From positions 1-64,000 of the forward strand of contig NZ_SJPY01000005.1 in assembly GCF_007860185.1 (NCBI RefSeq): DNA of 64,000 nucleotides. The letters run 5' to 3'. This DNA comes from Novipirellula aureliae (GTDB taxonomy: Bacteria > Planctomycetota > Planctomycetia > Pirellulales > Pirellulaceae). The notes beneath the pieces were generated by a model. The model was not told the origin of the DNA. It worked only from the letters and a program-made list of their open reading frames with translations, and made no database searches. Of this stretch, positions 1 through 64,000 are shown in pieces; within the stretch, counting starts at the first letter, position 1, and each line of letters begins with the position of its first letter. The translations under genes were made by a program, and so were the position numbers.

Positions 1-927
1 TCGTTCAATCAGTGTCGTCGCTGGCGAAGACGGCTTGAACTAGCCAATGCAAGGAACTGGAAGGCCGCAGCGAACGATTCCGCCGACAGGCTGGGTGGGG
101 CACTCGACATTCTGCGAATGCGGTCGACTCACGCCATCGACAATTTGACTCGCCAGACCAAGCCGCATCTCGAACCGACGGAAACGTCCGTCTATCGGGA
201 CATCGAAGGGCTCCGCGGCGAGTTTGAACACGTGACGATCGATCGTGCAAACCAGCGAATTACGGTTCGGACATCAAGTATCTCACTGGAGTACGTTGAA
301 CTGGGAAGTTTCGAGATTTTCTTGAACTGGAAATTTATCAAAGAGACGTCGCCCTACGACGTGCTCGCAGTGGAACCGAACTACCCATCATCCAACCACA
401 GCGTTACCCATCCTCACGTGCAAGGCGAATCGCTTTGTGAAGGGGAAGGTTCCGACGCGATCCGGCGTGCCCTCGATGAGGGCCGCATCTATGACTTCTT
501 CTGCATCGTCGATCACGTGCTTCGGAATTACAACCCCGATTCGGCCTACGTGCAAATCGAAGATTGGAACGGAGTCAGTTGCAAAGCATGCGGCGACAAC
601 GTCGACCAAGACGAAGTCGTTGGCTGCTGTAAATGTGAAACTGTACTTTGCCTGGATTGCAGCACATCGTGCGATTCGTGCGGCGACCGGTTTTGCAGTG
701 AGTGCATCTCGTCCTGTGATTGCTGTGGCGATGATGTCTGTCAAATGTGCCTGAAGTCGTGCAACGACTGCGGCGATTCTTTCTGTAACACCTGTCTCTT
801 TGAAGGAACCTGTGATGATTGCATCAGCAAACAAAACGAAGCGAGCGAAGAAGAAAGCCGCAACACCGTACAAACGGTCGCTGCGGTTCACGCCATATGC
901 GATGGCAAAGCTACTGTACCTGCGTGA
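1..927 (+). CDS. E2 (UBC)-like protein fused to a tandem Cys-only zinc array, 5' partial
   Basis: The frame is open from base 1, so the N-terminus lies outside the window; the first internal ATG is at 118. Counting from that ATG, residues about 25-150 resemble an E2 fold: a helix, then beta strands, a YP (89-90), HPH (98-100) and a candidate catalytic Cys107 in GESLCEG, followed by helices. Residues about 155-240 carry repeated CxxCGDxxCxxC units with no histidines, which suggests zinc binding of RING-like or treble-clef type. E2 and RING proteins act together in ubiquitin ligation, and the JAB and E1 genes immediately downstream support such a role here. The E2 call is by motif only. The 3' end overlaps the JAB gene by 113 bases. 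The ubiquitin-like substrate gene is not visible and may lie upstream of the window. Confidence 0.7.
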   Translation, partial: SFNQCRRWRRRLELANARNWKAAANDSADRLGGALDILRMRSTHAIDNLTRQTKPHLEPTETSVYRDIEGLRGEFEHVTIDRANQRITVRTSSISLEYVELGSFEIFLNWKFIKETSPYDVLAVEPNYPSSNHSVTHPHVQGESLCEGEGSDAIRRALDEGRIYDFFCIVDHVLRNYNPDSAYVQIEDWNGVSCKACGDNVDQDEVVGCCKCETVLCLDCSTSCDSCGDRFCSECISSCDCCGDDVCQMCLKSCNDCGDSFCNTCLFEGTCDDCISKQNEASEEESRNTVQTVAAVHAICDGKATVPA

Positions 928-1486
928 CGTCGGCCCCAGCGAAGTCGGGGGGTTCGGCATCTCCAGCGCTGACGATCTGCTACTCGTCGAAGACATCCAA
1001 CTTGTTGAACAAGTCTGTTCGGTCGTCTCGGTCGAATTTGACGACGACAGTGTCGCGGACTTCTTCGACCAACAGGTCGACATGGGACGACAACCGGAGC
1101 AATTCGCCAGAATCTGGATTCACACGCACCCGGGCGCTTCGCCGTCCCCAAGCGGCACGGATGAGGAAACGTTCGAGCGTTGTTTCGGAGGCGTAAATTG
1201 GGCGGTGATGCACATCATCGCTGTAGAAGGCAACACCTACACGCGAGCACGTTTCAACGTCGGCCCCGGCACCGAACGACGCCTGCGGTCTCGTGTCGAG
1301 TTCGACTTCGAGTTCCCCGCAGCCGATCACGAAGCGTGGTTTATCGAATACTGTGACAACGTGACCGTCGACGATCCGTTTACGTCGCGTCGTCCGTTTG
1401 CCGAGTCTTACGACTCGGACTGGTGGGAGCAAGCTCCTTCAGCAGCGGATCGGTGGAGCGACAGTCTTTTGGAGGCAGTCAGTTGA
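815..1486 (+). CDS. JAB/MPN (JAMM) metalloprotease, putative deubiquitinase-like
   Basis: A 223-residue JAB-domain protein. It shows the complete JAMM signature: E43 (EVGGFG), then H103-x-H105-x7-S113-x2-D116 in the stretch [16 protein letters not shown]. These are the zinc ligands and catalytic residues used to cleave isopeptide bonds or to process ubiquitin-like precursors. The ATG at 815 is preferred over the upstream TTG at 800 because AAGGA lies about eight bases upstream. It overlaps the E2-like gene by 113 bases and the E1 gene by four bases, so the three are probably translated together. Inferred role: maturing or removing the ubiquitin-like modifier handled by its neighbours. Confidence 0.9.
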
Positions 1487-2148
1487 ACGCGGCTCAGAAT
1501 CGTTTTGAACGTCAAAGCCAACTGGTCCCCATGAACCGGTTGGCGGATGTCACCGCAACGGTGATCGGCGTCGGCGCGATCGGTCGACAAGTTGCGTTGC
1601 AACTCGCGTCAATCGGAACGCCGCGAATCCAATTGATCGACTTCGATCGCGTTGATTTGTCCAACACGACAACGCAGGGCTACCGAAAGCACGAGGTTGG
1701 ATGGACGAAGCCGTTTGCCGCGTCACAAGCCATCAACGAAATCGACCCCACCATCGAAGCCACCCGGCTCGAAGATCGTTTTCGTCCGCGCCAAGAGATC
1801 GGCAACGCGGTGTTCTGTTGCGTCGACTCGATCGTGGCGCGAACAGCGATTTGGCGTTCGATTCGATCGCGTGTTGGTTTTTGGACCGATGGTCGGATGC
1901 TAGGCGAAGTGCTGCGAGTGCTATCCGTCACGGACAGCGATGCCGAAGCCCACTACGCTTCAACACTCTTCGCCACGTCCGAAGCCCAGCAAGGAACTTG
2001 CACATCGCGAAGCACGATCTATGCCGCAAGCATCGCAGCGGGGATCATGATCCATCAGTTCACACGCTGGCTCCGCGACATCCCAACCGACGCCGACACC
2101 AGCGTAAACCTGCTATCAGGCGAATGGACCGTCCACGACGCTTCCTAA
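1483..2148 (+). CDS. ThiF/E1-like adenylating enzyme
   Basis: A 222-residue Rossmann-type E1 domain. Visible features are the nucleotide loop GVGAIG (29-34), acidic residue D55 after the second strand ([11 protein letters not shown]), N61, basic residues R69 and K76, and a candidate catalytic C173 in QGTCTSRS. ThiF/E1 proteins adenylate the C-terminal glycine of a ubiquitin-like protein and may pass it to a cysteine. The TTG at 1483 is chosen: GGAGG lies at 1471-1475 and TTGA overlaps the stop of the JAB gene. A GTG at 1423 would force a long overlap. The protein is a minimal single E1 domain lacking the extra domains of eukaryotic E1. Confidence 0.88.
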
Positions 2149-2215
2149 TGAAACGAGCAGGGCACAAGCTTTCACCAAGGCACTCAGCCCCAACTCGTTC
2201 TCGTACGGAGGTCGA

Positions 2216-2359
2216 ATGGAGGGACTAGCAGGTTGGTTCATCATCGGCTTCGTCGGATGGTGGTTTTACAAAACCGGCAAACGCACCGGCAGCCGCAAGG
2301 GCTACGGCTACAACGTCGGACGCAGCCGAAGCAGACGCGATCACCACCGACGCCGCTGA
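2216..2359 (+). CDS. 47-residue membrane peptide with basic tail
   Basis: A small ORF with GGAGG at 2207-2211 just before the ATG. It encodes one hydrophobic helix (LAGWFIIGFVGWWFY) followed by a strongly basic Gly/Arg/His-rich tail ending HHRRR. It is the last gene before the terminator at 2365, so it probably belongs to the E2/JAB/E1 transcript. It does not end in a Gly-Gly motif, so it is not an obvious ubiquitin-like modifier. No family recognised; a membrane anchor or substrate for the conjugation enzymes is speculation. Confidence 0.6.
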   Translation: MEGLAGWFIIGFVGWWFYKTGKRTGSRKGYGYNVGRSRSRRDHHRRR

Positions 2360-2364
2360 CCACC

Positions 2365-2411
2365 GGAACGTCGTGGCCGCCCTTCGGGGCGGTCGCGGCG
2401 TTCCTTTTTTT
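2365..2411 (+). terminator. Rho-independent terminator of the E2/JAB/E1 cassette
   Basis: An 18-base stem (GGAACGTCGTGGCCGCCC pairing with GGGCGGTCGCGGCGTTCC, with a few G-T pairs) closes on a TTCG tetraloop and is followed directly by a run of T. It lies six bases after the stop of the 47-residue ORF and ends the plus-strand cassette. Confidence 0.92.
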
Positions 2412-2456
2412 GCTACCAGAGAATCGCATGTCCAATCAGTCCTTAGCTCAAGCCTT

Positions 2457-2822
2457 TCAACTCGTTTCCAAATTCTCGGCAGCTAACGCGACAAGATCGA
2501 CATTGCGAGCCAGAAAGGTAAACGGGCGATCGCGTACAGGATCGTACGCTTCAAAGACGGCTCGCATCGCCTGATCGAGCATGGCTTTTACAAAACGCAG
2601 CCCGAGGTGGTCGGAGATCACCAAGAGTTCCGTCTCACCAAGCCCGCCCGATGTGTTCGAGTTCTTTGCAAGGGAATAGAGGTGCCCTTCGTGATACATC
2701 GTAAACCAATCGTCCCCGAGCGAACGTCGCGTTTCCTTGACGTCCGTCGGTGCGATCTTCGACTTCAGTACCGTCAACGACCCGCCGGCAATCTCGATTG
2801 AAAATCCGTTCAGTTGCAGCAT
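2457..2822 (-). CDS. hypothetical protein, 121 aa
   Basis: A soluble, slightly acidic protein of unrecognised family, with a beta-rich N-terminal half and a helical C-terminal half. It is the last of three small minus-strand ORFs (3354-2457) that converge on the cassette terminator. Codon use resembles that of neighbours and the overlapping plus-strand frame (2737-3546) looks artefactual, which supports this strand. Function unknown. It could be an accessory of the E2/JAB/E1 cassette, but only proximity suggests that. Confidence 0.55.
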   Translation of the reverse strand: MLQLNGFSIEIAGGSLTVLKSKIAPTDVKETRRSLGDDWFTMYHEGHLYSLAKNSNTSGGLGETELLVISDHLGLRFVKAMLDQAMRAVFEAYDPVRDRPFTFLARNVDLVALAAENLETS

Positions 2823-2862
2823 CAGTATCTCGTGTAATTTTGACCTCGGTTGCGGCGCTCAG

Positions 2863-3189
2863 TTATTTAGTCAACTTCGCGACCGCTTCGATCGCTTTTT
2901 CGAGTTCTGGGACCAGCGATTCTTTCGATTTAACAATCGCTTCGCGCAACGCTCCGATGTGCGGAACGGCGTCGATGCGTTCTTCGATGCTGCAGTCGAC
3001 CAGTGGCTTCCAGTAAATCGACTCGCCGGGCCAGCTGTAGTGCTCGTGATCTTTCGCATAACAAAGCCGCCAACCACCCTTAAGCTTGACCATGCCGACG
3101 TACCAGTTGATCTCACCAATGCAATTGCGTTGATCATCTTCCATTCCTTCGGAACGGTAGGCGTGCATGGCGTCGCAAGCCAGCCGCAT
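2863..3189 (-). CDS. hypothetical protein, 108 aa
   Basis: Middle gene of the small minus-strand trio. The N-terminal two thirds contain aromatic and charged strands (GEINWYVGMVKLKGGWRL, HYSWPGESIYWKPL). The C-terminal third is a predicted amphipathic helix. The start lies nine bases after the stop of the preceding ORF with a weak AGGA upstream. No family recognised. Confidence 0.55.
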   Translation of the reverse strand: MRLACDAMHAYRSEGMEDDQRNCIGEINWYVGMVKLKGGWRLCYAKDHEHYSWPGESIYWKPLVDCSIEERIDAVPHIGALREAIVKSKESLVPELEKAIEAVAKLTK

Positions 3190-3198
3190 TGCTTTGAA

Positions 3199-3354
3199 CT
3201 AATTTTCCTGATCCTCAATCACCGCTTTCAACTGCTCCAACCGGGCAGTCAGGGCTTCATTAAGTTCTTCGTTGCGCTCATCAATGGTCATTTCAGGTTT
3301 CTCCGGCATTTGGAAGGCTCCGACATAGAAGCCGTTGATGCGATTAAATGGCAT
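3199..3354 (-). CDS. hypothetical protein, about 51 aa
   Basis: A short ORF; the ATG at 3354 (MPFNRINGFYVG) is preferred over one at 3414 because the extra N-terminus is Arg/Pro-rich and looks non-coding. The C-terminal half is a charged helix (DERNEELNEALTARLEQL), possibly a coiled coil. It is the first gene of the trio reading toward the E2/JAB/E1 terminator. The 3415-3632 interval upstream shows no convincing gene. Confidence 0.4.
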   Translation of the reverse strand: MPFNRINGFYVGAFQMPEKPEMTIDERNEELNEALTARLEQLKAVIEDQEN

Positions 3355-3632
3355 GAGACATCTCCGACGCCTGCAATTGAACGCGGGCGCAGAAAGTGTC
3401 GGCCTTGGGGACACAAGAGAACCGTTCCCTCGTCGCCATCAGGCAAACTCGTAATCAAACGAACTGCATACGGGCTATCGACCCGGCGAGCAGAAAAACC
3501 GCCATCACAGCGGCGTGGGGATGGCGTCAACCAACGTCCACATTGAAAGATTCACGCATGCTGATAACTTCGTCAATCCCCTTTCTCTAAGTTTTTTTCC
3601 GTCGGAAAACAATGATTGGTTCATGGTCATGG

Positions 3633-3881
3633 CTACCGCGAAGCCTCATCAAACAATTCGGCGACTTCATCGGCCGTCGTCCAGTACAACTCTTTGCCCG
3701 GCGATCCTTCAACCCGACCGCCTCGTTTTTTTAGTACTTTGTGGATCTTGCCTTCGATTGCTCGGCCGTTGTCGCATCGGCCGATGAATTGAATGTGGGC
3801 GTCGTGTGCGATCGCCGATGGGAACTGCGATGCAACACGATGCACGGTTCCATCGAGACCGCTCGTGTAGTCAAATTTCAT
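3633..3881 (-). CDS. hypothetical protein, 82 aa
   Basis: A small soluble ORF next to the insertion sequence. Its C-terminal half (GKIHKVLKKRGGRVEGSP, then an acidic helix ending ELFDEASR) vaguely recalls the tail of GIY-YIG/T5orf172 proteins, but no catalytic motif is visible. The longer frame to 3989 reads into the insertion sequence and is not likely used. ATG at 3881 is the most plausible start, although no strong ribosome site is seen. Confidence 0.4.
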   Translation of the reverse strand: MKFDYTSGLDGTVHRVASQFPSAIAHDAHIQFIGRCDNGRAIEGKIHKVLKKRGGRVEGSPGKELYWTTADEVAELFDEASR

Positions 3882-3934
3882 TAGGTACCAGCGAAGCCCG
3901 CCAACGACTGCCTCACCGACGGCACTGCGATACG

Positions 3935-3981
3935 TATACCGTCGCGTGAGTTGATCACTTCGTGCTGCCGGGTGTCTACCT
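3935..3981 (+). pseudogene. DoxX-family gene remnant, 5' piece, interrupted by IS
   Basis: Translating 3935-3981 gives YTVA, a TGA stop, then VDHFVLPGVYL, which fits the start of a DoxX-family membrane protein (consensus like AGxxHFxxPxxYL). It joins in frame, across the insertion sequence and one copy of its 9-base target duplication, to the piece starting at 5678. The stop codon shows the gene was decayed or truncated as well as interrupted. No plausible start upstream was found. Confidence 0.55.
3973..3981. repeat. 9-bp target site duplication (left copy)
   Basis: TGTCTACCT directly precedes the left inverted repeat and recurs at 5678-5686 directly after the right inverted repeat. This is the expected footprint of transposition. 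Confidence 0.9.
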
Positions 3982-4005
3982 GAGCGCACCTCGCGGTTTG
4001 CGTGA

Positions 4006-5280
4006 TCATGCGGACACTCGGTAGGCCCGGAACCCGTCGGTGTTGGCTATTGCTTGCTGCCAATGAGCATTCATTGGCTCGCTGTCGCTTAGGTAGTCGC
4101 CACGTAGTTGCAGCACCGCTTCGCCACCCTCGCTGGACCAAAACTTCTCAGTCCCTTTGACTCGGCGACTGACTTGCTTGACCGTCGACTCCATGATCGA
4201 ACTGGTCAACGGATAGCCATTGCGACGGTAGAGGGGATAGTTCATCCGACCGCGATGATTGCTGTAGTAGACGTGGGATCGTCGAACGATTTCCTTGGGA
4301 TCACTCTCGCTTGCACCCGACGGTGGAACGCCCAGTTCTTGTTGATGCTCGGCAAGAGAAGCGATCACGCGGTCGACCTCACCTCGCCAAATCCATGTCG
4401 CGAACTGTTGGTAGCACTGCCAAGCCGATTCTCGATCGCTGTGAATCGCGCGAGCTGCTGCGAGCGAATACGAAAGGGCGTGCATGATGTCCAGCACGCT
4501 GGTGTAGTCGGAAAACCAGGAAGTCTGAAGCTCTTCAATCGCCGACGAACCGTCCGAGACAAATACCTTGTGCGTTGCTTTGCCGAAGCCGCGGTACCAG
4601 GCCTGGCTTGCCACTTGGGAACCGAACTCTTTCCAGTTACGACTGCTGGCGACAATCTCTTTGGAGAGCATTTCGCCACGCTCCCAAGGCAGCTCCTGCT
4701 CCCTATTGGCTTCTTTGGGAAGAATCGAATTATCGCCCGGAACTTGCCCGATTTCCGCGAGTTTCTTCGCAATGCTGACGTCTTTCAAAAAGTCCGGCAG
4801 AGCCGATTGAGGATCATTACCGTAGCTTGCAGCGGTCATCGAAAGCAAGCATGCGATACGGCTTTCACGCCAGAAGCTTCCCGAATCGGGCTTCGCCTCG
4901 CCGCGATCAAAACGCTGATACCGACCGCCATCGCACATCACCACTGCGATCGGTGGAACCTCTTGATCGGCTGGTCCACCGCGCAGTTGTTCGGGGATGG
5001 GTTTGTCTAAAAACGCTTGTTCAAGAAGACGCATCAGTGCGAGCCGATCTCTCCCGTTGCGCGTCGTCGCTCGGCGGACGCGTTCGGTTTTGATCTCCAA
5101 GTCGGCCAAATTCTGAAGGTCTTTGCGTGCCTGTTGGAAACTGGTCGAGTTGCCCCCGGCGTAGACCATTTTTCGTTCCACGCGTGGGCTGACAGTGGCT
5201 TCGACGCGGAGTCCCAGTTCAGCGGGCTGGGGGAAAAAAAGACCGGCGACATCGCCGGCAATAGTAGCCTTCAGTAACAA
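4006..5280 (-). CDS. ISKra4-like transposase, catalytic part (downstream frame)
   Basis: 424 codons in the downstream frame. It contains the DDE-type blocks of ISKra4 transposases: VMCDGGRYQRFD, VFVSDGSSAIEEL with W and a following VLDIMHALSY, and NGYPLTSSIMESTVKQVSRR with the acidic residue near the C-terminus. The true N-terminus is encoded by the upstream frame (5578-5219). The two are offset by one base at a run of seven T followed by five C on the coding strand (5230-5242). A +1 ribosomal shift or loss of one T during transcription would fuse them into about 530 residues. The stop is 24 bp from the left end of the element. Confidence 0.85.
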   Translation of the reverse strand: MLLKATIAGDVAGLFFPQPAELGLRVEATVSPRVERKMVYAGGNSTSFQQARKDLQNLADLEIKTERVRRATTRNGRDRLALMRLLEQAFLDKPIPEQLRGGPADQEVPPIAVVMCDGGRYQRFDRGEAKPDSGSFWRESRIACLLSMTAASYGNDPQSALPDFLKDVSIAKKLAEIGQVPGDNSILPKEANREQELPWERGEMLSKEIVASSRNWKEFGSQVASQAWYRGFGKATHKVFVSDGSSAIEELQTSWFSDYTSVLDIMHALSYSLAAARAIHSDRESAWQCYQQFATWIWRGEVDRVIASLAEHQQELGVPPSGASESDPKEIVRRSHVYYSNHRGRMNYPLYRRNGYPLTSSIMESTVKQVSRRVKGTEKFWSSEGGEAVLQLRGDYLSDSEPMNAHWQQAIANTDGFRAYRVSA

Positions 5281-5578
5281 AATCGACCTCTCCTCGATCG
5301 GTCAGCAGGACGACCGGTTCGTCGTCATCATCGGGCTCGCGTTTCTTGGGTACCGCTCCACACTCGGGGCAGCGGCACTGAGCTGGCTTGTCGGGAGCAT
5401 CCTCGGCGGCCTCATTGATCGCCAGGGAAGTGATCAAATCGCCAATCTCGATGGCCTCGTCTTCGATCTCGGCGAAGGTCTTGGATTTCCCATCAGCCTT
5501 GAACCGTCCGCCCGTGATTTTCCTAAATTCACGAGCCAGTTCCAAGGCCCGTTTGCGATCTTCATTCGAAAGTGCCAT
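5219..5578 (-). CDS. ISKra4-like transposase, N-terminal part (upstream frame)
   Basis: 119 codons starting at ATG 5578 with AAGGAG a few bases upstream. The N-terminus is a charged helix. It is followed by two CxxC-type pairs (CRCPECG near residue 68 and YYCRRCRRS near 104) likely to bind zinc and DNA ends. The frame stops just after the T7-C5 run where the catalytic frame begins. It is either the first half of a programmed frameshift product or a one-base inactivating indel; both frames are otherwise intact, which favours programmed shifting or a very recent lesion. Confidence 0.8.
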   Translation of the reverse strand: MALSNEDRKRALELAREFRKITGGRFKADGKSKTFAEIEDEAIEIGDLITSLAINEAAEDAPDKPAQCRCPECGAVPKKREPDDDDEPVVLLTDRGEVDFVTEGYYCRRCRRSFFPPAR

Positions 5579-5658
5579 CCCAGCTCTCCTTGCTAGCCTG
5601 AATTAAACCTGCCAGCTGGGATTCTGACCACTTTCAAATTAAAACGCCATGCCATTTA

Positions 5659-5686
5659 CAAACCACGAGGTGCGCTCTGTCTACCT
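5659..5686. repeat. Right inverted repeat and target duplication of the IS
   Basis: CAAACCACGAGGTGCGCTC (5659-5677) is the reverse complement of the left end with one mismatch. TGTCTACCT (5678-5686) repeats the left flank 3973-3981. Confidence 0.9.
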
Positions 5687-5878
5687 GAAAATCATGTCTT
5701 CCTATTTACCTTGGCCACTAGCTTTGTTTACGTTTCGGGACTCTTTGAAGTCCTCGGCGGCATTGGCGTTGCGGTCCCGTCTTTGCGGCGAGTAGCGGGA
5801 TGGGGGTTGACCGACGTGTTTCCAGCGAACATTCACATGTCGGTACACTCAGATTCACTTGCGGGTATTCCCTACTGA
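5678..5878 (+). pseudogene. DoxX-family gene remnant, 3' piece
   Basis: Translation starts VYLKIMSSYLPWPLAL in one frame. It then continues after a one-base shift near 5720 as FVYVSGLFEVLGGIGVAVP, RRVAGWGLTDVF and PANIHMSV, before a stop at about 5877. These match the DoxX-type consensus PxYLPWPLALVYxSGxxExLGGxGLLxP and FPANIxM. The gene carries a stop codon, a frameshift and the insertion sequence, so it is dead. Confidence 0.75.
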
Positions 5879-5944
5879 ACGTTGGCAGCTCGACTGCTCA
5901 TTGCCCTCAGCCGATGTTAGAATCACAACGGACTATTCATACAT

Positions 5945-7510
5945 GTGCGAAGGGAAACAAAATTGACCGCCACTGAGAAAACAATTCGGGAGAAACTAGC
6001 TGCCAATCTTGAGATGATTGAGCCAGGGCTGTCTTTGATTGAACAAGAGTATCACCTTCCGAACGTTTGGGGCGGAAAAGGATTCGTCGACATTCTCGCA
6101 AGAGATGCTTCGGACATGCTCGTCATCATTGAGCTCAAAAGAAGCAACAATTCTGCGCGGCAGGCGATCCACGAAATTTTCAAATATGCTGCGCTTTGTC
6201 GAGCCCAAATGGGAGTGCCGGATCACAAGGTACGATGCCTTGTGATTTCTACGGAATGGCACGAGCTATTGGTTCCATTTGCTGAGTCTCGCGCAAGGGC
6301 GGACATGCAAATGAGCGGATATGAGTTGGTGGTCGATTCTTCAGGGAATCCGACCGTCGTTGCCGAGGTTGTCGTACCAGAACTTACTGGGGCACTGGAC
6401 CTATTTCGGACCCATAGCAACTTCCTTTTTGCGGACAAAGATGACCGCGATGCGGCTTCCCAGCGGGTGATCGAAGCGGCCAAAGAAAACGGTGCTAGTG
6501 GATTCATCACAGTATTGCTTGAGTACGAAGGACACCATCCTGCCGTCATACATCGTTTCAGCGTTTACCTAGTACCGACGGCGATTGCACCCAATTTGAG
6601 AAAGCCGCTTGAGCATTTCGTAATGGAGGAAAACGAAGATGCCGAGGAGGGATTCGATCTTCAGTTTGCGATGCAGGAAGAGCTACTTGGTCGCGTGTCG
6701 GGCACACTTGGAGCAATTGCAGACGAGTTCTGTATCGGTAGCCCCGAACATTTCTCTGCAATGCTGCATCAGGGATGGAAACCCAAAAAAACACTGAGAG
6801 AGGGACAACTTGCATCGTCGGATTTTTACTCCGATGAACAAATCGTGCAAATGATTCACGGAATGGAAGGCGCAAACGCGTTGCAGTTCATGCGAGTTTT
6901 CAAGTCGTCGAATCAACTTGATTTCGACGATGCTGTTAAGTCCTCGCAACGCGCGTTGCTTGGAAACGAGAATTGGACGCTGGCGTGCGATGTTTTGTTT
7001 AGCAGGGGCAAGCTTGAGACTACTTCCGTTTTCGCGGACATCTACAACTGCCTTTGTCTTCCAGAGACACTCTATGCGATTGCGAAGAATGGCGACTTTG
7101 GCTATTCGCCCAAGTTGCAAATTGTCGTCAATCAAAGCGATGGAAAGTCCTCAGAGGCTTTTTCGGGATTCGTTGCTTGGGACGGAGACACCTGTCCTGA
7201 GTCACCAGACGTATTCTTCCAATCGCTTTCGGGTGGTCTGGAGAATTTCTACATGCAAAAGCAAGTCGGAGCAGCTTGGCAACTCGACGAGAAAGCGATG
7301 CACCTTCATGGGTTGACGTATGGTTTGGTTCGCCTTGCGATTCGGGACGGGGCGATCGCAAGTGGAAGTATTTCGTATGATGGAGGAGAGACATGGCGAG
7401 ATACCGAGCCTGGTATCCATGCTTGCAACCTCAATGATTTCGTTGAGCGAAACGCGAAATACGTAGATGCGTTCACCAACTACATTGACGGCTACGTCGG
7501 CAGATTTTAA
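5945..7510 (+). CDS. NucS/DUF91-like endonuclease domain protein
   Basis: 521 codons from GTG 5945. A TTG at 5963 preceded by AAGGGA is an equally good start and gives 515 residues. Residues about 40-70 contain a PD-(D/E)XK nuclease core: GGKGFVDILARD, then MLVIIELKR, the D and ExK residues of the NucS C-terminal (DUF91) family. The remaining 400 residues are unrecognised and contain no obvious helicase or methylase motif. The role is probably DNA cleavage, perhaps in defence, given the neighbouring three-Cys-motif pair and restriction relic. The gene stands alone, with the dead DoxX gene upstream. Confidence 0.65.
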   Translation: MRRETKLTATEKTIREKLAANLEMIEPGLSLIEQEYHLPNVWGGKGFVDILARDASDMLVIIELKRSNNSARQAIHEIFKYAALCRAQMGVPDHKVRCLVISTEWHELLVPFAESRARADMQMSGYELVVDSSGNPTVVAEVVVPELTGALDLFRTHSNFLFADKDDRDAASQRVIEAAKENGASGFITVLLEYEGHHPAVIHRFSVYLVPTAIAPNLRKPLEHFVMEENEDAEEGFDLQFAMQEELLGRVSGTLGAIADEFCIGSPEHFSAMLHQGWKPKKTLREGQLASSDFYSDEQIVQMIHGMEGANALQFMRVFKSSNQLDFDDAVKSSQRALLGNENWTLACDVLFSRGKLETTSVFADIYNCLCLPETLYAIAKNGDFGYSPKLQIVVNQSDGKSSEAFSGFVAWDGDTCPESPDVFFQSLSGGLENFYMQKQVGAAWQLDEKAMHLHGLTYGLVRLAIRDGAIASGSISYDGGETWRDTEPGIHACNLNDFVERNAKYVDAFTNYIDGYVGRF

Positions 7511-7625
7511 GAGTACAATCTGCTGAACAGCCCAGCCTGTTTTCACACCTTGGAACAGTTTAGCTTCACGGTGATGCGGTTCGACAAACCCCAATCAGCT
7601 GGAAATCGCCAAGATCGTAACCGGA

Positions 7626-8876
7626 TCAATTCATTCCCGGCAAGAACATCGGACGATGTTCTGAGAGAACAATCCGATCGTCGAGCGTCTGGGGAACGTG
7701 AATTCTCTTCTCGCCGGCGGGACCGATGAAGCGGCATGCACTTTCAGCTTTCAGCTCGCCGAGTGACTCGATGATTCGCTGTCTATCCGCTGGTGTTTCA
7801 TTTGCTACCGATTCAATAAGTTGGCCAACCGTTGGTGCTTCGCCCAGTCTACGAATCTGCGGGCCAAGTTCGTTGAACAAGGCTTCTCGCGTCGCTTGAT
7901 TGGCTTCCGCATCGAAGCGGAAGATGCTCGATTGGTTCCAGTTTTCACGGTTAAACTCAAGCATCCGTAGGCCGGGAAATCCCTCATGCAGCGAATTGTT
8001 TTGATGTCGCCAATGAGTGACTTTCATTACGTCATTCGCCTCCTTGTGGTTACTGAGATGCAAGAGCCAATAGCCCCAGCCGGAATGCTGGACCATAAAT
8101 GGACTGACAAATTTTGCGACGCAGTTTTGTTTGATCTCGTGCAAGTAATGCGAGACCAGCGACTTTCGCCAATCACTGAGTCGTACAGCATTGTCGCGGG
8201 CCGATATTGCGTCGCCGAGATCGACACCAAACTTGTCCGTTGCAACACGAAACGCATCCTTGTCGTTAGCGAACATCGCCAGAGATTCAACGCTGATATT
8301 CCAAATGATCTCCGCTTTAGGAAGATGATTTAGAATTCGGTTGCAGTCACGTAGTGTTGCTTGGTTCCAGCCACATTGGTCGAGAAAGAAGATCGCTTTC
8401 TGCCGCGGCCGTGATTTGATCCTTTCAAGCACCACCGAAAGAAACCGATCGAATTTCAAATTGTCGACCAGGATTTTTCCGGACTCCACATCTTCGCGGT
8501 AGCGAGAGTCGGCCAAATCGGTCTTCAGACGAAGGTGTGCGTCACGGTCGGCATCAGAGAAGTGAAACCTCGCGTTAATTCTGAATGGCTTTGTCTTTTT
8601 CGCTGCTATTGCCGCCTCCGAATCACGAACCGCTCCAATCATCACTTTTGGCGAACCATTGATAGGAGTTTTGGTTTCGGCGTCTATCAGCACACCACCC
8701 CCAGCAAATGCGTCAATCAGCTCGATGTTCACATAGTCCATCCGCTTCTCTTGCGAGATGGTCGGAAAGTATGCCATCAGATAGTCGCGGAGGATTTCCA
8801 GCTTGATGCGACTATGGACCGGACAAAGCGGTGTTCGGCCATCCTTCCATGAGAAAGCGTCTTGTGACTTGACCAT
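7626..8876 (-). CDS. tcmP: Three-Cys-motif partner protein TcmP
   Basis: 416 residues from ATG 8876, with GGAGG just upstream; the TTG at 8888 overlaps that ribosome site. The N-terminus (KLEILRDYLMAYFPTI, then IELIDAFAGGGV) and the mid-region FFLDQCGWNQ match my memory of the three-Cys-motif partner family, which looks like a Rossmann-type methyltransferase-like fold. These proteins are found beside DUF5131/Gp37-Gp68 three-Cys proteins, as is the case here, with 26 bases between the genes. Biochemical function of the pair is unknown; a mobile or defence role is inferred from its distribution. Confidence 0.8.
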   Translation of the reverse strand: MVKSQDAFSWKDGRTPLCPVHSRIKLEILRDYLMAYFPTISQEKRMDYVNIELIDAFAGGGVLIDAETKTPINGSPKVMIGAVRDSEAAIAAKKTKPFRINARFHFSDADRDAHLRLKTDLADSRYREDVESGKILVDNLKFDRFLSVVLERIKSRPRQKAIFFLDQCGWNQATLRDCNRILNHLPKAEIIWNISVESLAMFANDKDAFRVATDKFGVDLGDAISARDNAVRLSDWRKSLVSHYLHEIKQNCVAKFVSPFMVQHSGWGYWLLHLSNHKEANDVMKVTHWRHQNNSLHEGFPGLRMLEFNRENWNQSSIFRFDAEANQATREALFNELGPQIRRLGEAPTVGQLIESVANETPADRQRIIESLGELKAESACRFIGPAGEKRIHVPQTLDDRIVLSEHRPMFLPGMN

Positions 8877-8902
8877 ATGATCCTCCAAATGATTGTGGTT
8901 TG

Positions 8903-9727
8903 CTAGGTAACCACTTCAGGATAAGCATCCCATGTTTGACCGTCTAGCGTTCGACCCGCGTTGCCTTTGCCCATCCGAACCACCGCTGCATCAGTCTTTC
9001 TAGGTTTCTTGTCGCTTCGATCACGGATATCGCCCTGGCGACCTATTTTGACAATTTTTTTCTCAGCCGTTCCCTCCGGTGCCGGCGCGTAATCACCGTA
9101 CTGTTTGAAGAAGAATGCGGTATCCTGCTTTTCGCACAGTTTCCGCAACTTGCGAAACCAATCTGGATGCGAGGGTCGAGAGCCGGGGCCGCTCTCTCCA
9201 CCAACAATCGCCCAGTCAATGCCGGTCAGGTCAACTCGATCGACCGGCCCGATCAGCGGCTCAAACGAAATAAACCGGACTGCTGCGGGCACCTGGCGCA
9301 AATGATCGACCCGGAAGGTGTAGTCTTGCGATTCGACACTGGTCCCTATCCAAACGTTGTCTGGCCAATCGAAGCGGTCAGCTTCCCGAGCGAGTCGCTG
9401 TGATCGCTTAGTGAGAATTTGAAATTGATGCCAGTGTGCCCGCCGACAAACGTCAAAAACCCGTTCGATGAACTCGACGGGGACATCGCGGTGGAATAAG
9501 TCGCTCATTGAGTTGACAAACACTTTACGTGGTTTTTTCCACGACAGAGGCTTTTCCAGCACGTGATCGTGAGTCGTTAGCTCGAAAGCGTTGCGATAAT
9601 TATCGACACCCATCGCCTGCAAACGATGCGACATTCGCAAGGCATAGCAATTCTCACAACCAGGGCTGATCTGGGTACATCCGGTCACCGGATTCCAGGT
9701 CTCGTCGGTCCATTCAATGTCTGACAT
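8903..9727 (-). CDS. DUF5131 (phage Gp37/Gp68-like) three-Cys-motif protein
   Basis: 274 residues. ATG at 9727 is chosen because GGAGGAG lies directly upstream; the upstream extension to 9772 is not conserved-looking. The N-terminus WTDETWNPVTGC, then SPGCENCYA, is the defining Cx6CxxC motif, which resembles a radical-SAM iron-sulfur site. Other family signatures are VFVNSMSDLFH, ILTKRSQRL, VWIGTSVES, RFISFEPLIGP and WAIVGGESGPG. It is first in a two-gene operon with TcmP. Confidence 0.88.
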   Translation of the reverse strand: MSDIEWTDETWNPVTGCTQISPGCENCYALRMSHRLQAMGVDNYRNAFELTTHDHVLEKPLSWKKPRKVFVNSMSDLFHRDVPVEFIERVFDVCRRAHWHQFQILTKRSQRLAREADRFDWPDNVWIGTSVESQDYTFRVDHLRQVPAAVRFISFEPLIGPVDRVDLTGIDWAIVGGESGPGSRPSHPDWFRKLRKLCEKQDTAFFFKQYGDYAPAPEGTAEKKIVKIGRQGDIRDRSDKKPRKTDAAVVRMGKGNAGRTLDGQTWDAYPEVVT

Positions 9728-9951
9728 CGTTCTCTCCTCCCTGGAGATAAGGTTACGAGCCAGCCGTGACACGTCTGGTCACGGCAGTGTGTATTTTTTC
9801 CGTCGATTTTAGCAGAACAGCGAAACCGAATCTTCGCCAGTTTGACGGGGAAAGGCAACGAAGGGCCAGATTGCTACAATCTCGGGCCGACGAAAGCGGC
9901 GAAACACGCGAAATCAGAGGGGTTTGTAACGCCGGGAGATATACGCCCACC

Positions 9952-10050
9952 CGCGTCGACATATCCCAAGTCACCGAACTCCTCGAAACCCACCCTGCCG
10001 TCGGCAACGTCCGCCAGCTCAACGACGGCCGGTTCACGGTCTTTCAATAG
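9952..10050 (+). pseudogene. Relic of a type IIL (MmeI-like) restriction enzyme C-terminus
   Basis: Translation gives VDISQVTELLET, then VGNVRQLNDGRFTVFQ and a stop. The C-terminus of the intact MmeI-like protein at 30495-33962 reads ADVAELLET, then VGNVRQLEDGRFTVYK. About 30 residues match and nothing upstream does. It is therefore the last trace of a deleted paralogue. Downstream to 10191 no gene is seen. Confidence 0.8.
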
Positions 10051-10191
10051 CAGCAACAATGCAAGAGTGTACTTCCGCGAAAAACTATGGTGGTTACCGC
10101 GATGAGCCAAGCTGCCAAAGTCCCGAAGTAGATCGTAAGCAGTGACACCGTTGAAAAGTGAAGCTACTGTCGAGCTCGCACTGAACACTAA

Positions 10192-11085
10192 TTAAAACGC
10201 CGGAGGCACGATGCCTTTGGCTTTGAGGGCCGCGAGGTACTTGTCTGGTTCGGCGACCAGCTTTTTGGCGCAGCCGGGGCAGCAGATGTAGACGGCTTTT
10301 CCGTTGACATTGACCTTGCCTGGGACGCCCATGCCGCCCAGCGGTTCGTCCATCACCGGACAGGTTTTCTGTGCGGCGATGGCCGCGGCGTCGGCAAGCG
10401 TGGATTTGAAAACGCCCTCGCGGACTTGTTCACCTTTGGCGGTGTAGTACTTGGTGAGGTACTGGTCGGGTGAGGCTTCGACTTTCTTGGTGCAGCCCGC
10501 ACAGCAGACGAACAGTGACTTGTTACCGATCGTGACCTTGGGCGGCTTGCCCATGGTGCCGAGCGGTTGGCCGCTGACGGGGCACGTGGCTTGGAGGATG
10601 ATGAGGAGTTCGTCAGAGAGCTTACCGCTGGCGAGTTTTCCTATCGTATGGAAGACCAGAGGCTGGCTTCCGATGTCGGTAATCTCGACATTCATGTGTA
10701 ACGGTTGGTCAACGACTTTGGAAAGGTCGATGCCGACGCCGATCGCGAGGTTCTTGAGCTTTTTGAGTTGGTAGGTGTATTCCTTTTCACCTTCGCCAAC
10801 TCGCAGTTTCAGTGTGCCTGTGGCATTCGGTGGCGCGATGGGCTGATCGTTCTGGCCGAGGATCATGAACATGATTCCCTTTTCGGCGATCACCGTTTCG
10901 ACTCGGCTGTCGCCAACAGTTTGCACAGTGCCGCCGTGTGGGCCAGTTGCCGCGGCGGCGTGGCTGTGGCCAGCGTGGTCGTCGGCCGCGTGGTCGTGCG
11001 CGGCGTGGGTGTCCTGTGCAGTCGAGAGTTGGGGCGACGTGAGCAGCGTGGCTGCGACGATTGCGGTGAGGATACGAAGTTTCAT
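10192..11085 (-). CDS. Secreted TRASH/YHS-like metal-binding protein
   Basis: 297 residues from ATG 11085, which starts a clear signal peptide (MKLRILTAIVAATLL, cleavage near STAQ). A His-rich stretch (HDHAADDHAGHSH) follows. The C-terminal half holds two similar modules of the form TCPVxxxPLGxMGxPxKV, then VCCAGCTKKVEASPDQYL and ICCPGCAKKLVAEPDKYL, resembling TRASH/YHS metal-binding knuckles. It is probably a periplasmic copper or silver binding protein. The neighbouring lipoprotein (11542-11135) has one copy of the same module. The start at 11223 would hide the signal peptide. Confidence 0.75.
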   Translation of the reverse strand: MKLRILTAIVAATLLTSPQLSTAQDTHAAHDHAADDHAGHSHAAAATGPHGGTVQTVGDSRVETVIAEKGIMFMILGQNDQPIAPPNATGTLKLRVGEGEKEYTYQLKKLKNLAIGVGIDLSKVVDQPLHMNVEITDIGSQPLVFHTIGKLASGKLSDELLIILQATCPVSGQPLGTMGKPPKVTIGNKSLFVCCAGCTKKVEASPDQYLTKYYTAKGEQVREGVFKSTLADAAAIAAQKTCPVMDEPLGGMGVPGKVNVNGKAVYICCPGCAKKLVAEPDKYLAALKAKGIVPPAF

Positions 11086-11134
11086 AGAGATTGGCCTTGG
11101 AAATTTGTGAGGGGGTTGAGCGGCGAACGCAAGA

Positions 11135-11542
11135 TTACTTTTTGAGCTTGGCGAGGTACTTGTCAGGGTCGGCGAGGAGTTTGTCTTTACAGCCGTCGCA
11201 GCAAATCCAGACGGACTTGCCATTCACGTCGACCTTCTCGGGGGCTCCCATGGTGCCGAGCATTTCGCCGCTGACGGGGCACATGTGTTGGGCCATGGCG
11301 GACTCGTAATCTTGGGGCGATAACTCTTTCAAACCCGACATCATCTTGGCCATAGGCGAATCGGCATCGGCGGTGGCTTGGTCGCCGTGATCGTGATCGG
11401 CATGGTCAACGTGGTCGTCAGCCGTGTCGCTGGCGGGAGTCGCGGGTGGCGTCACAGGATCGGATTCGGGCGAGTTGCAGCCGTAAATGCCGACGATGAG
11501 CATCCCGCCGAGTAGGAAAGGGATAAATTTCGAGAGTCGCAT
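11135..11542 (-). CDS. Lipoprotein with one TRASH/YHS-like metal-binding module
   Basis: 135 residues from ATG 11542, with a lipoprotein signal (FLLGGMLIVGIYGC). There follows a His/Asp-rich linker (DDHVDHADHDHGD) and then one module MCPVSGEMLGTMGAPEKV plus WICCDGCKDKLLADPDKYL. The module is the same type as the two in the downstream secreted protein. The two probably form an operon that binds metal outside the inner membrane. Metal specificity cannot be read from the sequence. Confidence 0.75.
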   Translation of the reverse strand: MRLSKFIPFLLGGMLIVGIYGCNSPESDPVTPPATPASDTADDHVDHADHDHGDQATADADSPMAKMMSGLKELSPQDYESAMAQHMCPVSGEMLGTMGAPEKVDVNGKSVWICCDGCKDKLLADPDKYLAKLKK

Positions 11543-11728
11543 GGGGTTTTGCCTTCGTGGATGAGGAGGGCGGATTTTTCGATTGACGTGCATTTGGATG
11601 CTTGGGGGGGCGATTTCTTCACGCGGAACGAAAAAATTCTGCTAATTCACCTAAATGCGTGAAGAAACGCCCGCTTCGGGCATCCAAAACCACATCAGCA
11701 GAAACATCTCGCAGAGAATGAGTGGGTT

Positions 11729-12637
11729 ATGTCAACCAATGATTGCAAAACGGTGCAGCCATACCTGTCGGCTTATCACGACGGCGAGCTGTCGGCTGGA
11801 CAAGTGGCAACTGTCACTCAGCACGTTGAGTCATGCGAATCGTGTGCGGCTGAGTTGAGTGCGTTCAAGTCACTCGGGTCGGCTTTCGCACAGGCACCTA
11901 TGCCCGCAAAACCGTCTGATCTATGGCAGCGGATTGAGCGTGAACTTCCAACGGCCGCCGAACCGGTGACGTTGTCGAAACGATTCAGCGTTTGGGTTCG
12001 CGAGTCGTCATACGGTGCTGGGCTGGTGTCGATGGCGGCGTCCGTTTTGGTGCTGCTGGGTGCAGGGCTGTGGTACGGCGAAGAAAGAGGGGGAGTGAAG
12101 GAGATGGGGAGTGGAGGAGCAATGGCGATGCATTCGCACGATGGCGAAGAAGCGATGTCGGCTGAACACATGGTCGAGTTCGCGGGCGTGATGGACGACT
12201 ATTTGCAGAAATTGCCCAGCGATCCAGACGGAGCGGAACAGATGCTGCTTACCAAGTACGACGGTGAAAAAGTCGACGCGGACGGAGCAGTAAAGTTGGT
12301 CGGCTATCGTCCCATCGTTTCGAGTGGATTGCCCCAGGGCTATTCGTTGGCGTCGACCAGCGTGTTGAAGATGCCTTGCTGCACTTGTGTGAAGGCAGTT
12401 TGCAAACGAAGTGACGGGTCGACGCTGGTTCTGTTTGAACACGACGACGAAGAGACGGCTTGGTTTGGCGATCGCCGCCAGAGCATGGCGATGTGCGGCG
12501 ACAAAGATTGCTGTCTCGTCGATCTCGATTCCAGCATCGCGGCAACTTGGAAGCAAGGCACTCGAAGCGTCACAGCCGTTGGCGTTCGCGACCAAGAGGA
12601 AGTGGCGAAGCTGGTGACCTGGTTGGACAAATCCTAA
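11729..12637 (+). CDS. Anti-sigma factor with zf-HC2 domain
   Basis: 302 residues. The N-terminal zinc finger AYHDGELS, then HVESCESCAAEL, has the H-x3-C-x2-C arrangement of anti-sigma factors that hold ECF sigma factors at the membrane. One transmembrane helix follows (about residues 97-115). The outer part contains Cys residues (MPCCTCVKAVCKR, CGDKDCC) that could sense metal. It starts the adaptor/RND operon with 9 bases to the next gene. No sigma gene lies upstream; the only ECF sigma in the window is at 58679. A GGGAGT-type repeat run occurs at 12081-12120 inside the gene. Confidence 0.85.
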   Translation: MSTNDCKTVQPYLSAYHDGELSAGQVATVTQHVESCESCAAELSAFKSLGSAFAQAPMPAKPSDLWQRIERELPTAAEPVTLSKRFSVWVRESSYGAGLVSMAASVLVLLGAGLWYGEERGGVKEMGSGGAMAMHSHDGEEAMSAEHMVEFAGVMDDYLQKLPSDPDGAEQMLLTKYDGEKVDADGAVKLVGYRPIVSSGLPQGYSLASTSVLKMPCCTCVKAVCKRSDGSTLVLFEHDDEETAWFGDRRQSMAMCGDKDCCLVDLDSSIAATWKQGTRSVTAVGVRDQEEVAKLVTWLDKS

Positions 12638-12646
12638 AGCGAACTC

Positions 12647-14974
12647 ATGAACGAATTTTTCAAACAACACCGCGGGAAACTCTGGATTGCACAAGCGGTG
12701 GCGTTTGTGCTGCTCGGTGTCTTCGTTGCATCTTGGTTTAGCGGCAGTTCGGATGAGCCGAAAGTTTCCACGACTTCTGCTACGGCGAACTCGGAAGCAA
12801 TGCAAAGTAAGCCGTCGATCTGGACTTGCAGCATGCATCCTCAAATACGTCGCGATGGTCCGGGCAAGTGTCCGATCTGCGGAATGGACTTGGTCCCGGT
12901 CAGGGAGTCGGCCGACGGAGTTCGCACCGTTTCGATCAGTTCAGAAATCAAAAGTCTGATGAACGTGCAAGTGAGTCCCGTGCGTCGGCAATACGTGACG
13001 GCCGAAATTCGCATGGTCGGCAAAGTTGACTACGACGAAACTCGCCTCGCCCACATCACCGCGTGGGTTCCCGGTCGCTTGGAACGCATGTTCGTTGACT
13101 TCACCGGCGTCGAAGTCAAAAAAGGCGATCACATGGTGCAAATCTACAGCGAGTCACTCTACACCGCACAAGAAGAACTGTTGGCGGTTACCAAGCGTGA
13201 TCGACCGCAGAATTCTTCACGATTCATCGAACCACTCGATCTCGCCGAGTCCGCGCGTGAGAAGCTGCGTTTGCTCGGTTTGACAACGGAGCAGATTCAA
13301 ACCATCGAACAACGCGGCAAGTCTTCCGAAACGGTCACGATCTATTCGCCCGTCGGCGGTGTCGTGGTTGCGAAGAACAGGCAAGAAGGCGACCGCGTTC
13401 AAACGGGCGACCGCATCTACACTGTCGCTGACTTAAAGGTCTTATGGGTTCAGATGGATGCTTACGAATCCGACTTGGCTTGGTTGCGGTACGGGCAGGA
13501 CGTAGAGTTCACAACAGAAGCTTATCCCGGCGAATTGTTCCGCGGCCGAATCGCGTTCATTGACCCGGTGCTAAACGAAGACACTCGGACGGTGAAGGTG
13601 CGAGTCAACGTACCGAACGATGATGGTCGCTTAAAACCGGAAATGTTCGTGCGAGCAATCGTGCAGAGTGACATCGCGGCGGGCGGTCGAGTGCTCAACG
13701 CTTCGCTGGCGGGAAAGTGGATCAGCCCGATGCACCCGGAAATCATAAAAGACCAACCGGGCGATTGTGACATTTGCGGCATGCCGTTGGTGCGAGCCGA
13801 GTCGCTTGGCTATGTCACGGCGGAGCCGACGAGTGCCGCGAAGCCGCTGATCGTGCCGGTGAAGGCTGTGTTGCTGACGGGAACGCGAGCGATTGTGTAC
13901 GTCCAGATTCCCGACGCGGACAAGCCGACTTACGAAGGTCGCGAGATTGTGATCGGTCCGCGTGCCGGCGACTTCTACCTAGTGAAGTCGGGGCTCGAAG
14001 AAGGCGACTTGGTCGTGACCAATGGCAACTTCAAACTCGATAGTGCGCTGCAGATTTCTGCGAAGCCTTCGATGATGACGCCTCAAGGTGGCGGCGGCGG
14101 TGGGCACAATCACGGAGGCATGGAAATGCCAAAGGCAGACGACGGCGTCACGATGGACGCGAGTCCGATGAACTTGGTGCCAGCGGTACGGGATGCGATG
14201 CAAGGAGTTGTTGAGCAATACAAAACGATTCAAGAAAAAGTTGAAGCTGCGAACCTCGCAGAGATTCGCGAAGGCTATGACCAACTCGGTAAAGCTGTCG
14301 AGGCAGTGCCGGCGGACTTGATCGGCCCACAAATGCGACCGCAGTGGTCCGAGGTCGCGATGCTATTGCGGAACGATGTCACTGAAGGCCGCGAGGTCAA
14401 TTCCATGCGTGAAGCCGATCGGGTCTTCGCGTTAACTCGGCAGCACATTGATCAGATGAAGGCTCAGTTCCCGTTGCCGATGTCACACGACGAAATGCAG
14501 ATGCCGGCGATGGCGAACATGGATGCTCCGCCTGAAGTCGCTGAGCAACTCAGTGGTTTTGTCGCTCCCTACTTGAAACTTAGTCAAGCACTCGCGACAG
14601 ACGATCTGGAAGTCGCGAAGCGAGCGGTTGAGCCGTTGCATCAGCGATTGGCGGGCTTGCTGCCGATCGTCTCCGAAGCCAAAGCGGCCGAGGTGTGGAG
14701 CAAAGAGAAACGCGACTTGTCCGAGATCATTGCAAGATTGCAGAAGGCAAACGACCTCGCCGCCTTGCGTAGCGGGTTCGCGTTGCTGTCCGAACAGATG
14801 TTGAGCCTCGAGCGGATGTTCGGTCTGCCGACTGACGAAACGCTTTATGAGCTTCATTGCCCGATGGCGTTTGAGGGACGTGGTGCATCGTGGATTCAGA
14901 CCGACGATGCGGTTCGTAATCCGTACTATGGCGCGTCGATGCTGAAGTGCGCCGACAAAGTCGAAAAGTTGTAG
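12647..14974 (+). CDS. CusB-like RND efflux adaptor with two heavy-metal-binding motifs
   Basis: 775 residues, long for the family. It has an N-terminal membrane anchor (about 12-32). A first heavy-metal-binding domain WTCSMHPQIRRDGPGKCP then CGMDLVPV lies near 62-88. A HlyD-type barrel with long hairpin follows, and a second domain (ISPMHPEIIKDQPG, then CGMPLV) near 362-385. A Gly/His loop leads to a helical C-terminal extension ending CPMAFEGRGASW, then NPYYGASMLKC, a further likely metal site. It links the inner-membrane RND pump to an outer-membrane channel. The RND gene follows after three bases. The partial adaptor at 61870 is a paralogue with the same layout. Confidence 0.9.
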   Translation: MNEFFKQHRGKLWIAQAVAFVLLGVFVASWFSGSSDEPKVSTTSATANSEAMQSKPSIWTCSMHPQIRRDGPGKCPICGMDLVPVRESADGVRTVSISSEIKSLMNVQVSPVRRQYVTAEIRMVGKVDYDETRLAHITAWVPGRLERMFVDFTGVEVKKGDHMVQIYSESLYTAQEELLAVTKRDRPQNSSRFIEPLDLAESAREKLRLLGLTTEQIQTIEQRGKSSETVTIYSPVGGVVVAKNRQEGDRVQTGDRIYTVADLKVLWVQMDAYESDLAWLRYGQDVEFTTEAYPGELFRGRIAFIDPVLNEDTRTVKVRVNVPNDDGRLKPEMFVRAIVQSDIAAGGRVLNASLAGKWISPMHPEIIKDQPGDCDICGMPLVRAESLGYVTAEPTSAAKPLIVPVKAVLLTGTRAIVYVQIPDADKPTYEGREIVIGPRAGDFYLVKSGLEEGDLVVTNGNFKLDSALQISAKPSMMTPQGGGGGGHNHGGMEMPKADDGVTMDASPMNLVPAVRDAMQGVVEQYKTIQEKVEAANLAEIREGYDQLGKAVEAVPADLIGPQMRPQWSEVAMLLRNDVTEGREVNSMREADRVFALTRQHIDQMKAQFPLPMSHDEMQMPAMANMDAPPEVAEQLSGFVAPYLKLSQALATDDLEVAKRAVEPLHQRLAGLLPIVSEAKAAEVWSKEKRDLSEIIARLQKANDLAALRSGFALLSEQMLSLERMFGLPTDETLYELHCPMAFEGRGASWIQTDDAVRNPYYGASMLKCADKVEKL

Positions 14975-14977
14975 GCC

Positions 14978-17900
14978 ATGCAATACAACATGACTGACAG
15001 CAATGTATCCATTGAGAACGCGAAACGCACGATGCTCGGTCGGCTGATTTGGTTCTGCCTGACCAACAAGCTGGTCGTCCTGTTGCTAGTGATTGCGACG
15101 CTGGGTTGGGGCGTCATGGTCGCGCCGTTCGACTGGGACACCGGCGCGTTCCCTCGCGATCCCGTTCCCGTCGACGCGATTCCCGACATCGGCGAGAACC
15201 AACAGATTGTGTTCACGAAGTGGATGGGACGCAGCCCGCAGGATGTCGAGGACCAGATCGGCTATCCACTGACTGTTGCGCTGCTGGGCATCCCCGAGGT
15301 CAAGACGATCCGCAGCTATTCCATGTTCGGGTTCTCGTCGATCTACATCATCTTTGGCGAAGACGCGGACTTCTATTGGTCGCGAACTCGTGTGCTGGAG
15401 AAGCTAAACAGTCTGCCGGCTGGAACGCTGCCGGATGGAATCCAGCCAACACTTGGTCCTGACGCCACGGCACTTGGGCAGATCTTTCTCTACACGCTCG
15501 AAGGCCGCGATCCGGATGGCAACCCGACCGGCGGTTGGGATTTGCGTGAGTTGCGAACGATCCAGGATTACTACGTTCGCTATTCGTTGACGTCGGCTGA
15601 AGGCATCAGCGAAGTGGCCTCGATTGGCGGCTTCGTTCAGGAGTACCAAATTGACGTCGATCCCGATACGATGCGGGCCGCCGGCGTGACGTTGGCAGGC
15701 GTGTTCGAGTCGATTCGCATGACGAATGTGGACGTGGGTGCTCGAACGATCGAGCTAAACAAAGCCGAATACGTGATCCGCGGTCTTGGCTTCATCGAGA
15801 ATATCGAAGACATCGAGAAGACGGTCGTGAAGGTTACCGACAACGTGCCGATCACGGTCGCCGACGTTGCCCACGTGTCGCTTGGGCCAGCGCTGCGGCG
15901 TGGTGCGTTGGACAAGGCCGGCGCGGAAGCGGTTGGCGGTGTCGCGGTGGTGCGCTACGGATACAACCCGTTGGCAGCAATCAAAAACATCAAACAACGA
16001 ATCCAAGAGGTATCGCCCGGCCTGCCGACGAAGGTGTTGGTCGACTACCAGAAAACGACCGCTGACGAGGTTGACCTGTACGCGGATCGCAACGGGCTTA
16101 AATCCATCACCGGAGCGACGACCAGCAGCGACGCTTGGGTGAAACACCTTCGCGGCATGTCGCAGGACAAATGGCCCACTTGGATCACGACCAGCCAAGT
16201 CGCCGTCGTGCCGTTCTACGATCGAACCGGTTTGATCTACGAAACGCTTGGCACGCTCAACACGGCACTCGTCGAAGAAATCTTGGTCACCATCATCGTG
16301 ATCTTGGTGATGGTCGTTCACCTGCGCAGTTCGTTTTTGATCAGTGCGCTGTTGCCGCTTGCCGTGCTGATGTGCTTCATCGCGATGAAAACATTCGGGA
16401 TCGATGCCAACATCGTTGCGCTGTCGGGCATCGCGATCGCGATCGGGACGATGGTCGACATGGGGATCATACTTACCGAGAATATTCTCAAATACCTGGA
16501 TGAAGCTGCGCCGGAAGATGACAAGCTGACGGTGATCTTCAAAGCGGCGCACGAGGTTGCCGGTGCGGTGTTGACTGCCGTGACGACCACCGTGGTTAGC
16601 TTCCTGCCCGTGTTCACGATGATCGGTGCGGAAGGGAAACTGTTTCGGCCGTTGGCGTTCACCAAGACATTCGCGTTGGCAGCGTCAGTGATTGTCGCAT
16701 TGACCATCATTCCGCCGGCGGCGCATATCTTGATGGGCGGCCGAATCGAATCGAAAAGCCTGCGCCGGGGAGCTTGGTTTGCCTTGCTGATCCTGGGCAT
16801 CGCCGCGTCAATGATGTTGACTTGGTGGGTGGGAGCAATCTTGATCGGATTGTCCGCCTACAAGTTGTGGGAAGAACGCATCCCCGAACGGTTCCAGCGA
16901 TACGGACCTTACGGGGCCAGCGCCGTTGCCGCGTTGGTCGTGGGTGTGCTGCTGACGCAAGAGTGGTTGCCGCTGGGGCCGCAGAAAGGCTTGCTGCTGA
17001 ACCTGCTTTTCGTGGGCGGCTTGATTGGCGGCATTCTCGGATTCTTCACGCTGTTCCAACGGTTTCTGTACGAACCGATCCTACGCTGGTGTTTGAATCA
17101 CAAGCTCGCGTTCTTGACGCTGCCAACAGCGATCTTGCTTTTCGGTGGATCCGCGTGGCTCGGATTCGACATAGTGTTCGGCGTCGTGCCCAAGACGCTA
17201 TCGCTGGTCGGCGTATCCGAAGCGTCCGTTCGCGGCTCACGACCGTGGCGAGCAGCAACGAACGTCCTACCGGGACTCGGCAAAGAGTTCATGCCGCCGC
17301 TTGATGAAGGCTCGTTCCTCTACATGCCAACGACGATGCCGCACGCTTCGATCGGCGAAGCGATGGATGTGTTGCAGTTGCAGAATCAATTGCTTGTTTC
17401 GATCCCCGAGGTCGAATCGGTGGTGGGCAAGATCGGCCGCGCCGACACGCCACTCGATCCCGCTCCGGTGTCGATGATCGAGACCTACATCACTTACAAG
17501 TCCGAATATAGATCGGACGAAGACGGCCATCGGCTGAACTTCCGCTATGACGAGGAAACCGGCGATTTTGTCCGTGATGAATCGGGAAAGCTGATTCCCG
17601 ACTCCAATGGTCGTCCATTCCGACAATGGCGTGACGAAGTTCGCACGCCGGATGACATCTGGCAAGCAATCACGACAGCGGCCCAGATTCCCGGCACGAC
17701 TTCGGCACCCAAGCTGCAACCAATCGCAGCTCGGATCGTGATGCTGCAAAGCGGCATGCGTGCGCCGATGGGAATGAAGGTCAAAGGCCCTGACCTAGAA
17801 ACGATCGAGCGGGTTGCCTTGGAGCTGGAATCGTTGCTGAAGCAAATTCCGACCGTTCAATCATCCGCCGTCATCGCCGACCGCATCGTCGGCAAGCCGT

Positions 17901-18967
17901 ACTTGGAAATCGACATCGACCGTGATGCAATCAAACGCTACGGACTGCACATCCGCAGCGTGCAGGACGTGATCGAAGTCGCGATCGGCGGCCGGCAAAT
18001 CACAACGACTGTTGAAGGTCGCGAACGATTCCCCGTCCGTGTGCGTTACGCCCGTGAGTTGCGCGACGACCTCGAATCGCTCGAGCGAATATTGGTCCCA
18101 ACCCCGATGGGGCCGCAGATTCCACTCGGGCAACTCGCCGACATTCGCTACACACGCGGCCCACAGGTCATCAAGAGCGAAGACACCTTCTTGCTCGGTT
18201 ACGTTCTGTTCGACAAGAAGCCTGGCGAAGCGGAGGTCGATGTGGTCGAAGATGCTCAGGCGTTCTTGCAATCGAAGATCGACTCGGGCGAGTTCACGCT
18301 GCCAGCCGGTGTGACGTACACGTTCGCGGGCAACTATGAGAACCAAATTCGATCGCAGAAAACGCTAGCGATCGTTCTGCCGCTAGCACTGGGGATTATC
18401 TTCTTGATCCTGTATATGCAGTTCAAATCAGCCATCACGACATCGCTGGTTTTCAGTGGCATCCTGATCGCGTGGGCGGGCGGCTTCATCATGCTGTGGT
18501 TGTACGACACCGAATGGTTCCTCGATTTCAGTTTGCTCGGCGCGAATATGCGTGAGCTGTTCCAAGTCAAAACAATCAACCTAAGCGTTGCCGTCTGGGT
18601 CGGCTTCCTTGCCTTGTTCGGAATCGCCAGTGATGACGGTGTCGTGATCGCTTCGTACCTCGACGAGAGCTTCCGCAAGGATCACATCGAAAACGCCAAG
18701 CACGCTCGCGAAGCCACCGTCACCGCCGGGATGCGCCGCGTACGACCGTGTTTGATGACCACGGCAACCACACTGCTAGCACTCATCCCAGTCCTCACCT
18801 CCACCGGTCGCGGCAGCGACATCATGGTGCCGATGGCCATCCCCAGCTTCGGTGGCATGACGATCGAGATCATGACGATGCTGGTCGTACCGGTGCTTTA
18901 TTGCAGTGCGATGGAGTGGAAGTTGCGGTTAGGGATTAAAGATGAGCGGTTCGCGGAAAACTCGTAG
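14978..18967 (+). CDS. CusA/CzcA-family heavy-metal RND efflux pump, enlarged
   Basis: 1329 residues against about 1050 in typical HME-RND pumps. TM4 reads GIAIAIGTMVDMGIILTEN, close to the CusA-type proton relay. Other hallmarks are FDWDTGAFPRDPVPVDAIPD near the N-terminus and ASDDGVVIASYLDE in TM10. Extra length comes from an insertion near residues 360-410 and a block of extra membrane helices near 590-700. It forms an operon with the anti-sigma factor and adaptor. Likely exports Cu(I) or Ag(I), by similarity to CusA. The stop codon lies in the first arm of the inverted repeat at 18964. Confidence 0.9.
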   Translation: MQYNMTDSNVSIENAKRTMLGRLIWFCLTNKLVVLLLVIATLGWGVMVAPFDWDTGAFPRDPVPVDAIPDIGENQQIVFTKWMGRSPQDVEDQIGYPLTVALLGIPEVKTIRSYSMFGFSSIYIIFGEDADFYWSRTRVLEKLNSLPAGTLPDGIQPTLGPDATALGQIFLYTLEGRDPDGNPTGGWDLRELRTIQDYYVRYSLTSAEGISEVASIGGFVQEYQIDVDPDTMRAAGVTLAGVFESIRMTNVDVGARTIELNKAEYVIRGLGFIENIEDIEKTVVKVTDNVPITVADVAHVSLGPALRRGALDKAGAEAVGGVAVVRYGYNPLAAIKNIKQRIQEVSPGLPTKVLVDYQKTTADEVDLYADRNGLKSITGATTSSDAWVKHLRGMSQDKWPTWITTSQVAVVPFYDRTGLIYETLGTLNTALVEEILVTIIVILVMVVHLRSSFLISALLPLAVLMCFIAMKTFGIDANIVALSGIAIAIGTMVDMGIILTENILKYLDEAAPEDDKLTVIFKAAHEVAGAVLTAVTTTVVSFLPVFTMIGAEGKLFRPLAFTKTFALAASVIVALTIIPPAAHILMGGRIESKSLRRGAWFALLILGIAASMMLTWWVGAILIGLSAYKLWEERIPERFQRYGPYGASAVAALVVGVLLTQEWLPLGPQKGLLLNLLFVGGLIGGILGFFTLFQRFLYEPILRWCLNHKLAFLTLPTAILLFGGSAWLGFDIVFGVVPKTLSLVGVSEASVRGSRPWRAATNVLPGLGKEFMPPLDEGSFLYMPTTMPHASIGEAMDVLQLQNQLLVSIPEVESVVGKIGRADTPLDPAPVSMIETYITYKSEYRSDEDGHRLNFRYDEETGDFVRDESGKLIPDSNGRPFRQWRDEVRTPDDIWQAITTAAQIPGTTSAPKLQPIAARIVMLQSGMRAPMGMKVKGPDLETIERVALELESLLKQIPTVQSSAVIADRIVGKPYLEIDIDRDAIKRYGLHIRSVQDVIEVAIGGRQITTTVEGRERFPVRVRYARELRDDLESLERILVPTPMGPQIPLGQLADIRYTRGPQVIKSEDTFLLGYVLFDKKPGEAEVDVVEDAQAFLQSKIDSGEFTLPAGVTYTFAGNYENQIRSQKTLAIVLPLALGIIFLILYMQFKSAITTSLVFSGILIAWAGGFIMLWLYDTEWFLDFSLLGANMRELFQVKTINLSVAVWVGFLALFGIASDDGVVIASYLDESFRKDHIENAKHAREATVTAGMRRVRPCLMTTATTLLALIPVLTSTGRGSDIMVPMAIPSFGGMTIEIMTMLVVPVLYCSAMEWKLRLGIKDERFAENS

Positions 18968-19033
18968 CGGAAGTCGTCAAGACTTTCGACCCTTCAAGCA
19001 CCATCCACCGAAACTCTTAACGAGTTCCGCTAC
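18964..19033. repeat. 26-bp imperfect inverted repeat at the 3' end of the RND gene
   Basis: The left arm GTAGCGGAAGTCGTCAAGAC (continuing to 18989) pairs with the right arm CCGAAACTCTTAACGAGTTC through 19033. Each arm also contains a smaller palindrome. No T-run follows, so it is more like a dispersed repeat or an mRNA end stabiliser than a terminator. The stop codon of the pump is inside it. Confidence 0.7.
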
Positions 19034-19059
19034 CCACTCTGTTTATTTTGGCATCGGCC

Positions 19060-19088
19060 TTGCTGATAAGCTGTTTTCAACCTATGCT
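19060..19088 (+). promoter_or_regulatory. Possible sigma-70-type promoter
   Basis: TTGCTG (19060-19065) and TATGCT (19083-19088) are separated by 17 bases and lie 50 bases before the Cys-rich protein at 19138. Match to consensus is moderate. Confidence 0.35.
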
Positions 19089-19137
19089 AGATTCCAACCG
19101 CTACTCTAGAAAAAGCAATAACCGGACGCGTTTCCGA

Positions 19138-19539
19138 ATGTTTCGCCTGCTTCTCGTATCGTTTATCGCACTTCGTGTGATCGCCTGCCCAGTATGCTGT
19201 GCGGGTGGCGATGCGCATGCAGTGAGTGCTGAAGCTGCGATCACGGATCCTTGCGATTGTTGTTGCTCAAAGAGCCAAAGCAAACCGTGTGGCGAGGGTG
19301 AACAGTCTCCGATCGAGTCGCCTTGTCCGTGTGAATCCGGCTGTGAATGCCAAGTCGCACCAGGGATAAACCATCGGGTAATCGTAGACGTTCAGTGGAT
19401 GCTGGACTTCGAGCCTCTCTGTTTGGACCCGGTTGGTCTACCCGAAGCTTTTGTGGATCGGTTCGAGGAACAGCCTCACCGTCTCGATTTGCTCACTGGT
19501 CGATCGGTGCGTCTTGCGCACGCTTCTCTTTTGCTCTAG
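19138..19539 (+). CDS. Secreted Cys-rich metal-binding protein
   Basis: 133 residues from ATG 19138, chosen because it starts a signal peptide (MFRLLLVSFIALRVIA). The mature part has clusters CPVCCAGG, PCDCCCSKSQSKPC and PCPCESGCECQ, then a cysteine-poor C-terminal half. It sits between two RND operons. Similar proteins lie before other metal genes in this window (43191 and 61133). It is probably a periplasmic or surface metal binder; no named family recognised. Confidence 0.6.
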   Translation: MFRLLLVSFIALRVIACPVCCAGGDAHAVSAEAAITDPCDCCCSKSQSKPCGEGEQSPIESPCPCESGCECQVAPGINHRVIVDVQWMLDFEPLCLDPVGLPEAFVDRFEEQPHRLDLLTGRSVRLAHASLLL

Positions 19540-19660
19540 GCCGCTGCTGGCCTCCGCTCGCTAACCAGCGAACTGCGTTGACGTTACTAGTTTTGGTTCG
19601 TCGCTGCGCTTTTTGATTTGATTTGACTCGTCTGGTTGGCTTGCATCCACGGTTCGTGCT

Positions 19661-19686
19661 CGGAAAACGCAACGGTTGCGTTTCCG
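19661..19686. repeat. Near-perfect 26-bp palindrome upstream of the CzcB-like gene
   Basis: CGGAAAACGCAACGGTTGCG continuing TTTCCG is an inverted repeat with one mismatch and almost no loop. It lies 34 bases before the adaptor start at 19720 and could be an operator or an attenuating hairpin. Confidence 0.5.
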
Positions 19687-19719
19687 GCTTGTCCAATCCA
19701 TTGCCAGCAGGAGTTTTCC

Positions 19720-21405
19720 ATGAGTCATTCCATTGTTGATGCGCCGAAACAGCACCCGAAGCGGCATCCAGCTGAACCGTACGTCACTGTTCGCCACGTC
19801 GAGACAGCAGAAACTGAAACGGGTAAGAAATCAAAACAACGCGGACCGCTCCGGCGTGGGGTATCCCTTGTGCTGGGCAGCATTGGGCCGACCTTGGTCC
19901 TGATTGGTTTCGCTGCGGTGTTCTATTACGGACATCATAACGACTGGCGAATCCCAAAATTTGCTGCGTTGACGGGAATGGTCGAGCCGGTCGTCACCGA
20001 TTGGTGCGAAGAACACAGTGTGCCCGAATCGATTTGCGTGCAGTGTGATCCGACGTTGATGCCGAAAGGTGCTGATTATGGTTGGTGCGAGGTTCACGGC
20101 GTGCATAACTGCACTTTGGAACATCCCGACGTCGCCCAGTTGAAAGAGACGCCTTCGATTTTGCCGAGCGATCTGGAACGAGCGATGCGAGCCTTGGAAA
20201 TTGCGACTCGGAAAGAAAACAATAGTGCTTGCAAAATCTACCAAGCGAGAATTCAGTTCGCTTCGATCGAGTCGGTGCGTCAGGCTGGTGTTGACGTGGA
20301 ATTGGTGCAGCGGGCTCCTATCACCGAAGTGATCACCGGCAGTGGGGAAATTGTCTATGACCCCACCCGTCAAGCCAGTTTGGCGTCACGCTTGCCGGGA
20401 ACCGTTTGGTTGGTGACCAAGAATGTGGGCGATCCCGTTGTCCAGAGTGAAGTACTGGCCGTGATCGACGCTGCGGCAGTCGGCGATCTGAAGACAACGC
20501 TACTGAGAGCCCTTGCCGAACGCAAGTTGCAACAGCAGAACGTTTCGCGATTGAGTGATGCTCGCGGGGCAATTGCTGGATCGCGGATCTTGGATGCCGA
20601 GGCGGCACTGGCGAAAGCGCAAGCCGATGTGCTGGCCGCTGACCAGTCGCTACGAAATCTTGGCTTGCCGGTCGATGTCAACTCGTTACAGGGGCTCAGC
20701 GAGCAACAGGTGCTGGATCAACTGCGTTTGATTGGTATTCCAGACGCGATTCGCAGGCAACTTGATTCGCAATCGATAACGTCAAATCTGTTGCCGGTTC
20801 GCTCGCCGATCGAAGGTGTCGTTGTTGAGCGTAGCGTGGCACCCGGTGAGGTCGTTGATCCGGCACGGATTCTGTTTCAGGTAGCCGATGTTCGCCAAAT
20901 GTGGATGACATTGAACGTGCCGCTGGAAAACATGAGCCAACTCGCTATTGGTCAGCCCGTTCATTTTCACGCCGACGGAAGTCGGATGCCGGTGGTCGGA
21001 AAACTTGATTGGATCAGCACGTCGGCGGATGGGATGACGCGAATGGTTCAGGTCCGGGCCGTATTGGATAACGCTGATGGACGCCTCCGCAACGAAACCT
21101 TCGGTACGGGCGAGATCCTATTGCGAAGCGAAGCCAACGCAATCGTGATTCCGACTGGGGCATCGCATTGGGAAGGCTGCTGCCAAGTCGTCTTCGTTCG
21201 TGACAAAAACTATTTCGACAGCCCGGAAAGCTACAAGGTGTTCCATGTTCGTAGCGTTTGCCTGGGGGCGACTAACGGAGGCGTTACGGAGGTCATCTCC
21301 GGAGTTCTTCCCGGCGAAGTGATCGCGACTGACGGCAGCGACGTGCTGCGGGCGCAACTCCTCAAGAACAACCTAGGCGCAGGCTGTGACTGCGTCGCTG
21401 AATAA
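19720..21405 (+). CDS. CzcB-like RND efflux adaptor with WCxEH metal motifs
   Basis: 561 residues. ATG 19720 has CAGGAG upstream; the extension to 19636 is unlikely. It has one membrane anchor (about 47-67), then two motifs, WCEEHSVPESICVQCDPTL and GWCEVHGVHNC, likely metal binding. The HlyD-type barrel and hairpin follow (VRSPIEGVVVERSVAPGEVV is typical), ending in GCDCVAE. The same motif is found in the lipoprotein at 24688 three genes on, so both proteins probably handle the same metal. The RND gene starts 12 bases downstream. Confidence 0.88.
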   Translation: MSHSIVDAPKQHPKRHPAEPYVTVRHVETAETETGKKSKQRGPLRRGVSLVLGSIGPTLVLIGFAAVFYYGHHNDWRIPKFAALTGMVEPVVTDWCEEHSVPESICVQCDPTLMPKGADYGWCEVHGVHNCTLEHPDVAQLKETPSILPSDLERAMRALEIATRKENNSACKIYQARIQFASIESVRQAGVDVELVQRAPITEVITGSGEIVYDPTRQASLASRLPGTVWLVTKNVGDPVVQSEVLAVIDAAAVGDLKTTLLRALAERKLQQQNVSRLSDARGAIAGSRILDAEAALAKAQADVLAADQSLRNLGLPVDVNSLQGLSEQQVLDQLRLIGIPDAIRRQLDSQSITSNLLPVRSPIEGVVVERSVAPGEVVDPARILFQVADVRQMWMTLNVPLENMSQLAIGQPVHFHADGSRMPVVGKLDWISTSADGMTRMVQVRAVLDNADGRLRNETFGTGEILLRSEANAIVIPTGASHWEGCCQVVFVRDKNYFDSPESYKVFHVRSVCLGATNGGVTEVISGVLPGEVIATDGSDVLRAQLLKNNLGAGCDCVAE

Positions 21406-21417
21406 AGGAATGCACGG

Positions 21418-24400
21418 ATGCTTAATTGGCTCATTGATTTTTCACTCAAGCACCGCGCGCTGGTGATCCTGGCCGCGTTGCTGTTCGCGATCATCGGTGG
21501 TTTCTCGTTACTGCAACTTGATATCGACGCGTTTCCGGACACCACGCCGGTTCAAATCCAGATCAACACCGTCGCGCCCTCACTCGCTTCGGAAGAAATC
21601 GAACGACAGATCACGTTTCCGGTCGAGCAAGCGATCAGCGGATTGCCGGGGCTAAACGAACTACGCTCGATTTCCAAGTTCGGATTGTCGCAGGTCGTCG
21701 TGATCTTTGACGACGGAATTGACATCTACTTTGCCCGACAACTGATCAACGAACGGTTGTCGACTGTCGAATTACCCGACGGAATTCAGCGGCCACAAAT
21801 GGGACCGGTCTCCACAGGCTTGGGCGAGGTGTTTCATTATGTTCTCGTCTACGACGGCGTCGACTTTTCGACGGCCTCCAAACAAGAACGCACCAAGCGG
21901 ATGACCGAATTGCGAACGATCCATGATTGGGTGGTCAAACCACAATTGCGATCGGTTCGCGGCGTCGCGGAGGTCAACAGTTGGGGTGGCTATGAAAAGC
22001 AATATCAAGTGAGGCTCGATCCGGATAATCTTTTCAAATATGGCCTAACGTTCGAGGAAGTATCCAATGCCATTACCTCGAACAACGAAAATGTTGGTGG
22101 AGGGACGGTGACCGATGGAAGCGAGATGTTGCTCGTTCATGGTGTGGGTCGAACCGTCAATCTCCAAGAGATCAGCAATATCGCGATCACGGCAGTCAAC
22201 GGCGTTCCCGTTCGAGTGAGCGACGTGGCCACTGTGGAGATCGGTCACGAAATTCGGCGGGGTGCGGTGACGGCGAACGGACGTGGCGAGGCGGTGCTCG
22301 GTTTAGGCTTCATGTTGATGGGCGAAAACAGCCACGATGTGACTTGGTCGATCAAGGAAAAGATCGCCAGCATCCAAGATACGTTGCCTGCGGGCGTCAA
22401 GATTCAAACCGTCTACGACCGCACGGAATTGATCGACCACGTCATCCACACCGTCCAAAAAAACCTCTTCGAGGGTGGTCTACTGGTGATCGCGGTGCTG
22501 TTCATCTTCCTGGGCAATCTGCGAGCGGGCTTGATCGTTGCGATGGCGATCCCGCTCTCGATGCTGTTCGCATTCTCGGGCATGTTGAAGTTCGGCATTG
22601 CGGCCAGCCTACTAAGTCTTGGGGCGATCGACTTTGGATTGGTCGTCGACAGCTCGGTGGTGATGATCGAGAACTGCGTCCGGCACTTGGCCCACAACAA
22701 CCACGGCAAGAGTCGGCTCGAAATCATTCGCGATGCGGCGGTTGAAGTTCGCAAGCCGACCATGTTTGGTGAACTGATCATCATGATCGTGTACTTGCCG
22801 ATCTTGTCACTCGAAGGGGTGGAGGGAAAGCTTTTTCGTCCAATGGCGTTAACGGTCATCATAGCACTGGCCGGTTCAATGGTACTTTCACTCACATTGA
22901 TGCCGGTATTGGCCAGTCTGTTTCTGCCAAAAAACGTTCAAGAGAAAGAGCCGCTGCTGATCCGAGTCCTCAAACGACTCTACTCGCCAGTGCTGCGATT
23001 CACGATGCATCACAAGGCGTTTGTCATCGGCTCGGCACTGCTATTGTTGGTCAGTGTCTTTGGACTTGTGGCCCCGAATCTTGGTAGTGAATTCGTGCCG
23101 CGTCTGTCCGAAGGTGCAATCACGATTAACGTGGTAAGACTGGCTGGGACGACGTTGGAAGAGTCCATTCGGTACAACACAAAGATGGAGCAAGTGCTAC
23201 TGGAAAAGTTCCCCGATGAGATTTTTCAAGTGTGGAGCCGAATGGGCACGGCAGAGGTTGCAACCGATCCCATGGGAACGGAACTCACGGATCTATTCGT
23301 CACCTTGCATCCCCGAGAAGAATGGACGCGCGCCGAGACTCAGGAAGAACTGACCATTGCCATTCAGGAGGAATTACGAGATTTGCCGGGACCGCGATTG
23401 GCGATGTCGCAGCCGATCGAGATGCGGATGAACGAGATGATCTCGGGCGTTCGTTCCGATGTCGCGGCGATTCTCTACGGCGACGATTTGGACATAATGG
23501 TAGAAAAGGCCAGCGAGATCGAACGGGTACTCAATTCCATTCCTGGTTCTGAGGATGTCAAGGTCGAACAAGTCTCCGGCCAACCGCTGTTGGAAATTCG
23601 CATCAAGCAAGATGAAATCGCACGCTACGGGATTCCCGCCAGCACGATCATGAATCTGATTCGTTCATTGGGCACCCACAATGTCGGGGAGGTTTACGAA
23701 GGCCAATTGCGTTTTCCGTTGATCATTCGTTTGCCAGAGAAGGCGAGAGCGAATCCCGAAGCGATCAAGCAAATCTTGGTCGCCACGCCGTCGGGGCAAC
23801 GCATTCCACTGTCGCGATTGGCAACGATTGAAAAAGTCGAAGGCCCCAACACAATCAAACGCGATTGGTATCAGCGACGAATCACGATTGAGTCGAACGT
23901 TCGGGGACGTGACCTGGGCAGCTTCGTCGCTGAAGCCCAACGCGTCATTGCCGAGAAGGTTCAGTTGCCACCGGGACGTTATCGTGTCGAATGGGGTGGC
24001 CAATTTGAGAATTTGGAACGCGCTCAATTGCGATTGATGATTGTTGTGCCAATCGCCTTGCTGATGATCCTGTCGCTATTGTACATGACCTACCGCAACT
24101 GGGTCGACTCGCTACGAGTCTTCACCGGGGTACCGTTCGCATGGATTGGCGGCGTGTTAGCTTTGTGGATTCGTGACATGCCGTTTTCGATCTCGGCAGC
24201 GGTAGGCTTCATTGCCCTATCTGGCGTTGCGGTTCTGGATGACATGTTGCTGGTTTCGACAATTCGGCAACTTCGCCGACTTGGTCGTTCGCTCGATGAA
24301 GCGGTTGAAGAAGCGGCGATGACTCGTTTGCGTCCAATTTTGATGACAACGCTTGTCGCCAGTCTCGGTTTTGTGCCGATGGCTTTCAGCACTGGCATGG

Positions 24401-24654
24401 GGGCTGAAGTGCAACGACCGCTAGCGACGGTCGTCATCGGTGGCGTTTGCAGCGCGATGGTGATGAGTTTGCTCGTGCTGCGAGTACTCTATGTCGTTTT
24501 CAATTTACCTGTTGAGAAGTTTGATGGAGATGGTGGAGATGATGATGGTCATCAACTCGAACCGAAATACCCGACCGACCCAGAGGCCGAGCAGGCGTCG
24601 GATTCAGACGATCCGTTTGAATCAGAAACGCTGCCCGAACGTCTGACGGTCTAA
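21418..24654 (+). CDS. CzcA-like heavy-metal RND efflux pump
   Basis: 1078 residues, a normal length. TM4 reads LGAIDFGLVVDSSVVMIEN, with the D-x5-D-x6-E pattern of divalent-cation CzcA pumps rather than the CusA pattern. The N-terminus IDAFPDTTPVQIQINT and C-terminal TM10 block GVAVLDDMLLVSTI are typical. The cytoplasmic tail is acidic (residues 1035-1078), with a run of GGAGAT-like bases. Operon: adaptor, pump, lipoprotein, CDF-like gene. Likely Zn/Co/Cd or Ni export by family. Confidence 0.9.
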   Translation: MLNWLIDFSLKHRALVILAALLFAIIGGFSLLQLDIDAFPDTTPVQIQINTVAPSLASEEIERQITFPVEQAISGLPGLNELRSISKFGLSQVVVIFDDGIDIYFARQLINERLSTVELPDGIQRPQMGPVSTGLGEVFHYVLVYDGVDFSTASKQERTKRMTELRTIHDWVVKPQLRSVRGVAEVNSWGGYEKQYQVRLDPDNLFKYGLTFEEVSNAITSNNENVGGGTVTDGSEMLLVHGVGRTVNLQEISNIAITAVNGVPVRVSDVATVEIGHEIRRGAVTANGRGEAVLGLGFMLMGENSHDVTWSIKEKIASIQDTLPAGVKIQTVYDRTELIDHVIHTVQKNLFEGGLLVIAVLFIFLGNLRAGLIVAMAIPLSMLFAFSGMLKFGIAASLLSLGAIDFGLVVDSSVVMIENCVRHLAHNNHGKSRLEIIRDAAVEVRKPTMFGELIIMIVYLPILSLEGVEGKLFRPMALTVIIALAGSMVLSLTLMPVLASLFLPKNVQEKEPLLIRVLKRLYSPVLRFTMHHKAFVIGSALLLLVSVFGLVAPNLGSEFVPRLSEGAITINVVRLAGTTLEESIRYNTKMEQVLLEKFPDEIFQVWSRMGTAEVATDPMGTELTDLFVTLHPREEWTRAETQEELTIAIQEELRDLPGPRLAMSQPIEMRMNEMISGVRSDVAAILYGDDLDIMVEKASEIERVLNSIPGSEDVKVEQVSGQPLLEIRIKQDEIARYGIPASTIMNLIRSLGTHNVGEVYEGQLRFPLIIRLPEKARANPEAIKQILVATPSGQRIPLSRLATIEKVEGPNTIKRDWYQRRITIESNVRGRDLGSFVAEAQRVIAEKVQLPPGRYRVEWGGQFENLERAQLRLMIVVPIALLMILSLLYMTYRNWVDSLRVFTGVPFAWIGGVLALWIRDMPFSISAAVGFIALSGVAVLDDMLLVSTIRQLRRLGRSLDEAVEEAAMTRLRPILMTTLVASLGFVPMAFSTGMGAEVQRPLATVVIGGVCSAMVMSLLVLRVLYVVFNLPVEKFDGDGGDDDGHQLEPKYPTDPEAEQASDSDDPFESETLPERLTV

Positions 24655-24687
24655 CCCTGAATTCGGCTATTCCGAAGGAGATTTACA

Positions 24688-25059
24688 ATGAAGAAGAATT
24701 GGATGATGAGTTTGAGTGGTTTGTCTTTGGCCTTTTTGGTTAGCGGCACACTGGCAATCAGCGGATGTGGAAACAGCGAAACAGCATCCGATGGTGCTGC
24801 CGGATCCGGCTCACCCGCCGTGACCAATGTTGACAACAGCCACGGCGGTTGGTGGTGCGTAGAGCATGGTGTGCCCGAAGAAGAATGTGCGTTGTGCGAC
24901 AAAACATTGGTGTCAAAGTATAAGGACGCGGATGATTGGTGTGACGAACATGCCCGTCCCGAGTCACAGTGCTTCCTATGCAGCCCGGCGAGGTTCGATA
25001 AGTTCGCCGCCCGCTACGAAGCAAAGACCGGTCACAAACCGCCCCAACCCGAGGAGTGA
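24688..25059 (+). CDS. Lipoprotein with WCxEHxxPExxCxxC motif pair
   Basis: 123 residues with a strong GAAGGAG ribosome site. A lipoprotein signal ends SGTLAISGC (Cys 27). The mature part has two motifs, WWCVEHGVPEEECALC and DWCDEHARPESQCFLC, matching those in the upstream adaptor (19720). It is probably anchored in a membrane facing the periplasm. A role as metal donor to, or sensor for, the RND pump is inferred. No known structural family was recognised. Confidence 0.75.
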   Translation: MKKNWMMSLSGLSLAFLVSGTLAISGCGNSETASDGAAGSGSPAVTNVDNSHGGWWCVEHGVPEEECALCDKTLVSKYKDADDWCDEHARPESQCFLCSPARFDKFAARYEAKTGHKPPQPEE

Positions 25060-25077
25060 GTAGCGTAGTACTAGTAG

Positions 25078-25103
25078 TGGTGGTGGCTTCCAGCCGCCGT
25101 AGA
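25078..25103. repeat. Half-site of the GTRGCTTCYAGCCGCC repeat
   Basis: The sequence GTGGTGGCTTCCAGCCGCCG is one arm of the palindromic repeat seen complete at 38112-38148 and 58545-58594. It lies between the lipoprotein and the CDF-like gene. Another half-site is at 43809-43824. Confidence 0.5.
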
Positions 25104-25124
25104 CAATAGAAAAGAGGAAGGGAA

Positions 25125-25721
25125 ATGACCGACTGCGGATGTGAATTTGAGGCAACCGATGACGACCAGCGGCGAACGCTACGGATCGTCTTAGCGATCA
25201 ATGCGCTGATGTTTCTTGCAGAGTTCACGGCGGGGGTGATTGCTCGGTCGACCGGTTTGACCGCGGACTCGCTCGACATGTTGGCTGACGCCAGCGTCTA
25301 TGCCGTCAGTCTGTATGCGGTCGGAAGAGCGGCAAACATTCGCAGACGTGCGGCGACTTCGAGTGGAGTTCTGCAAATGGTTCTCGGCGTCGGGGTGCTG
25401 ATCGAAGCACTCCGGCGTTTCCGTTCCGGCAGCGATCCCGTCGGCTGGGCGATGATAGGCACGGGCGTAGTCGCACTAATCGCTAACGCCTACTGCTTAA
25501 AACTATTGTGGAAGCATCGAGGCGGCGATGTCAACTTTCGTGCTTCGTTCATTTTCTCGGCCAACGATGTGATCGCAAACGCTGGCGTAATCGTCTCCGG
25601 TCTCCTTGTCATGCTGCTGAGTTCCCAAATCCCCGACCTTGTCATCGGCATGGTCATCGCGATTGTGGTCATTCGTGGGGGAGTGAAAATTCTCAGGGAG
25701 GCAAATTGTGAGGCCGACTAA
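25125..25721 (+). CDS. CDF-type cation transporter, short
   Basis: 198 residues with about six membrane helices and no cytoplasmic domain. Helix 2 carries LTADSLDMLADA and helix 5 SANDVIANAGVI, the paired D positions of cation diffusion facilitators (the second has N-D rather than H-D). It starts with a small Cys motif TDCGCEFE. It lacks the usual C-terminal dimer domain, so it is either a short subfamily member or truncated. It forms an operon with the RND pump and overlaps the next ORF by 14 bases. Confidence 0.8.
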   Translation: MTDCGCEFEATDDDQRRTLRIVLAINALMFLAEFTAGVIARSTGLTADSLDMLADASVYAVSLYAVGRAANIRRRAATSSGVLQMVLGVGVLIEALRRFRSGSDPVGWAMIGTGVVALIANAYCLKLLWKHRGGDVNFRASFIFSANDVIANAGVIVSGLLVMLLSSQIPDLVIGMVIAIVVIRGGVKILREANCEAD

Positions 25722-25878
25722 GGATGTTGTGGAGTGGATTGGTCGTGCACGCTACTGCAATTGCGATAACTACTGCAATACAGTATGCGAAAGGTGTGGT
25801 AACAGTACCCCCACAGGCGAAATCGATGGATCTCATTTTTGCGGCTATTGCGACTACGTCATGTCCAAAGATGACTGA
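25708..25878 (+). CDS. 56-residue Cys-rich (zinc-ribbon-like) protein
   Basis: A GTG start at 25708 has AGGGAGGC just upstream, inside the end of the CDF-like gene. The product MRPTKDVVEWIGRARYCNCD continues NYCNTVCERCGNS and ends FCGYCDYVMSKDD. It has CxC, CxxxC, CxxC and CxxC pairs compatible with one or two zinc sites. It is likely translated together with the transporter. No family recognised, but codon use and ribosome site support a real gene. Confidence 0.55.
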   Translation: MRPTKDVVEWIGRARYCNCDNYCNTVCERCGNSTPTGEIDGSHFCGYCDYVMSKDD

Positions 25879-25899
25879 CTCGCAGAATCGAACAGCGGT

Positions 25900-26133
25900 T
25901 CATTCAGGCCGTTCATTTCGACTGATCGTTAGTCGCTTCATTCGCATTCCAAGCAGACTAGGCAAGCGCGTTTCCTTAGATCCGAAAAACATGCAATTCG
26001 TTCGCCACAGCAACAGCGAAATGATCGCTGTCGCGTGGCCGCCGACATACAAGGACGGAATCAGAGCGAATACCGGTGCCGGCACGCATAGAACGCGGAC
26101 CCACTCGGGGAGCGCACGTTCTTGCATGTTCAT
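25900..26133 (-). CDS. Small hypothetical membrane protein, 77 aa
   Basis: One or two hydrophobic segments (VLCVPAPVFALIPSLYVGG, then IISLLLW) and a basic C-terminus. Its ATG overlaps the stop of the upstream gene as ATGA (26130-26133), which supports translation. No family recognised. Confidence 0.45.
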   Translation of the reverse strand: MNMQERALPEWVRVLCVPAPVFALIPSLYVGGHATAIISLLLWRTNCMFFGSKETRLPSLLGMRMKRLTISRNERPE

Positions 26134-26555
26134 TTCTCACTCGCCTCCAACGCTCTTTTTAAGAACTGTTCAACCTGCTTGGTTGCCATCTCGAAGAACT
26201 TAGGAACACTCCGTAGGAATTGTACTTTCTGCTCCATGCTCCATTCTTCAAAGGGAGTCACCGCCTCCGAATAGCGATCATCATGATCTGGCCCGATCGC
26301 CGTGTATTCCGTCAAGCACAAGCGTTTCTTTCCATTGTGTTTTCGCCACTCCAAGGCGTTATAGTCACAATGGTCGCTCACGTGATCCATTTCATCGTAC
26401 CAGTAGGTGTATCCAACTTTGCATGGTATGGAAAGACCTTCAAGTGTCTTAACAACGGACGCCCATTCGGCATCGACGTGTTTGTAAGCAGCAGTAACTT
26501 CAGGTTCAAGTTCCCGCATTCGCGCAGAGAGAGCGCCAAGATCAATCTTGTTCAT
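26130..26555 (-). CDS. Hypothetical protein, 141 aa
   Basis: A soluble acidic protein from ATG 26555 (MNKIDLGALSARMRELE). The middle has an aromatic core (GYTYWYDEMDHVSDHCDYNA, RLCLTEY) and the C-terminus is helical. It overlaps the small membrane protein downstream by four bases. No family recognised. It lies between the metal block and the defence island and is transcribed in the same direction as the latter. Confidence 0.55.
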   Translation of the reverse strand: MNKIDLGALSARMRELEPEVTAAYKHVDAEWASVVKTLEGLSIPCKVGYTYWYDEMDHVSDHCDYNALEWRKHNGKKRLCLTEYTAIGPDHDDRYSEAVTPFEEWSMEQKVQFLRSVPKFFEMATKQVEQFLKRALEASEK

Positions 26556-26712
26556 TGTTTCTCCAGTTAGGAAGTTCGCCACTGCCCTAGCAGTATTGGC
26601 GGAAGTTTTAATATCGACCCCTCGACCGACAGCCTATTTATATGCACGAGCTTAACCAGTGTCAATAAAGAAAACTTGCACCCCGTATGAACACTGTGAA
26701 ATTCTAGACCGG

Positions 26713-28476
26713 CTATTTTGCTATTGGATTGCGAAAACCTAGACCAATCAGTTCAGCCGCCCGATCGTGGGAAGGACAGTAAATGGCGAGTTGGTCGCGA
26801 GCTCTGCTGATAGCTACGTACGTGATTTGGTGCTCTTGATCCATTGGCACAGGGTTGATTAAGTGGTCAATCGCATCATCACTAAGCAGGACAAAACAGC
26901 TATGAGACTCGCAACCCTTCGCTTGGTGAATCGTCCGAGTCATCCTGGATTCCTCGCTAGTGCGTACCGTTGTCAAAAGATCGCGAAAACGGATTTTCTG
27001 TGCTGCTTGGTAGAACTTGCCGATCGCCTTTGGCTTTGCAATAGTGACGCCGGAAAACTCGCCCATGACGAAATCTCGCAAGCCATTGTAGAAATCCAGA
27101 CAGGTTTCGTTGGGCGAAAACTCGCACCGATTGATCGAGAATTCAAGAAGCGAAACTGCGAATCCATATCGAAACAACTGAGTAACAGCAATTTCACCTG
27201 CAAATGGCGCTCTCAATTTCTTGCTGCTGGAACAAGTGCGAGCCAAACGACGAACGGCTAGGTCAAACATCTGTTGATCGGATAGCGATACGGATTCAGC
27301 TAGTTGGGACAGAAACCGAGGGCGATCTACCTCGGATGCATCGAGGAGCTTCCAAGGATTGGATGTCGCGTGACCCAGTGCCAGTCGAATCTTTGAGACG
27401 CTAGCGTGGTCTCTTGCTAAACAAAGCAAATCCGCGTCTTCTCCAAAGAACTTCCTAGTTGTTTCAATAGCGGTGGCCAGCTCACCGGACACCACGATTG
27501 GTGTCTTGCCCACCGCGTCTCGTAGGGATTCTTGTTGCAATCTATCGGTTCTGACCTTATTCAATACCGATACGATCGAAGCGGTGCTTCGACGATTTCC
27601 AAGAATCGAATAGTCACGCTGGCCCGGCAAGCAATGTCTTTGAAAGTGGTCCTGAGAAGCACCTGCAAAACCAAAGATTGATTGAGCCGGGTCGCCGATG
27701 ACTCCGACTATGGTTCCTTCCGCTGACAACCAGTTTGCAATATCAGCCGGAATCGGCGTGGTGTCCTGGTACTCATCAATGAACAAATACGGAAATCGAG
27801 CCGAGAGAAAACGGCAGATATTAGGGAACGATTTCAGTAGTCGATGTGAAAAAAAGAGAACGTCTTCGTGACTGAGTTGCCCGGCTTCCCAATATAGCTT
27901 TTTGTACCCAAGAAGACTGGTGTGAGTTAGTAGATTCCCGACTTCTTGCGAGTATGTGTCGCCAAAGTAAACGAATTCTGCATCGCCGTGGTCGTTGACC
28001 TGCGTACCGATCGCTCGAAGGCATTTCACGATCTGCTTGTATTTCGTCTTTTCGCTGCCCAACAGCAGACGAGCTTTTCCATTGGACCTAAGCCAATCGT
28101 GCAATCTTCTTGTGTAAGGATGATGCTCATCATGCCCGTTTACATCTTGGTGAGCAATTGGTGTGCCGCCAAGAATCGCCGGAGCCAAGTGGAGGTAGGG
28201 TCGAACGATGTTCCGATACAAAAAAGAGTGAATAGTGGAAATCTCGGTTGACCCAGCGGTGTTGCCTAGTCGGCTAACAAGCTCTCTGACCGCCACGTTC
28301 GTGTGCGAAATGACCGCAATCTTTGAAACTGATGTTAATCGACTTGATCGCCGAGCCACATTGTGAATGTGGTGAGTCAACCAATGTGTTTTTCCCGAGC
28401 CAGGCCCTGCCGTCACTCGAAAATGATGTTCGATATCATCCAATCGCTCGTCTGACTTAATTTCCGTTGCATTCAC
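26713..28476 (-). CDS. gajB: GajB-like UvrD-type helicase (Gabija)
   Basis: 587 residues. Superfamily 1A motifs are visible: Walker A TAGPGSGKTHWL (22-33), Walker B YLFIDEYQDTTP, motif III VIGDPAQSIFGF, and C-terminal IHQAKGCESHSCF and ITYVAISRARDQLAIY. In Gabija, GajB is the UvrD-like partner that detects nucleic-acid or nucleotide changes and activates GajA. The start overlaps the GajA stop by four bases. It is somewhat longer than the roughly 500 residues I recall for GajB. PARIS-type and other OLD-helicase pairs are less likely alternatives. Confidence 0.82.
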   Translation of the reverse strand: MNATEIKSDERLDDIEHHFRVTAGPGSGKTHWLTHHIHNVARRSSRLTSVSKIAVISHTNVAVRELVSRLGNTAGSTEISTIHSFLYRNIVRPYLHLAPAILGGTPIAHQDVNGHDEHHPYTRRLHDWLRSNGKARLLLGSEKTKYKQIVKCLRAIGTQVNDHGDAEFVYFGDTYSQEVGNLLTHTSLLGYKKLYWEAGQLSHEDVLFFSHRLLKSFPNICRFLSARFPYLFIDEYQDTTPIPADIANWLSAEGTIVGVIGDPAQSIFGFAGASQDHFQRHCLPGQRDYSILGNRRSTASIVSVLNKVRTDRLQQESLRDAVGKTPIVVSGELATAIETTRKFFGEDADLLCLARDHASVSKIRLALGHATSNPWKLLDASEVDRPRFLSQLAESVSLSDQQMFDLAVRRLARTCSSSKKLRAPFAGEIAVTQLFRYGFAVSLLEFSINRCEFSPNETCLDFYNGLRDFVMGEFSGVTIAKPKAIGKFYQAAQKIRFRDLLTTVRTSEESRMTRTIHQAKGCESHSCFVLLSDDAIDHLINPVPMDQEHQITYVAISRARDQLAIYCPSHDRAAELIGLGFRNPIAK

Positions 28477-30470
28477 GCTGACGATACTCCAGTCTGAGTT
28501 GCCCAGGCAATCGCATCCTCGATGTAGGTAGGGGATGCGAATTCGAGTTCAGCGTTGCGAATCACCTGTTCCACCGCAAAAGCGTGCTCGCCTTTGCAGC
28601 CTTCGGCACACTTCAAGTAAGCGGCAGCGTAGGTCTGTCGCTCTCGATCCTCCTTGTCAGCGATCGTTTTGAGGGCGATCAGCTCATCATCCTCGAAAAG
28701 CCCTTTGATCACTCTCGGCAGCGTTCCCTGGTTCTTACTCAACTCAGCCAGATGCGTCCGATGTGGCATCGACTCAGAGATAAGATGAACGTGTTGACTA
28801 TTCGAAATCGCCAAATCGAATTCCAGAGTCTTGGTGGCATGAAACACACGGACCTGTTCGTGATTCTTCGTCGCTGTAACAAGTGCCAATGCCGTCGAGG
28901 AAATGTCTTGATATTCATAGGCCATAGGTTCGGCGTTCAGTTGGAATGGAAAACAAGCATGCCACCTCGCATTTTTCTCGCCCTTCGACTTTCGGGATGG
29001 ATCACCGTCGACAATGCAGGCAACTCTTCGCTGCAGACTCAAGTGGATCTGCGATGGTTCCGACGCGATACCGAAAAGCGGTAGAAAGTGCTTGAATGTG
29101 AGCCCGTCGACCCTAACGATCGCCACGTGAGACTGATCTAGTGGCAGCGACAAACGGTTCGCAATTGCGGGAATAATCAGCTGTTCTGCAATTCCCTCAA
29201 CGAAGACAACCCCCTTTGCGAACAACATCGTTGACTTTGTCGCATCCAGGTATCTCGCCACATAGTTCTTTGATATTCTCCCTTCTTTGGTATCCGGAAA
29301 TAATTTTGCAGGATAAGCAACGTTAATCTCGCCGGATCGGTTCACGGAAAGGCAAATAATCGGTTCTAATCCGACTGCTGAGGTCACATGCGTCGAGTGA
29401 GTCGTTACAAAAATCTGGCGACTTGAGTTTGATTCATCGCCAATTCGGCTAACGATGTGTGACAGCAACTTGTGCTGCAAAGCCGGATGTAAGTGTGCTT
29501 CGGGCTCTTCCACCAACAGCATTGGAAAGATTGCTGCGTTTTCTCCACGACGTTTTGATGCGCTGAACGACATACTCGCCATCATCAGCGAAATGTAGAT
29601 CAGATTGTTGTACCCCAATCCTTGGTGGGTTGCGGGGAAACTGAACTTCTCTGTGGCGATGTAGAGTCGAAGTGCCGCGATGATATCCGATTCCTGAAGA
29701 CCACCATCCAACATCGGCTCACCGCCATCACTCGCACCAGTTTGCGATACGAGGTCAAATAGTTTCTCAGTGTCGAGTCGGCCAACCAAACCATCGCGAA
29801 GGGCCTTCGAGTTTTTACGGAAGCTCTTCTGCAATCTGCGAACTTCTTCCCCGTCAGTATTAGCATCAAGCACTTCGCGAAGCATTGTATTGAAAAGAGG
29901 ACTGCCACCCGAAAACATTTCTGATTCGACATCTCGCAAGGCATCCAGAAATTGACAATCAAATTTGGCAAGCAATTCGCGATCGACCGTCATCTGCGTG
30001 GATCGGTTGCCTCCGTAGATTCGCGAAACGTATTTTGGCAACAATTCGTCAATCGCATCAAAAAACGAATCGGCTGTGGGTTTCTTTCCAACAATCTTTT
30101 CAAACTCAGGATGATCTTGCTGGGGAAGTGCAAACGAGAACGTAAGCGTGGCCTCCCATGGAGGATTTAGTTTCGTCAACCAACTTGCGACTAGGCCGCG
30201 ATCGAAATCCGAATCCGCATCGCCCGATGATCGAAGCGTGACAGCGACCTCAATCTCAGGAGGCACTTTCGAGGGTGAAATCAGGCGATTGAAATCATGG
30301 ACTGTTGGTCGCCGAGCACCTCTACGATTGAAAATCAGCGTGAGAGCTTTTAGCAGTGTTGTTTTTCCACCGTTGTTCTCGCCAATGATGACGTTTAGGC
30401 CAGGCTGAAAATCAATCGTATTATTTTTGAAACATCTGTAATTAGTGATTTGTATGCGAGCGATATACAA
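28473..30470 (-). CDS. gajA: GajA-like OLD-family ATPase/TOPRIM nuclease (Gabija)
   Basis: 665 residues. An ABC-type ATPase domain has Walker A GENNGGKTTLL (30-40) and Walker B MLLVEEPEAHLHPALQ with a following VTTHSTHV. It is followed by a TOPRIM nuclease with FVEGIAEQLIIP (Glu) and CIVDGDPS (DxD). OLD nucleases of this form nick or cut DNA in Gabija anti-phage defence when the helicase partner gives a signal. The four-base overlap with the helicase gene indicates a two-gene operon. It is slightly longer than the roughly 580 residues I recall for GajA. Confidence 0.85.
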   Translation of the reverse strand: MYIARIQITNYRCFKNNTIDFQPGLNVIIGENNGGKTTLLKALTLIFNRRGARRPTVHDFNRLISPSKVPPEIEVAVTLRSSGDADSDFDRGLVASWLTKLNPPWEATLTFSFALPQQDHPEFEKIVGKKPTADSFFDAIDELLPKYVSRIYGGNRSTQMTVDRELLAKFDCQFLDALRDVESEMFSGGSPLFNTMLREVLDANTDGEEVRRLQKSFRKNSKALRDGLVGRLDTEKLFDLVSQTGASDGGEPMLDGGLQESDIIAALRLYIATEKFSFPATHQGLGYNNLIYISLMMASMSFSASKRRGENAAIFPMLLVEEPEAHLHPALQHKLLSHIVSRIGDESNSSRQIFVTTHSTHVTSAVGLEPIICLSVNRSGEINVAYPAKLFPDTKEGRISKNYVARYLDATKSTMLFAKGVVFVEGIAEQLIIPAIANRLSLPLDQSHVAIVRVDGLTFKHFLPLFGIASEPSQIHLSLQRRVACIVDGDPSRKSKGEKNARWHACFPFQLNAEPMAYEYQDISSTALALVTATKNHEQVRVFHATKTLEFDLAISNSQHVHLISESMPHRTHLAELSKNQGTLPRVIKGLFEDDELIALKTIADKEDRERQTYAAAYLKCAEGCKGEHAFAVEQVIRNAELEFASPTYIEDAIAWATQTGVSSA

Positions 30471-30494
30471 GAATTGGATTCCTTTTTGAGCAAA

Positions 30495-33400
30495 CTATTT
30501 GTAGACCGTGAAGCGGCCGTCTTCTAGTTGGCGGACGTTGCCGACGATGGCGAGCGTTTCCAGCAGTTCGGCAACGTCGGCTTTGTTGGCTCGGGTGTAA
30601 TAGGCGGCGATTTCTGCAGACGCGGCGGGGCCGGTGTGACGCTGAAGCGCGGACTGAATCGCAACCATTCGCTCGGGCAGCGTTTTGGGCCATGGTTGTT
30701 TCTTGATCTTGGTCGTGGCCTTCTTCGTGGTGGTCGGCTTCTTGTCGTCGTCACCTTCCGATGATCCAGTGAAGACGGTTTGAGTTGGGCCGCCCTTCTT
30801 TCCGTAACTTGGGTCTTGGAACTCGGGACGGAGCCAACGGATGATCCCTCGGCTTTCTTCTTCGGCACGTTCGTGGTTTAGATCGACGAGTCGCTGCAAG
30901 ATTTCTTCGTCTTCCAGATCGTGCGGCCAACCGTAAGCGTCAAAAACAGCAGCGTCCAAGTCATCATGAATTTGCTTGAGAACCGAGACGAGTCCATGCT
31001 GATGAATCGTCTGTTCTTTGGATGTGAGCTTCTCGCCCGATCGTAATGTTTCCAGCACGTTGTACATGCCGGTCATCGTTAGCGTTGGATGTTGTTCCTG
31101 CTGCCGCTTGCGATGAGCATCGAGTTGCTCGGCAAGGTCGCCAATGCGTTGCTTGGTGGCGTCGTCAGTGACGGGGAAAGGGAAAGTAGAAAAACAAACC
31201 GACTGGTTGTATCGAGGATCGTTTCCAACACCCAAGCGACCACCGGTAGCTAATGCCCATACAATGTGAATCCGCGAAGAGAGCACGCCTAACTGTGATG
31301 CGTCCTTCAATACCACCGCAACTAGGCCCTGATCCGGTAAAGTATCCTGATCGAGGAACACAAAGTAACGATGTTTTGCGGTCATCGGTGTCGCCATGTA
31401 TCGCGTCATTCCATCGAGTCCAGCGCGTAGATCGGTATGTTTCCGTCCAAACACCCACCAGTTTTCACGTCGATATGTTTCGCGGTTTTGATCGCGTTCC
31501 GGTTTCACGCGGTCAAATACCCATTGAAAGATATCAGGAAACTGCGATCGCAGTTCCGCTTCGGATAATCCCTGAAGATCGATAACAAACAAACCTCGAT
31601 TTCGTTGGGCAATATCTCGACCATTGCAGAACTTTGTTACATGTCGTTTTAGCCTGGACGTTCCGTATCCAAGCTCTGCTGCCTTTTTTTGATCGATAAC
31701 AAATCCACTTCCAATAAGACAGACACCTCGAATTGCAATCCCTTCGTTTGCACAAAGCGGGGATACGCTCGCAACATCGGCACCAACTCGCAAATCTGGC
31801 TGAATAATTCCTAACTCGTCATCAAACTCGATCCCCGCCGCCTCTTCTCCCTGTTCGATTTCGCTGACAACTTTGCTAAGCAAACCAAGGTGTTCTCCCG
31901 CAATGCCAACCGTCATCGCGATGCGAACCGCCGCGCACATGGCCGTGTCGACCCACGGGTGATCGGGAATTGCAAACAAGAGCGATAGCGGTTCCTTCGC
32001 TTGTAAGTGAGGCGTGATAACTCGGCGGTTGAAGGTTTGACGCAGGCTGTTAGTCGTGATCAGACCAAAACGATCCGCTGATCCATGACGCACTTTCTCC
32101 GCGGCGTTGTGCCACCAGTACATGACGTAGTCGCACGATTCCGGCAATTCTTTGAATGTCCCGCGTATCGACTTGGTGTAACCGTCGCCAAGTGCATCTC
32201 GCATTCTGGACGTGCCAATAAACGGTGGATTGCCGACGATGTAATCTGTTTCGGGCCACTCGGCCTTTTGCGGGTTGATGTATCGCAACTCCTGGACACG
32301 GGCGTCTTCGTCGGGAACTTCTTCGCCTGTGACCGGGTGCGGCTTGGTCGTGCGTCCGTCCCAACGGGTTACCGGTTTGCTTTCGTCATCGACGACCGGC
32401 TCGATACTGTCCCACGTCAATACGGCGTCGCGGCAGTCGATATTGTGATAATCTTTCAAGATTGGTTCGGGCGGGGCGATCTCGTTTCGCGTCCTTCGGT
32501 GCCACTGGATGAAACCGATCCATAATACCAACTCCGCCAATGCCGCCGCTCGCGGGTTGATTTCGATGCCCAAAAATTGGTGCGGGTCGATCGTGATCCC
32601 CGGCAATACGTGGTCACCAAAACTGGCCATCGCCGAAACGACTTCGCCTTCGAGCCGTTTCATCAACTCCATCGACACGTACAAGAAGTTGCCGCTGCCG
32701 CAGGCCGGATCGAGCACTCGCGTCTCACACAACTTGCCATGGAACTCTCGCAGCAACTTCACTGCGTCTTTTCGCTTGCCCTCTTCGTCCAACTGGATTG
32801 CGGCCGCATAGGTCGCGTCCCACTGTTCCCGTAGCGGCTCGATAATCGTCGGCATGACCAGCCGTTCAACGTAGGCACGTGGCGTGTAGTGTGCACCCAG
32901 CTTATGACGTTCCACCGGATCAAGTGCTCGCTCTAATAACGTGCCGAAGATCGCTGGTTCGACCAAATCCCATTTGTGCTTGGCCGCTTCGACCAACAAT
33001 TCGACTTGGTCCTTGGTTAGCGGTAATGCCGTCTTGTCCTTGAAAAACTTGCCGTTGAAGTGACGGATTTTCTCGCGAAGAATGGTACTGAACTTACCTT
33101 CGTCCATCGCTTCCCAGAGCGACTCGACCATCGGTTTGAAATTCTCTGGCTCGAATCGCAGGCTCAGCAGCAACTCGGTGAACGAGTCTTTGCGGATCAG
33201 TTCGACATCTTCGGCGAACATCGTGAACAGGCACCGCATCAAGAAACCAGCGACGACTTCGGCGTCATGTTCAGCTTCAAGACTCTTGGCCAGTTTCGCC
33301 AATCGCGTGGCAATGTCCCGCGTCACATCGGCAGCGTGTTTGCTGGGGTCCAGAGCGTGCGGATCGGTCCAAAGAAGTTTCAGTTGCTCACGAGTTCGCT

Positions 33401-33962
33401 GGTCTCGTAGCCGAGAGAGCGGAATGCGATAGCTATTTGGATCGGGAAACGGAACGTAGTTCTTACCGCTTCCGGTGAAGTCGGCATACAAATCGAAACA
33501 GTAACCGACATCGACAACAACCAGGAACGGTGGCCATTCGTCGGGGATCGCTTCGGCGTACCCCTTTGCCTGTTTGCGAGCGGCCTGCATCGCCCGATCC
33601 CAACCGGTAGTACCACGCGCGGCGGTGCCGGCGAGCTTCTTGGCCGTTTTGGTTACGGTGGCGAGCGCCGCATCGCGTTCGGCTTGTTTGCGTTCGCTGC
33701 CTTGTTTCGATTCCAGCACAAAGCATCCGGCACGGAACAGATCGACGCGTCCGTGCGAAATACTGCCGTCCCCATTGTTGAATTCGACTGCCTTTTCAAA
33801 AACGTAGCGGTTGAATTCCGAATCCTGCTGAGTCGGTTCAGGATGTTCAACACCCAACAGATCGCACAATTCCTTCAGAAAAGACTGCGAATTGGCCATC
33901 TCCGCACCGCCAGACTTCTCCCACCTCTTAACAAACGCATCTGCAAATTCATCGGGAGTCAT
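30495..33962 (-). CDS. Type IIL (MmeI-like) restriction-modification protein
   Basis: 1155 residues from ATG 33962 (MTPDEFADAFVKRW); upstream codons to 34043 are possible but unlike the family. An N-terminal PD-(D/E)XK nuclease carries DLFRAGCFVLESKQG. A helical spacer is followed by an N6-adenine methylase with LDPACGSGNFLYVSME (motif I) and YIVGNPPFIG (motif IV), then a target-recognition region. A C-terminal tail ends DGRFTVYK. One polypeptide both modifies and cuts DNA, so no separate endonuclease is needed. It lies 24 bases upstream of the Gabija operon on the same strand. A relic of the same tail is at 9952. Confidence 0.88.
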   Translation of the reverse strand: MTPDEFADAFVKRWEKSGGAEMANSQSFLKELCDLLGVEHPEPTQQDSEFNRYVFEKAVEFNNGDGSISHGRVDLFRAGCFVLESKQGSERKQAERDAALATVTKTAKKLAGTAARGTTGWDRAMQAARKQAKGYAEAIPDEWPPFLVVVDVGYCFDLYADFTGSGKNYVPFPDPNSYRIPLSRLRDQRTREQLKLLWTDPHALDPSKHAADVTRDIATRLAKLAKSLEAEHDAEVVAGFLMRCLFTMFAEDVELIRKDSFTELLLSLRFEPENFKPMVESLWEAMDEGKFSTILREKIRHFNGKFFKDKTALPLTKDQVELLVEAAKHKWDLVEPAIFGTLLERALDPVERHKLGAHYTPRAYVERLVMPTIIEPLREQWDATYAAAIQLDEEGKRKDAVKLLREFHGKLCETRVLDPACGSGNFLYVSMELMKRLEGEVVSAMASFGDHVLPGITIDPHQFLGIEINPRAAALAELVLWIGFIQWHRRTRNEIAPPEPILKDYHNIDCRDAVLTWDSIEPVVDDESKPVTRWDGRTTKPHPVTGEEVPDEDARVQELRYINPQKAEWPETDYIVGNPPFIGTSRMRDALGDGYTKSIRGTFKELPESCDYVMYWWHNAAEKVRHGSADRFGLITTNSLRQTFNRRVITPHLQAKEPLSLLFAIPDHPWVDTAMCAAVRIAMTVGIAGEHLGLLSKVVSEIEQGEEAAGIEFDDELGIIQPDLRVGADVASVSPLCANEGIAIRGVCLIGSGFVIDQKKAAELGYGTSRLKRHVTKFCNGRDIAQRNRGLFVIDLQGLSEAELRSQFPDIFQWVFDRVKPERDQNRETYRRENWWVFGRKHTDLRAGLDGMTRYMATPMTAKHRYFVFLDQDTLPDQGLVAVVLKDASQLGVLSSRIHIVWALATGGRLGVGNDPRYNQSVCFSTFPFPVTDDATKQRIGDLAEQLDAHRKRQQEQHPTLTMTGMYNVLETLRSGEKLTSKEQTIHQHGLVSVLKQIHDDLDAAVFDAYGWPHDLEDEEILQRLVDLNHERAEEESRGIIRWLRPEFQDPSYGKKGGPTQTVFTGSSEGDDDKKPTTTKKATTKIKKQPWPKTLPERMVAIQSALQRHTGPAASAEIAAYYTRANKADVAELLETLAIVGNVRQLEDGRFTVYK

Positions 33963-34332
33963 CGTGTCTGCCGCAATCTCGCTAGTGGGATTGGAAATTG
34001 AAATGGCGAGACTCGAATAATTCAACCTCACCGATAAAGCCAAAGTTTAGCAAATCGATGCGAATTCCGTAGCCGGCCTACTTTTCAACTTTTTCGCGGT
34101 GACCCGCTTATTTGTCTTCGACGAAAGAGCCCAAGAAGCCAGATGCCAAGGGATGACCTTAGCAGATGGTGCTGGGCTTTAATCTTCCAAATCATCACGA
34201 GATCCCCCTAGTTCTCGCAGCCTGCCCATTCTGGCTTGCCTGGAGCTGTTTTATTTCGGATACAGGGGACGATTGTTCGCGGTCTGTTCGCTCGGTAAAA
34301 TAAAGTCACCAATAGTTCTCCCGTTTTCACAC
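33963..34332. other. Intergenic region between divergent defence genes
   Basis: About 370 bases. The first 80 could encode an N-terminal extension of the restriction protein. The rest holds no convincing ORF, repeat or clear promoter pair. Confidence 0.4.
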
Positions 34333-35025
34333 ATGGCAAAGATGTTCATTAGCGAGCAGCAACTCGTTGACAATTTCATAGAAATGGCGGATCCCGGATT
34401 GTGGACTCGTGCGGGTGGCGATACGCACATCAAGACACTTTTTGAAAGTAAGTGTTCGGATGGGCAAGCTGATTGGGTTTGGTCATCGTCACCGAAGCCT
34501 TGGTCGACGGAGCTTTGCGAACATTCTACGGCGTTGATGCAGAATCCAACGTGTGCTCGTATCTTGGCGATGCTGAAACCTTCAGCTCCGCGTCGCGCGT
34601 CGTTTCTTCGGGACCGCGTGGGCGTGTCTGCATCGACATTTCGTCGCTCGCTGGGGCGTTTGACGGAAGCGAAGTTGGTCGCATTGGTTGAGCAGCGAGG
34701 ATATGTGCTCGGTGAGCGAGCCAAAATGCCGGAAGCCGAAGTCGTTGCATTTGAATTCAAACTCGAAGATTGGAAGCGTGCATTCTATCAAGCGACTCGA
34801 TACCGATCATTTGCCCACCGCGTCTATGTCGTGATGCCTGCCAACATCGTCCATCGCTGTGAGTCGCAATTAGGCGCATTTCGAGTCCAGAACATCGGAC
34901 TGCTGGCTCATGACCTAGTGAAGGGTGCTTCGCGTGTCGTACCCTCGGTAAAAAAATCGCCGCGATCTAAAGCTAATTACCTGAAAGCCCTAGCCATGCT
35001 ACACGCCAGCAAAGTCGTGTCGTAA
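34333..35025 (+). CDS. Winged-helix protein with putative PD-(D/E)XK-like C-terminus
   Basis: 230 residues from ATG 34333; the frame is open to 34273. The middle (SFLRDRVGVSASTFRRSLGR) is a winged-helix-like DNA-binding motif. The C-terminal part has EVVAFEFKLEDWKRAFYQA, which has the E-x-K core followed by a QA helix as in PD-(D/E)XK nucleases and Vsr/RecB-like folds. It is alone on the plus strand inside a defence island. It may be a regulator or nuclease; no named family recognised. Confidence 0.5.
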   Translation: MAKMFISEQQLVDNFIEMADPGLWTRAGGDTHIKTLFESKCSDGQADWVWSSSPKPWSTELCEHSTALMQNPTCARILAMLKPSAPRRASFLRDRVGVSASTFRRSLGRLTEAKLVALVEQRGYVLGERAKMPEAEVVAFEFKLEDWKRAFYQATRYRSFAHRVYVVMPANIVHRCESQLGAFRVQNIGLLAHDLVKGASRVVPSVKKSPRSKANYLKALAMLHASKVVS

Positions 35026-35031
35026 GCAGTT

Positions 35032-36222
35032 TTAGGGCGAAGCGATGCGCTGAAATTCTTCCAATGCTTCGTCCCATTGATCAAGATGCTCGTCGTTGGT
35101 CAATCTTTGGAATTGGATTCCGTTGGCTTTGAGATCAACGTAGAGTGACTTTGCATAGCGGACACGAGTTAATAGTGCGAGCAAGTTTTTACGGACGTTG
35201 CTTACAAGAGTGGAATCGATGTCATTTAGCGTTTGCCAATGGTGTCGTTCTGACAATCGGTCATTCCATGCAGACGAATCTGGTGAACTAGCGGATGTAA
35301 TCTCTGAATCCAACGGTACGCCCGAGAGCACGTCATTAAGCCGTCCAATGTTTGCGATTTGCTCAAGTTCCGAAATCATGATTGTGTTCAATAGCGGACC
35401 AGATGAGTAACGCAACCGAGGGCGTCGTGCAATCGTGTCTTTCTTGACAAACGTGTTCATGTGGCACTGTCGCTGAGATTGAGACCAACCTGTCGCGATG
35501 GTGGTTGCCCCGGCAGCACGCATCGTCAGGCCGACGAAGTCGCTATAACCGCAGTTGACCTCAAATTGGTTCCGATCTCCCAGCACGTAAGTCGCATAGA
35601 GAATGTTTGCCAAGCGATCCTGGTCGAACGACTGCGAATAGGACGCTTCGTCTCGAACAATGCAAAGATAGAATCCGTGGACGTCCCAAGAGGTAAGGGT
35701 ATCAAGAAACATTTCCAGTTCGGAACGAGAGTCAAATGCTGACTCCGATATAACAAACGACAATAACAGTGGCTTTGGTGAAGTAAGCCCGGCATGAACA
35801 TCAACGGAACTGTCTGCTAGCTGCAATGCAATTTGAGACCAACGATCGGAAAAACTTGAAAGAATGACTGTGGGCGATAACAGCCGATCTAGGTCTCGCG
35901 TGTGCTGGAACTGAATCGTTGAAGCAGCATACTCCCTAAGCTTTTTTGCTCCAATGAAATCACTCGCATTCCGCCCCGCCTCGTAATAGGGATAGTGATC
36001 CGGAAGATACCGGTCCTTCGGGGGCGCAACCGTGCAGATGTGGAACTGGGGATCAAGCATCAGCGTATAGGAGCCAAGCGTGCGAAGCTCCGCTATGCAA
36101 GCATCTAGCTTATCTGGCTGTTCATTTCGAGCAGCAAAGATCACGCCCTGCGAAGACTTGTCATTGAAAGAGTCCCTGATTCGGTCAGATTTCCCGTGCC
36201 CGTGTTGTAAGTATAACGTCAC
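35032..36222 (-). CDS. Unknown 396-aa protein paired with a Ser/Thr kinase
   Basis: No named family recognised. Alternating strands and helices (VIFAARNEQPDKL, TVILSSFSDRWSQIAL, LLLSFVISESAF, GFYLCIVRDE, FVGLTMRAAGATTIATGW) suggest an alpha/beta barrel, perhaps of TIM type. No catalytic motif is obvious. It overlaps the kinase stop by four bases (36219-36222), so both are made together. It may be the kinase substrate or an effector. It lies in a defence island, which hints at anti-phage function without proving it. Confidence 0.55.
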   Translation of the reverse strand: MTLYLQHGHGKSDRIRDSFNDKSSQGVIFAARNEQPDKLDACIAELRTLGSYTLMLDPQFHICTVAPPKDRYLPDHYPYYEAGRNASDFIGAKKLREYAASTIQFQHTRDLDRLLSPTVILSSFSDRWSQIALQLADSSVDVHAGLTSPKPLLLSFVISESAFDSRSELEMFLDTLTSWDVHGFYLCIVRDEASYSQSFDQDRLANILYATYVLGDRNQFEVNCGYSDFVGLTMRAAGATTIATGWSQSQRQCHMNTFVKKDTIARRPRLRYSSGPLLNTIMISELEQIANIGRLNDVLSGVPLDSEITSASSPDSSAWNDRLSERHHWQTLNDIDSTLVSNVRKNLLALLTRVRYAKSLYVDLKANGIQFQRLTNDEHLDQWDEALEEFQRIASP

Positions 36223-37121
36223 GATGTGGCTCCTACTGCATTCAATCGTTCAATCAGTTGTTCACATTTTCGGTATCGAAGGTGTGGTGATTTGCCCAGC
36301 ATTCGCATGATGATCGCGCTGAGATCTTCAGGGAAGTTGTCGACAAGTTCGTGTGGCGGCGTTGGATGAAACTTCATGACCTTAGTGAAGAAGTTCTCTG
36401 AACCATCGCCTCGGGTATAGAAAGGATGATCGCCCGTAGCCATCTCATACATGGTGACGCCGAGCGCGAACATGTCGGATCGGAAGTCCATGATCGTCCG
36501 ACGATTCCCATAGTCGAACTGCTCGGGAGAGAAATAGATGCGGGTTCCTACTAGAAAACCGCCACTGAGTGAATCGCCAGCTTTATCAAATGCTAGGCCC
36601 GCGTCTAACAGGACAAAGTTGCCGTCGTTACGGAGCATAATATTGCCAGGTTTGATGTCTCGATGAACTTTCTTGAGTTCCCAGATCGCCGCAATGGCGT
36701 GGGTGATTTGGACGCCGAGTCGAACCACTTCAATTGCGGAAAGGCAGCGGCCTCTTTTGATTTGCCGCAAATCAGAACCGGTTATCAATTCCTCCGTGAA
36801 AAAGATTAGCCGCTCGCCGCTAATCTCAATGAACTCCAATCCGATAGGACCAAGCTTGACCATGTGCGGCGATTTGCACTGCCGCATTGTCTCGACTTCG
36901 CGTTTGGCTCTAACCACCACATCCGGGTCGTACTCGGACTCCATTTCATCGCTTTCGACGGTTTCAATCGGTGCTCGCGAGAATTTAAGAGCGTACCGTT
37001 CTCCATCGATCTCGCCTGAAAAAACGATTTTTTGTCCGCCACGTCCTAGCGGTTGGACGTCCGAGACGGATGTGATCGCAGACTCAATTTGATTCGGTGT
37101 TAAATTTGGCAATTCTACCAC
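36219..37121 (-). CDS. Ser/Thr protein kinase
   Basis: 300 residues, a kinase domain with no membrane helix or sensor domain. Visible are the glycine loop GRGGQKIVF, the lysine in YALKF, an alpha-C glutamate in KREVETM, the catalytic loop VHRDIKPGNIML, DAG in place of DFG (VLLDAGLAF) and YFSPEQ for the APE motif. All catalytic residues are present, so it should be active. Planctomycete kinases are often long membrane proteins, so this soluble form paired with a 396-residue partner is unusual. It is the first gene of the two. Confidence 0.88.
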   Translation of the reverse strand: MVELPNLTPNQIESAITSVSDVQPLGRGGQKIVFSGEIDGERYALKFSRAPIETVESDEMESEYDPDVVVRAKREVETMRQCKSPHMVKLGPIGLEFIEISGERLIFFTEELITGSDLRQIKRGRCLSAIEVVRLGVQITHAIAAIWELKKVHRDIKPGNIMLRNDGNFVLLDAGLAFDKAGDSLSGGFLVGTRIYFSPEQFDYGNRRTIMDFRSDMFALGVTMYEMATGDHPFYTRGDGSENFFTKVMKFHPTPPHELVDNFPEDLSAIIMRMLGKSPHLRYRKCEQLIERLNAVGATS

Positions 37122-37344
37122 AGAAAACTCTCCAATAATTTGCCAGCACTGCTATATCGCCCTGCGGTCACCCTTCAAGAAAACGAATTCCGAAATTGGC
37201 GTGATACCAACTTAGATGCCTTAACAAACCACAGTTTATCGCACTAAGGCTGTGTCGTCGCCTCCAGTAAGCTACATATTCTACGATGGCATCTGGCCCG
37301 CTACGGAGAAGAACTTATCCCCGTAATTTGCAGCCATTAGCGGG

Positions 37345-37890
37345 CCAATTCGACAGACTGCCGAACTACATATTCAGCTTCGATCCGATGACTTGGCGTT
37401 CTACGGACTGACCCGTGCTTTTGTTGCTAACATCCTGCAAACTGCACTCCAAGGCGAAGTCGTCTCGCAGGTTCTCGAAGGACAACGTCGTTTCGATCTT
37501 TTAATTCGTTTGGAAGAAGAGTATCGAACGGACTATAAGAATCTGGGGCGATTGCGAATCGATCTGCCGAGTGACAATGACCATAAAAGTCGCGGGCAAA
37601 TTGAACTTCGCGAAGTTGCTGAGATTAGCGAAGGCACAGGCCCGAACGCGGTTAACCGCGAAAATGCTCGACGGCGGATTGTGATCCGCTGTAATACGGA
37701 CGGTCACGACTTGGCAAGTGCTGTGGAAGAGATCAAACAGAAACTTGATCAGCAAGTTATGTACAGCCTCATCATGTCGATTGCTACCAGCGATCCGCTT
37801 GAAGTGCAGATGTACAAACAAGCGATCCCACCAGACGCGGGGATCGTTCATATAACTGTCGAAGTCCACCAGGATCGTTTAGCGAGATGA
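37345..37890 (+). pseudogene. Chimeric remnant: RND pump fragment fused to a CDF C-terminus
   Basis: Residues from 37345 (AELHIQLRSDDLAFYGLT, then VVSQVLEGQRRFDLLIRLEE and NAVNRENARRRIVIRCN) align with the intact RND pump at 45573 (IELDRDRLLEYGLT, VVSEVLDGMRTFDLLVRMKE, NVVNRENVRRRVVIQCN). From 37759 the frame continues as MYSLIMSIATSDPLEVQMYK, a near copy of the DmeF-like tail at 56880. The rest of both parents is missing, so a new 180-residue ORF was formed by deletion or recombination. It is probably non-functional. Confidence 0.8.
37759..37876 (+). repeat. 118-bp copy of the DmeF-like gene tail
   Basis: This stretch matches 56880-56997 with about seven differences by eye. It marks a segmental duplication between the decayed RND locus and the CDF locus 19 kb away. 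Confidence 0.85.
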
Positions 37891-38111
37891 AGAAAGAGAA
37901 ATTTAGCTAGGTTTAGTGTTGCCTACGGTCGTGACTGTGAACGATGCGTGCGTTGATCGACTGTCTGCGATGTTGTACTGGAATCCGCCGACGTTAAGTG
38001 ATCTTCTACGGCCCGCTTCGGCATGGAACTTGCACCGCACATTGGTGGACGAGATAGTGACCGGGCATCCAATTCTTGCCAGCGAGCAACAGATAAGAAC
38101 TTACCGTGTCA

Positions 38112-38148
38112 GTTGCTTCCAGCCGCCGTCATGGCGGCAAGATGCTAC
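38112..38148. repeat. Palindromic repeat GTTGCTTCCAGCCGCC / GGCGGCAAGATGCTAC
   Basis: Two imperfectly complementary 16-base arms around a five-base loop. Related arms are at 25078, 43809 and 58545. Here it sits exactly at the 5' edge of the RND C-terminal fragment, marking a junction. Confidence 0.6.
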
Positions 38149-38491
38149 CATCTTTCTGTTCGGCATCGCAGTGATGAATGGCGTCGTCTTGATTGAACAC
38201 ATTCGCGCGTTACGCGAATCGGGAGGCAACATGCAAGAGGCGGTGTTCAGTGGGGCGGTGGACCGAGTGCGACCGGTGTTGATGAGGGCTACGACCGACG
38301 CATTGGGATTTCTACCGATGGCATTTTCAACCAGCAGCGGTGCCGAAGTTCAACGCCCACTGGCGACCGTCGTCATTGGTGGAGTGATTACATCGAGCCT
38401 ATTGACATTGATCGTGCTGCCGTCAATCTACAAGTGGTTCGAGCCAAAGAATGAAATCAACGAAGATGTCAACGAAGAAGAGAACGAATGA
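38144..38491 (+). pseudogene. C-terminal fragment of a CzcA-like RND pump
   Basis: Reading TIFLFGIAVMNGVVLIEHIR, then AVDRVRPVLMRATTDALGFLPMAFSTSSGAEVQRPL, it matches TM10-12 of HME-RND pumps such as the one at 21418 (RLRPILMTTL, PMAFSTGMGAEVQRPL). It ends in an acidic tail and overlaps the next gene by four bases. With 37345-37755 it represents a pump that lost its N-terminal two thirds and an internal part. The preceding codons 37916-38143 look non-coding. The fragment may still be translated, coupling to the ATPase. Confidence 0.8.
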
Positions 38492-40968
38492 GTAAAGTCA
38501 AAATAGAACTCAGTTTCCTACTGCCCGGCGTGCCGGATGCTCGCGACAAATGTGTCGAGCGAATTGGAGAGCGGTTGCGTATGCACACCGGGATTGATGA
38601 CGCACATCTCTCGGCTGCGGACGAAAGCCAGCCCGATCGATTGTGTATCCATTTCGATCCCGATGCGATCTCGATGGTTGACGTTCAGCAGATCGCCCGT
38701 CGGGAAGGGGCCAAGTTGGACGATCGCTACGGTCATTTCGTCAGGCGTATCGAATCCGTTCATGCGCGGCGCGCCTCTGCCATTGAATCACGTCTATCGC
38801 GAGTGGGCGGTGTGCTGGAAGCCGCCGTAGCACCCGACGGTGCGGTTCGAGTCGAATACGATCGTAACGTCACCGACGACCAGGCGATTGAAACGGCTTT
38901 GCGGAAATGGTCCAAAACCAGCGAACTCGTCGAGGCGGATCACGCTGGCCATAAACATGAGGACGAGGGTCATGAGGACGACGACGATCACGGTGGCCAC
39001 GACCACGCACACGGCGGTATCTTTGGGCCGCGAAGCGAATTGATTTTTGCCGTTCTGTGTGGCGTCTTCCTGTTGGTCGGATGGCTGCTGGAAACATTCA
39101 CGCCAGTCATCGACTGGATACCGCTGGGTTGCTTCATCGCCGCATACATTTTTGGCGGTTACTACACGGTCACCGAAGCGATTGAAAAAATCCGGGCTGG
39201 CAAGTTTGAGATCGACTTTCTGATGATCGTCGCTGCAGCGGGTGCAGCGTGGTTGGGAGCATGGGCAGAGGGCGCGCTACTGCTGTTTTTGTTCAGCATC
39301 GGCCATGCTTTGGAAGGTTATGCGATGGGCCGAGCCAAACGAGCCATTGAAGCCCTATCGGAACTGGCACCGAAAACCGCACGAGTTCGACGCGATGGAA
39401 GCGAATCAGAAATTCCCGTCGAAGAGTTAGTTGTTGGCGACGTTGTTATCATCAAACCTGACGAACGAGTGCCCGCAGACGGTTTTGTGATCGCCGGTGA
39501 GTCCAGCGTCAACCAAGCACCGATCACGGGCGAAAGCGTGCCCGTTGATAAGCGACCCGTCGATGATGCGGGTTCAGCAGCGTCCGATCCCGAGTCGCTT
39601 CCGCCGGAGCATCGTGCATTCGCCGGAACGATCAACCAGTCGGGGTCGCTTGAAATCCAAGTCACCAAATTGGCATCCGAAAACACGCTAGCCCGCGTCG
39701 TTACGATGGTCAGTGAAGCCGAGACGCGGGTTTCGCCAACGCAGAAGTTCACCAAAAAGTTCGAGCGTTACTTTGTGCCTTCGGTCATCGTCGGTGTCGT
39801 GCTGTTACTTTTCGCACCACTCGTCATCGACGAAACCTTCAGCGAATCATTTTACCGAGCGATGGCCGTTCTGGTGGCGGCCAGCCCCTGTGCGTTGGCA
39901 ATTGCCACACCCAGTGCGGTACTCAGCGGCGTTGCCCGAGCCGCACGCGGTGGCATCCTCGTCAAGGGTGGCGGGCCACTGGAAAGTCTCGGCAGTCTCG
40001 ACGCGATTGCCTTTGATAAAACGGGAACGCTCACCGAAGGCGAACCGAAAGTCACGGACGTTCGCACCGCCGATGGTGTCGATGAAACTGACTTGTTGCG
40101 AACCGCAATCGCAGTGGAAGACCTCAGCAAGCATCCGCTTGCTAAAGCAGTCGTTCGCGACGGGAAGAAGAGATTGGGAGAAGGGGAGTTTGGGAGTGGG
40201 GGAGAGATTCCAGATGCGACTGATTTGCAGAGTATTACTGGGCGCGGGATTCAGGCAACGGTTGAAGGTGACGTGGTACATATTGGCAAAGACGACCTAT
40301 TCGCCGAAGTCGACGGGCCGCCGCTACCGGACAGCGTTCGCCAGATTGTCGAATCGCTCGAACGCAACGGGCGCACGACGATGATCGTGCGACGGGGTGA
40401 CCGTTATCTTGGCGTCATTGGATTGATGGATACACCCCGCGAAGCTTCCAAGCGAACCATTGCACGGCTACGAGAACTTGGCATCGAGCGAATGATCATT
40501 ATTTCCGGCGACAACCAGCAAGTTGCCGATGCGGTTGCCAAAGAAGTCGGCCTTGATGAAGCCCGCGGCGACTTGATGCCCGACGACAAGGTCAACGAGA
40601 TCAAAAAGCTGCAAAGCGAAGGCGGCGTTGCAATGGTTGGCGACGGAGTCAACGACGCACCCGCGATGGCATCGGCATCGGTCGGCATCGCGATGGGAGC
40701 GGCGGGCAGCGACGTGGCACTGGAAACCGCCGACGTCGCCTTGATGGCCGACAATCTCGACCATTTGCCGCTGGCGATCGGACTGAGTCGGGCAACCCGG
40801 CGTATCATTCGGCAAAACCTCTGGATGAGTCTCGGCATGGTCGCGTTTCTGGTTCCCGCCACCATTCTCGGGCTCAACATCGGTCCCGCCGTTGCTCTGC
40901 ATGAAGGCAGCACACTGGTGGTCGTCTTCAACGCGCTGCGGCTGCTCGCTTACAAACCCTCACCGTGA
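38488..40968 (+). CDS. P1B-4-type heavy-metal ATPase (CoaT/PfeT-like)
   Basis: 826 residues. The N-terminus has two HMA-like folds without CxxC, then a His/Asp-rich linker (DEGHEDDDDHGGHDHAHGG, about 155-173). Catalytic signatures are TGES, IAFDKTGTLTEGEP (phosphorylated Asp) and VGDGVNDAPAMAS. The metal site is SPC (VAASPCALAIATPS) with HEGSTLVVVFNAL in the last helices, the P1B-4 pattern of Co/Fe(II)/Zn exporters rather than CPC copper pumps. A GGGAGT-type repeat run at 40161-40211 adds residues KKRLGEGEFGSGGEI in the nucleotide-binding domain. ATGA overlaps the RND fragment. Confidence 0.92.
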   Translation: MSKVKIELSFLLPGVPDARDKCVERIGERLRMHTGIDDAHLSAADESQPDRLCIHFDPDAISMVDVQQIARREGAKLDDRYGHFVRRIESVHARRASAIESRLSRVGGVLEAAVAPDGAVRVEYDRNVTDDQAIETALRKWSKTSELVEADHAGHKHEDEGHEDDDDHGGHDHAHGGIFGPRSELIFAVLCGVFLLVGWLLETFTPVIDWIPLGCFIAAYIFGGYYTVTEAIEKIRAGKFEIDFLMIVAAAGAAWLGAWAEGALLLFLFSIGHALEGYAMGRAKRAIEALSELAPKTARVRRDGSESEIPVEELVVGDVVIIKPDERVPADGFVIAGESSVNQAPITGESVPVDKRPVDDAGSAASDPESLPPEHRAFAGTINQSGSLEIQVTKLASENTLARVVTMVSEAETRVSPTQKFTKKFERYFVPSVIVGVVLLLFAPLVIDETFSESFYRAMAVLVAASPCALAIATPSAVLSGVARAARGGILVKGGGPLESLGSLDAIAFDKTGTLTEGEPKVTDVRTADGVDETDLLRTAIAVEDLSKHPLAKAVVRDGKKRLGEGEFGSGGEIPDATDLQSITGRGIQATVEGDVVHIGKDDLFAEVDGPPLPDSVRQIVESLERNGRTTMIVRRGDRYLGVIGLMDTPREASKRTIARLRELGIERMIIISGDNQQVADAVAKEVGLDEARGDLMPDDKVNEIKKLQSEGGVAMVGDGVNDAPAMASASVGIAMGAAGSDVALETADVALMADNLDHLPLAIGLSRATRRIIRQNLWMSLGMVAFLVPATILGLNIGPAVALHEGSTLVVVFNALRLLAYKPSP

Positions 40969-40980
40969 TCGGAGGCTCAA

Positions 40981-41175
40981 ATGGAAATCAAACACATCAT
41001 TCTCGGCTTGCTTGAAGCGGTCGTTTGGTACTTCTTCATCTACTACTGGCTCGACACCTTACGAAACCCAACCCGCAATTTGTGGATTGCATCGGCGGTG
41101 CTGTTGGCATTGTTCTATCTCGGCTTCGTGCTTTTTCCTTGGGTTCGGCACACGCCAGCTTGGGGTGAGTTGTAA
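40981..41175 (+). CDS. Small membrane protein, 64 aa
   Basis: Two hydrophobic helices (LGLLEAVVWYFFIYYWL and IASAVLLALFYLGFVLFPWV) joined by a short polar turn. It has a GGAGG site directly before the ATG and follows the P-type ATPase by 12 bases. It is likely an accessory membrane subunit, but no family was recognised. Confidence 0.65.
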   Translation: MEIKHIILGLLEAVVWYFFIYYWLDTLRNPTRNLWIASAVLLALFYLGFVLFPWVRHTPAWGEL

Positions 41176-41465
41176 TCACGCATCAAAACGTCGGTGGTGG
41201 GCCGTCCATTTGAATTGGGGCGTCTTTTTTAGGTGAACGATCCGCTTGTGGGTTTGGCGGGGCCTCGTCGTCGCAGGGGTTGTATATTCTCACCACACGA
41301 GGGGTTCCGTCAAACTCTTGGGATTGTATCGATCGGACTTGATTTTGATCGCAAATTATCTGTTACAACCGTTCTTATAGGCGTTGCAGGCACATTCGAT
41401 TGCCGAAAAAGGAAGGGACCGAGGGAATTCCTCAAGTCGTTTCTGTCTTTCGCATTGGTGTTCTT
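41176..41465. other. Intergenic region before the outer-membrane factor
   Basis: 290 bases. A frame open from 41400 would extend the next protein, but a signal-peptide start at 41466 is better. No clear dyad, terminator or repeat seen. Confidence 0.4.
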
Positions 41466-43022
41466 ATGATCTCTTACCGCCGTCAACACTTTGCCCGTTT
41501 GCTTTTGCTTGCAACGACCGTTGGAGTAACCGGCTGCACGGCGACACAGCCGTTTGCGGCGCGGACGCACACCAGCCCAACCGACCCTCTGGATTTAGTT
41601 GCCCAGACTGCAAAGGGGCCAAGTTCGCCGGCAGTTCAGCAAGTTGCTTTCGATGAGATGTCGTTGGTCGATTCCAAGCTGGAGGACATGACGCCAGAGA
41701 AAGACAAGCAAGAAGAGAAGGGAGAGAATGACGCTAATGTTCGGTTGGCGGCTCCCTTGGAGAGTGAGTTGGATGGGATGCCGCTGTCAGAATATCAATC
41801 CGGGGTTGCTGCGATGACGCTGGCCGACTTTGAAGCACTTGCTTTGGGAAACAATCCGACGATCCAGGAGTTGGTCGCGACAACACAAAAAGCCGCTGGA
41901 TTCCGCACCCAAGTTGGTTTGCGAGCGAACCCAAGTATCGGCTACCAAGCGAACCAATTGGCCGACCAAGGGACTGACCAGCACACGGTCTTCATTTCTC
42001 AAACGATCGTTACCGCCGACAAGCTTGCTCTGAATCGATGCGTATTAAACGAAGCGTTGCGTGCTCAACTGTTGCAACTTGAGGCTCAGAAGTACCGGGT
42101 GACAACCGATATTAACGTCAAGTTCTACGATGCACTGGCGGCACAACAACGCATTGATCAAATTAGTGATTTCTTGTCGGTCGTCGACAAGGGATTGGAC
42201 TTAGCCGAACTTCGCAAGAAAGCGCTTGAAGGGTCACAACTTGATGTGTTGCAAGCGAAGGTCCAGAAGAACGAGATTGAGTTGGCACTCCAGCAAGCCG
42301 AGGTGAGTTACGCCGCCGCTTGGCGAGAGCTGACGGCACTGGCAGGTAGTCCGCAAATGCCGCCCGTAAGACTATTAGGCGAGCTACCAGAATCAGCAAC
42401 GACATTAGATTGGTCCACGCTAGCATCCACGATTATCGCATCGAGTCCAGAATATCAGGCGGCACAAACGCGAGTCAGCCAAGCGCGGGCGAATCTGGAG
42501 CGTCAATGCGTCCAACCGATTCCGAACGTAGATGTCCAGTTCGCTGCCGGCGTGGACAATTCGACAAATTCAGGATTGATTAACTTGCAAATCGGGGCAC
42601 CTATACCCGTATTCAATAAGAATCAAGGCAACATTGCCGCCGCCAGAGCAGAACTATTGCGTTCAGCACAAGAGGTTCACCGAATCGAGAACTCGATCAA
42701 AGCCAGACTTGGTGCGGTCTCACGCGATTACGATTCTTCGCTGGCAGCGGTCGAGAAATATGCGAAGGATATTCTGCCAAATGCAGCCGAGAGCCTGCAA
42801 TTAGCGGAGACAGCATACAAAGCAGGTGAGACAAGCTTTGTTCAAGTTCTGGTCGCTCGTCGCACCTATTTCGATAGCAATTTGCAGTACATCGCTTCGC
42901 AAGCTCAATTGGGTCAGGCACGTGCCCGTGTGGATGGATACGTGTTAACTGGGGCACTTGACGCAGTGATCGATAACAGCGGTGACGACAGCCTTCGTGG
43001 GCTGACGTTCAGTCAACAATAA
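41466..43022 (+). CDS. TolC/CzcC-like outer-membrane efflux lipoprotein
   Basis: 518 residues from ATG 41466. The signal ends RLLLLATTVGVTGC (Cys 24), a lipoprotein. A Lys/Glu/Asp linker precedes two long helical repeats of the outer-membrane efflux family (ALALGNNPTIQEL, then QTIVTADKLALNR and IGAPIPVFNKNQGNIAAARA). The C-terminus DNSGDDSLRGLTFSQQ is also found as a remnant at 57027-57151. It is the likely outer channel for the adaptor and RND pump at 43985-48776. Confidence 0.88.
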   Translation: MISYRRQHFARLLLLATTVGVTGCTATQPFAARTHTSPTDPLDLVAQTAKGPSSPAVQQVAFDEMSLVDSKLEDMTPEKDKQEEKGENDANVRLAAPLESELDGMPLSEYQSGVAAMTLADFEALALGNNPTIQELVATTQKAAGFRTQVGLRANPSIGYQANQLADQGTDQHTVFISQTIVTADKLALNRCVLNEALRAQLLQLEAQKYRVTTDINVKFYDALAAQQRIDQISDFLSVVDKGLDLAELRKKALEGSQLDVLQAKVQKNEIELALQQAEVSYAAAWRELTALAGSPQMPPVRLLGELPESATTLDWSTLASTIIASSPEYQAAQTRVSQARANLERQCVQPIPNVDVQFAAGVDNSTNSGLINLQIGAPIPVFNKNQGNIAAARAELLRSAQEVHRIENSIKARLGAVSRDYDSSLAAVEKYAKDILPNAAESLQLAETAYKAGETSFVQVLVARRTYFDSNLQYIASQAQLGQARARVDGYVLTGALDAVIDNSGDDSLRGLTFSQQ

Positions 43023-43190
43023 AGCGTTTGCTTCGTAAACTAAATTGTGGGCTCAAGAAATGGTTGCCCTTGACCCGATTAGATAAGCTGAGTAAATATT
43101 AAGGAGCGGCGTGATCGTCTAAACGTCCAATTTACCCGCAGTCGCCATTTTAGACCGCCCCTTTTCCACACTTGTCCAACAGTTTCTTGT

Positions 43191-43709
43191 ATGTTCGCAA
43201 ATATCACTCACATTTTAACGCTCATTGCGTTTGCCGCTCACGCGGTGCTGGGTTGTTGCGCTCATCATTCGCACGCGGGTGGGATCGACTGTTGTTCGAG
43301 CAAGACGACTCAGGTTGCTAGGGATGATGATCATTCGCCAGAGCCGCATGCTCATGTTTGTTGCGGTCATGTTCATCTGATAACGAATGCTCATGACGTT
43401 GACGGTGTTGATGTGCTGGCGGATATTCACAGCGATGTCGAAGCCGTTTGTGCTTCAGAGTCGCCTTGTCATCACGACGATCACTGCAACGGTTCGCGGT
43501 GCAGTTTCGTCGCTGAAGGCTCTCGTGTCCTGAACGTCGATGCACCAATCCTAGTAGGCGAGTTTTCGTTTTATGGTGCGAACTGTGTGGCAAACGACTA
43601 CGCATTGTTGCTATCGCGAGTGATTCAGCAGCGTGTTGAGTCGCCGTTGGGAATGTCATGTCTCACCTCATCTCAGCACTGCGTTCATCTGCAATCTTGG
43701 CAGATTTGA
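43191..43709 (+). CDS. Secreted His/Cys-rich protein
   Basis: 172 residues with a signal peptide (MFANITHILTLIAFAAHAVL). The mature N-terminal half is rich in Cys and His pairs (GCCAHHSHAGGIDCC, PHAHVCCGHVH, CHHDDHCNGSRC). The C-terminal third is ordinary. It precedes the CzcB-like gene by 275 bases, an interval that includes a repeat half-site at 43809. A periplasmic metal binder or sensor is likely; no family recognised. Confidence 0.6.
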   Translation: MFANITHILTLIAFAAHAVLGCCAHHSHAGGIDCCSSKTTQVARDDDHSPEPHAHVCCGHVHLITNAHDVDGVDVLADIHSDVEAVCASESPCHHDDHCNGSRCSFVAEGSRVLNVDAPILVGEFSFYGANCVANDYALLLSRVIQQRVESPLGMSCLTSSQHCVHLQSWQI

Positions 43710-43984
43710 GCGATTTTCTTTTTGCTACCGCTGTAGCCTCATAGAACGGAATTTACTCCGTTACTGCACGCATTGACCATCACGAAAAACCGCAATTCAT
43801 CCGTAGCCGTGGTTTCTAGCCGCCGTTTTGGTTGCGCTGTTTTTCAGCGGTTTCGAGCTACCGTTACGAATCCCTAACCGGTTGGGCTGCGCCCGGATTT
43901 CGGCGAATCCCAAAACCATTTTGGCTACGGCTCAATGAGCTGTGGCAACCGTTTCGCTACACCCCTGTTCATAGAGTACTCGTG

Positions 43985-45487
43985 ATGCGTTGGAAACTTC
44001 CAAAACTACCTTGGCCCGCTATTCGGCTGGTTGTCGGTGTCATTGTTGTCATAGTCGCTGGTTTGACTTACAGCACATGGTGGCCACCGATATCGAATTG
44101 GGTTGATTCGACGCTGATGTCGCACCGTGGGACTGCAACCGAAGATGGGCACGATGACCATGCCGAGCCTGCACCAGTGGCGAATGAGTCGCTGAACCTG
44201 ACTGTCCAGGCGATCAAAAATCTAGGCTTAACACCGGAGTACTTGCGACCCATCGAACTGTCGACCTACCGTCGATCCATTACGGTACCGTCAGTCATCG
44301 TTGCAAAGCCGGGGCGGTCCCAGGTTGTTGTCGCATCGCCGCTCAATGGAGTGGTTACTCACGTTCATGCGGTCACGGGGCAAGCGGTCATGCCAGGCGA
44401 ATTGTTGATGGAAGTCCGGTTGACCTACGAAGAATTGGTTGACAAGCAAACAGAGTACCTCAAGACGTTAAGCGAATTGGAAGTTGAAAACCGAGAGATC
44501 GCTCGCTTAGAAGAGGCGACTCGTAGCGGTGCGGTTTCGGGCAAGTCACTATTGGAGCGTCGTTATGCCAAAGAGAAATTGGATGCACTTCTGCGAGCAC
44601 AACGTGAAGCACTTCGGATGCACGGTTTATCGGATCGCCAGATCGAGCAAATTGGAACAAACGGTCGATTGTTGCAAGAATTGAAAGTCATGGTTCCTGA
44701 CATTGATCGCCATGAGCACGACGAAGAAGAGGACCGGGAACTGCGACTGAGCCAGGCTCCAGTGCGACCGGTCGCGTTTGCAATGCCAGCGAGTCAGATC
44801 GCAGCACCGCCGGCAATTCTCAAATCTGAGGGTCACGAACATCGGCCTTTGGTGGTCGAGGACTTGCAAGTTCATAAAGGCCAAGCAGTCGTTGCCGGTG
44901 ACAAACTCTGTTCGCTTTCTGACTACAGCGAGTTGTTTATCGAAGGCAAGGCGTTCGAGAACGATATGGCGGCGATCAACGAAGCAGTCAAACGAGGATG
45001 GTCCATTGACGCGGTGTTCAAAAATGCCACTGCAACAGAAATCGTTCGCGGGTTGAAACTTGCGTTTGTCGCCAACGCAATTGACCCGAGTTCTCGCACG
45101 CTATCGGTATTTGTTGAGCTCCCAAATGAAATTATCCGTGATGAGACAACGACTCAGGGGCAACGCTATCTTGACTGGAAATATCGATTGGGCCAACGGC
45201 TTGAATTGCAAATACCGGTTGAGCAGTGGGAGAACGAAATCGTGGTTCCGGTCGATGCGGTGGTGAAGGACGGAGCAGACTGGTTTGTGTTCCAGCGAAA
45301 CGGCAACCGGTTCGACCGCATCCCTGTCCATGTCAAGCATCGCGATCAAACCTCAGCCGTGATCGCCAATGATGGCTCAATCTATCCAGGCGACGTCATT
45401 GCCCTGAAGGCCGCACATCAGATGCAAATGGCGGTGAAGAACAAGTCCGGCGGCGGTGCCGATCCACACGCAGGACATAACCATTGA
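43985..45487 (+). CDS. CzcB-like RND efflux adaptor
   Basis: 500 residues. ATG 43985 starts a membrane anchor (about 12-34); the upstream frame reads through repeat-derived sequence and is rejected. A HlyD-like barrel-sandwich core follows (VVVASPLNGVVTHVHAVTGQ and later VEDLQVHKGQAVVAGDKL) with a helical hairpin. It ends GGADPHAGHNH. It is followed by a GATTGAAG-type palindrome and the RND gene, in an operon with the outer-membrane factor two genes upstream. Confidence 0.88.
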   Translation: MRWKLPKLPWPAIRLVVGVIVVIVAGLTYSTWWPPISNWVDSTLMSHRGTATEDGHDDHAEPAPVANESLNLTVQAIKNLGLTPEYLRPIELSTYRRSITVPSVIVAKPGRSQVVVASPLNGVVTHVHAVTGQAVMPGELLMEVRLTYEELVDKQTEYLKTLSELEVENREIARLEEATRSGAVSGKSLLERRYAKEKLDALLRAQREALRMHGLSDRQIEQIGTNGRLLQELKVMVPDIDRHEHDEEEDRELRLSQAPVRPVAFAMPASQIAAPPAILKSEGHEHRPLVVEDLQVHKGQAVVAGDKLCSLSDYSELFIEGKAFENDMAAINEAVKRGWSIDAVFKNATATEIVRGLKLAFVANAIDPSSRTLSVFVELPNEIIRDETTTQGQRYLDWKYRLGQRLELQIPVEQWENEIVVPVDAVVKDGADWFVFQRNGNRFDRIPVHVKHRDQTSAVIANDGSIYPGDVIALKAAHQMQMAVKNKSGGGADPHAGHNH

Positions 45488-45562
45488 CGATTGAAGATTG
45501 AAGATTTTTTCCTTCAATCTGCATTCTTCAGTCTGCGTTGTTCAATCTACAATCTTCAATCG
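45488..45562. repeat. GATTGAAG-type palindromic element
   Basis: CGATTGAAGATT (45488-45499) and AATCTTCAATCG (45551-45562) are perfect 12-base inverted arms around degenerate copies of the same word. It fills the gap between adaptor and pump. Related copies are at 46432-46464 inside the pump, at 48777 and near 49553. Confidence 0.75.
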
Positions 45563-45572
45563 TAAATCTTCA

Positions 45573-48500
45573 ATGTTAAACTCCGTCATTCGCTTCGCTC
45601 TTCGCCAACGCCTGCTTGTCATCGCAGTCGCTCTATTCCTTATTGCGTATGGAACTTGGCAAACGATAGTCATGCCGATCGATGTCTTTCCTGACCTCAA
45701 CCGCCCGCGAGTGGTGATTATGACCGAAGCGCCAGGACTGGCACCTGAGGAGGTAGAGTCGCTGATTACATTCCCGATCGAAACAACCATGAACGGGGCG
45801 AACGGCGTCGAAGCAGTTCGCAGTTCATCCGGCGTCGGAATCTCGGTCATCTATGTCGAGTTTGCTTATGGGACGGATGTCTATACGGATCGACAAATTG
45901 TGGCGGAACGAATGCAGATGATCCAAGATCGTTTGCCCGCTGGTATCGCTCCACAACTGGCCCCGGTCTCGTCGATTATGGGCCAGATCCTGATGCTGGG
46001 GATGTGGAGTGATGACCCGAATGTCGACACGATGCAACTGCGGACCACCGCCGACTGGGTCGTTCGGCAGCGATTGCTCACGATTCCCGGTGTTTCTCAA
46101 GTCTTCACGATGGGCGGGCAGCGGAAACAGTTTCAAGTACTTGTCGATCCCGATGCAATGTTGCGACTCGGCGTGACGTTGCAGGAAATTGAAACAGCCG
46201 TTGCTGGAAGTAACGAAAACGCAACAGGCGGCTATCTTGACCAGCAAGGTCCCAGTGAACTGTTGGTTCGGGCACTTGGTCGTATCAGAACTCTGGAGGA
46301 TTTGAAGAAAGTTCCAGTCAAAATTCGTGACCGCCGCCCAGTGTTGCTGTCCCAAGTCGCAGATGTCGTCGAAGGAGCACAGGTCAAACGCGGCGATAGC
46401 TCTGCTTTCGTTAGGATTGAGGATTTAGCTGAATCTTCAATCGGCAATCAACAATCTTCATTCGATAATTGGCGTGGTGGGCCTGCGGTCGTGCTTACGA
46501 TCAATAAGCAGCCTGGTGCAGATACGCGAGAGGTCACCAATGAAGTCTTCAAGGCGATCGAGGAACTCAAACCGACGCTGCCCCACGGAACACAATTGTC
46601 GACGGTCTATTCGCAAAAAGCATTCATTGATCGTGCTATCGAGAACGTCATCGAAGCGCTCCGAGACGGTGGTCTTTTGGTCGTCGTTATTCTGTTTCTG
46701 TTCTTGCTCAACTTGCGCACCACGTTCATCACGTTAACGGCCATCCCGCTATCACTGATGATGACATCGATCGTTTTCGCCATTTTTGGATTATCGATCA
46801 ACACGATGACACTGGGCGGCATTGCCGTCGCAATGGGCGAATTGGTGGATGATGCGATCGTCGATGTGGAGAACATTTTCCGGCGACTGAAAGAAAACCG
46901 CGCCGCCGGGTCTCCGCTCAATCCGCTGTTGGTCGTGTTCCGTGCCAGTACCGAGGTCCGTCGGTCGATCGTGTTCGGCACCATGATCGTGATCCTTGTC
47001 TTTATCCCGCTATTTGCCCTTGGTGGCATGGAAGGAAAACTGTTCGCACCCCTCGGAGTTGCGTACATCGTCTCGATCCTGTCGTCATTGATCGTCTCGT
47101 TAACCGTCACTCCTGTTTTGTCTTATTGGCTGCTGGGGCTGAGCAAGGGAAGTGAAGAAGAGAAAGATGGCTTTGTTCTGAGAGGTCTCAAATGGGTGGC
47201 CGATAAAGTGATTCGATTCAGTTTGACCTTTCCGCGTTTCAATTTGCTGGTCACTCTCTTGATGGTTGCGATTGCAGCGATCTTCGCATCACGATTAGAA
47301 AAAGATTTTTTGCCACCATTCAATGAGGGAACGATTCAGTTGAATGTGGTTCTGCCTCCAGGAACTTCGCTCGCTGCATCCAACGCGATCGGGAAGTCGG
47401 TCGAGGATACACTGATGCAGATCGAAGACGTGCAACGGTTTGCCAGGCGGACAGGACGAGCCGAATTGGACGAACATGCCGAAGGCGTCAACATGTCCGA
47501 GATGCTGATCGAGATGGACCCAGATTCGCCAAGGACTCGCGAAGAACAGTTGACGGAAATACGCGAGTCGATGGAGGATATTCCTGGTATTGTGACGGCG
47601 GTCGAACAGCCGATCGCCCATTTGATCTCGCACATGCTTTCGGGCGTCAAAGCACAAGTCGGAATCAAGATCTATGGCGATGACTTGGATCTGCTACGAC
47701 AGAAAGCGGAAATAATCAAAGCGGAAATGGAACTGGTGCCCGGCGTCACCGATGCACTGGTGGAACCGCAAGTCATCATTCCACAATTGCGTATCGAACT
47801 CGACCGCGATCGGCTACTGGAGTATGGTCTGACGACGGCGCAAGTGAACGAGTACATCCAAACAGCGATGAATGGAAAAGTCGTCTCGGAAGTGCTCGAT
47901 GGCATGCGGACGTTCGATTTGCTCGTTCGCATGAAAGAGGATTACCGGGAAGACCTCGATGAATTGAAGAGGTTGTCAGTCCAGGTTCCCGAAGGGGGCA
48001 TGGTGCCGCTGACGAGTTTGGCGAAGATCTATGAATCGGGTGGACCCAACGTCGTCAATCGTGAAAACGTACGGCGGCGCGTCGTGATTCAGTGCAATGT
48101 GTCGGAGCGAGGTGTTGTCGATGTGGTCACTGACATCCAGAAGATGATTCAGCCAATCGTCGCGACTTTACCAACGGGCTACTTTGTCGAGTATGGTGGC
48201 CAATTTCAAAGCCAGAAGACGGCCAGTCGGATCATCTCTGTCTTGTTCTTCATGTCGATGATTGGCGTGTTCATGGTTCTCTACACCCTATTTCGTTCTA
48301 TCAACTTGGCGTTCCAAGTGATGGCGGCGTTACCGATGGCATTTATTGGTTCGGTGGCCGCGCTGGTATTAACGGGCCAGACGTTGACGATTGCCGCGAT
48401 GGTTGGATTCATTTCGTTGGCTGGCATTGCATCTCGAAACGGCATTTTGTTGTTACAGCACTACTTACATTTAGTTCAGCACGAGGGCGAGCAGTTCACG

Positions 48501-48776
48501 CCATCGATGATCATTCGTGCTGGGCTAGAGCGACTCGCACCTGTGTTAATGACGGCATTGACGTCCGGCATCGGGCTGGTCCCGTTAGTGATGTCCGCTG
48601 GCGAAGCGGGCAAGGAAATCTTGTACCCAGTTGCGACAGTGATTTTGGGTGGCCTGATTAGTTCAACGATGTTGGACTTCTTTGTTCATCCTGCACTGTT
48701 CTGGCTATTTGGAATGAAGTCGGCGGCGAGCGTTGTGAGCGAGTCGTCAAATGAAATCGAACTTGAAGAAGAGTGA
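45573..48776 (+). CDS. CzcA-like heavy-metal RND efflux pump
   Basis: 1067 residues from ATG 45573 (MLNSVIRFALRQRLLV); an upstream frame to 45498 comes from repeat sequence. TM4 is IAVAMGELVDDAIVDVENIF, with the acidic relay of an HME subgroup with GELVDD. IDVFPDLNRPRVV and GIASRNGILLLQHYL in TM10 are typical. An in-frame insert near residue 290 (LAESSIGNQQSSFDNWRGG) is made of GATTGAAG-type repeat. It is the partner of the adaptor at 43985 and the outer factor at 41466. Confidence 0.9.
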   Translation: MLNSVIRFALRQRLLVIAVALFLIAYGTWQTIVMPIDVFPDLNRPRVVIMTEAPGLAPEEVESLITFPIETTMNGANGVEAVRSSSGVGISVIYVEFAYGTDVYTDRQIVAERMQMIQDRLPAGIAPQLAPVSSIMGQILMLGMWSDDPNVDTMQLRTTADWVVRQRLLTIPGVSQVFTMGGQRKQFQVLVDPDAMLRLGVTLQEIETAVAGSNENATGGYLDQQGPSELLVRALGRIRTLEDLKKVPVKIRDRRPVLLSQVADVVEGAQVKRGDSSAFVRIEDLAESSIGNQQSSFDNWRGGPAVVLTINKQPGADTREVTNEVFKAIEELKPTLPHGTQLSTVYSQKAFIDRAIENVIEALRDGGLLVVVILFLFLLNLRTTFITLTAIPLSLMMTSIVFAIFGLSINTMTLGGIAVAMGELVDDAIVDVENIFRRLKENRAAGSPLNPLLVVFRASTEVRRSIVFGTMIVILVFIPLFALGGMEGKLFAPLGVAYIVSILSSLIVSLTVTPVLSYWLLGLSKGSEEEKDGFVLRGLKWVADKVIRFSLTFPRFNLLVTLLMVAIAAIFASRLEKDFLPPFNEGTIQLNVVLPPGTSLAASNAIGKSVEDTLMQIEDVQRFARRTGRAELDEHAEGVNMSEMLIEMDPDSPRTREEQLTEIRESMEDIPGIVTAVEQPIAHLISHMLSGVKAQVGIKIYGDDLDLLRQKAEIIKAEMELVPGVTDALVEPQVIIPQLRIELDRDRLLEYGLTTAQVNEYIQTAMNGKVVSEVLDGMRTFDLLVRMKEDYREDLDELKRLSVQVPEGGMVPLTSLAKIYESGGPNVVNRENVRRRVVIQCNVSERGVVDVVTDIQKMIQPIVATLPTGYFVEYGGQFQSQKTASRIISVLFFMSMIGVFMVLYTLFRSINLAFQVMAALPMAFIGSVAALVLTGQTLTIAAMVGFISLAGIASRNGILLLQHYLHLVQHEGEQFTPSMIIRAGLERLAPVLMTALTSGIGLVPLVMSAGEAGKEILYPVATVILGGLISSTMLDFFVHPALFWLFGMKSAASVVSESSNEIELEEE

Positions 48777-48848
48777 GATTGAAGATTGAAGAAAATTCCC
48801 AAATCCCAAATCCCAAATCCCTTTCCCTTTCCCTTTCCCTTTCCCTTT
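48777..48848. repeat. GATTGAAG run followed by CCCAAAT x3 and CCCTTT x5
   Basis: Directly after the pump stop, GATTGAAG is repeated twice. Then CCCAAAT occurs three times (48798-48818) and CCCTTT five times (48819-48848). It ends two bases before the ribosome site of the next gene, so copy number could change spacing or expression. Confidence 0.9.
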
Positions 48849-48859
48849 GGAGAAGAAGT

Positions 48860-49540
48860 ATGAAGAAGATAGTAAAACGTTTTGCGGCTGTTTTGGTGTG
48901 TGGTGCCATGGCGACCGTTGGTGGTCAAGCCTTTGGCCAAGCACATGACCACGATCATGCGGATGGTGATCATGCGGGCCACGATCATGATGAACATGGT
49001 GACCACGACCACGGTGGCGAGTCGCTCGCCTATTACTTACCGGAGTGGAAGGCGATGCACTTTGACGACGCCAATAAGGCGGCACAACATGCAGCGACGG
49101 TTAAGAAAATGGGCTGCGAGGTCAAGCAAGGCTCTCACGCGGGACACAGTGATGTGAGTTATCGCTGTGCCCAGTGGAAGACACTTGCGGTGAAAGATCA
49201 CAAGATGGCGGAGCAGTGGTCAGGTTGGTTAAAGGCATCCGGCTTTGACGTTTCTCATGCGCACGCGGACCCCACTTTCGCGGAAGGCCCCGAAGCGGTC
49301 GAGTTCCGTATGGTGAAGTGGAAGCAGTTACACGGTAACGGATCGGCTGAAGAGGCTCAGATGTTGGACCAGCTTAAGAAGATTGGTGTTGAGGTTGTCG
49401 TCGAGAATCACGGTAACCACAGCGACATTCGCTTTCGCGCACCAACATGGCGAGACATCCACGTCGCCGATCACAATACCGCCGATCAGTGGATGGGTTG
49501 GCTGAAGCAGAATGGCTTTGAAACCCAACACGAGCTCTAA
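48860..49540 (+). CDS. Secreted protein with duplicated metal-binding-like domain
   Basis: 227 residues from ATG 48860 (GGAGAAG upstream). The signal peptide is about 27 residues. A His/Asp-rich region (HDHDHADGDHAGHDHDEHGD) follows. Two related domains of about 75 residues come next: each starts with WK, has a VKKMGCEV or LKKIGVEV helix-strand, GHSDV or NHSDI, and ends DHKMAEQWSGWLKASGFD or DHNTADQWMGWLKQNGFE. No known family recognised. The location after a CzcCBA-like set suggests a periplasmic metal role. Confidence 0.65.
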   Translation: MKKIVKRFAAVLVCGAMATVGGQAFGQAHDHDHADGDHAGHDHDEHGDHDHGGESLAYYLPEWKAMHFDDANKAAQHAATVKKMGCEVKQGSHAGHSDVSYRCAQWKTLAVKDHKMAEQWSGWLKASGFDVSHAHADPTFAEGPEAVEFRMVKWKQLHGNGSAEEAQMLDQLKKIGVEVVVENHGNHSDIRFRAPTWRDIHVADHNTADQWMGWLKQNGFETQHEL

Positions 49541-49618
49541 GGAATTGATGACTGCAGATTGAAAATTGGAGATTACCAAACTCCCAGACTCCCCACTTTT
49601 TTACAAAGAGAAAAACAA

Positions 49619-50149
49619 ATGCGCTCCTATCACTACACTCTCTTCGCTGCTGTAATCACGGTCTTCGTGTCAGGTTGCGGTGACAAGAAATCCGAAACGA
49701 CGTCTTCCGGCACGGATGATTCATCAATTACGATGGACGCTCCTCCGCCAACAACTGTCGATGTTCACGTTCACCCAACCGAAGGCCCACATCATGGCTC
49801 TTTGATCGAACTTGGTAACGAGGAATACCACGCAGAACTCGTTCACGATGAAGATTCCGTAACGATCTATATTTTGAACGGTCCCGCAACCGAAGCAGTG
49901 CCAATCGATGCAAAGGAAGTGACAATTAACCTGTTGCACGATGGAACCCCCGAGCAATTCAAGCTCGCTGCGTCTGCTGACGCCGCGGACCCCAGTGGCA
50001 AATCGTCCCGCTTCTCGCTCTCAGATGCTGAACTGGTCGGACATATCGACGATGAATCGGCAGCACCGAAGCTGATGGTGACCATCAACGGCACCCCCTA
50101 TCGTGGTGAATTAGCACACGATCATGATCACGCTGGTCACGATCACTAG
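49619..50149 (+). CDS. Lipoprotein, His-tailed
   Basis: 176 residues from ATG 49619, with a lipoprotein signal ending VITVFVSGC. The central part looks like an immunoglobulin-like or beta domain (GPHHGSLIELGNEEYHAELV), resembling domains in the adaptor-associated proteins at 10192. It ends AHDHDHAGHDH, a likely metal-binding tail. It belongs to the metal block, 78 bases after the duplicated-domain protein, with GATTGAAG and CTCCC repeats between them. Confidence 0.6.
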   Translation: MRSYHYTLFAAVITVFVSGCGDKKSETTSSGTDDSSITMDAPPPTTVDVHVHPTEGPHHGSLIELGNEEYHAELVHDEDSVTIYILNGPATEAVPIDAKEVTINLLHDGTPEQFKLAASADAADPSGKSSRFSLSDAELVGHIDDESAAPKLMVTINGTPYRGELAHDHDHAGHDH

Positions 50150-50332
50150 CATAGGCCGGAATTGAATCTGGCAATCCCAGCAACAGCTTACGGTGGATCG
50201 AATTCCGATCTGCGATAGTCTCCAGTAGTTTGCTGCACATCGTAGCGAGCGGCGAGGTCTCCGGTTGCGTCGCCCACCGCGCAATGCCGGAGGCCGCCAT
50301 TATCTTGATTGAAAGTTATAGGAAATTCCGTC

Positions 50333-51094
50333 ATGCCTTTGATTGAAGAATTTGAACGCTCCGGTATTTCGTTGTTTCGATGGCGAAGTTATCTGCCATT
50401 CGTGTTCCTACCGCTAATCGTGGTCGCAGCAATCCGTTATCCAGCGATTGAAACGAATCCGAGTTTACATTTCGCCTGGGGAATGTTCAGCCTTTGGTTT
50501 TCCCTACTAGGCTTGTTCGTCCGATGCCATACCGTGGGACATGCGGCGCAAGGGACGTCGGGACGGAATACCGAAGAGCAAATTGCTGAGACACTCAATA
50601 CATCAGGCTTCTACTCGGTGCTGCGTCATCCTTTGTACCTAGGCAACTTTTTGATCGCCTTCGGGATCGTCTTGCATTCGTGTTCCCCTTGGCTCGTTGC
50701 ATTGTTCATCGCATTATTTGCGTTGTACTACGAGCGAATCATGTTTGCGGAAGAAGCGTTCCTGAGGCGTAAGTTCGGGCCGGATTTTGTTCGCTGGGCA
50801 GCGAAGACGCCCGCCGTCCTGCCTCGCCTGAGACGATGGCGGAGAGCCGAGTTACCGATGAATTGGCCCAAGGTCATTCGTGCTGAATCAACCGCATTCG
50901 CTGTCATCGCAATTGCGTTTCCTAGTTTGGAATTCTTGATGCACCGAATGCAAGAGGGCACGATTGCAGTTGAAATGGCGTGGTATTACATCTTGGCAAC
51001 GGGTGTCGCTCTCTACTTCGTTGCGAGGATCATGAAACGAAACTTCCGACGTTGGGCAAGGTATGAAGCAATCTTGTTAAAGGCAGCGAAATGA
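50333..51094 (+). CDS. Isoprenylcysteine methyltransferase-like (ICMT/PEMT) membrane protein
   Basis: 253 residues from ATG 50333. About five membrane helices. The motif SVLRHPLYLGNFLIAFGI, followed by ALYYERIMFAEEAFLRRKFG, is the SAM-binding signature of the ICMT/phospholipid methyltransferase group. Substrate unknown; related bacterial proteins often lie next to heavy-metal genes. It is followed closely by a BON protein. Confidence 0.8.
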   Translation: MPLIEEFERSGISLFRWRSYLPFVFLPLIVVAAIRYPAIETNPSLHFAWGMFSLWFSLLGLFVRCHTVGHAAQGTSGRNTEEQIAETLNTSGFYSVLRHPLYLGNFLIAFGIVLHSCSPWLVALFIALFALYYERIMFAEEAFLRRKFGPDFVRWAAKTPAVLPRLRRWRRAELPMNWPKVIRAESTAFAVIAIAFPSLEFLMHRMQEGTIAVEMAWYYILATGVALYFVARIMKRNFRRWARYEAILLKAAK

Positions 51095-51116
51095 TGCTTT
51101 CACGGCTGGAACAATT

Positions 51117-51326
51117 GTGAACGAAAACACGATCGAACAGCGACTGATAAACACCCTCGTACGATTTGGCTTTCCACACCTACAGGTTACCGTCGATTCA
51201 CAGGGTGTCGCCGAACTAATTGGTTCGGTCGCAACGTCCGACGATCGTGCGTTTGTCGCGTCGATAGCCTCGACGACGCCAGGCGTCACCAGCGTCAAGA
51301 ACCAACTTAGGGTTGCCAAACCCTAA
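51117..51326 (+). CDS. BON-domain protein, 69 aa
   Basis: A single BON-like domain from GTG 51117. The fold is helix-strand-strand-helix-strand, with VAELIGSVATSDDRAFVASI and TPGVTSVKNQL. BON domains are thought to bind lipids. A paralogue lies at 51926. No signal peptide, so it acts inside the cell unless the start is wrong. Confidence 0.7.
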   Translation: MNENTIEQRLINTLVRFGFPHLQVTVDSQGVAELIGSVATSDDRAFVASIASTTPGVTSVKNQLRVAKP

Positions 51327-51331
51327 AGAAT

Positions 51332-51359
51332 AAAAGCCCCGCAAGATAACTCGCGGAGC
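51332..51359 (-). terminator. Rho-independent terminator, minus strand
   Basis: GCTCCGC and GCGGGGC form a stem on the minus strand followed by TTTT. It lies about 40 bases after the stop of the Gly/His-rich gene at 51397. Confidence 0.6.
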
Positions 51360-51396
51360 GATTGTGAACTGATTCACGCGATCGTTTTTCCAAGAA

Positions 51397-51747
51397 CTAG
51401 TGGTGGCCGCCAATACCAAGGTGCAAGCGTCCGACATCAAGGTGCAATCCACCACCGTGTCCGTAATTTGCGCCGTGACTATACGAACCACGGTTCTGAA
51501 TGTAGCCACCGCGATAACTCGGTTGGTAACCGTATCCCGATCCATAAATGGTCCCGCCATAATGCGAGCCATGTCCGCGGCTCGGCGCATAAGCATGAGC
51601 ACCTCCGTGCCCGTAGCCGCCCTGCCCGTATTGGTTGTAAATGCGGCCATGATGCCCACCAAAATGGTCATAGGCAGAAACCTGAGTGTCAAAGCTGAAG
51701 AAGGTTATTCCAGCAGCAATCGCGGCGATAGCGAAAAGTCGTTTCAT
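51397..51747 (-). CDS. Secreted Gly/His/Tyr-rich protein
   Basis: 116 residues from ATG 51747, with a signal peptide (MKRLFAIAAIAAGITFF). The mature part is low complexity, made of Gly, His and Tyr (GQGGYGHGGAHAYAPSRGHG), ending GIGGHH. It may be a cell-wall or metal-chelating protein. No family recognised. Its terminator is at 51332-51359. Confidence 0.6.
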   Translation of the reverse strand: MKRLFAIAAIAAGITFFSFDTQVSAYDHFGGHHGRIYNQYGQGGYGHGGAHAYAPSRGHGSHYGGTIYGSGYGYQPSYRGGYIQNRGSYSHGANYGHGGGLHLDVGRLHLGIGGHH

Positions 51748-51925
51748 GTTCAGTATCCATAGGGAGGAGAAAGGAGCGGCAGTAACGTCTGCCCATGCCA
51801 CCTTCAGTTGCATCCACGATGCCAAAACATAAATCCCCTAAAAACACGGTGTTTCCAACGAAACGGTGTCGTCAATCTGATTTATTTGTTTCACGATTGA
51901 GACGCCCCAGTGGCCCCGGAAGACT

Positions 51926-52129
51926 ATGAGTCAAGATATATCAACACGAGTTCAGCAAGCACTCAAGAGAATGAGGCTGCGATACGTACAAGTTTCGGCT
52001 GGTTCGACAGGCGGTGTTATCTTAAGCGGGACCGTCGGGAATCATGACGAGCGAACACTTGCCTCAGCAATTGCTCGAACAACGCCGGGAGGCACTTCAA
52101 TAACCAACCAGATCGTTGTGAGATCTTAA
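51926..52129 (+). CDS. BON-domain protein, 67 aa
   Basis: A paralogue of the protein at 51117: GGVILSGTVGNHDERTLASA, then IARTTPGGTSITNQIVV. A BON-like fold without signal peptide. The two genes alternate with minus-strand low-complexity secreted proteins, so a BON plus secreted-protein unit seems duplicated. Confidence 0.65.
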   Translation: MSQDISTRVQQALKRMRLRYVQVSAGSTGGVILSGTVGNHDERTLASAIARTTPGGTSITNQIVVRS

Positions 52130-52225
52130 GTTGGTTTTCAAAAGGCGAGAGAACACAACGCAAAAAAGCATGTGGCGATTAGTTTCGCCACATGCTATTA
52201 TTGCTGAACTTGAATCGCCTATGAA

Positions 52226-52822
52226 CTAATGTCCGTGATGAACATTCCAAGTCGTATGCGGCACAGCGTCAACATGCGTCTGCGTATGCGGTACTGCATC
52301 AATGTGATTGCCATGCCGGTAGTAGTCCGTATGGGTCGTTGTATGTGGCACATAGTCGGTGTGCGTTGATGGGTGCAGATGTGACGTCGCAGGTCGGAAA
52401 GATTGATAGCGTTGGTTGTAGTTTTGTTGATAAACCCCATTCTGAGGATATGTCACATGACCTTGACTCGGGTAGGTTTGTCCTTGAATGTAGGTTCGCC
52501 CTTGCCGTTGGATATAGGTTTGCCCTTGTCCTTGGATATAGCCCTGTGTAATCACAGGCCGCTGCGATCGATATATTTGTCCACCGGAATTCGGATACTG
52601 ATCAAAGTGCGTTGTAGTGTGGGGCACTTGATCGATATGCGTGGTGGTGTGCGGCACCGCATCAATGTGGTTGCCGTGTTGATAGTAATCAGTGTGTGTT
52701 GTTGTGTGTGGAACGCTGTGATTATGAGTGGTCGTGTGAGGGACAACCCATTGTGCGTCAGCGTTGGGTGCAACACAGAGCATTGCGACGATCGAGAGAG
52801 AACCAATAGCGATGCGTTTCAT
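52226..52822 (-). CDS. Secreted VPHTTTH-repeat protein
   Basis: 198 residues from ATG 52822, with a signal peptide (MKRIAIGSLSIVAMLCVA). The mature part has repeated units of the form VPHTTTHxD (N-terminal cluster: VVPHTTTHNHSVPHTTTHTD; another at the C-terminus), split by a Gln/Tyr-rich centre (GYIQGQGQTYIQRQGRTYIQ). The histidines could bind metal. I recall similar repeats mainly from planctomycetes. Downstream part ends NVHHGH. Confidence 0.7.
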   Translation of the reverse strand: MKRIAIGSLSIVAMLCVAPNADAQWVVPHTTTHNHSVPHTTTHTDYYQHGNHIDAVPHTTTHIDQVPHTTTHFDQYPNSGGQIYRSQRPVITQGYIQGQGQTYIQRQGRTYIQGQTYPSQGHVTYPQNGVYQQNYNQRYQSFRPATSHLHPSTHTDYVPHTTTHTDYYRHGNHIDAVPHTQTHVDAVPHTTWNVHHGH

Positions 52823-52966
52823 TTTTCTGGCCCGTACAGGAGGAGACGTGAAAAGGAGCCTCGCGAACGACGAGAAAACCCCCTTGCTTGAATTCATGAT
52901 ACCCCCCCATGTCGGATGTGGTGCAAGTGCCGCACCTCCCCCAGTGAAAATGTTTTTCTGGACTCA

Positions 52967-53260
52967 TCAGTTTTTGGGACGAAAGTCATGTTCAAGGAGA
53001 GACAAAAGTCCATGTTCAAAGAGAGTAGTCGTGATTCCCTTGACTTTGTTTGAACCCAGTTGATCGAGGTCCCACTGAACACCACGAAAGACGGCGATTT
53101 GGTCAATCCCGTCACCATTCCAATCACCAGCCACCGGCGTATCAACTTGTTCGCCGAACTGAAAAACATGGTACACTGCGTCGGCACGCAACGATCCCTG
53201 GTTTCCACGACGTAGAAAGCCGGCACTCTCCATTCGAGGCGGATGCGTTTCTGGAAGCAC
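52967..53260 (-). pseudogene. Fragment of an FG-GAP/VCBS-like secreted protein
   Basis: The stretch FGEQVDTPVAGDWNGDGIDQ then IAVFRGVQWDLDQLG matches one calcium-binding-type repeat (DWNGDGIDxxAVFR) of large planctomycete surface proteins. Nothing of the rest of such a protein is seen on either side, so it is a fragment. The interval to 53473 shows no gene. Confidence 0.65.
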
Positions 53261-53473
53261 TCGTTTCGATCATTGCCCTGCGATACTTTGTGCGTCGTGG
53301 CGAATCATCCAAGGGATGACTGTTAAGGCGTTGTCTGTGAATTACACGCACCTCGATCAATTCAGCTTAGCGGTCACTCTTGAGTCTCCTTGCGGCGAAT
53401 CGGAGGTGTACCGTAGCGACGATATTGAGGATCTCTGTAACTTGACGACGCCGCAATCGGAATAAAATCCGAT

Positions 53474-54829
53474 CTACCTTTCGGTTGATTCCACATGCGG
53501 CATCGCAGGATCATTGTCCCAACCCGTCGTCTCGGCCAGTTGCGGGATACGGGGGGTCGGCCCGTCGAGGATCAGTCGCGCCGATCGATCGTGGGTCAAG
53601 AACGTCCATCCCCACTGAACCAACACCAACATGCGGTTGCGAAACATCGTGATGTACATTAGATGGACCGCTAGCCAAAGGAACCAGGCGACGAAGCCAT
53701 AAAACTTCCAACCACCAATCACTCCGACTGCGCTGTAGCGGCCGATCACCGCCATGCTGCCTCGGTCGCGATAGTGAAACGCCGTTCGAGGTCTCTCGTT
53801 TAAGTCGGCAATGATGCATTTTGCTGCATGGGCTCCCATCTGAGTCGCAACAGGAGCGAGACCGGGCAAGTCGCCTTTCTCGTCGTGATTGAACGAAGCC
53901 AAATCACCGAGAACGAAGACGTTTGGGTGCGACTGCAGTGACGTATCGTTCTGGACCGGAATACGTCCCCCGCGAGCGGATGTCAGTTCTGTTTGCCTCA
54001 ATAAACTCGCTGCAATCGGCGATGCCTTCACGCCAGCGGCCCACAACACGGTTCGCGTGTTGATTCGCCACGCTTGCTCTTTCCCTTCGGTCAATAACTC
54101 GACGTGCGTTTGATGGATGCCGGTCACCCGCGTACGACTAATCACCTCGACTCCCAGTCGCTGTAATTGCTGAGCGGCTTTTCCCGGCAGCGGTTGTGCG
54201 TAAACGTCCAGCGGGTACTCACTCGGTTCGATCAGCACGATGCGAGCGTCAGCGGGGTTGATGGTGCGGAAATCGTTTTTCAAAGTATGACGAGCAATCT
54301 CGGCAATCGCTCCTGCCAATTCACAACCAGTCGGTCCGCCACCGACGATGACGAACGTCAATAGGTCGCGAATCTCGTCAGGATTAGGACTTCGTTCCGC
54401 AGCCTCGAACGCTCCCAGTAATTGGCGTCGAATCTCGGTCGCGTTTTCGATCGTCTTCAGTCCTGGTGCGATCTTCTCCCAATCATCATGCCCAAAGTAA
54501 TGGTGGACTGATCCCAACGCCACGATTAAATAGTCATACGCAATCTCTCGATCCGTCAAACAAACGACTTTGTTATTCAAATCAACAACTTGCACCTCGC
54601 CCAGCAACACGCGAGCATTTTTTTGTTTCCGAAGTAATGCACGAAGCGGCGCAGAAATGTTCGCTGGCGAAAGCTCGCCGGTTGCCACTTGATAAAGCAA
54701 CGGTTGGAACAAATGGAAGTTGCGTCGATCGATAATAGTTAGATCGACGTTTGCACGGCGAAGCGATCTGGCAGCTTGCAAGCCAGCGAAACCGCCACCA
54801 AGGATGACAATTTGTAGATTGGAATTCAT
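53474..54829 (-). CDS. ndh: Type II NADH dehydrogenase (NDH-2)
   Basis: 451 residues from ATG 54829. FAD-binding IVILGGGFAGLQAARSLRR lies at the N-terminus, the quinone/FAD region RRNFHLFQPLLYQVATGELS near 40-60, the NADH-binding FVIVGGGPTGCELAGAIAE near 160 and VFVLGDLAS near 300. The C-terminal helices (YGFVAWFLWLAVHLMYI) anchor it to the membrane. It passes electrons from NADH to quinone without pumping protons. It stands alone on the minus strand between metal genes; some metal operons carry similar oxidoreductases. Confidence 0.9.
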   Translation of the reverse strand: MNSNLQIVILGGGFAGLQAARSLRRANVDLTIIDRRNFHLFQPLLYQVATGELSPANISAPLRALLRKQKNARVLLGEVQVVDLNNKVVCLTDREIAYDYLIVALGSVHHYFGHDDWEKIAPGLKTIENATEIRRQLLGAFEAAERSPNPDEIRDLLTFVIVGGGPTGCELAGAIAEIARHTLKNDFRTINPADARIVLIEPSEYPLDVYAQPLPGKAAQQLQRLGVEVISRTRVTGIHQTHVELLTEGKEQAWRINTRTVLWAAGVKASPIAASLLRQTELTSARGGRIPVQNDTSLQSHPNVFVLGDLASFNHDEKGDLPGLAPVATQMGAHAAKCIIADLNERPRTAFHYRDRGSMAVIGRYSAVGVIGGWKFYGFVAWFLWLAVHLMYITMFRNRMLVLVQWGWTFLTHDRSARLILDGPTPRIPQLAETTGWDNDPAMPHVESTER

Positions 54830-55001
54830 TCCACTGATTATTCTCGATCGGGGTGGGTGCGGCGAAATACGGTTAGTAAAGCGTAGCGTAATAGACTCCG
54901 ATCTACGAGTTGTCCTTAGGAATTTGTCTGAGATTTCAATTCGCACAGACTGCACGTTTTATGCCACGCCAAGTCGACACAAAGAGAACCGCCGTTGTCA
55001 T

Positions 55002-55103
55002 CTTAGCATTCTGCCATTGTTTGCTCTGTCGGGAGTTGAAGAGCGATTGTCCTCGCCACTTCGTTTAGCTTACATTGTTTCGATTCTGGCGTCGTTATCG
55101 AAC
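55002..55103 (+). pseudogene. Short fragment of a CzcA-like RND pump
   Basis: Translation LSILPLFALSGVEERLSSPL then RLAYIVSILASLS matches FIPLFALGGMEGKLFAPLGV and AYIVSILSSL in the intact pump at 45573. About 30 residues remain, immediately before the CDF gene at 55126. Together with the remnants at 37345 and 57027 it shows an RND operon once surrounded these CDF genes. Confidence 0.75.
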
Positions 55104-55125
55104 CACCAAGTGTATTTATTTCATC

Positions 55126-56037
55126 ATGAAACCATCAACCGCGAATGCCTATCGAGAAGCAACCGCCGCATCCGTTCTGGGATTGGTCGTCAATTTCAGT
55201 TTGGCAGTCGTCAAACTGGTCGGTGGCTTGCTAGGGCATTCATTCGCGTTGATATCCGATGCAGCCAATTCGATGGGAGATGTGTTGACATCGCTCGTCG
55301 TGCTGTTTGCGCTTCGTGTGGCTCAGAAGCCCGCCGACTCAGAGCATCCTTACGGACACACACGAATTGAGGCGGTTGCCGGATCGAATGTTGCGGTGCT
55401 CATTCTTGTCTCTGCGGTTTGGATTGGCTGGGAAGCGATTGGGCGATTCTCAACGACGCATCCGCTCCCGCCGATTTGGACGCTTTGGATCGCCGGTGGA
55501 AATGCTGCGATTAAGGAGAGCTTGTACCGATATAAGATGCGAATCGGCCGTCGAACCGGCTCAAGTGCTGTGATTGCGAATGCGTGGGATCATCGCAGCG
55601 ATGCGTTGTGTTCGCTGGCTGTTTTAGTCGGTTTAGGAATCGTTCGCGTTGGTGGGCCGCAATATATTTGGGCCGATGAAATCGCTGCATTATTTGTTGT
55701 TGCAGCGATCAGTTGGACCGCTATCAAGTTGTTGCAACAAAGCACTAATGAATTAATGGATGTTCAAGCAAACAATGAATTGGTAGATCAAATGCGAATG
55801 ACAGCAATAAAAGTCGAAGGAGTGAAAGACATTGAAAAATTTCGGGTCCGCAAATCAGGCTTAGAATATTTTGCTGACATTCACGTTCAAGTGGATCCAC
55901 AAGCAACGGTTGAGAAAGGCCACGCGATCGGACATGCCGCCAAGGAGGCGTTGCTCAGTGAGCATGGCCTTCTCCGAGACGTCCTTGTTCACCTAGAACC
56001 CTATCGACCCGCAAACATTCCCAACAAATTGCAATAG
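55126..56037 (+). CDS. Cation diffusion facilitator transporter
   Basis: 303 residues from ATG 55126. Helix 2 reads SFALISDAANSMGDVLTSLV (metal-site D and N-x3-D) and helix 5 has NAWDHRSDALCSLAVL (H-x3-D). The C-terminal cytoplasmic domain (KVEGVKDIEKFRVRKSG) is the usual dimer domain. It exports divalent cations such as Zn or Fe by proton exchange. The next gene is a second CDF, 35 bases on. Confidence 0.88.
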   Translation: MKPSTANAYREATAASVLGLVVNFSLAVVKLVGGLLGHSFALISDAANSMGDVLTSLVVLFALRVAQKPADSEHPYGHTRIEAVAGSNVAVLILVSAVWIGWEAIGRFSTTHPLPPIWTLWIAGGNAAIKESLYRYKMRIGRRTGSSAVIANAWDHRSDALCSLAVLVGLGIVRVGGPQYIWADEIAALFVVAAISWTAIKLLQQSTNELMDVQANNELVDQMRMTAIKVEGVKDIEKFRVRKSGLEYFADIHVQVDPQATVEKGHAIGHAAKEALLSEHGLLRDVLVHLEPYRPANIPNKLQ

Positions 56038-56072
56038 AACGCATTCGTACGATTTACGCTAATGAGGTCAAT

Positions 56073-57023
56073 ATGAACAAATGGGAACACGACCATTCCT
56101 TTGGTCAAGATAAGAAGAAACCCGGCGAGTTCCGAACTCTAATTGTCATTGCAATGACGTTCACGACGATGATCCTTGAGATTGTCGCGGGCATCATTTA
56201 TGGTTCGATGGCGTTGTTAGCTGATGGCCTGCACATGGCTTCGCATGCAAGCGCCCTGATGATTTCGATGATTGCCTACGTTTACGCTCGGCGGTACGCT
56301 CACGACAAGCGATTCAGTTTTGGTACTGGAAAAGTCAATTCGTTGGCAGGTTTTACCGGAGCGATCCTATTAGCCGCGTTCGCACTTGTGATGGCGTGGG
56401 AAAGCGTCGGACGACTGTTCGCACCTTTACCGATTGCTTTCAACCAAGCTCTGATGGTGGCCGTCTTCGGACTTGTCGTAAACGGCTTGTCTGTTTTGGT
56501 ACTCGGCCATGACCACGGGCATCACCATGACCATGAGCACCATGATGAACACGCACACGATCACTCGCATCATCATGAACATGATCACAATCTTCGCTCC
56601 GCTTATCTACATGTTTTAGCAGACGCATTGACATCGGTGCTGGCGATATTCGCGCTGCTCGCTGGTAAGTATTACGCACTGAATTGGCTTGATCCCGTGA
56701 TGGGCATTGTTGGTGCGGTACTGGTGGCTCGTTGGTCTTATGGCTTATTGAAAATGACAATCGCCGTACTGCTAGATCATCAGGGGCCACAAGAACTACA
56801 AGAACTAATCCGGCGCAACATCGCCGACATTCAGGGAGCGGACGTTGTGGATCTGCATCTGTGGCAAATCGGCCCCGGCATGTACAGCCTCATCATGTCG
56901 ATTGCTACCAGCGATCCACTTGAAGTGCAGCTGTACAAACAAGCGATCCCGCAAGACTCGGGGATCGTTCACATAACTGTTGAAGTCCACCAGGATCATA
57001 ACGTGAGCAGTCAAACTGGATGA
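56073..57023 (+). CDS. dmeF: DmeF-like CDF cobalt/nickel transporter
   Basis: 316 residues. The N-terminus WEHDHSFGQDKKKPGE is typical of DmeF-like CDFs. Helix 2 has SMALLADGLHMASHA with HD-type site residues, helix 5 HVLADALTSVLAI, and between them is a His-rich loop (about 149-178: HDHGHHHDHEHHDEHAHDHS). The final part (GMYSLIMSIATSDPLEVQ) is duplicated at 37759. It likely exports Co(II) or Ni(II). It follows a first CDF and is followed by an outer-membrane factor fragment. Confidence 0.88.
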   Translation: MNKWEHDHSFGQDKKKPGEFRTLIVIAMTFTTMILEIVAGIIYGSMALLADGLHMASHASALMISMIAYVYARRYAHDKRFSFGTGKVNSLAGFTGAILLAAFALVMAWESVGRLFAPLPIAFNQALMVAVFGLVVNGLSVLVLGHDHGHHHDHEHHDEHAHDHSHHHEHDHNLRSAYLHVLADALTSVLAIFALLAGKYYALNWLDPVMGIVGAVLVARWSYGLLKMTIAVLLDHQGPQELQELIRRNIADIQGADVVDLHLWQIGPGMYSLIMSIATSDPLEVQLYKQAIPQDSGIVHITVEVHQDHNVSSQTG

Positions 57024-57026
57024 GAC

Positions 57027-57151
57027 AAATTCTGCGAGACCACCAAGTTGATGGCTTTGTCTTAACTGGATCGCTCGACGTCGTGATTGATAACAGTGGT
57101 GACGACAGTTTGCGAGGACTAACTCTTAGTCAAAATCAGGCCGAATTTTGA
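57027..57151 (+). pseudogene. C-terminal fragment of a CzcC-like outer-membrane factor
   Basis: Translation gives RDHQVDGFVLTGSLDVVIDN then SGDDSLRGLTLSQNQAEF and a stop. The intact protein at 41466 ends RVDGYVLTGALDAVIDN then SGDDSLRGLTFSQQ. Only about 40 residues remain, so this is a relic. Confidence 0.85.
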
Positions 57152-57179
57152 AGACGGAATAAATTCCATTTTTAGATGC

Positions 57180-58505
57180 TTACTCCTGTTCTTCCTGGGT
57201 GGGCTCCATGTGAGCCAAAAACACGCGTTCGCCTGCAAAGATCACGACAAATCCAATCAGCGATACCCAAATCACCAATGTGTCGCTGGTCGCCTTCATC
57301 CAGACAAATGCTCCCAGGATGACAACGTCGAGGATGATTGCAGTGATCAGCACCGCCGCGTTAGCGTTGACCTCGTTCTTCAAGTGGCGCAGCACGCCCC
57401 AGTGGATCGCGATGTCCATGACGATGTAAAAGATCGCCCCAAGAGATGCGATGCGGCCAAGGTCAAAGAAGATTGTTAGCGTGATGGCAATCACAATCGT
57501 GTAAACAAGTGTGTGCTTTTGAATGTCGCCCGGCATCCCAAAATGTTTGTGCGGTACGAGTTTCATTTCGCTAAGCATCGCCAACATCCGAGACACTGCG
57601 AAGGTACTTGCCAACAGCCCCGAGATGGTCGCAATGACCGCTAATCCCACGGTAAAGTAGCGTCCCCATTGCCCAAACGCTGGTTCGGCGGCCTTGGACA
57701 ACGCATAGTCGCGGTGCTCAATGATCTGCGAAACGCTTAGGTTGCCAGACACGGCCAAAGCGACGAGCAGATAGACAACTAAACATATCGATAGTGACCA
57801 GATGATCGAACGCCCGATGTTCTTCTTCGGTTCTTTGATTTCCGATCCGCTGTTAGTGATTGTGGTAAATCCCTTGTAGGCGAGCAGTGCTAGCGCCGTC
57901 GCGGATAGAAAACTCGTACTTGTCGTTCGTTCCGTTACCCCGACGGCGTCGAAAGACAACCCGGAAACGTACAAACCAGCTCCCGCAAAAATCAGAATGC
58001 CGCCGATCTTGATGACCGCCGTCACCATCGAAAACTTCCCAATAAAACTTGTAGACAGAATGTTGATCAGGAACACAAAGATCAATAATCCGACGCCGAG
58101 AGCGGGAACCCAAAACGTCGTGTCCTCCACGCTCATCAGTTGCAACGTGTAGGTCCCGAAGGTCCTTGCGACGAGACTTTCATTGATCACCATCGAGAAG
58201 TACATCAGTAACGCCATGCCAGCCGTGATGGTTCCTTTGCCGTAGGCTTTCATCAAAAACATGCCGATGCCGCCAGCCGATGGATACTTTTGCGCCATCT
58301 TTACATACGAGTACGAGCTGAATCCGGCGACAACGGCGGCAGCAAGAAACGCTAATGGAAAGAGACCGCCCGCTTGTTGGGCCACTTGCCCAGTTAGAGC
58401 AAAGATTCCTGCACCAATCATCACGCCCGTACCCATCGCAACCGAGCCGGTTAAGGAGAGACTGTTTTCTTTGTACTGATTCTTGCCCGATTTTTCGTCG
58501 CTCAT
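57180..58505 (-). CDS. APC-superfamily amino acid permease
   Basis: 441 residues from ATG 58505 (MSDEKSGKNQYKENSLSL); the longer frame to 58562 is not needed. Helix 1 carries the substrate motif GTGVMIGAGIFALTGQVA. About 12 hydrophobic segments follow, including ATALALLAYKGFTTITNSGSEIKEP, in which the E-x-K-x-P motif is typical. Substrate unknown. It appears unrelated to metal resistance. The 5' flank holds the repeat at 58545. Confidence 0.85.
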   Translation of the reverse strand: MSDEKSGKNQYKENSLSLTGSVAMGTGVMIGAGIFALTGQVAQQAGGLFPLAFLAAAVVAGFSSYSYVKMAQKYPSAGGIGMFLMKAYGKGTITAGMALLMYFSMVINESLVARTFGTYTLQLMSVEDTTFWVPALGVGLLIFVFLINILSTSFIGKFSMVTAVIKIGGILIFAGAGLYVSGLSFDAVGVTERTTSTSFLSATALALLAYKGFTTITNSGSEIKEPKKNIGRSIIWSLSICLVVYLLVALAVSGNLSVSQIIEHRDYALSKAAEPAFGQWGRYFTVGLAVIATISGLLASTFAVSRMLAMLSEMKLVPHKHFGMPGDIQKHTLVYTIVIAITLTIFFDLGRIASLGAIFYIVMDIAIHWGVLRHLKNEVNANAAVLITAIILDVVILGAFVWMKATSDTLVIWVSLIGFVVIFAGERVFLAHMEPTQEEQE

Positions 58506-58544
58506 ACTTTGCCGCTTTGTCGTAGGACGGAATTCATCGTAATG

Positions 58545-58594
58545 GTGGCTTCTGGCCGCCAACTTCTTTGAAGACGTGGCGGCTAGAAGGCAAC
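58545..58594. repeat. GTGGCTTCTGGCCGCCA palindromic repeat
   Basis: GTGGCTTCTGGCCGCCA (58545-58561) is imperfectly complementary to TGGCGGCTAGAAGGCAAC (58577-58594). Same family as 38112 and half-sites 25078 and 43809. Confidence 0.65.
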
Positions 58595-58647
58595 ACTACA
58601 ATCGGCTTCGCAAATACCATGCCAGCATGCTGTAGGCTGTAGGCTGT

Positions 58648-58672
58648 TACCCTGGTAGGGTATTGTTATAAT
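58648..58672 (+). promoter_or_regulatory. Palindromic operator and -10 box before the ECF sigma gene
   Basis: TACCCTGGTAGGGTA (58648-58662) is an inverted repeat with three-base spacer. TATAAT follows at 58667-58672, only six bases before the ATG at 58679, so the transcript may be leaderless. C-tract/G-tract dyads of this kind are used by CsoR/RcnR- or MerR-type metal regulators; no such regulator gene is in the window. Confidence 0.6.
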
Positions 58673-58678
58673 GGTGTG

Positions 58679-59233
58679 ATGGAGCCGCCGCGTGCAAAAT
58701 CCGCATCCCATTACCTTTCGCAGCAAGACGTCCAGTCGGCAGCGGCTGGGGATCGTACTGCGCAGCGACTGATTTACGAAGCGACATCGGATCGCGTTTT
58801 CCGCTTGATGGTTCGGATGGTCGGCCAGCAGGACGCTGACGACCTGACCCAACAAACGTTTGTCCGAGCGTTCACCAAGCTCGATCAATTCAACGGTGAG
58901 TCGAAGTTTGAGACTTGGCTATACCGACTGGCCACCAACGAAGCGTTGCAGCATCTGCGTCGTGAAAAGCACCGGCGAACAAAAGAACTCGTCGTCGAAC
59001 CGACCGCTCGACACATCGATCAGGTCGAACAATACGAGCGTGCGGCGACGGTACGAACCGCCCTCGACCGACTCGATCCCGAACTGCGAGCGATCTTCAC
59101 GCTCAAGGAAGAAAGCGGATTGTCATACCAGGAGATCGCCGTTACGCTTGGAATTCCCGAAGGGACGGTCGGTTCGCGGTTGAACCGGGCACGCCGGGAG
59201 TTGCGAACGTTGATAGACGGGAGTTGGGAGTGA
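58679..59233 (+). CDS. ECF-type sigma-70 factor
   Basis: 184 residues. Region 2 reads SDRVFRLMVRMVGQQDADDL then TQQTFVRAFTKLDQF and FETWLYRLATNEALQHLRR. Region 4 has LDPELRAIFTLKEESGLSYQ then EIAVTLGIPEGTVGSRLNRARREL. It directs RNA polymerase to a small regulon, probably the metal genes nearby. No anti-sigma gene follows; the one in this window is at 11729. The stop codon lies inside a GGGAGT palindrome. No ribosome site is visible, consistent with a leaderless start. Confidence 0.93.
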   Translation: MEPPRAKSASHYLSQQDVQSAAAGDRTAQRLIYEATSDRVFRLMVRMVGQQDADDLTQQTFVRAFTKLDQFNGESKFETWLYRLATNEALQHLRREKHRRTKELVVEPTARHIDQVEQYERAATVRTALDRLDPELRAIFTLKEESGLSYQEIAVTLGIPEGTVGSRLNRARRELRTLIDGSWE

Positions 59234-59279
59234 AGAAGGAGGGATCTGTGCTCTCCAGTCTGCTTCACTCCAAACTCCC
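59219..59279. repeat. GGGAGT-type palindromic element at the sigma gene 3' end
   Basis: GGGAGTTGGGAGTGAAG (59219-59235) and CTTCACTCCAAACTCCC (59263-59279) match as inverted arms in 16 of 17 positions. The sigma stop codon (59231) is inside the left arm. No T-run follows, so it is not a standard terminator. Confidence 0.8.
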
Positions 59280-59286
59280 TTGCTTC

Positions 59287-60999
59287 TTATTGAGGGCAAC
59301 CCACTGTTCGGTCCAACTGGGCAATCGTACCCGCTAATGTGGCGTCGATGCGGGCGAGCTGGGTCTCGAACATTAGCAGCTCGCGGTAGGTTTCGATCAG
59401 CGTGAAGAAGTCCGTGCGTTTGCCTCGGTAGTCGGCGATTGACAGTCTGAGTGTGTCTTCGGTTCGCGGGATGATGCGATCTTCGTAGATGTTGCGTTGC
59501 TCGACCAGGGCGTCGGCTTGGACGATCAGGCGGCGAATTTTTCCGTAAAGCTCGTCGCGTTCCGCTTCCAGTCGGCGGGTCGTGCTGCTGGTTCGGTGCG
59601 ATGCCTCACGAATGCCTGCGTTGATTTTATCTCGCCAAATTGGAAGTGTTGTTCCAAAACTAAGGCTAACATTGTCGTGACCGTCGGCGACAGGACTGAG
59701 GACTTTATGGTCGTCGCTAATCAAACTCCAATTGATTCCAACATTGAAGTCAGGATATTTTTGTAGACATGCCAGCGTTTGCTTGTCACGATCGCGTTGG
59801 ATTTCCCATGCGAGGCCGCGTAGCTTCGGGTTGCACTGCTCGGCCAAGGCGATCAATGCTTCGATTTGCTGCGGAGTCTCGATTGTTGATAGCTCGGCAC
59901 TGGCTTCTGGCATCATCGCCACTGGCTGCTGAAGCAATGTCGCTAAATCCGCTTGTCCGAGTTCTTTTTGTTTGTGAAGTGCGACAAGCTGATCATCAAG
60001 TCGGTCGGTTTCGAGTTGGGCACGCAAAACATCCTGTTGCGAGCCGCCGCTGCGGTAGCGTGCTTCGGCAACGTCGGTCAAGTCGGCCACAAGCTCTTTT
60101 GTCTCGTCAATGATCTTGATCGCTCGCGTTGCAAACCACACTTCGTAGTAGGCTAAACGTACCGATTCGGCAATCTCTCGCTCGATTGCGTCGACTTCGG
60201 TTTGGGCGATTAGCACTTCACGACTCGCGATTACGGCTTTCGTTTTCAATTTGTCTGGATAGGGCACTGCTTGATTGATCGACATCTGGTGACCGACACG
60301 GCCGCCAGCGGTTTGCAGAGCTTGGTCTTGAAATGGCCAGAAAGTATTGTTGAATGACGGGTCAGGCAATGCCTTAGCTTGCGGGATGACGTTGGTTGCT
60401 GCAGCGACGCGCTGCCTAGCTGCGAGTATCTTTGGATGCCGCGACAGTGCTTCGGCAACGAAGTACTCGACGGGAGCAGAACGCGAGTTGGGAGAAGGCG
60501 AGTTGGGGGAGGGGGAGTCAGGGAGAGTGGGAGTCTGGGAGTCTGGGCGATCGGAAGCCTCGGAGTCGGTGACTATTCCTTCATCTTCATCGCTCTCCGT
60601 GTCTCCTTGTCTCCCTCTGTCCTCTTCTTCCTTCTCCCCATCTCCCTGGCTCGCCTTCTCCCCATCTTCCTTGGGCGGATCGAGTTGCAGAAAGTCTCCA
60701 AAACTTCGTTTACCCTCTTCCTTGAGTGGTTGATCGAAGATAGCGGGCGATGCGATTACTATCCCGTCGTTGTAGGCGGCGGGCTGAACGCCCCTTGTTT
60801 CCGGCCCGCTAAGGACTTGTTGCCAGTCGACGTCGCTGATCGCGACCGAATCCGGGTTCGATACGGCGGCCGGAATAGTGGATTTTCCAACCTGAACACC
60901 ACGCTGGGAGGCACAACCGGTCGCCGACCCGGCAACCAATGCTGCTAGCAGCAAGCGTTTTGCTCGGGTTGTCCCGAGTGAAAAAGATTGCCGATTCAT
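59287..60999 (-). CDS. TolC/CusC-like outer-membrane efflux lipoprotein
   Basis: 570 residues. The signal ends LLLAALVAGSATGC (Cys 29). A long acidic and Ser/Pro-rich linker (about 95-170: EEDRGRQGDTESDEDEG, LPDSPSPNSPSPNS) is coded by GGGAGT-type repeats. Two outer-membrane efflux domains follow (YFVAEALSRHPKILAARQRV, MSINQAVPYPDKLKTKAVIA, SFGTTLPIWRDKINAGIREA). It is transcribed away from the Cys-rich gene and adaptor at 61133-64000, the likely partners. Confidence 0.88.
   Translation of the reverse strand: MNRQSFSLGTTRAKRLLLAALVAGSATGCASQRGVQVGKSTIPAAVSNPDSVAISDVDWQQVLSGPETRGVQPAAYNDGIVIASPAIFDQPLKEEGKRSFGDFLQLDPPKEDGEKASQGDGEKEEEDRGRQGDTESDEDEGIVTDSEASDRPDSQTPTLPDSPSPNSPSPNSRSAPVEYFVAEALSRHPKILAARQRVAAATNVIPQAKALPDPSFNNTFWPFQDQALQTAGGRVGHQMSINQAVPYPDKLKTKAVIASREVLIAQTEVDAIEREIAESVRLAYYEVWFATRAIKIIDETKELVADLTDVAEARYRSGGSQQDVLRAQLETDRLDDQLVALHKQKELGQADLATLLQQPVAMMPEASAELSTIETPQQIEALIALAEQCNPKLRGLAWEIQRDRDKQTLACLQKYPDFNVGINWSLISDDHKVLSPVADGHDNVSLSFGTTLPIWRDKINAGIREASHRTSSTTRRLEAERDELYGKIRRLIVQADALVEQRNIYEDRIIPRTEDTLRLSIADYRGKRTDFFTLIETYRELLMFETQLARIDATLAGTIAQLDRTVGCPQ
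60485..60670. repeat. GGGAGT run and facing CTCCC run inside the efflux lipoprotein gene
   Basis: G-rich words (GGGAGTCTGGGAGTCTGGG at about 60528) are faced by C-rich words (CTTCTCCCCATCTCCC at about 60632). They form an inverted arrangement entirely in frame in the gene. Confidence 0.75.
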
Positions 61000-61045
61000 G
61001 ACGCTGGTGTCCTGATGAGTTATAATTGAGCTGTCAAAGTTTACC

Positions 61046-61117
61046 TAACCGGTTAATTCCTATTGAACTTTTCGGCCAGATAACCGATATTAGTCACATA
61101 CCGGGTATGGGTATAAT
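61046..61117. promoter_or_regulatory. Divergent regulatory region with two dyads
   Basis: TAACCGGTTA (61046-61055) is a perfect palindrome. CATACCGGGTATG (61097-61109) is a second palindrome two bases before TATAAT (61112-61117). The latter resembles the dyad before the sigma gene at 58648. The region separates the minus-strand efflux lipoprotein from the plus-strand Cys-rich gene. Binding by a metal-responsive regulator is inferred. Confidence 0.55.
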
Positions 61118-61132
61118 TTTCGGAAGGTCACA

Positions 61133-61687
61133 GTGAGCAACTCCCCCCTAATTCGCATCGCCGTTAATCTTTGTCTGATCGCTGCAATCGCGATTCAGCC
61201 AATGGTGTTGGTTGCTGCGCAGGGAAGTTGTGCTCAAGGTCAGTGCTGCGAGGCCAAAACGGTCTGCCACGCATGCAAATGCTGTGAAGTGAAAGCGGAC
61301 GGCGATCTGTGCGGTTGCTGTAGTGGCAACAAAAAGGACGCCGACAGTTGCTGCACGAAGAAAACTGAACGCCCCACGCACGATGAATTGTTCGGCGAAA
61401 TCTCCGATGTCGTTCCTGAGCCACCGAAATCCGACGACGAGAAATTGGCTGAGGACCAAGTTGCGTTGTCATCGTGCATGTGTGGCATTCGATCAGAACC
61501 ACTAGCACCGGCACCACATCACGTACCTGTCCCCCAGGTTCGTGAATTAGTCGTGATTGCGTACTTGGATCACGTTGCATCCGAGGCTGGACTTTCAATT
61601 CGTCCAGATCAATTGATGTCACGATTGCCGATCGGCGATCACTCACCGCATTTCTCTCAGCGGTTTCTTTGCATCTGGCGCATTTAG
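61133..61687 (+). CDS. Secreted Cys-rich protein
   Basis: 184 residues from GTG 61133 with GGAAGG upstream. A signal peptide (about 1-28) precedes clusters CAQGQCCEAKTVCHACKCC, CGCCSG and CC (about 33-75), then a cysteine-poor acidic part. It is of the same kind as 19138 and 43191: a secreted Cys cluster next to an RND gene set. It is likely a metal binder. The 180 bases after it hold no gene. Confidence 0.65.
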   Translation: MSNSPLIRIAVNLCLIAAIAIQPMVLVAAQGSCAQGQCCEAKTVCHACKCCEVKADGDLCGCCSGNKKDADSCCTKKTERPTHDELFGEISDVVPEPPKSDDEKLAEDQVALSSCMCGIRSEPLAPAPHHVPVPQVRELVVIAYLDHVASEAGLSIRPDQLMSRLPIGDHSPHFSQRFLCIWRI

Positions 61688-61869
61688 CGTTGTCTCGATA
61701 GGAGAGCTGCGCGCGTCGCTCTTCGTGTTCAAGTTGGCTTTCACGCGAATGATGCTGCGCGCACGTTCCGTGTGAAGTCTTTCCAGATGCAATCCCTACG
61801 CGATTTGATCGCGTCACCCTTTGATTTGCCGACCGCGTTTGCGTGGCGGCAATGATCGCGAGTTCAGTC

Positions 61870-64000
61870 ATGAGTGGAAACGGAAAACGAGATAGTGAAG
61901 TAGTGGAGGATTTGGGAGTGAAGGAGAATGAGTTGAGTCTGGGAGATGGAGAGAAAGGGAGTCTGGGAGATGGGGAGAAAGGGAGTCATGGAGAGGTTAG
62001 CACTGCCGACGATTCCTCCACTCCGCTCCCAGACTCCCCCTCTCCCACCTCCCCCTCTTCGACGAGCGGAGCTCGCTGGCTCATGCGCACTGGTGTGCAA
62101 GCAGCAACGGTCGTCATCGTCGCCGGTCTTGTGTTTTTCTTACTCGGTGTCGCACAGCGAACGAAGTGGTTGACTGCCGATGGTTTTTCGGACGGCCAAG
62201 GCGAATCAATCGCAGAAGCCGGTGGCGGCGAAGACAAACGGTACATCTGCCCGATGATGTGTACGCCACCGTCCACAGAACCAGGTCGCTGCCCCGTCTG
62301 TGCGATGGAACTGGTCGAAGCGACAGGTGGCGGTGGCGGCGATGGTATCTCGGTCACCATCGAAGCATCCGCACGGCGATTGGTCGGTATTCAAACCGCG
62401 ATGTCGAAGATGGGCGAAGTCAATCGAACGATCCGCACCATCGGCTCGATCGACTTCGATGAAAGCCAACTGTCGACCATCAGTGCGTACATCGACGGCC
62501 GCTTGGAAAAGATGTACGCGAACTACGCCGGTGTGAAAGTCAATGAAGGCGACGACCTTGCGTTGATCTACAGCCCCCAACTCTACACCGCACAAACCGA
62601 GTTCATCACAAGCATGAACAGCGATGGCAAGATTGGTCGCTTTCAAATCTCTGGCGGCGATCTGAACAAGATGGCTCGGGAGAATTTGACTGAACTGGGT
62701 ATGACGGAAAGTCAGATCGACCAATTGGGGAGGTCGGGTAAGCCAATGTCGCGTATCCGTATCAAGTCACCGCAGAGTGGAACAGTGATCGAGAAGTCGG
62801 CTGTTGAAGGCGACTACGTCAAAACGGGACACAAGCTCTACCGAGTAGCCGACCTGAGCAGTGTTTGGTTGATGCTTGATCTGTTTCCCGACGACGCATC
62901 GGCTGTTCGTTTCGGCCAACAAGTTGAAGCGGAAATTCAGTCGATGCCCGGCGAAGTATTCACGGGCCGCGTCGCTTTCATTGACCCCACCGTGAACTCG
63001 AAGACTCGAACGGTACGCGTCCGTGTCGAGATCATGAACTTCGACGGCAAACTGCGACCAGGCGACTACGCGACTGCTAGGGTCACCGTGCCAGCAATCC
63101 CAATGGACCAAGTTTACGATCCGGCACTGGCGAACAAATACATCAGCCCAATGCACCCGCAAGTCATCCGCGACGAACCGGGGACGTGTCCGCTTTGCGA
63201 TATGGATTTGGTGCCGACGTCGCAGCTCGGGTTCGCATCAGAGCCTTTGCCGATGCAGCAAGTCGTGACTGTGCCGCGCGACGCCGTGCTTCTGGCTGGT
63301 GAAAACAGCGTGATCTATGTCGAAACCGAACCCGGTCGTTTTGAGATTCGCCGAGTGACGGTCGGTCCCATGAATCGAAAAGAAGCAGTGATTGTGGAAG
63401 GACTTTCGGCTGGCGAGACGGTTGCAATAGGTGGCAATTTCTTGATCGACTCACAAATGCAGCTCGCCGGAAACCCATCGTTGATGGACCCGACGAAGGC
63501 ACCGAGCTATTCGCCAGGACCGCTTGAGCTTCCCAATTCCATCCCGGTCATGCTGGCGACCGACGCTGGTAAAACGCTTGATCGCACCTACGACGCCTAC
63601 TTCGAGATTCAATGTGCGATGGCGGCCGACCAAACGCCTCCGCCCGTCGCCTTGAACACTCTGATTGCAGGACTCCGCGAACTGGAAATGTCGGCTGGCG
63701 TCCCCGACGATGCCCAACGCAAGTTCGCAATTGCCCGCCGTGCGGCGTCTCGCATGGATGGATCTTTGGAAACCGCTCGCGAAGCTTACCGCGGCGTCAG
63801 TCACGCGATGTTGAAAGCGGCGACGGTTGCTCGTGGCCCGAAGACGGCCGTGAAGCTAACGCACTACTACTGTCCGATGGTTCCCGGTGGAGGTGGCGAC
63901 TGGATGCAGCCCGGCGGCGATTTGCAGAACCCGTATTGGGGCAGTGAGATGCTGACGTGCGGGGAGCTAGTGAGGGAGTTGGGAGTGAGGGAGTTGGGAG
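61870..64000 (+). CDS. CusB-like RND efflux adaptor, 3' partial
   Basis: 710 codons visible; the frame is open to the end of the window. A 70-residue N-terminal, probably cytoplasmic region of repeat-coded sequence (GEKGSLGDGEKGSHG, DSPSPTSPSS) precedes one membrane helix (VVIVAGLVFFLLGV). A heavy-metal-binding domain (YICPMMCTPPS, then CPVCAMELV) follows. The barrel and hairpin come next, then a second such domain (YISPMHPQVIRDEPGTCP, CDMDLVP). The C-terminal extension has CPMVPGGGGDWMQPGG and NPYWGSEMLTC. Same layout as the adaptor at 12647. An RND pump probably follows outside the window. Confidence 0.88.
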   Translation, partial: MSGNGKRDSEVVEDLGVKENELSLGDGEKGSLGDGEKGSHGEVSTADDSSTPLPDSPSPTSPSSTSGARWLMRTGVQAATVVIVAGLVFFLLGVAQRTKWLTADGFSDGQGESIAEAGGGEDKRYICPMMCTPPSTEPGRCPVCAMELVEATGGGGGDGISVTIEASARRLVGIQTAMSKMGEVNRTIRTIGSIDFDESQLSTISAYIDGRLEKMYANYAGVKVNEGDDLALIYSPQLYTAQTEFITSMNSDGKIGRFQISGGDLNKMARENLTELGMTESQIDQLGRSGKPMSRIRIKSPQSGTVIEKSAVEGDYVKTGHKLYRVADLSSVWLMLDLFPDDASAVRFGQQVEAEIQSMPGEVFTGRVAFIDPTVNSKTRTVRVRVEIMNFDGKLRPGDYATARVTVPAIPMDQVYDPALANKYISPMHPQVIRDEPGTCPLCDMDLVPTSQLGFASEPLPMQQVVTVPRDAVLLAGENSVIYVETEPGRFEIRRVTVGPMNRKEAVIVEGLSAGETVAIGGNFLIDSQMQLAGNPSLMDPTKAPSYSPGPLELPNSIPVMLATDAGKTLDRTYDAYFEIQCAMAADQTPPPVALNTLIAGLRELEMSAGVPDDAQRKFAIARRAASRMDGSLETAREAYRGVSHAMLKAATVARGPKTAVKLTHYYCPMVPGGGGDWMQPGGDLQNPYWGSEMLTCGELVRELGVRELG
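61912..62062. repeat. GGGAGT run and facing CTCCC run coding the adaptor N-terminus
   Basis: GGGAGTCTGGGAGATGGGGA-like words (61912-61985) are followed by CTCCCAGACTCCCCCTCTCC-like words (62018-62062). They are in frame and located before the membrane helix. Confidence 0.8.
63969..64000. repeat. GGGAGT run at the adaptor 3' end, continuing off the window
   Basis: GAGGGAGTTGGGAGT occurs twice in tandem and codes for repeated RELGV just after the conserved C-terminal metal motif. Confidence 0.75.

What the first reader, a model, noticed from the sequence alone, without database searches (positions are those of the whole stretch)
1..2411. Ubiquitin-like conjugation cassette: E2-like/zinc-array fusion, JAMM protease, E1 and a membrane peptide in one terminated unit
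Seen: overlapping genes encode an E2-like protein (YP, HPH, candidate catalytic Cys at 436-438) with a C-terminal Cys array, a protease with a perfect ExnHxHx7SxxD motif, and a ThiF protein with GxGxxG and a candidate Cys173; a strong terminator ends the unit. Known: E1, E2 and JAB genes cluster in several bacterial systems (Bil, Bub, multi-ubiquitin cassettes), some anti-phage, and bacterial RING/treble-clef proteins with E2 have been noted. Inference: the direct E2-zinc fusion plus a basic membrane peptide is a distinct variant, perhaps with E2 and ligase in one chain.
Basis: partly seen in the sequence, partly recalled or inferred. Interest (0 to 1): 0.82.

Follow-up and report, generated by a model that had tools for sequence, protein, structure and literature searches.

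The report
Mobile bacterial ubiquitin-like tagging cassette
A planctomycete bacterium carries several copies of a mobile gene cassette that looks able to attach and remove a small ubiquitin-like tag, with the tag-transferring enzyme fused to a zinc-finger array that may do the job of a separate ligase.

Summary
Window 1-2404 is the 3' end of a larger cassette cut by the contig start: E2-zinc protein, JAMM/JAB protease, ThiF-type E1, membrane peptide, strong terminator. A 95%-identical copy in the same genome and relatives elsewhere supply the missing 5' part: DUF1257, DUF2997, AAA+ ATPase, a conserved helical protein, small proteins and, directly before the E2, a ThiS-like ubiquitin-like protein ending KIEG-A plus a variable tail. 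Over 39 loci the order Ubl, E2-zinc, JAB, E1 has one exception (a truncated copy). HPH-x6-C is invariant in 37 of 37 E2s; the E1 Cys in 35 of 35. AlphaFold gives a UBC/RWD-like topology for the E2 part, without a statistically significant structural match. A large serine recombinase lies upstream in 14 of 22 testable loci; a few copies lie beside Argonaute or restriction genes. Best reading: a mobile Ubl-conjugation system whose E2 carries its own zinc E3-like or substrate-binding module, probably used in conflict with phages or mobile DNA. Conjugation is well supported by inference, defence only by context, ligase activity untested. New variant of a known kind; the survey most likely to mention it could not be read here.

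The parts
1..927 (+). E2-zinc protein, 5' end cut by the contig start (308 of 341 aa): helical N-part, UBC/RWD-like domain about residues 58-187, zinc array residues 194-274
409..438 (+). E2 active-site motif HPHVQGESLC; candidate catalytic Cys at 436-438
   Evidence: HPH-x6-C in 37 of 37 homologues
580..822 (+). zinc array: ten CxxC pairs spaced rather like RING/FYVE/PHD-type cross-brace fingers
   Evidence: weak sequence and structure matches to RING, FYVE-like and PHD chains
815..1486 (+). JAB/JAMM metalloprotease, 223 aa from ATG 815 (start not proven; a TTG at 800 is possible)
   Evidence: Pfam Prok-JAB 27.3 bits over cut-off 25; motif
1483..2148 (+). ThiF-type E1, 221 aa from TTG (a GTG at 1423 is the other candidate start); Cys173 at 1999-2001
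   Evidence: Pfam ThiF 7e-20; Cys invariant 35 of 35
2216..2359 (+). 47-aa peptide, one likely membrane helix and a basic tail
   Evidence: homologues in 12 further loci
2365..2404 (+). intrinsic terminator closing the unit

Best explanation
The window holds the 3' end of a mobile ubiquitin-like conjugation cassette. Proposed path: JAB trims the Ubl precursor after the conserved KIEG (or KIEGA); E1 adenylates the new C-terminus and takes it on Cys173; it passes to Cys146 (window numbering) of the E2 domain; the zinc array in the same chain holds the substrate or activates the E2~Ubl, as an E2/E3 hybrid would; JAB can remove the tag. In most copies an AAA+ ATPase module sits in the same element and could remodel tagged proteins. 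The cassette travels mostly on large-serine-recombinase elements and probably serves in conflict with phages or other mobile DNA. Shown: gene content and order, conserved catalytic residues, E2-like predicted topology, recombinase linkage, multi-copy patchy spread, selection on the proteins. Inferred: conjugation itself, trimming, built-in ligase role, defence role, any AAA+ action on tagged targets.
For: Ubl, E2-zinc, JAB, E1 in fixed order: Ubl before E2 in 37 of 38 loci with upstream sequence, JAB after it in 38 of 38 and E1 in 35 of 35 where the contig goes on. Ubl: of six scanned, one passes the ThiS model (22.8 bits, cut-off 22.5) and five fall below it (14.3 to 22.4). Ubl C-terminus: Gly in 37 of 37, followed by 1 to about 36 residues that begin with Ala (36) or Gly (1) and otherwise vary, the pattern of a precursor that is trimmed. 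E2 motif invariant 37 of 37. Of the 50 Foldseek rows shown, 39 are entries with an E2 enzyme, 20 of these being UFC1; 46 of 50 rows align to the E2 part. Distant stand-alone relatives of the E2 without the zinc part lie beside a JAB-like gene in two genomes, one also with E1 and a GG-ending Ubl. Serine recombinase upstream on the same strand in 14 of 22 loci. Neighbours: class II Argonaute at L055/L056, type I restriction at L053.
Against: No fold match reached Foldseek E 0.001 (best 0.059) and VIA Z stayed under 8 (best 7.3), a level that may mean only a common arrangement; the loop with the catalytic Cys has pLDDT under 50. No Pfam E2 or prokaryotic RING model hits, and the E2 core alone hits no solved structure even at E 10. 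Defence evidence is the neighbourhood of a few loci, not counted against a background. Eight of 22 loci show no serine recombinase and six of 22 lack the AAA+ module. The Ubl does not end in GG.
Confidence: 0.7

Rival explanations
1. The zinc array is not a ligase part: it is a binding or oligomerisation module (for a protein partner, membrane complex or nucleic acid) and another factor, or none, does E3 work.
For: No ligase-specific feature was found; only weak matches to zinc fingers of several kinds, including PHD and FYVE-like, not only RING. The two stand-alone E2 relatives have no zinc part.
Against: The array is as conserved as the active site in the 37 homologues aligned (one, L062, is cut short by a stop within the array in that assembly).
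Confidence: 0.4
2. The cassette serves the mobile element itself (regulates recombinase, copy number or transfer) and is not a host defence.
For: Linked to serine recombinases in 14 of 22 loci, up to 7 matches in a genome (G047); the AAA+/F backbone occurs without the Ubl module, in part also beside recombinases.
Against: The Ubl module also lies beside unrelated vehicles: a TniQ gene at L029, a tyrosine integrase at L008, and places with no recombinase seen (L030, L031, L036, L055); L053, L055 and L056 have defence genes next door.
Confidence: 0.3
3. ThiS/MoaD-like sulfur carrier system for a small molecule, not protein tagging.
For: Ubl and E1 are ThiS/ThiF-like; JAB next to ThiS-like proteins is known from sulfur-transfer pathways (recalled).
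Against: An E2-like protein with an invariant Cys is part of the cassette; I saw no biosynthetic enzyme among the cassette families.
Confidence: 0.08
4. The E2 domain is an inactive RWD/UEV-like scaffold.
For: The best VIA rows are RWD domains such as that of Knl1 (RWD label partly from my own knowledge).
Against: HPH-x6-C invariant 37 of 37, close to the canonical HPN-x7-C of E2s (canonical motif recalled).
Confidence: 0.1

Closest known systems
   Same: Homologous E2 (4.9e-9 and 1.6e-6), same HPH-x6-C spacing, adjacent JAB-like gene; L097 also E1 and Ubl
   Different: No zinc array; Ubl of L097 ends GG; none of the other cassette families found within the stretches read; its JAB scores only 13.3 bits against Pfam cut-off 25
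Prokaryotic Ubl operon types 6a-6e of Iyer et al. 2006 (PMC1779556; section 14 and passages read)
   Same: Ubl, E1, E2 and JAB in sporadic, often mobile operons; 6e also has a zinc-finger protein
   Different: 6a-6c fuse E1 and E2; the 6d E2 lacks the His before the Cys; the 6e E2-like domain lacks the Cys; section 14 describes no E2-zinc fusion and no AAA+ partner
FtsH-ternary Ubl systems (PMC7159879; passages read)
   Same: Ubl, E1, E2, JAB plus an AAA+ ATPase and a RING-type component, in planctomycetes among others
   Different: There Ubl is fused to E2 and RING is a separate gene, with vWA-MoxR partners; here Ubl is separate and zinc is fused to E2
Bil (BilABCD), Bub, CBASS Cap2/Cap3
   Same: E1, E2, JAB logic of bacterial Ubl defence
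   Different: E1 and E2 not fused; single-domain Ubl; only weak partial profile matches. Bub is recalled only; the paper is not held
Eukaryotic E2/E3 hybrids such as BIRC6 and UBE2O (recalled)
   Same: E2 domain and accessory ligase or substrate-binding parts in one chain
   Different: No evolutionary link tested

Membership tests
Bacterial Ubl-conjugation operon (broad kind) | Co-encoded Ubl, E1, E2 and JAB | tested here: met
   the window itself lacks the Ubl because the contig starts in the E2 gene
E2 enzyme | UBC fold | tested here: inconclusive
   leans to met: AlphaFold topology and 39 of 50 Foldseek rows are E2 entries (20 of them UFC1), but all at E above 0.05 and VIA Z under 8
E2 enzyme | conserved catalytic Cys after an HPN-like motif | tested here: met
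   HPH-x6-C in 37 of 37; loop modelled at low confidence
E2 enzyme | thioester with Ubl | not testable with these tools
   needs biochemistry
RING-type E3 | recognised RING fold or Pfam prokaryotic RING model | tested here: inconclusive
   no Pfam hit; weak RING, FYVE-like and PHD matches
Bil | BilA-D profiles | tested here: not met
   PADLOC: only E1 touches BilD, E 3.4e-4, among the 25 of 31 families shown
PRTRC system | PRTRC ThiF above cut-off | tested here: not met
   29.5 bits against cut-off 144.75
CBASS with Cap2/Cap3 | E1-E2 fusion protein and Cap3 above cut-off | tested here: not met
   E1 and E2 are separate genes; Cap3 model 13 bits against 200
6A-MBL | cap2_3 fusion model above cut-off | tested here: not met
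   31.9 bits against cut-off 320
FtsH-ternary Ubl system | vWA and MoxR partners, Ubl-E2 fusion | tested here: inconclusive
   Ubl and E2 are separate genes; vWA and MoxR were not searched for on their own
Large-serine-recombinase integrative element | Resolvase + Recombinase domain protein beside the cargo | tested here: met
   14 of 22 loci, 11 checked by Pfam; the window's own copy cannot be tested; element ends not mapped
Anti-phage defence system | protection from phage | not testable with these tools
   context only

The most novel reading that the evidence does not exclude
A bacterial E2/E3 hybrid: one polypeptide that both carries the Ubl thioester and selects or activates for substrate through a zinc array (20 Cys, room for five sites), on a self-moving cassette that combines with an AAA+ remodelling module to tag and dismantle phage or mobile-element proteins.
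Probability: 0.35. Interest if true: 0.85.

Novelty: new variant of a known kind. Interest (0 to 1): 0.66.

Why it matters
If it conjugates, it would give a compact, genetically portable ubiquitin-like pathway in which E2 and an E3-like module are one chain, useful for asking how E2-E3 partnerships arose. Its Ubl has a single conserved Gly followed by a variable tail, which makes JAB trimming directly testable. Its spread beside serine recombinases in Planctomycetota, and beside Argonaute and restriction genes in some hosts, makes a defence role testable too.

Tried and rejected
Family libraries: NCBIfam, PADLOC and PHROGs gave nothing for the E2-zinc protein, and Pfam only chance-level matches. 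PDB sequence search with the full profile gave weak zinc-finger matches (best 0.0026), and with the E2 core none. A Prok-E2_B search in 40 relatives gave no match over the cut-off (one of 40 below it). IMG/VR, plasmid and phage collections gave no homologue of the E2-zinc protein (those tools may leave out records near the window's genome). Protein F was folded (pLDDT 76) and matched nothing convincing in the PDB. Protein D looks TOPRIM-like to the eye, but Pfam does not call it in the two full copies scanned, so I claim nothing. I first thought the AAA+ module essential; six of 22 testable loci lack it. The AAA+/F backbone also occurs without Ubl genes: 16 F loci that I chose because no E2 match lay beside them hold no Ubl, E2 or E1 by my models, and one keeps a JAB-like gene without the HxH. 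I first took the JAB start Met as invariant; that count was produced by my own start-picking and is withdrawn. My E1 pattern misfired (31 of 35); the aligned column gives 35 of 35. Two MAG contigs labelled Chloroflexota and Emcibacter carry the E2-zinc form; of 251 and 249 genomes sampled from those groups (each total includes the MAG) none other did, so transfer and mis-binning are both open. 'No E2-zinc fusion in print' is not claimed: in the listings of searches I saw no title or abstract that describes it, but several lists were capped (20 of 29, 15 of 146, 12 of 141 papers shown), and Burroughs et al. 2011 (recalled as the key survey of prokaryotic RING/treble-clef and Ubl systems) and the Bub paper are not held.
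Full report
What is there. The window is bases 1-64000 of contig C5 (636 kb) of a 7.27-Mb genome; the finding sits at the very start of the contig. On the + strand: an open frame from base 1 to 927 (E2-zinc), JAB to 1486 (likely from ATG 815), E1 1483-2148 (TTG start sharing TTGA with the JAB stop; a GTG at 1423 is possible), a 47-aa membrane peptide 2216-2359, and a terminator 2365-2404.

The missing part. The same genome holds a second copy, 95% identical over 2.3 kb, at C5:285281-287563, two more distant copies on C7 and C14, and a fragment at C5:380068. In the second copy the E2-zinc protein is 341 aa, and the genes before it are, in order: serine recombinase, a lipoprotein-like membrane protein, DUF1257 (23.2 bits, cut-off 22.2; the C7 copy is just below at 21.6), DUF2997 (1e-12), a 192-aa protein (D), an AAA+ ATPase (Pfam AAA 3e-30; near full-length match to PHROG 8638, 1e-82), a 329-aa protein (F), two small proteins (G, H) and a 73-aa ThiS-like Ubl. 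So the reported unit is the tail of a cassette of up to 13 genes besides the recombinase. In Synechocystis DUF2997 and DUF1257 (ycf35) neighbour a ferredoxin gene (PMC4284462, one passage read), so these two are not specific to Ubl systems.

Conservation. I tested 39 loci holding the E2-zinc gene with profile models made from the cassette genes: 27 at length, the window among them, and 12 with 1.5-kb flanks (six near-duplicates, L048, L050, L052, L054, L057, L059, and two fragments, L041, L042, were left out beforehand). Several loci come from one genome. Ubl lies upstream next to E2 in 37 of the 38 that have any upstream sequence (the exception, L043, has 0.8 kb and a truncated E2); JAB downstream in 38 of 38 and E1 in 35 of 35 with room. 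The AAA+ gene is present in 16 of 22 loci with enough upstream sequence. The Ubl C-terminus is TPxKIEG followed by Ala (Gly in L033) and 0 to about 35 further residues in 36 of 37; the 37th reads KVQGA. E2: HPH-x6-C in 37 of 37 rows. JAB HTH-x7-S-x2-D: 34 of 38 by pattern, 36 of the 36 that can be read there; its Glu 36 of 36 that cover it; E1 Cys 35 of 35. The proteins in the window are under purifying selection against the L055 and L056 orthologues (dN/dS 0.04-0.14).

Fold. AlphaFold2 on the window protein with 13 homologues gave mean pLDDT 74, pTM 0.46, with helix 61-74, strands within 77-123, helices 149-159 and 163-175, and a zinc region at block means of 79-90 from residue 201 on; the active-site loop (129-148) is mostly under 50. 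Foldseek found no match under E 0.001; of the 50 rows listed, 39 are entries with an E2 enzyme (20 of them UFC1; others Cdc34, Rad6, Ubc13, bacterial CdnG-E2; Pex4p counted from my own knowledge) and ranks 3, 14 and 18 are PHD or FYVE-type fingers. VIA-align: best Z 7.3 (Knl1), CdnG-E2 5.9; 46 of 50 rows align to the E2 part, two short zinc fingers to the array, two rows to the N-terminal helices. That the 46 share the UBC/RWD fold is partly my own knowledge, and the tool warns that Z under 8 may mean only a common arrangement. Sequence profiles are silent. I take the UBC-like fold as likely, not proven. Independent support: a search with the E2 core found two distant stand-alone proteins (203- and 236-aa frames; 4.9e-9, 1.6e-6) with the same HPH-x6-C, each beside a JAB-like gene, one also beside a ThiF (9e-27) and a Ubl ending GG that is ThiS-like only below cut-off.

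Spread and mobility. Strong E2-zinc matches (E below 1e-80) occur in 23 of 296 genomes of the order (28 of 296 with any match) and 14 of 392 across the phylum (32 of 392 with any match, the rest zinc-array or partial only), with up to 7 matches in one genome (G047). Named carriers include Rhodopirellula solitaria, Rhodopirellula maiorica and Neorhodopirellula pilleata. None was found in the viral, phage or plasmid collections. A large serine recombinase lies upstream on the same strand in 14 of 22 testable loci: 11 confirmed by Pfam Resolvase and Recombinase domains, two by similarity to these, one, L049, by my profile alone and cut by its contig. The eight without are L008, L009, L029, L030, L031, L036, L055, L058; of these L029 has TniQ and L008 a phage-type integrase. 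Element ends were not mapped. Protein F occurs in 73 of 296 genomes of the order, more widely than the E2. In 16 E2-less F loci, chosen as such, 8 carry a conserved protein of about 400 aa after G/H (one copy scanned, no Pfam match) and 4 a PD-(D/E)XK nuclease. The nuclease also follows the Ubl module at L032, L033 and L044, and the 400-aa protein at L033. So the AAA+ backbone and the Ubl module are separable modules.

Neighbourhood. In L055 and L056 the cassette is followed by a 440-aa gene and a class II Argonaute (PADLOC 6e-219 for L055; L056 98% identical); in the window a 3.4-kb gap relative to both leaves only a 120-aa Argonaute remnant at 2457-2822(-). At L053 a type I restriction enzyme lies downstream. 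At L035 the large downstream protein has no PADLOC match. This is context from a few loci, not proof, and I did not measure how often random loci have such neighbours.

How it most likely works. Trimming of the Ubl by JAB, activation by E1, transfer to E2 Cys146, tagging of substrates with help of the fused zinc array, and reversal by JAB. E1, E2, JAB and Ubl together are the logic proposed for such operons (Iyer et al. 2006, PMC1779556; passages, section 14). The zinc array as ligase, the defence role and any AAA+ action on tagged proteins are inference.

Known or new. It meets the broad definition of a bacterial Ubl-conjugation operon but not the profile tests for Bil, PRTRC, CBASS Cap3 or 6A-MBL. 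The passages read of PMC7159879 describe FtsH-ternary systems with a Ubl-E2 fusion and a separate RING, the reverse arrangement. The review PMC11354881 was seen in passages only. The listings of paper searches showed me no description of this cassette, several of them capped, in an open-licence library. I could not read Burroughs et al. 2011, which I recall as the survey most likely to mention it, so priority is open.

Noticed in passing
window 2457-2822 (-): Remnant (120 aa, 96% identical) of a class II prokaryotic Argonaute; intact copies of 758 aa follow the same cassette in L055 and L056. A 3.4-kb stretch present in both is missing here right after the cassette.
   Followed up: partly
window 5945-9772: NucS-like nuclease gene (5945-7510) and two genes matching PADLOC candidate systems PDC-M30/M41 (7626-8888 and 8903-9772; the latter is DUF5131): a possible defence island beside the cassette.
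   Followed up: partly
window 1-2148 against L007 5417-7663: Synonymous divergence between the two copies rises from 0.017 (E2) through 0.12 (JAB) to 0.39 (E1), which suggests gene conversion between copies and may explain why the assembly breaks at the window start.
   Followed up: no
L085, rc 10365-10955: JAB-like gene in an F/AAA+ element without Ubl, E2 or E1; the HxH of the JAMM motif is missing.
   Followed up: no
L083 11466-12671, L094 9964-11328, L080 rc 11170-12690, also L033, L081, L084, L089, L092, L093: Conserved protein of about 400-500 aa in the slot after G/H, mostly in E2-less elements; at L033, L080, L081 and L094 a PD-(D/E)XK nuclease gene follows. The L083 copy has no Pfam match.
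   Followed up: partly
window 7523-7627 (-): Short translated match to the DUF1257 protein (54% over 35 aa, 8e-6); may be chance or a relic.
   Followed up: no
L072-L077 and other places: CxxC arrays similar to the zinc part occur in other frames of 159 to 1604 aa in other planctomycete families, so the array may exist apart from the E2, or the matches may be compositional.
   Followed up: no
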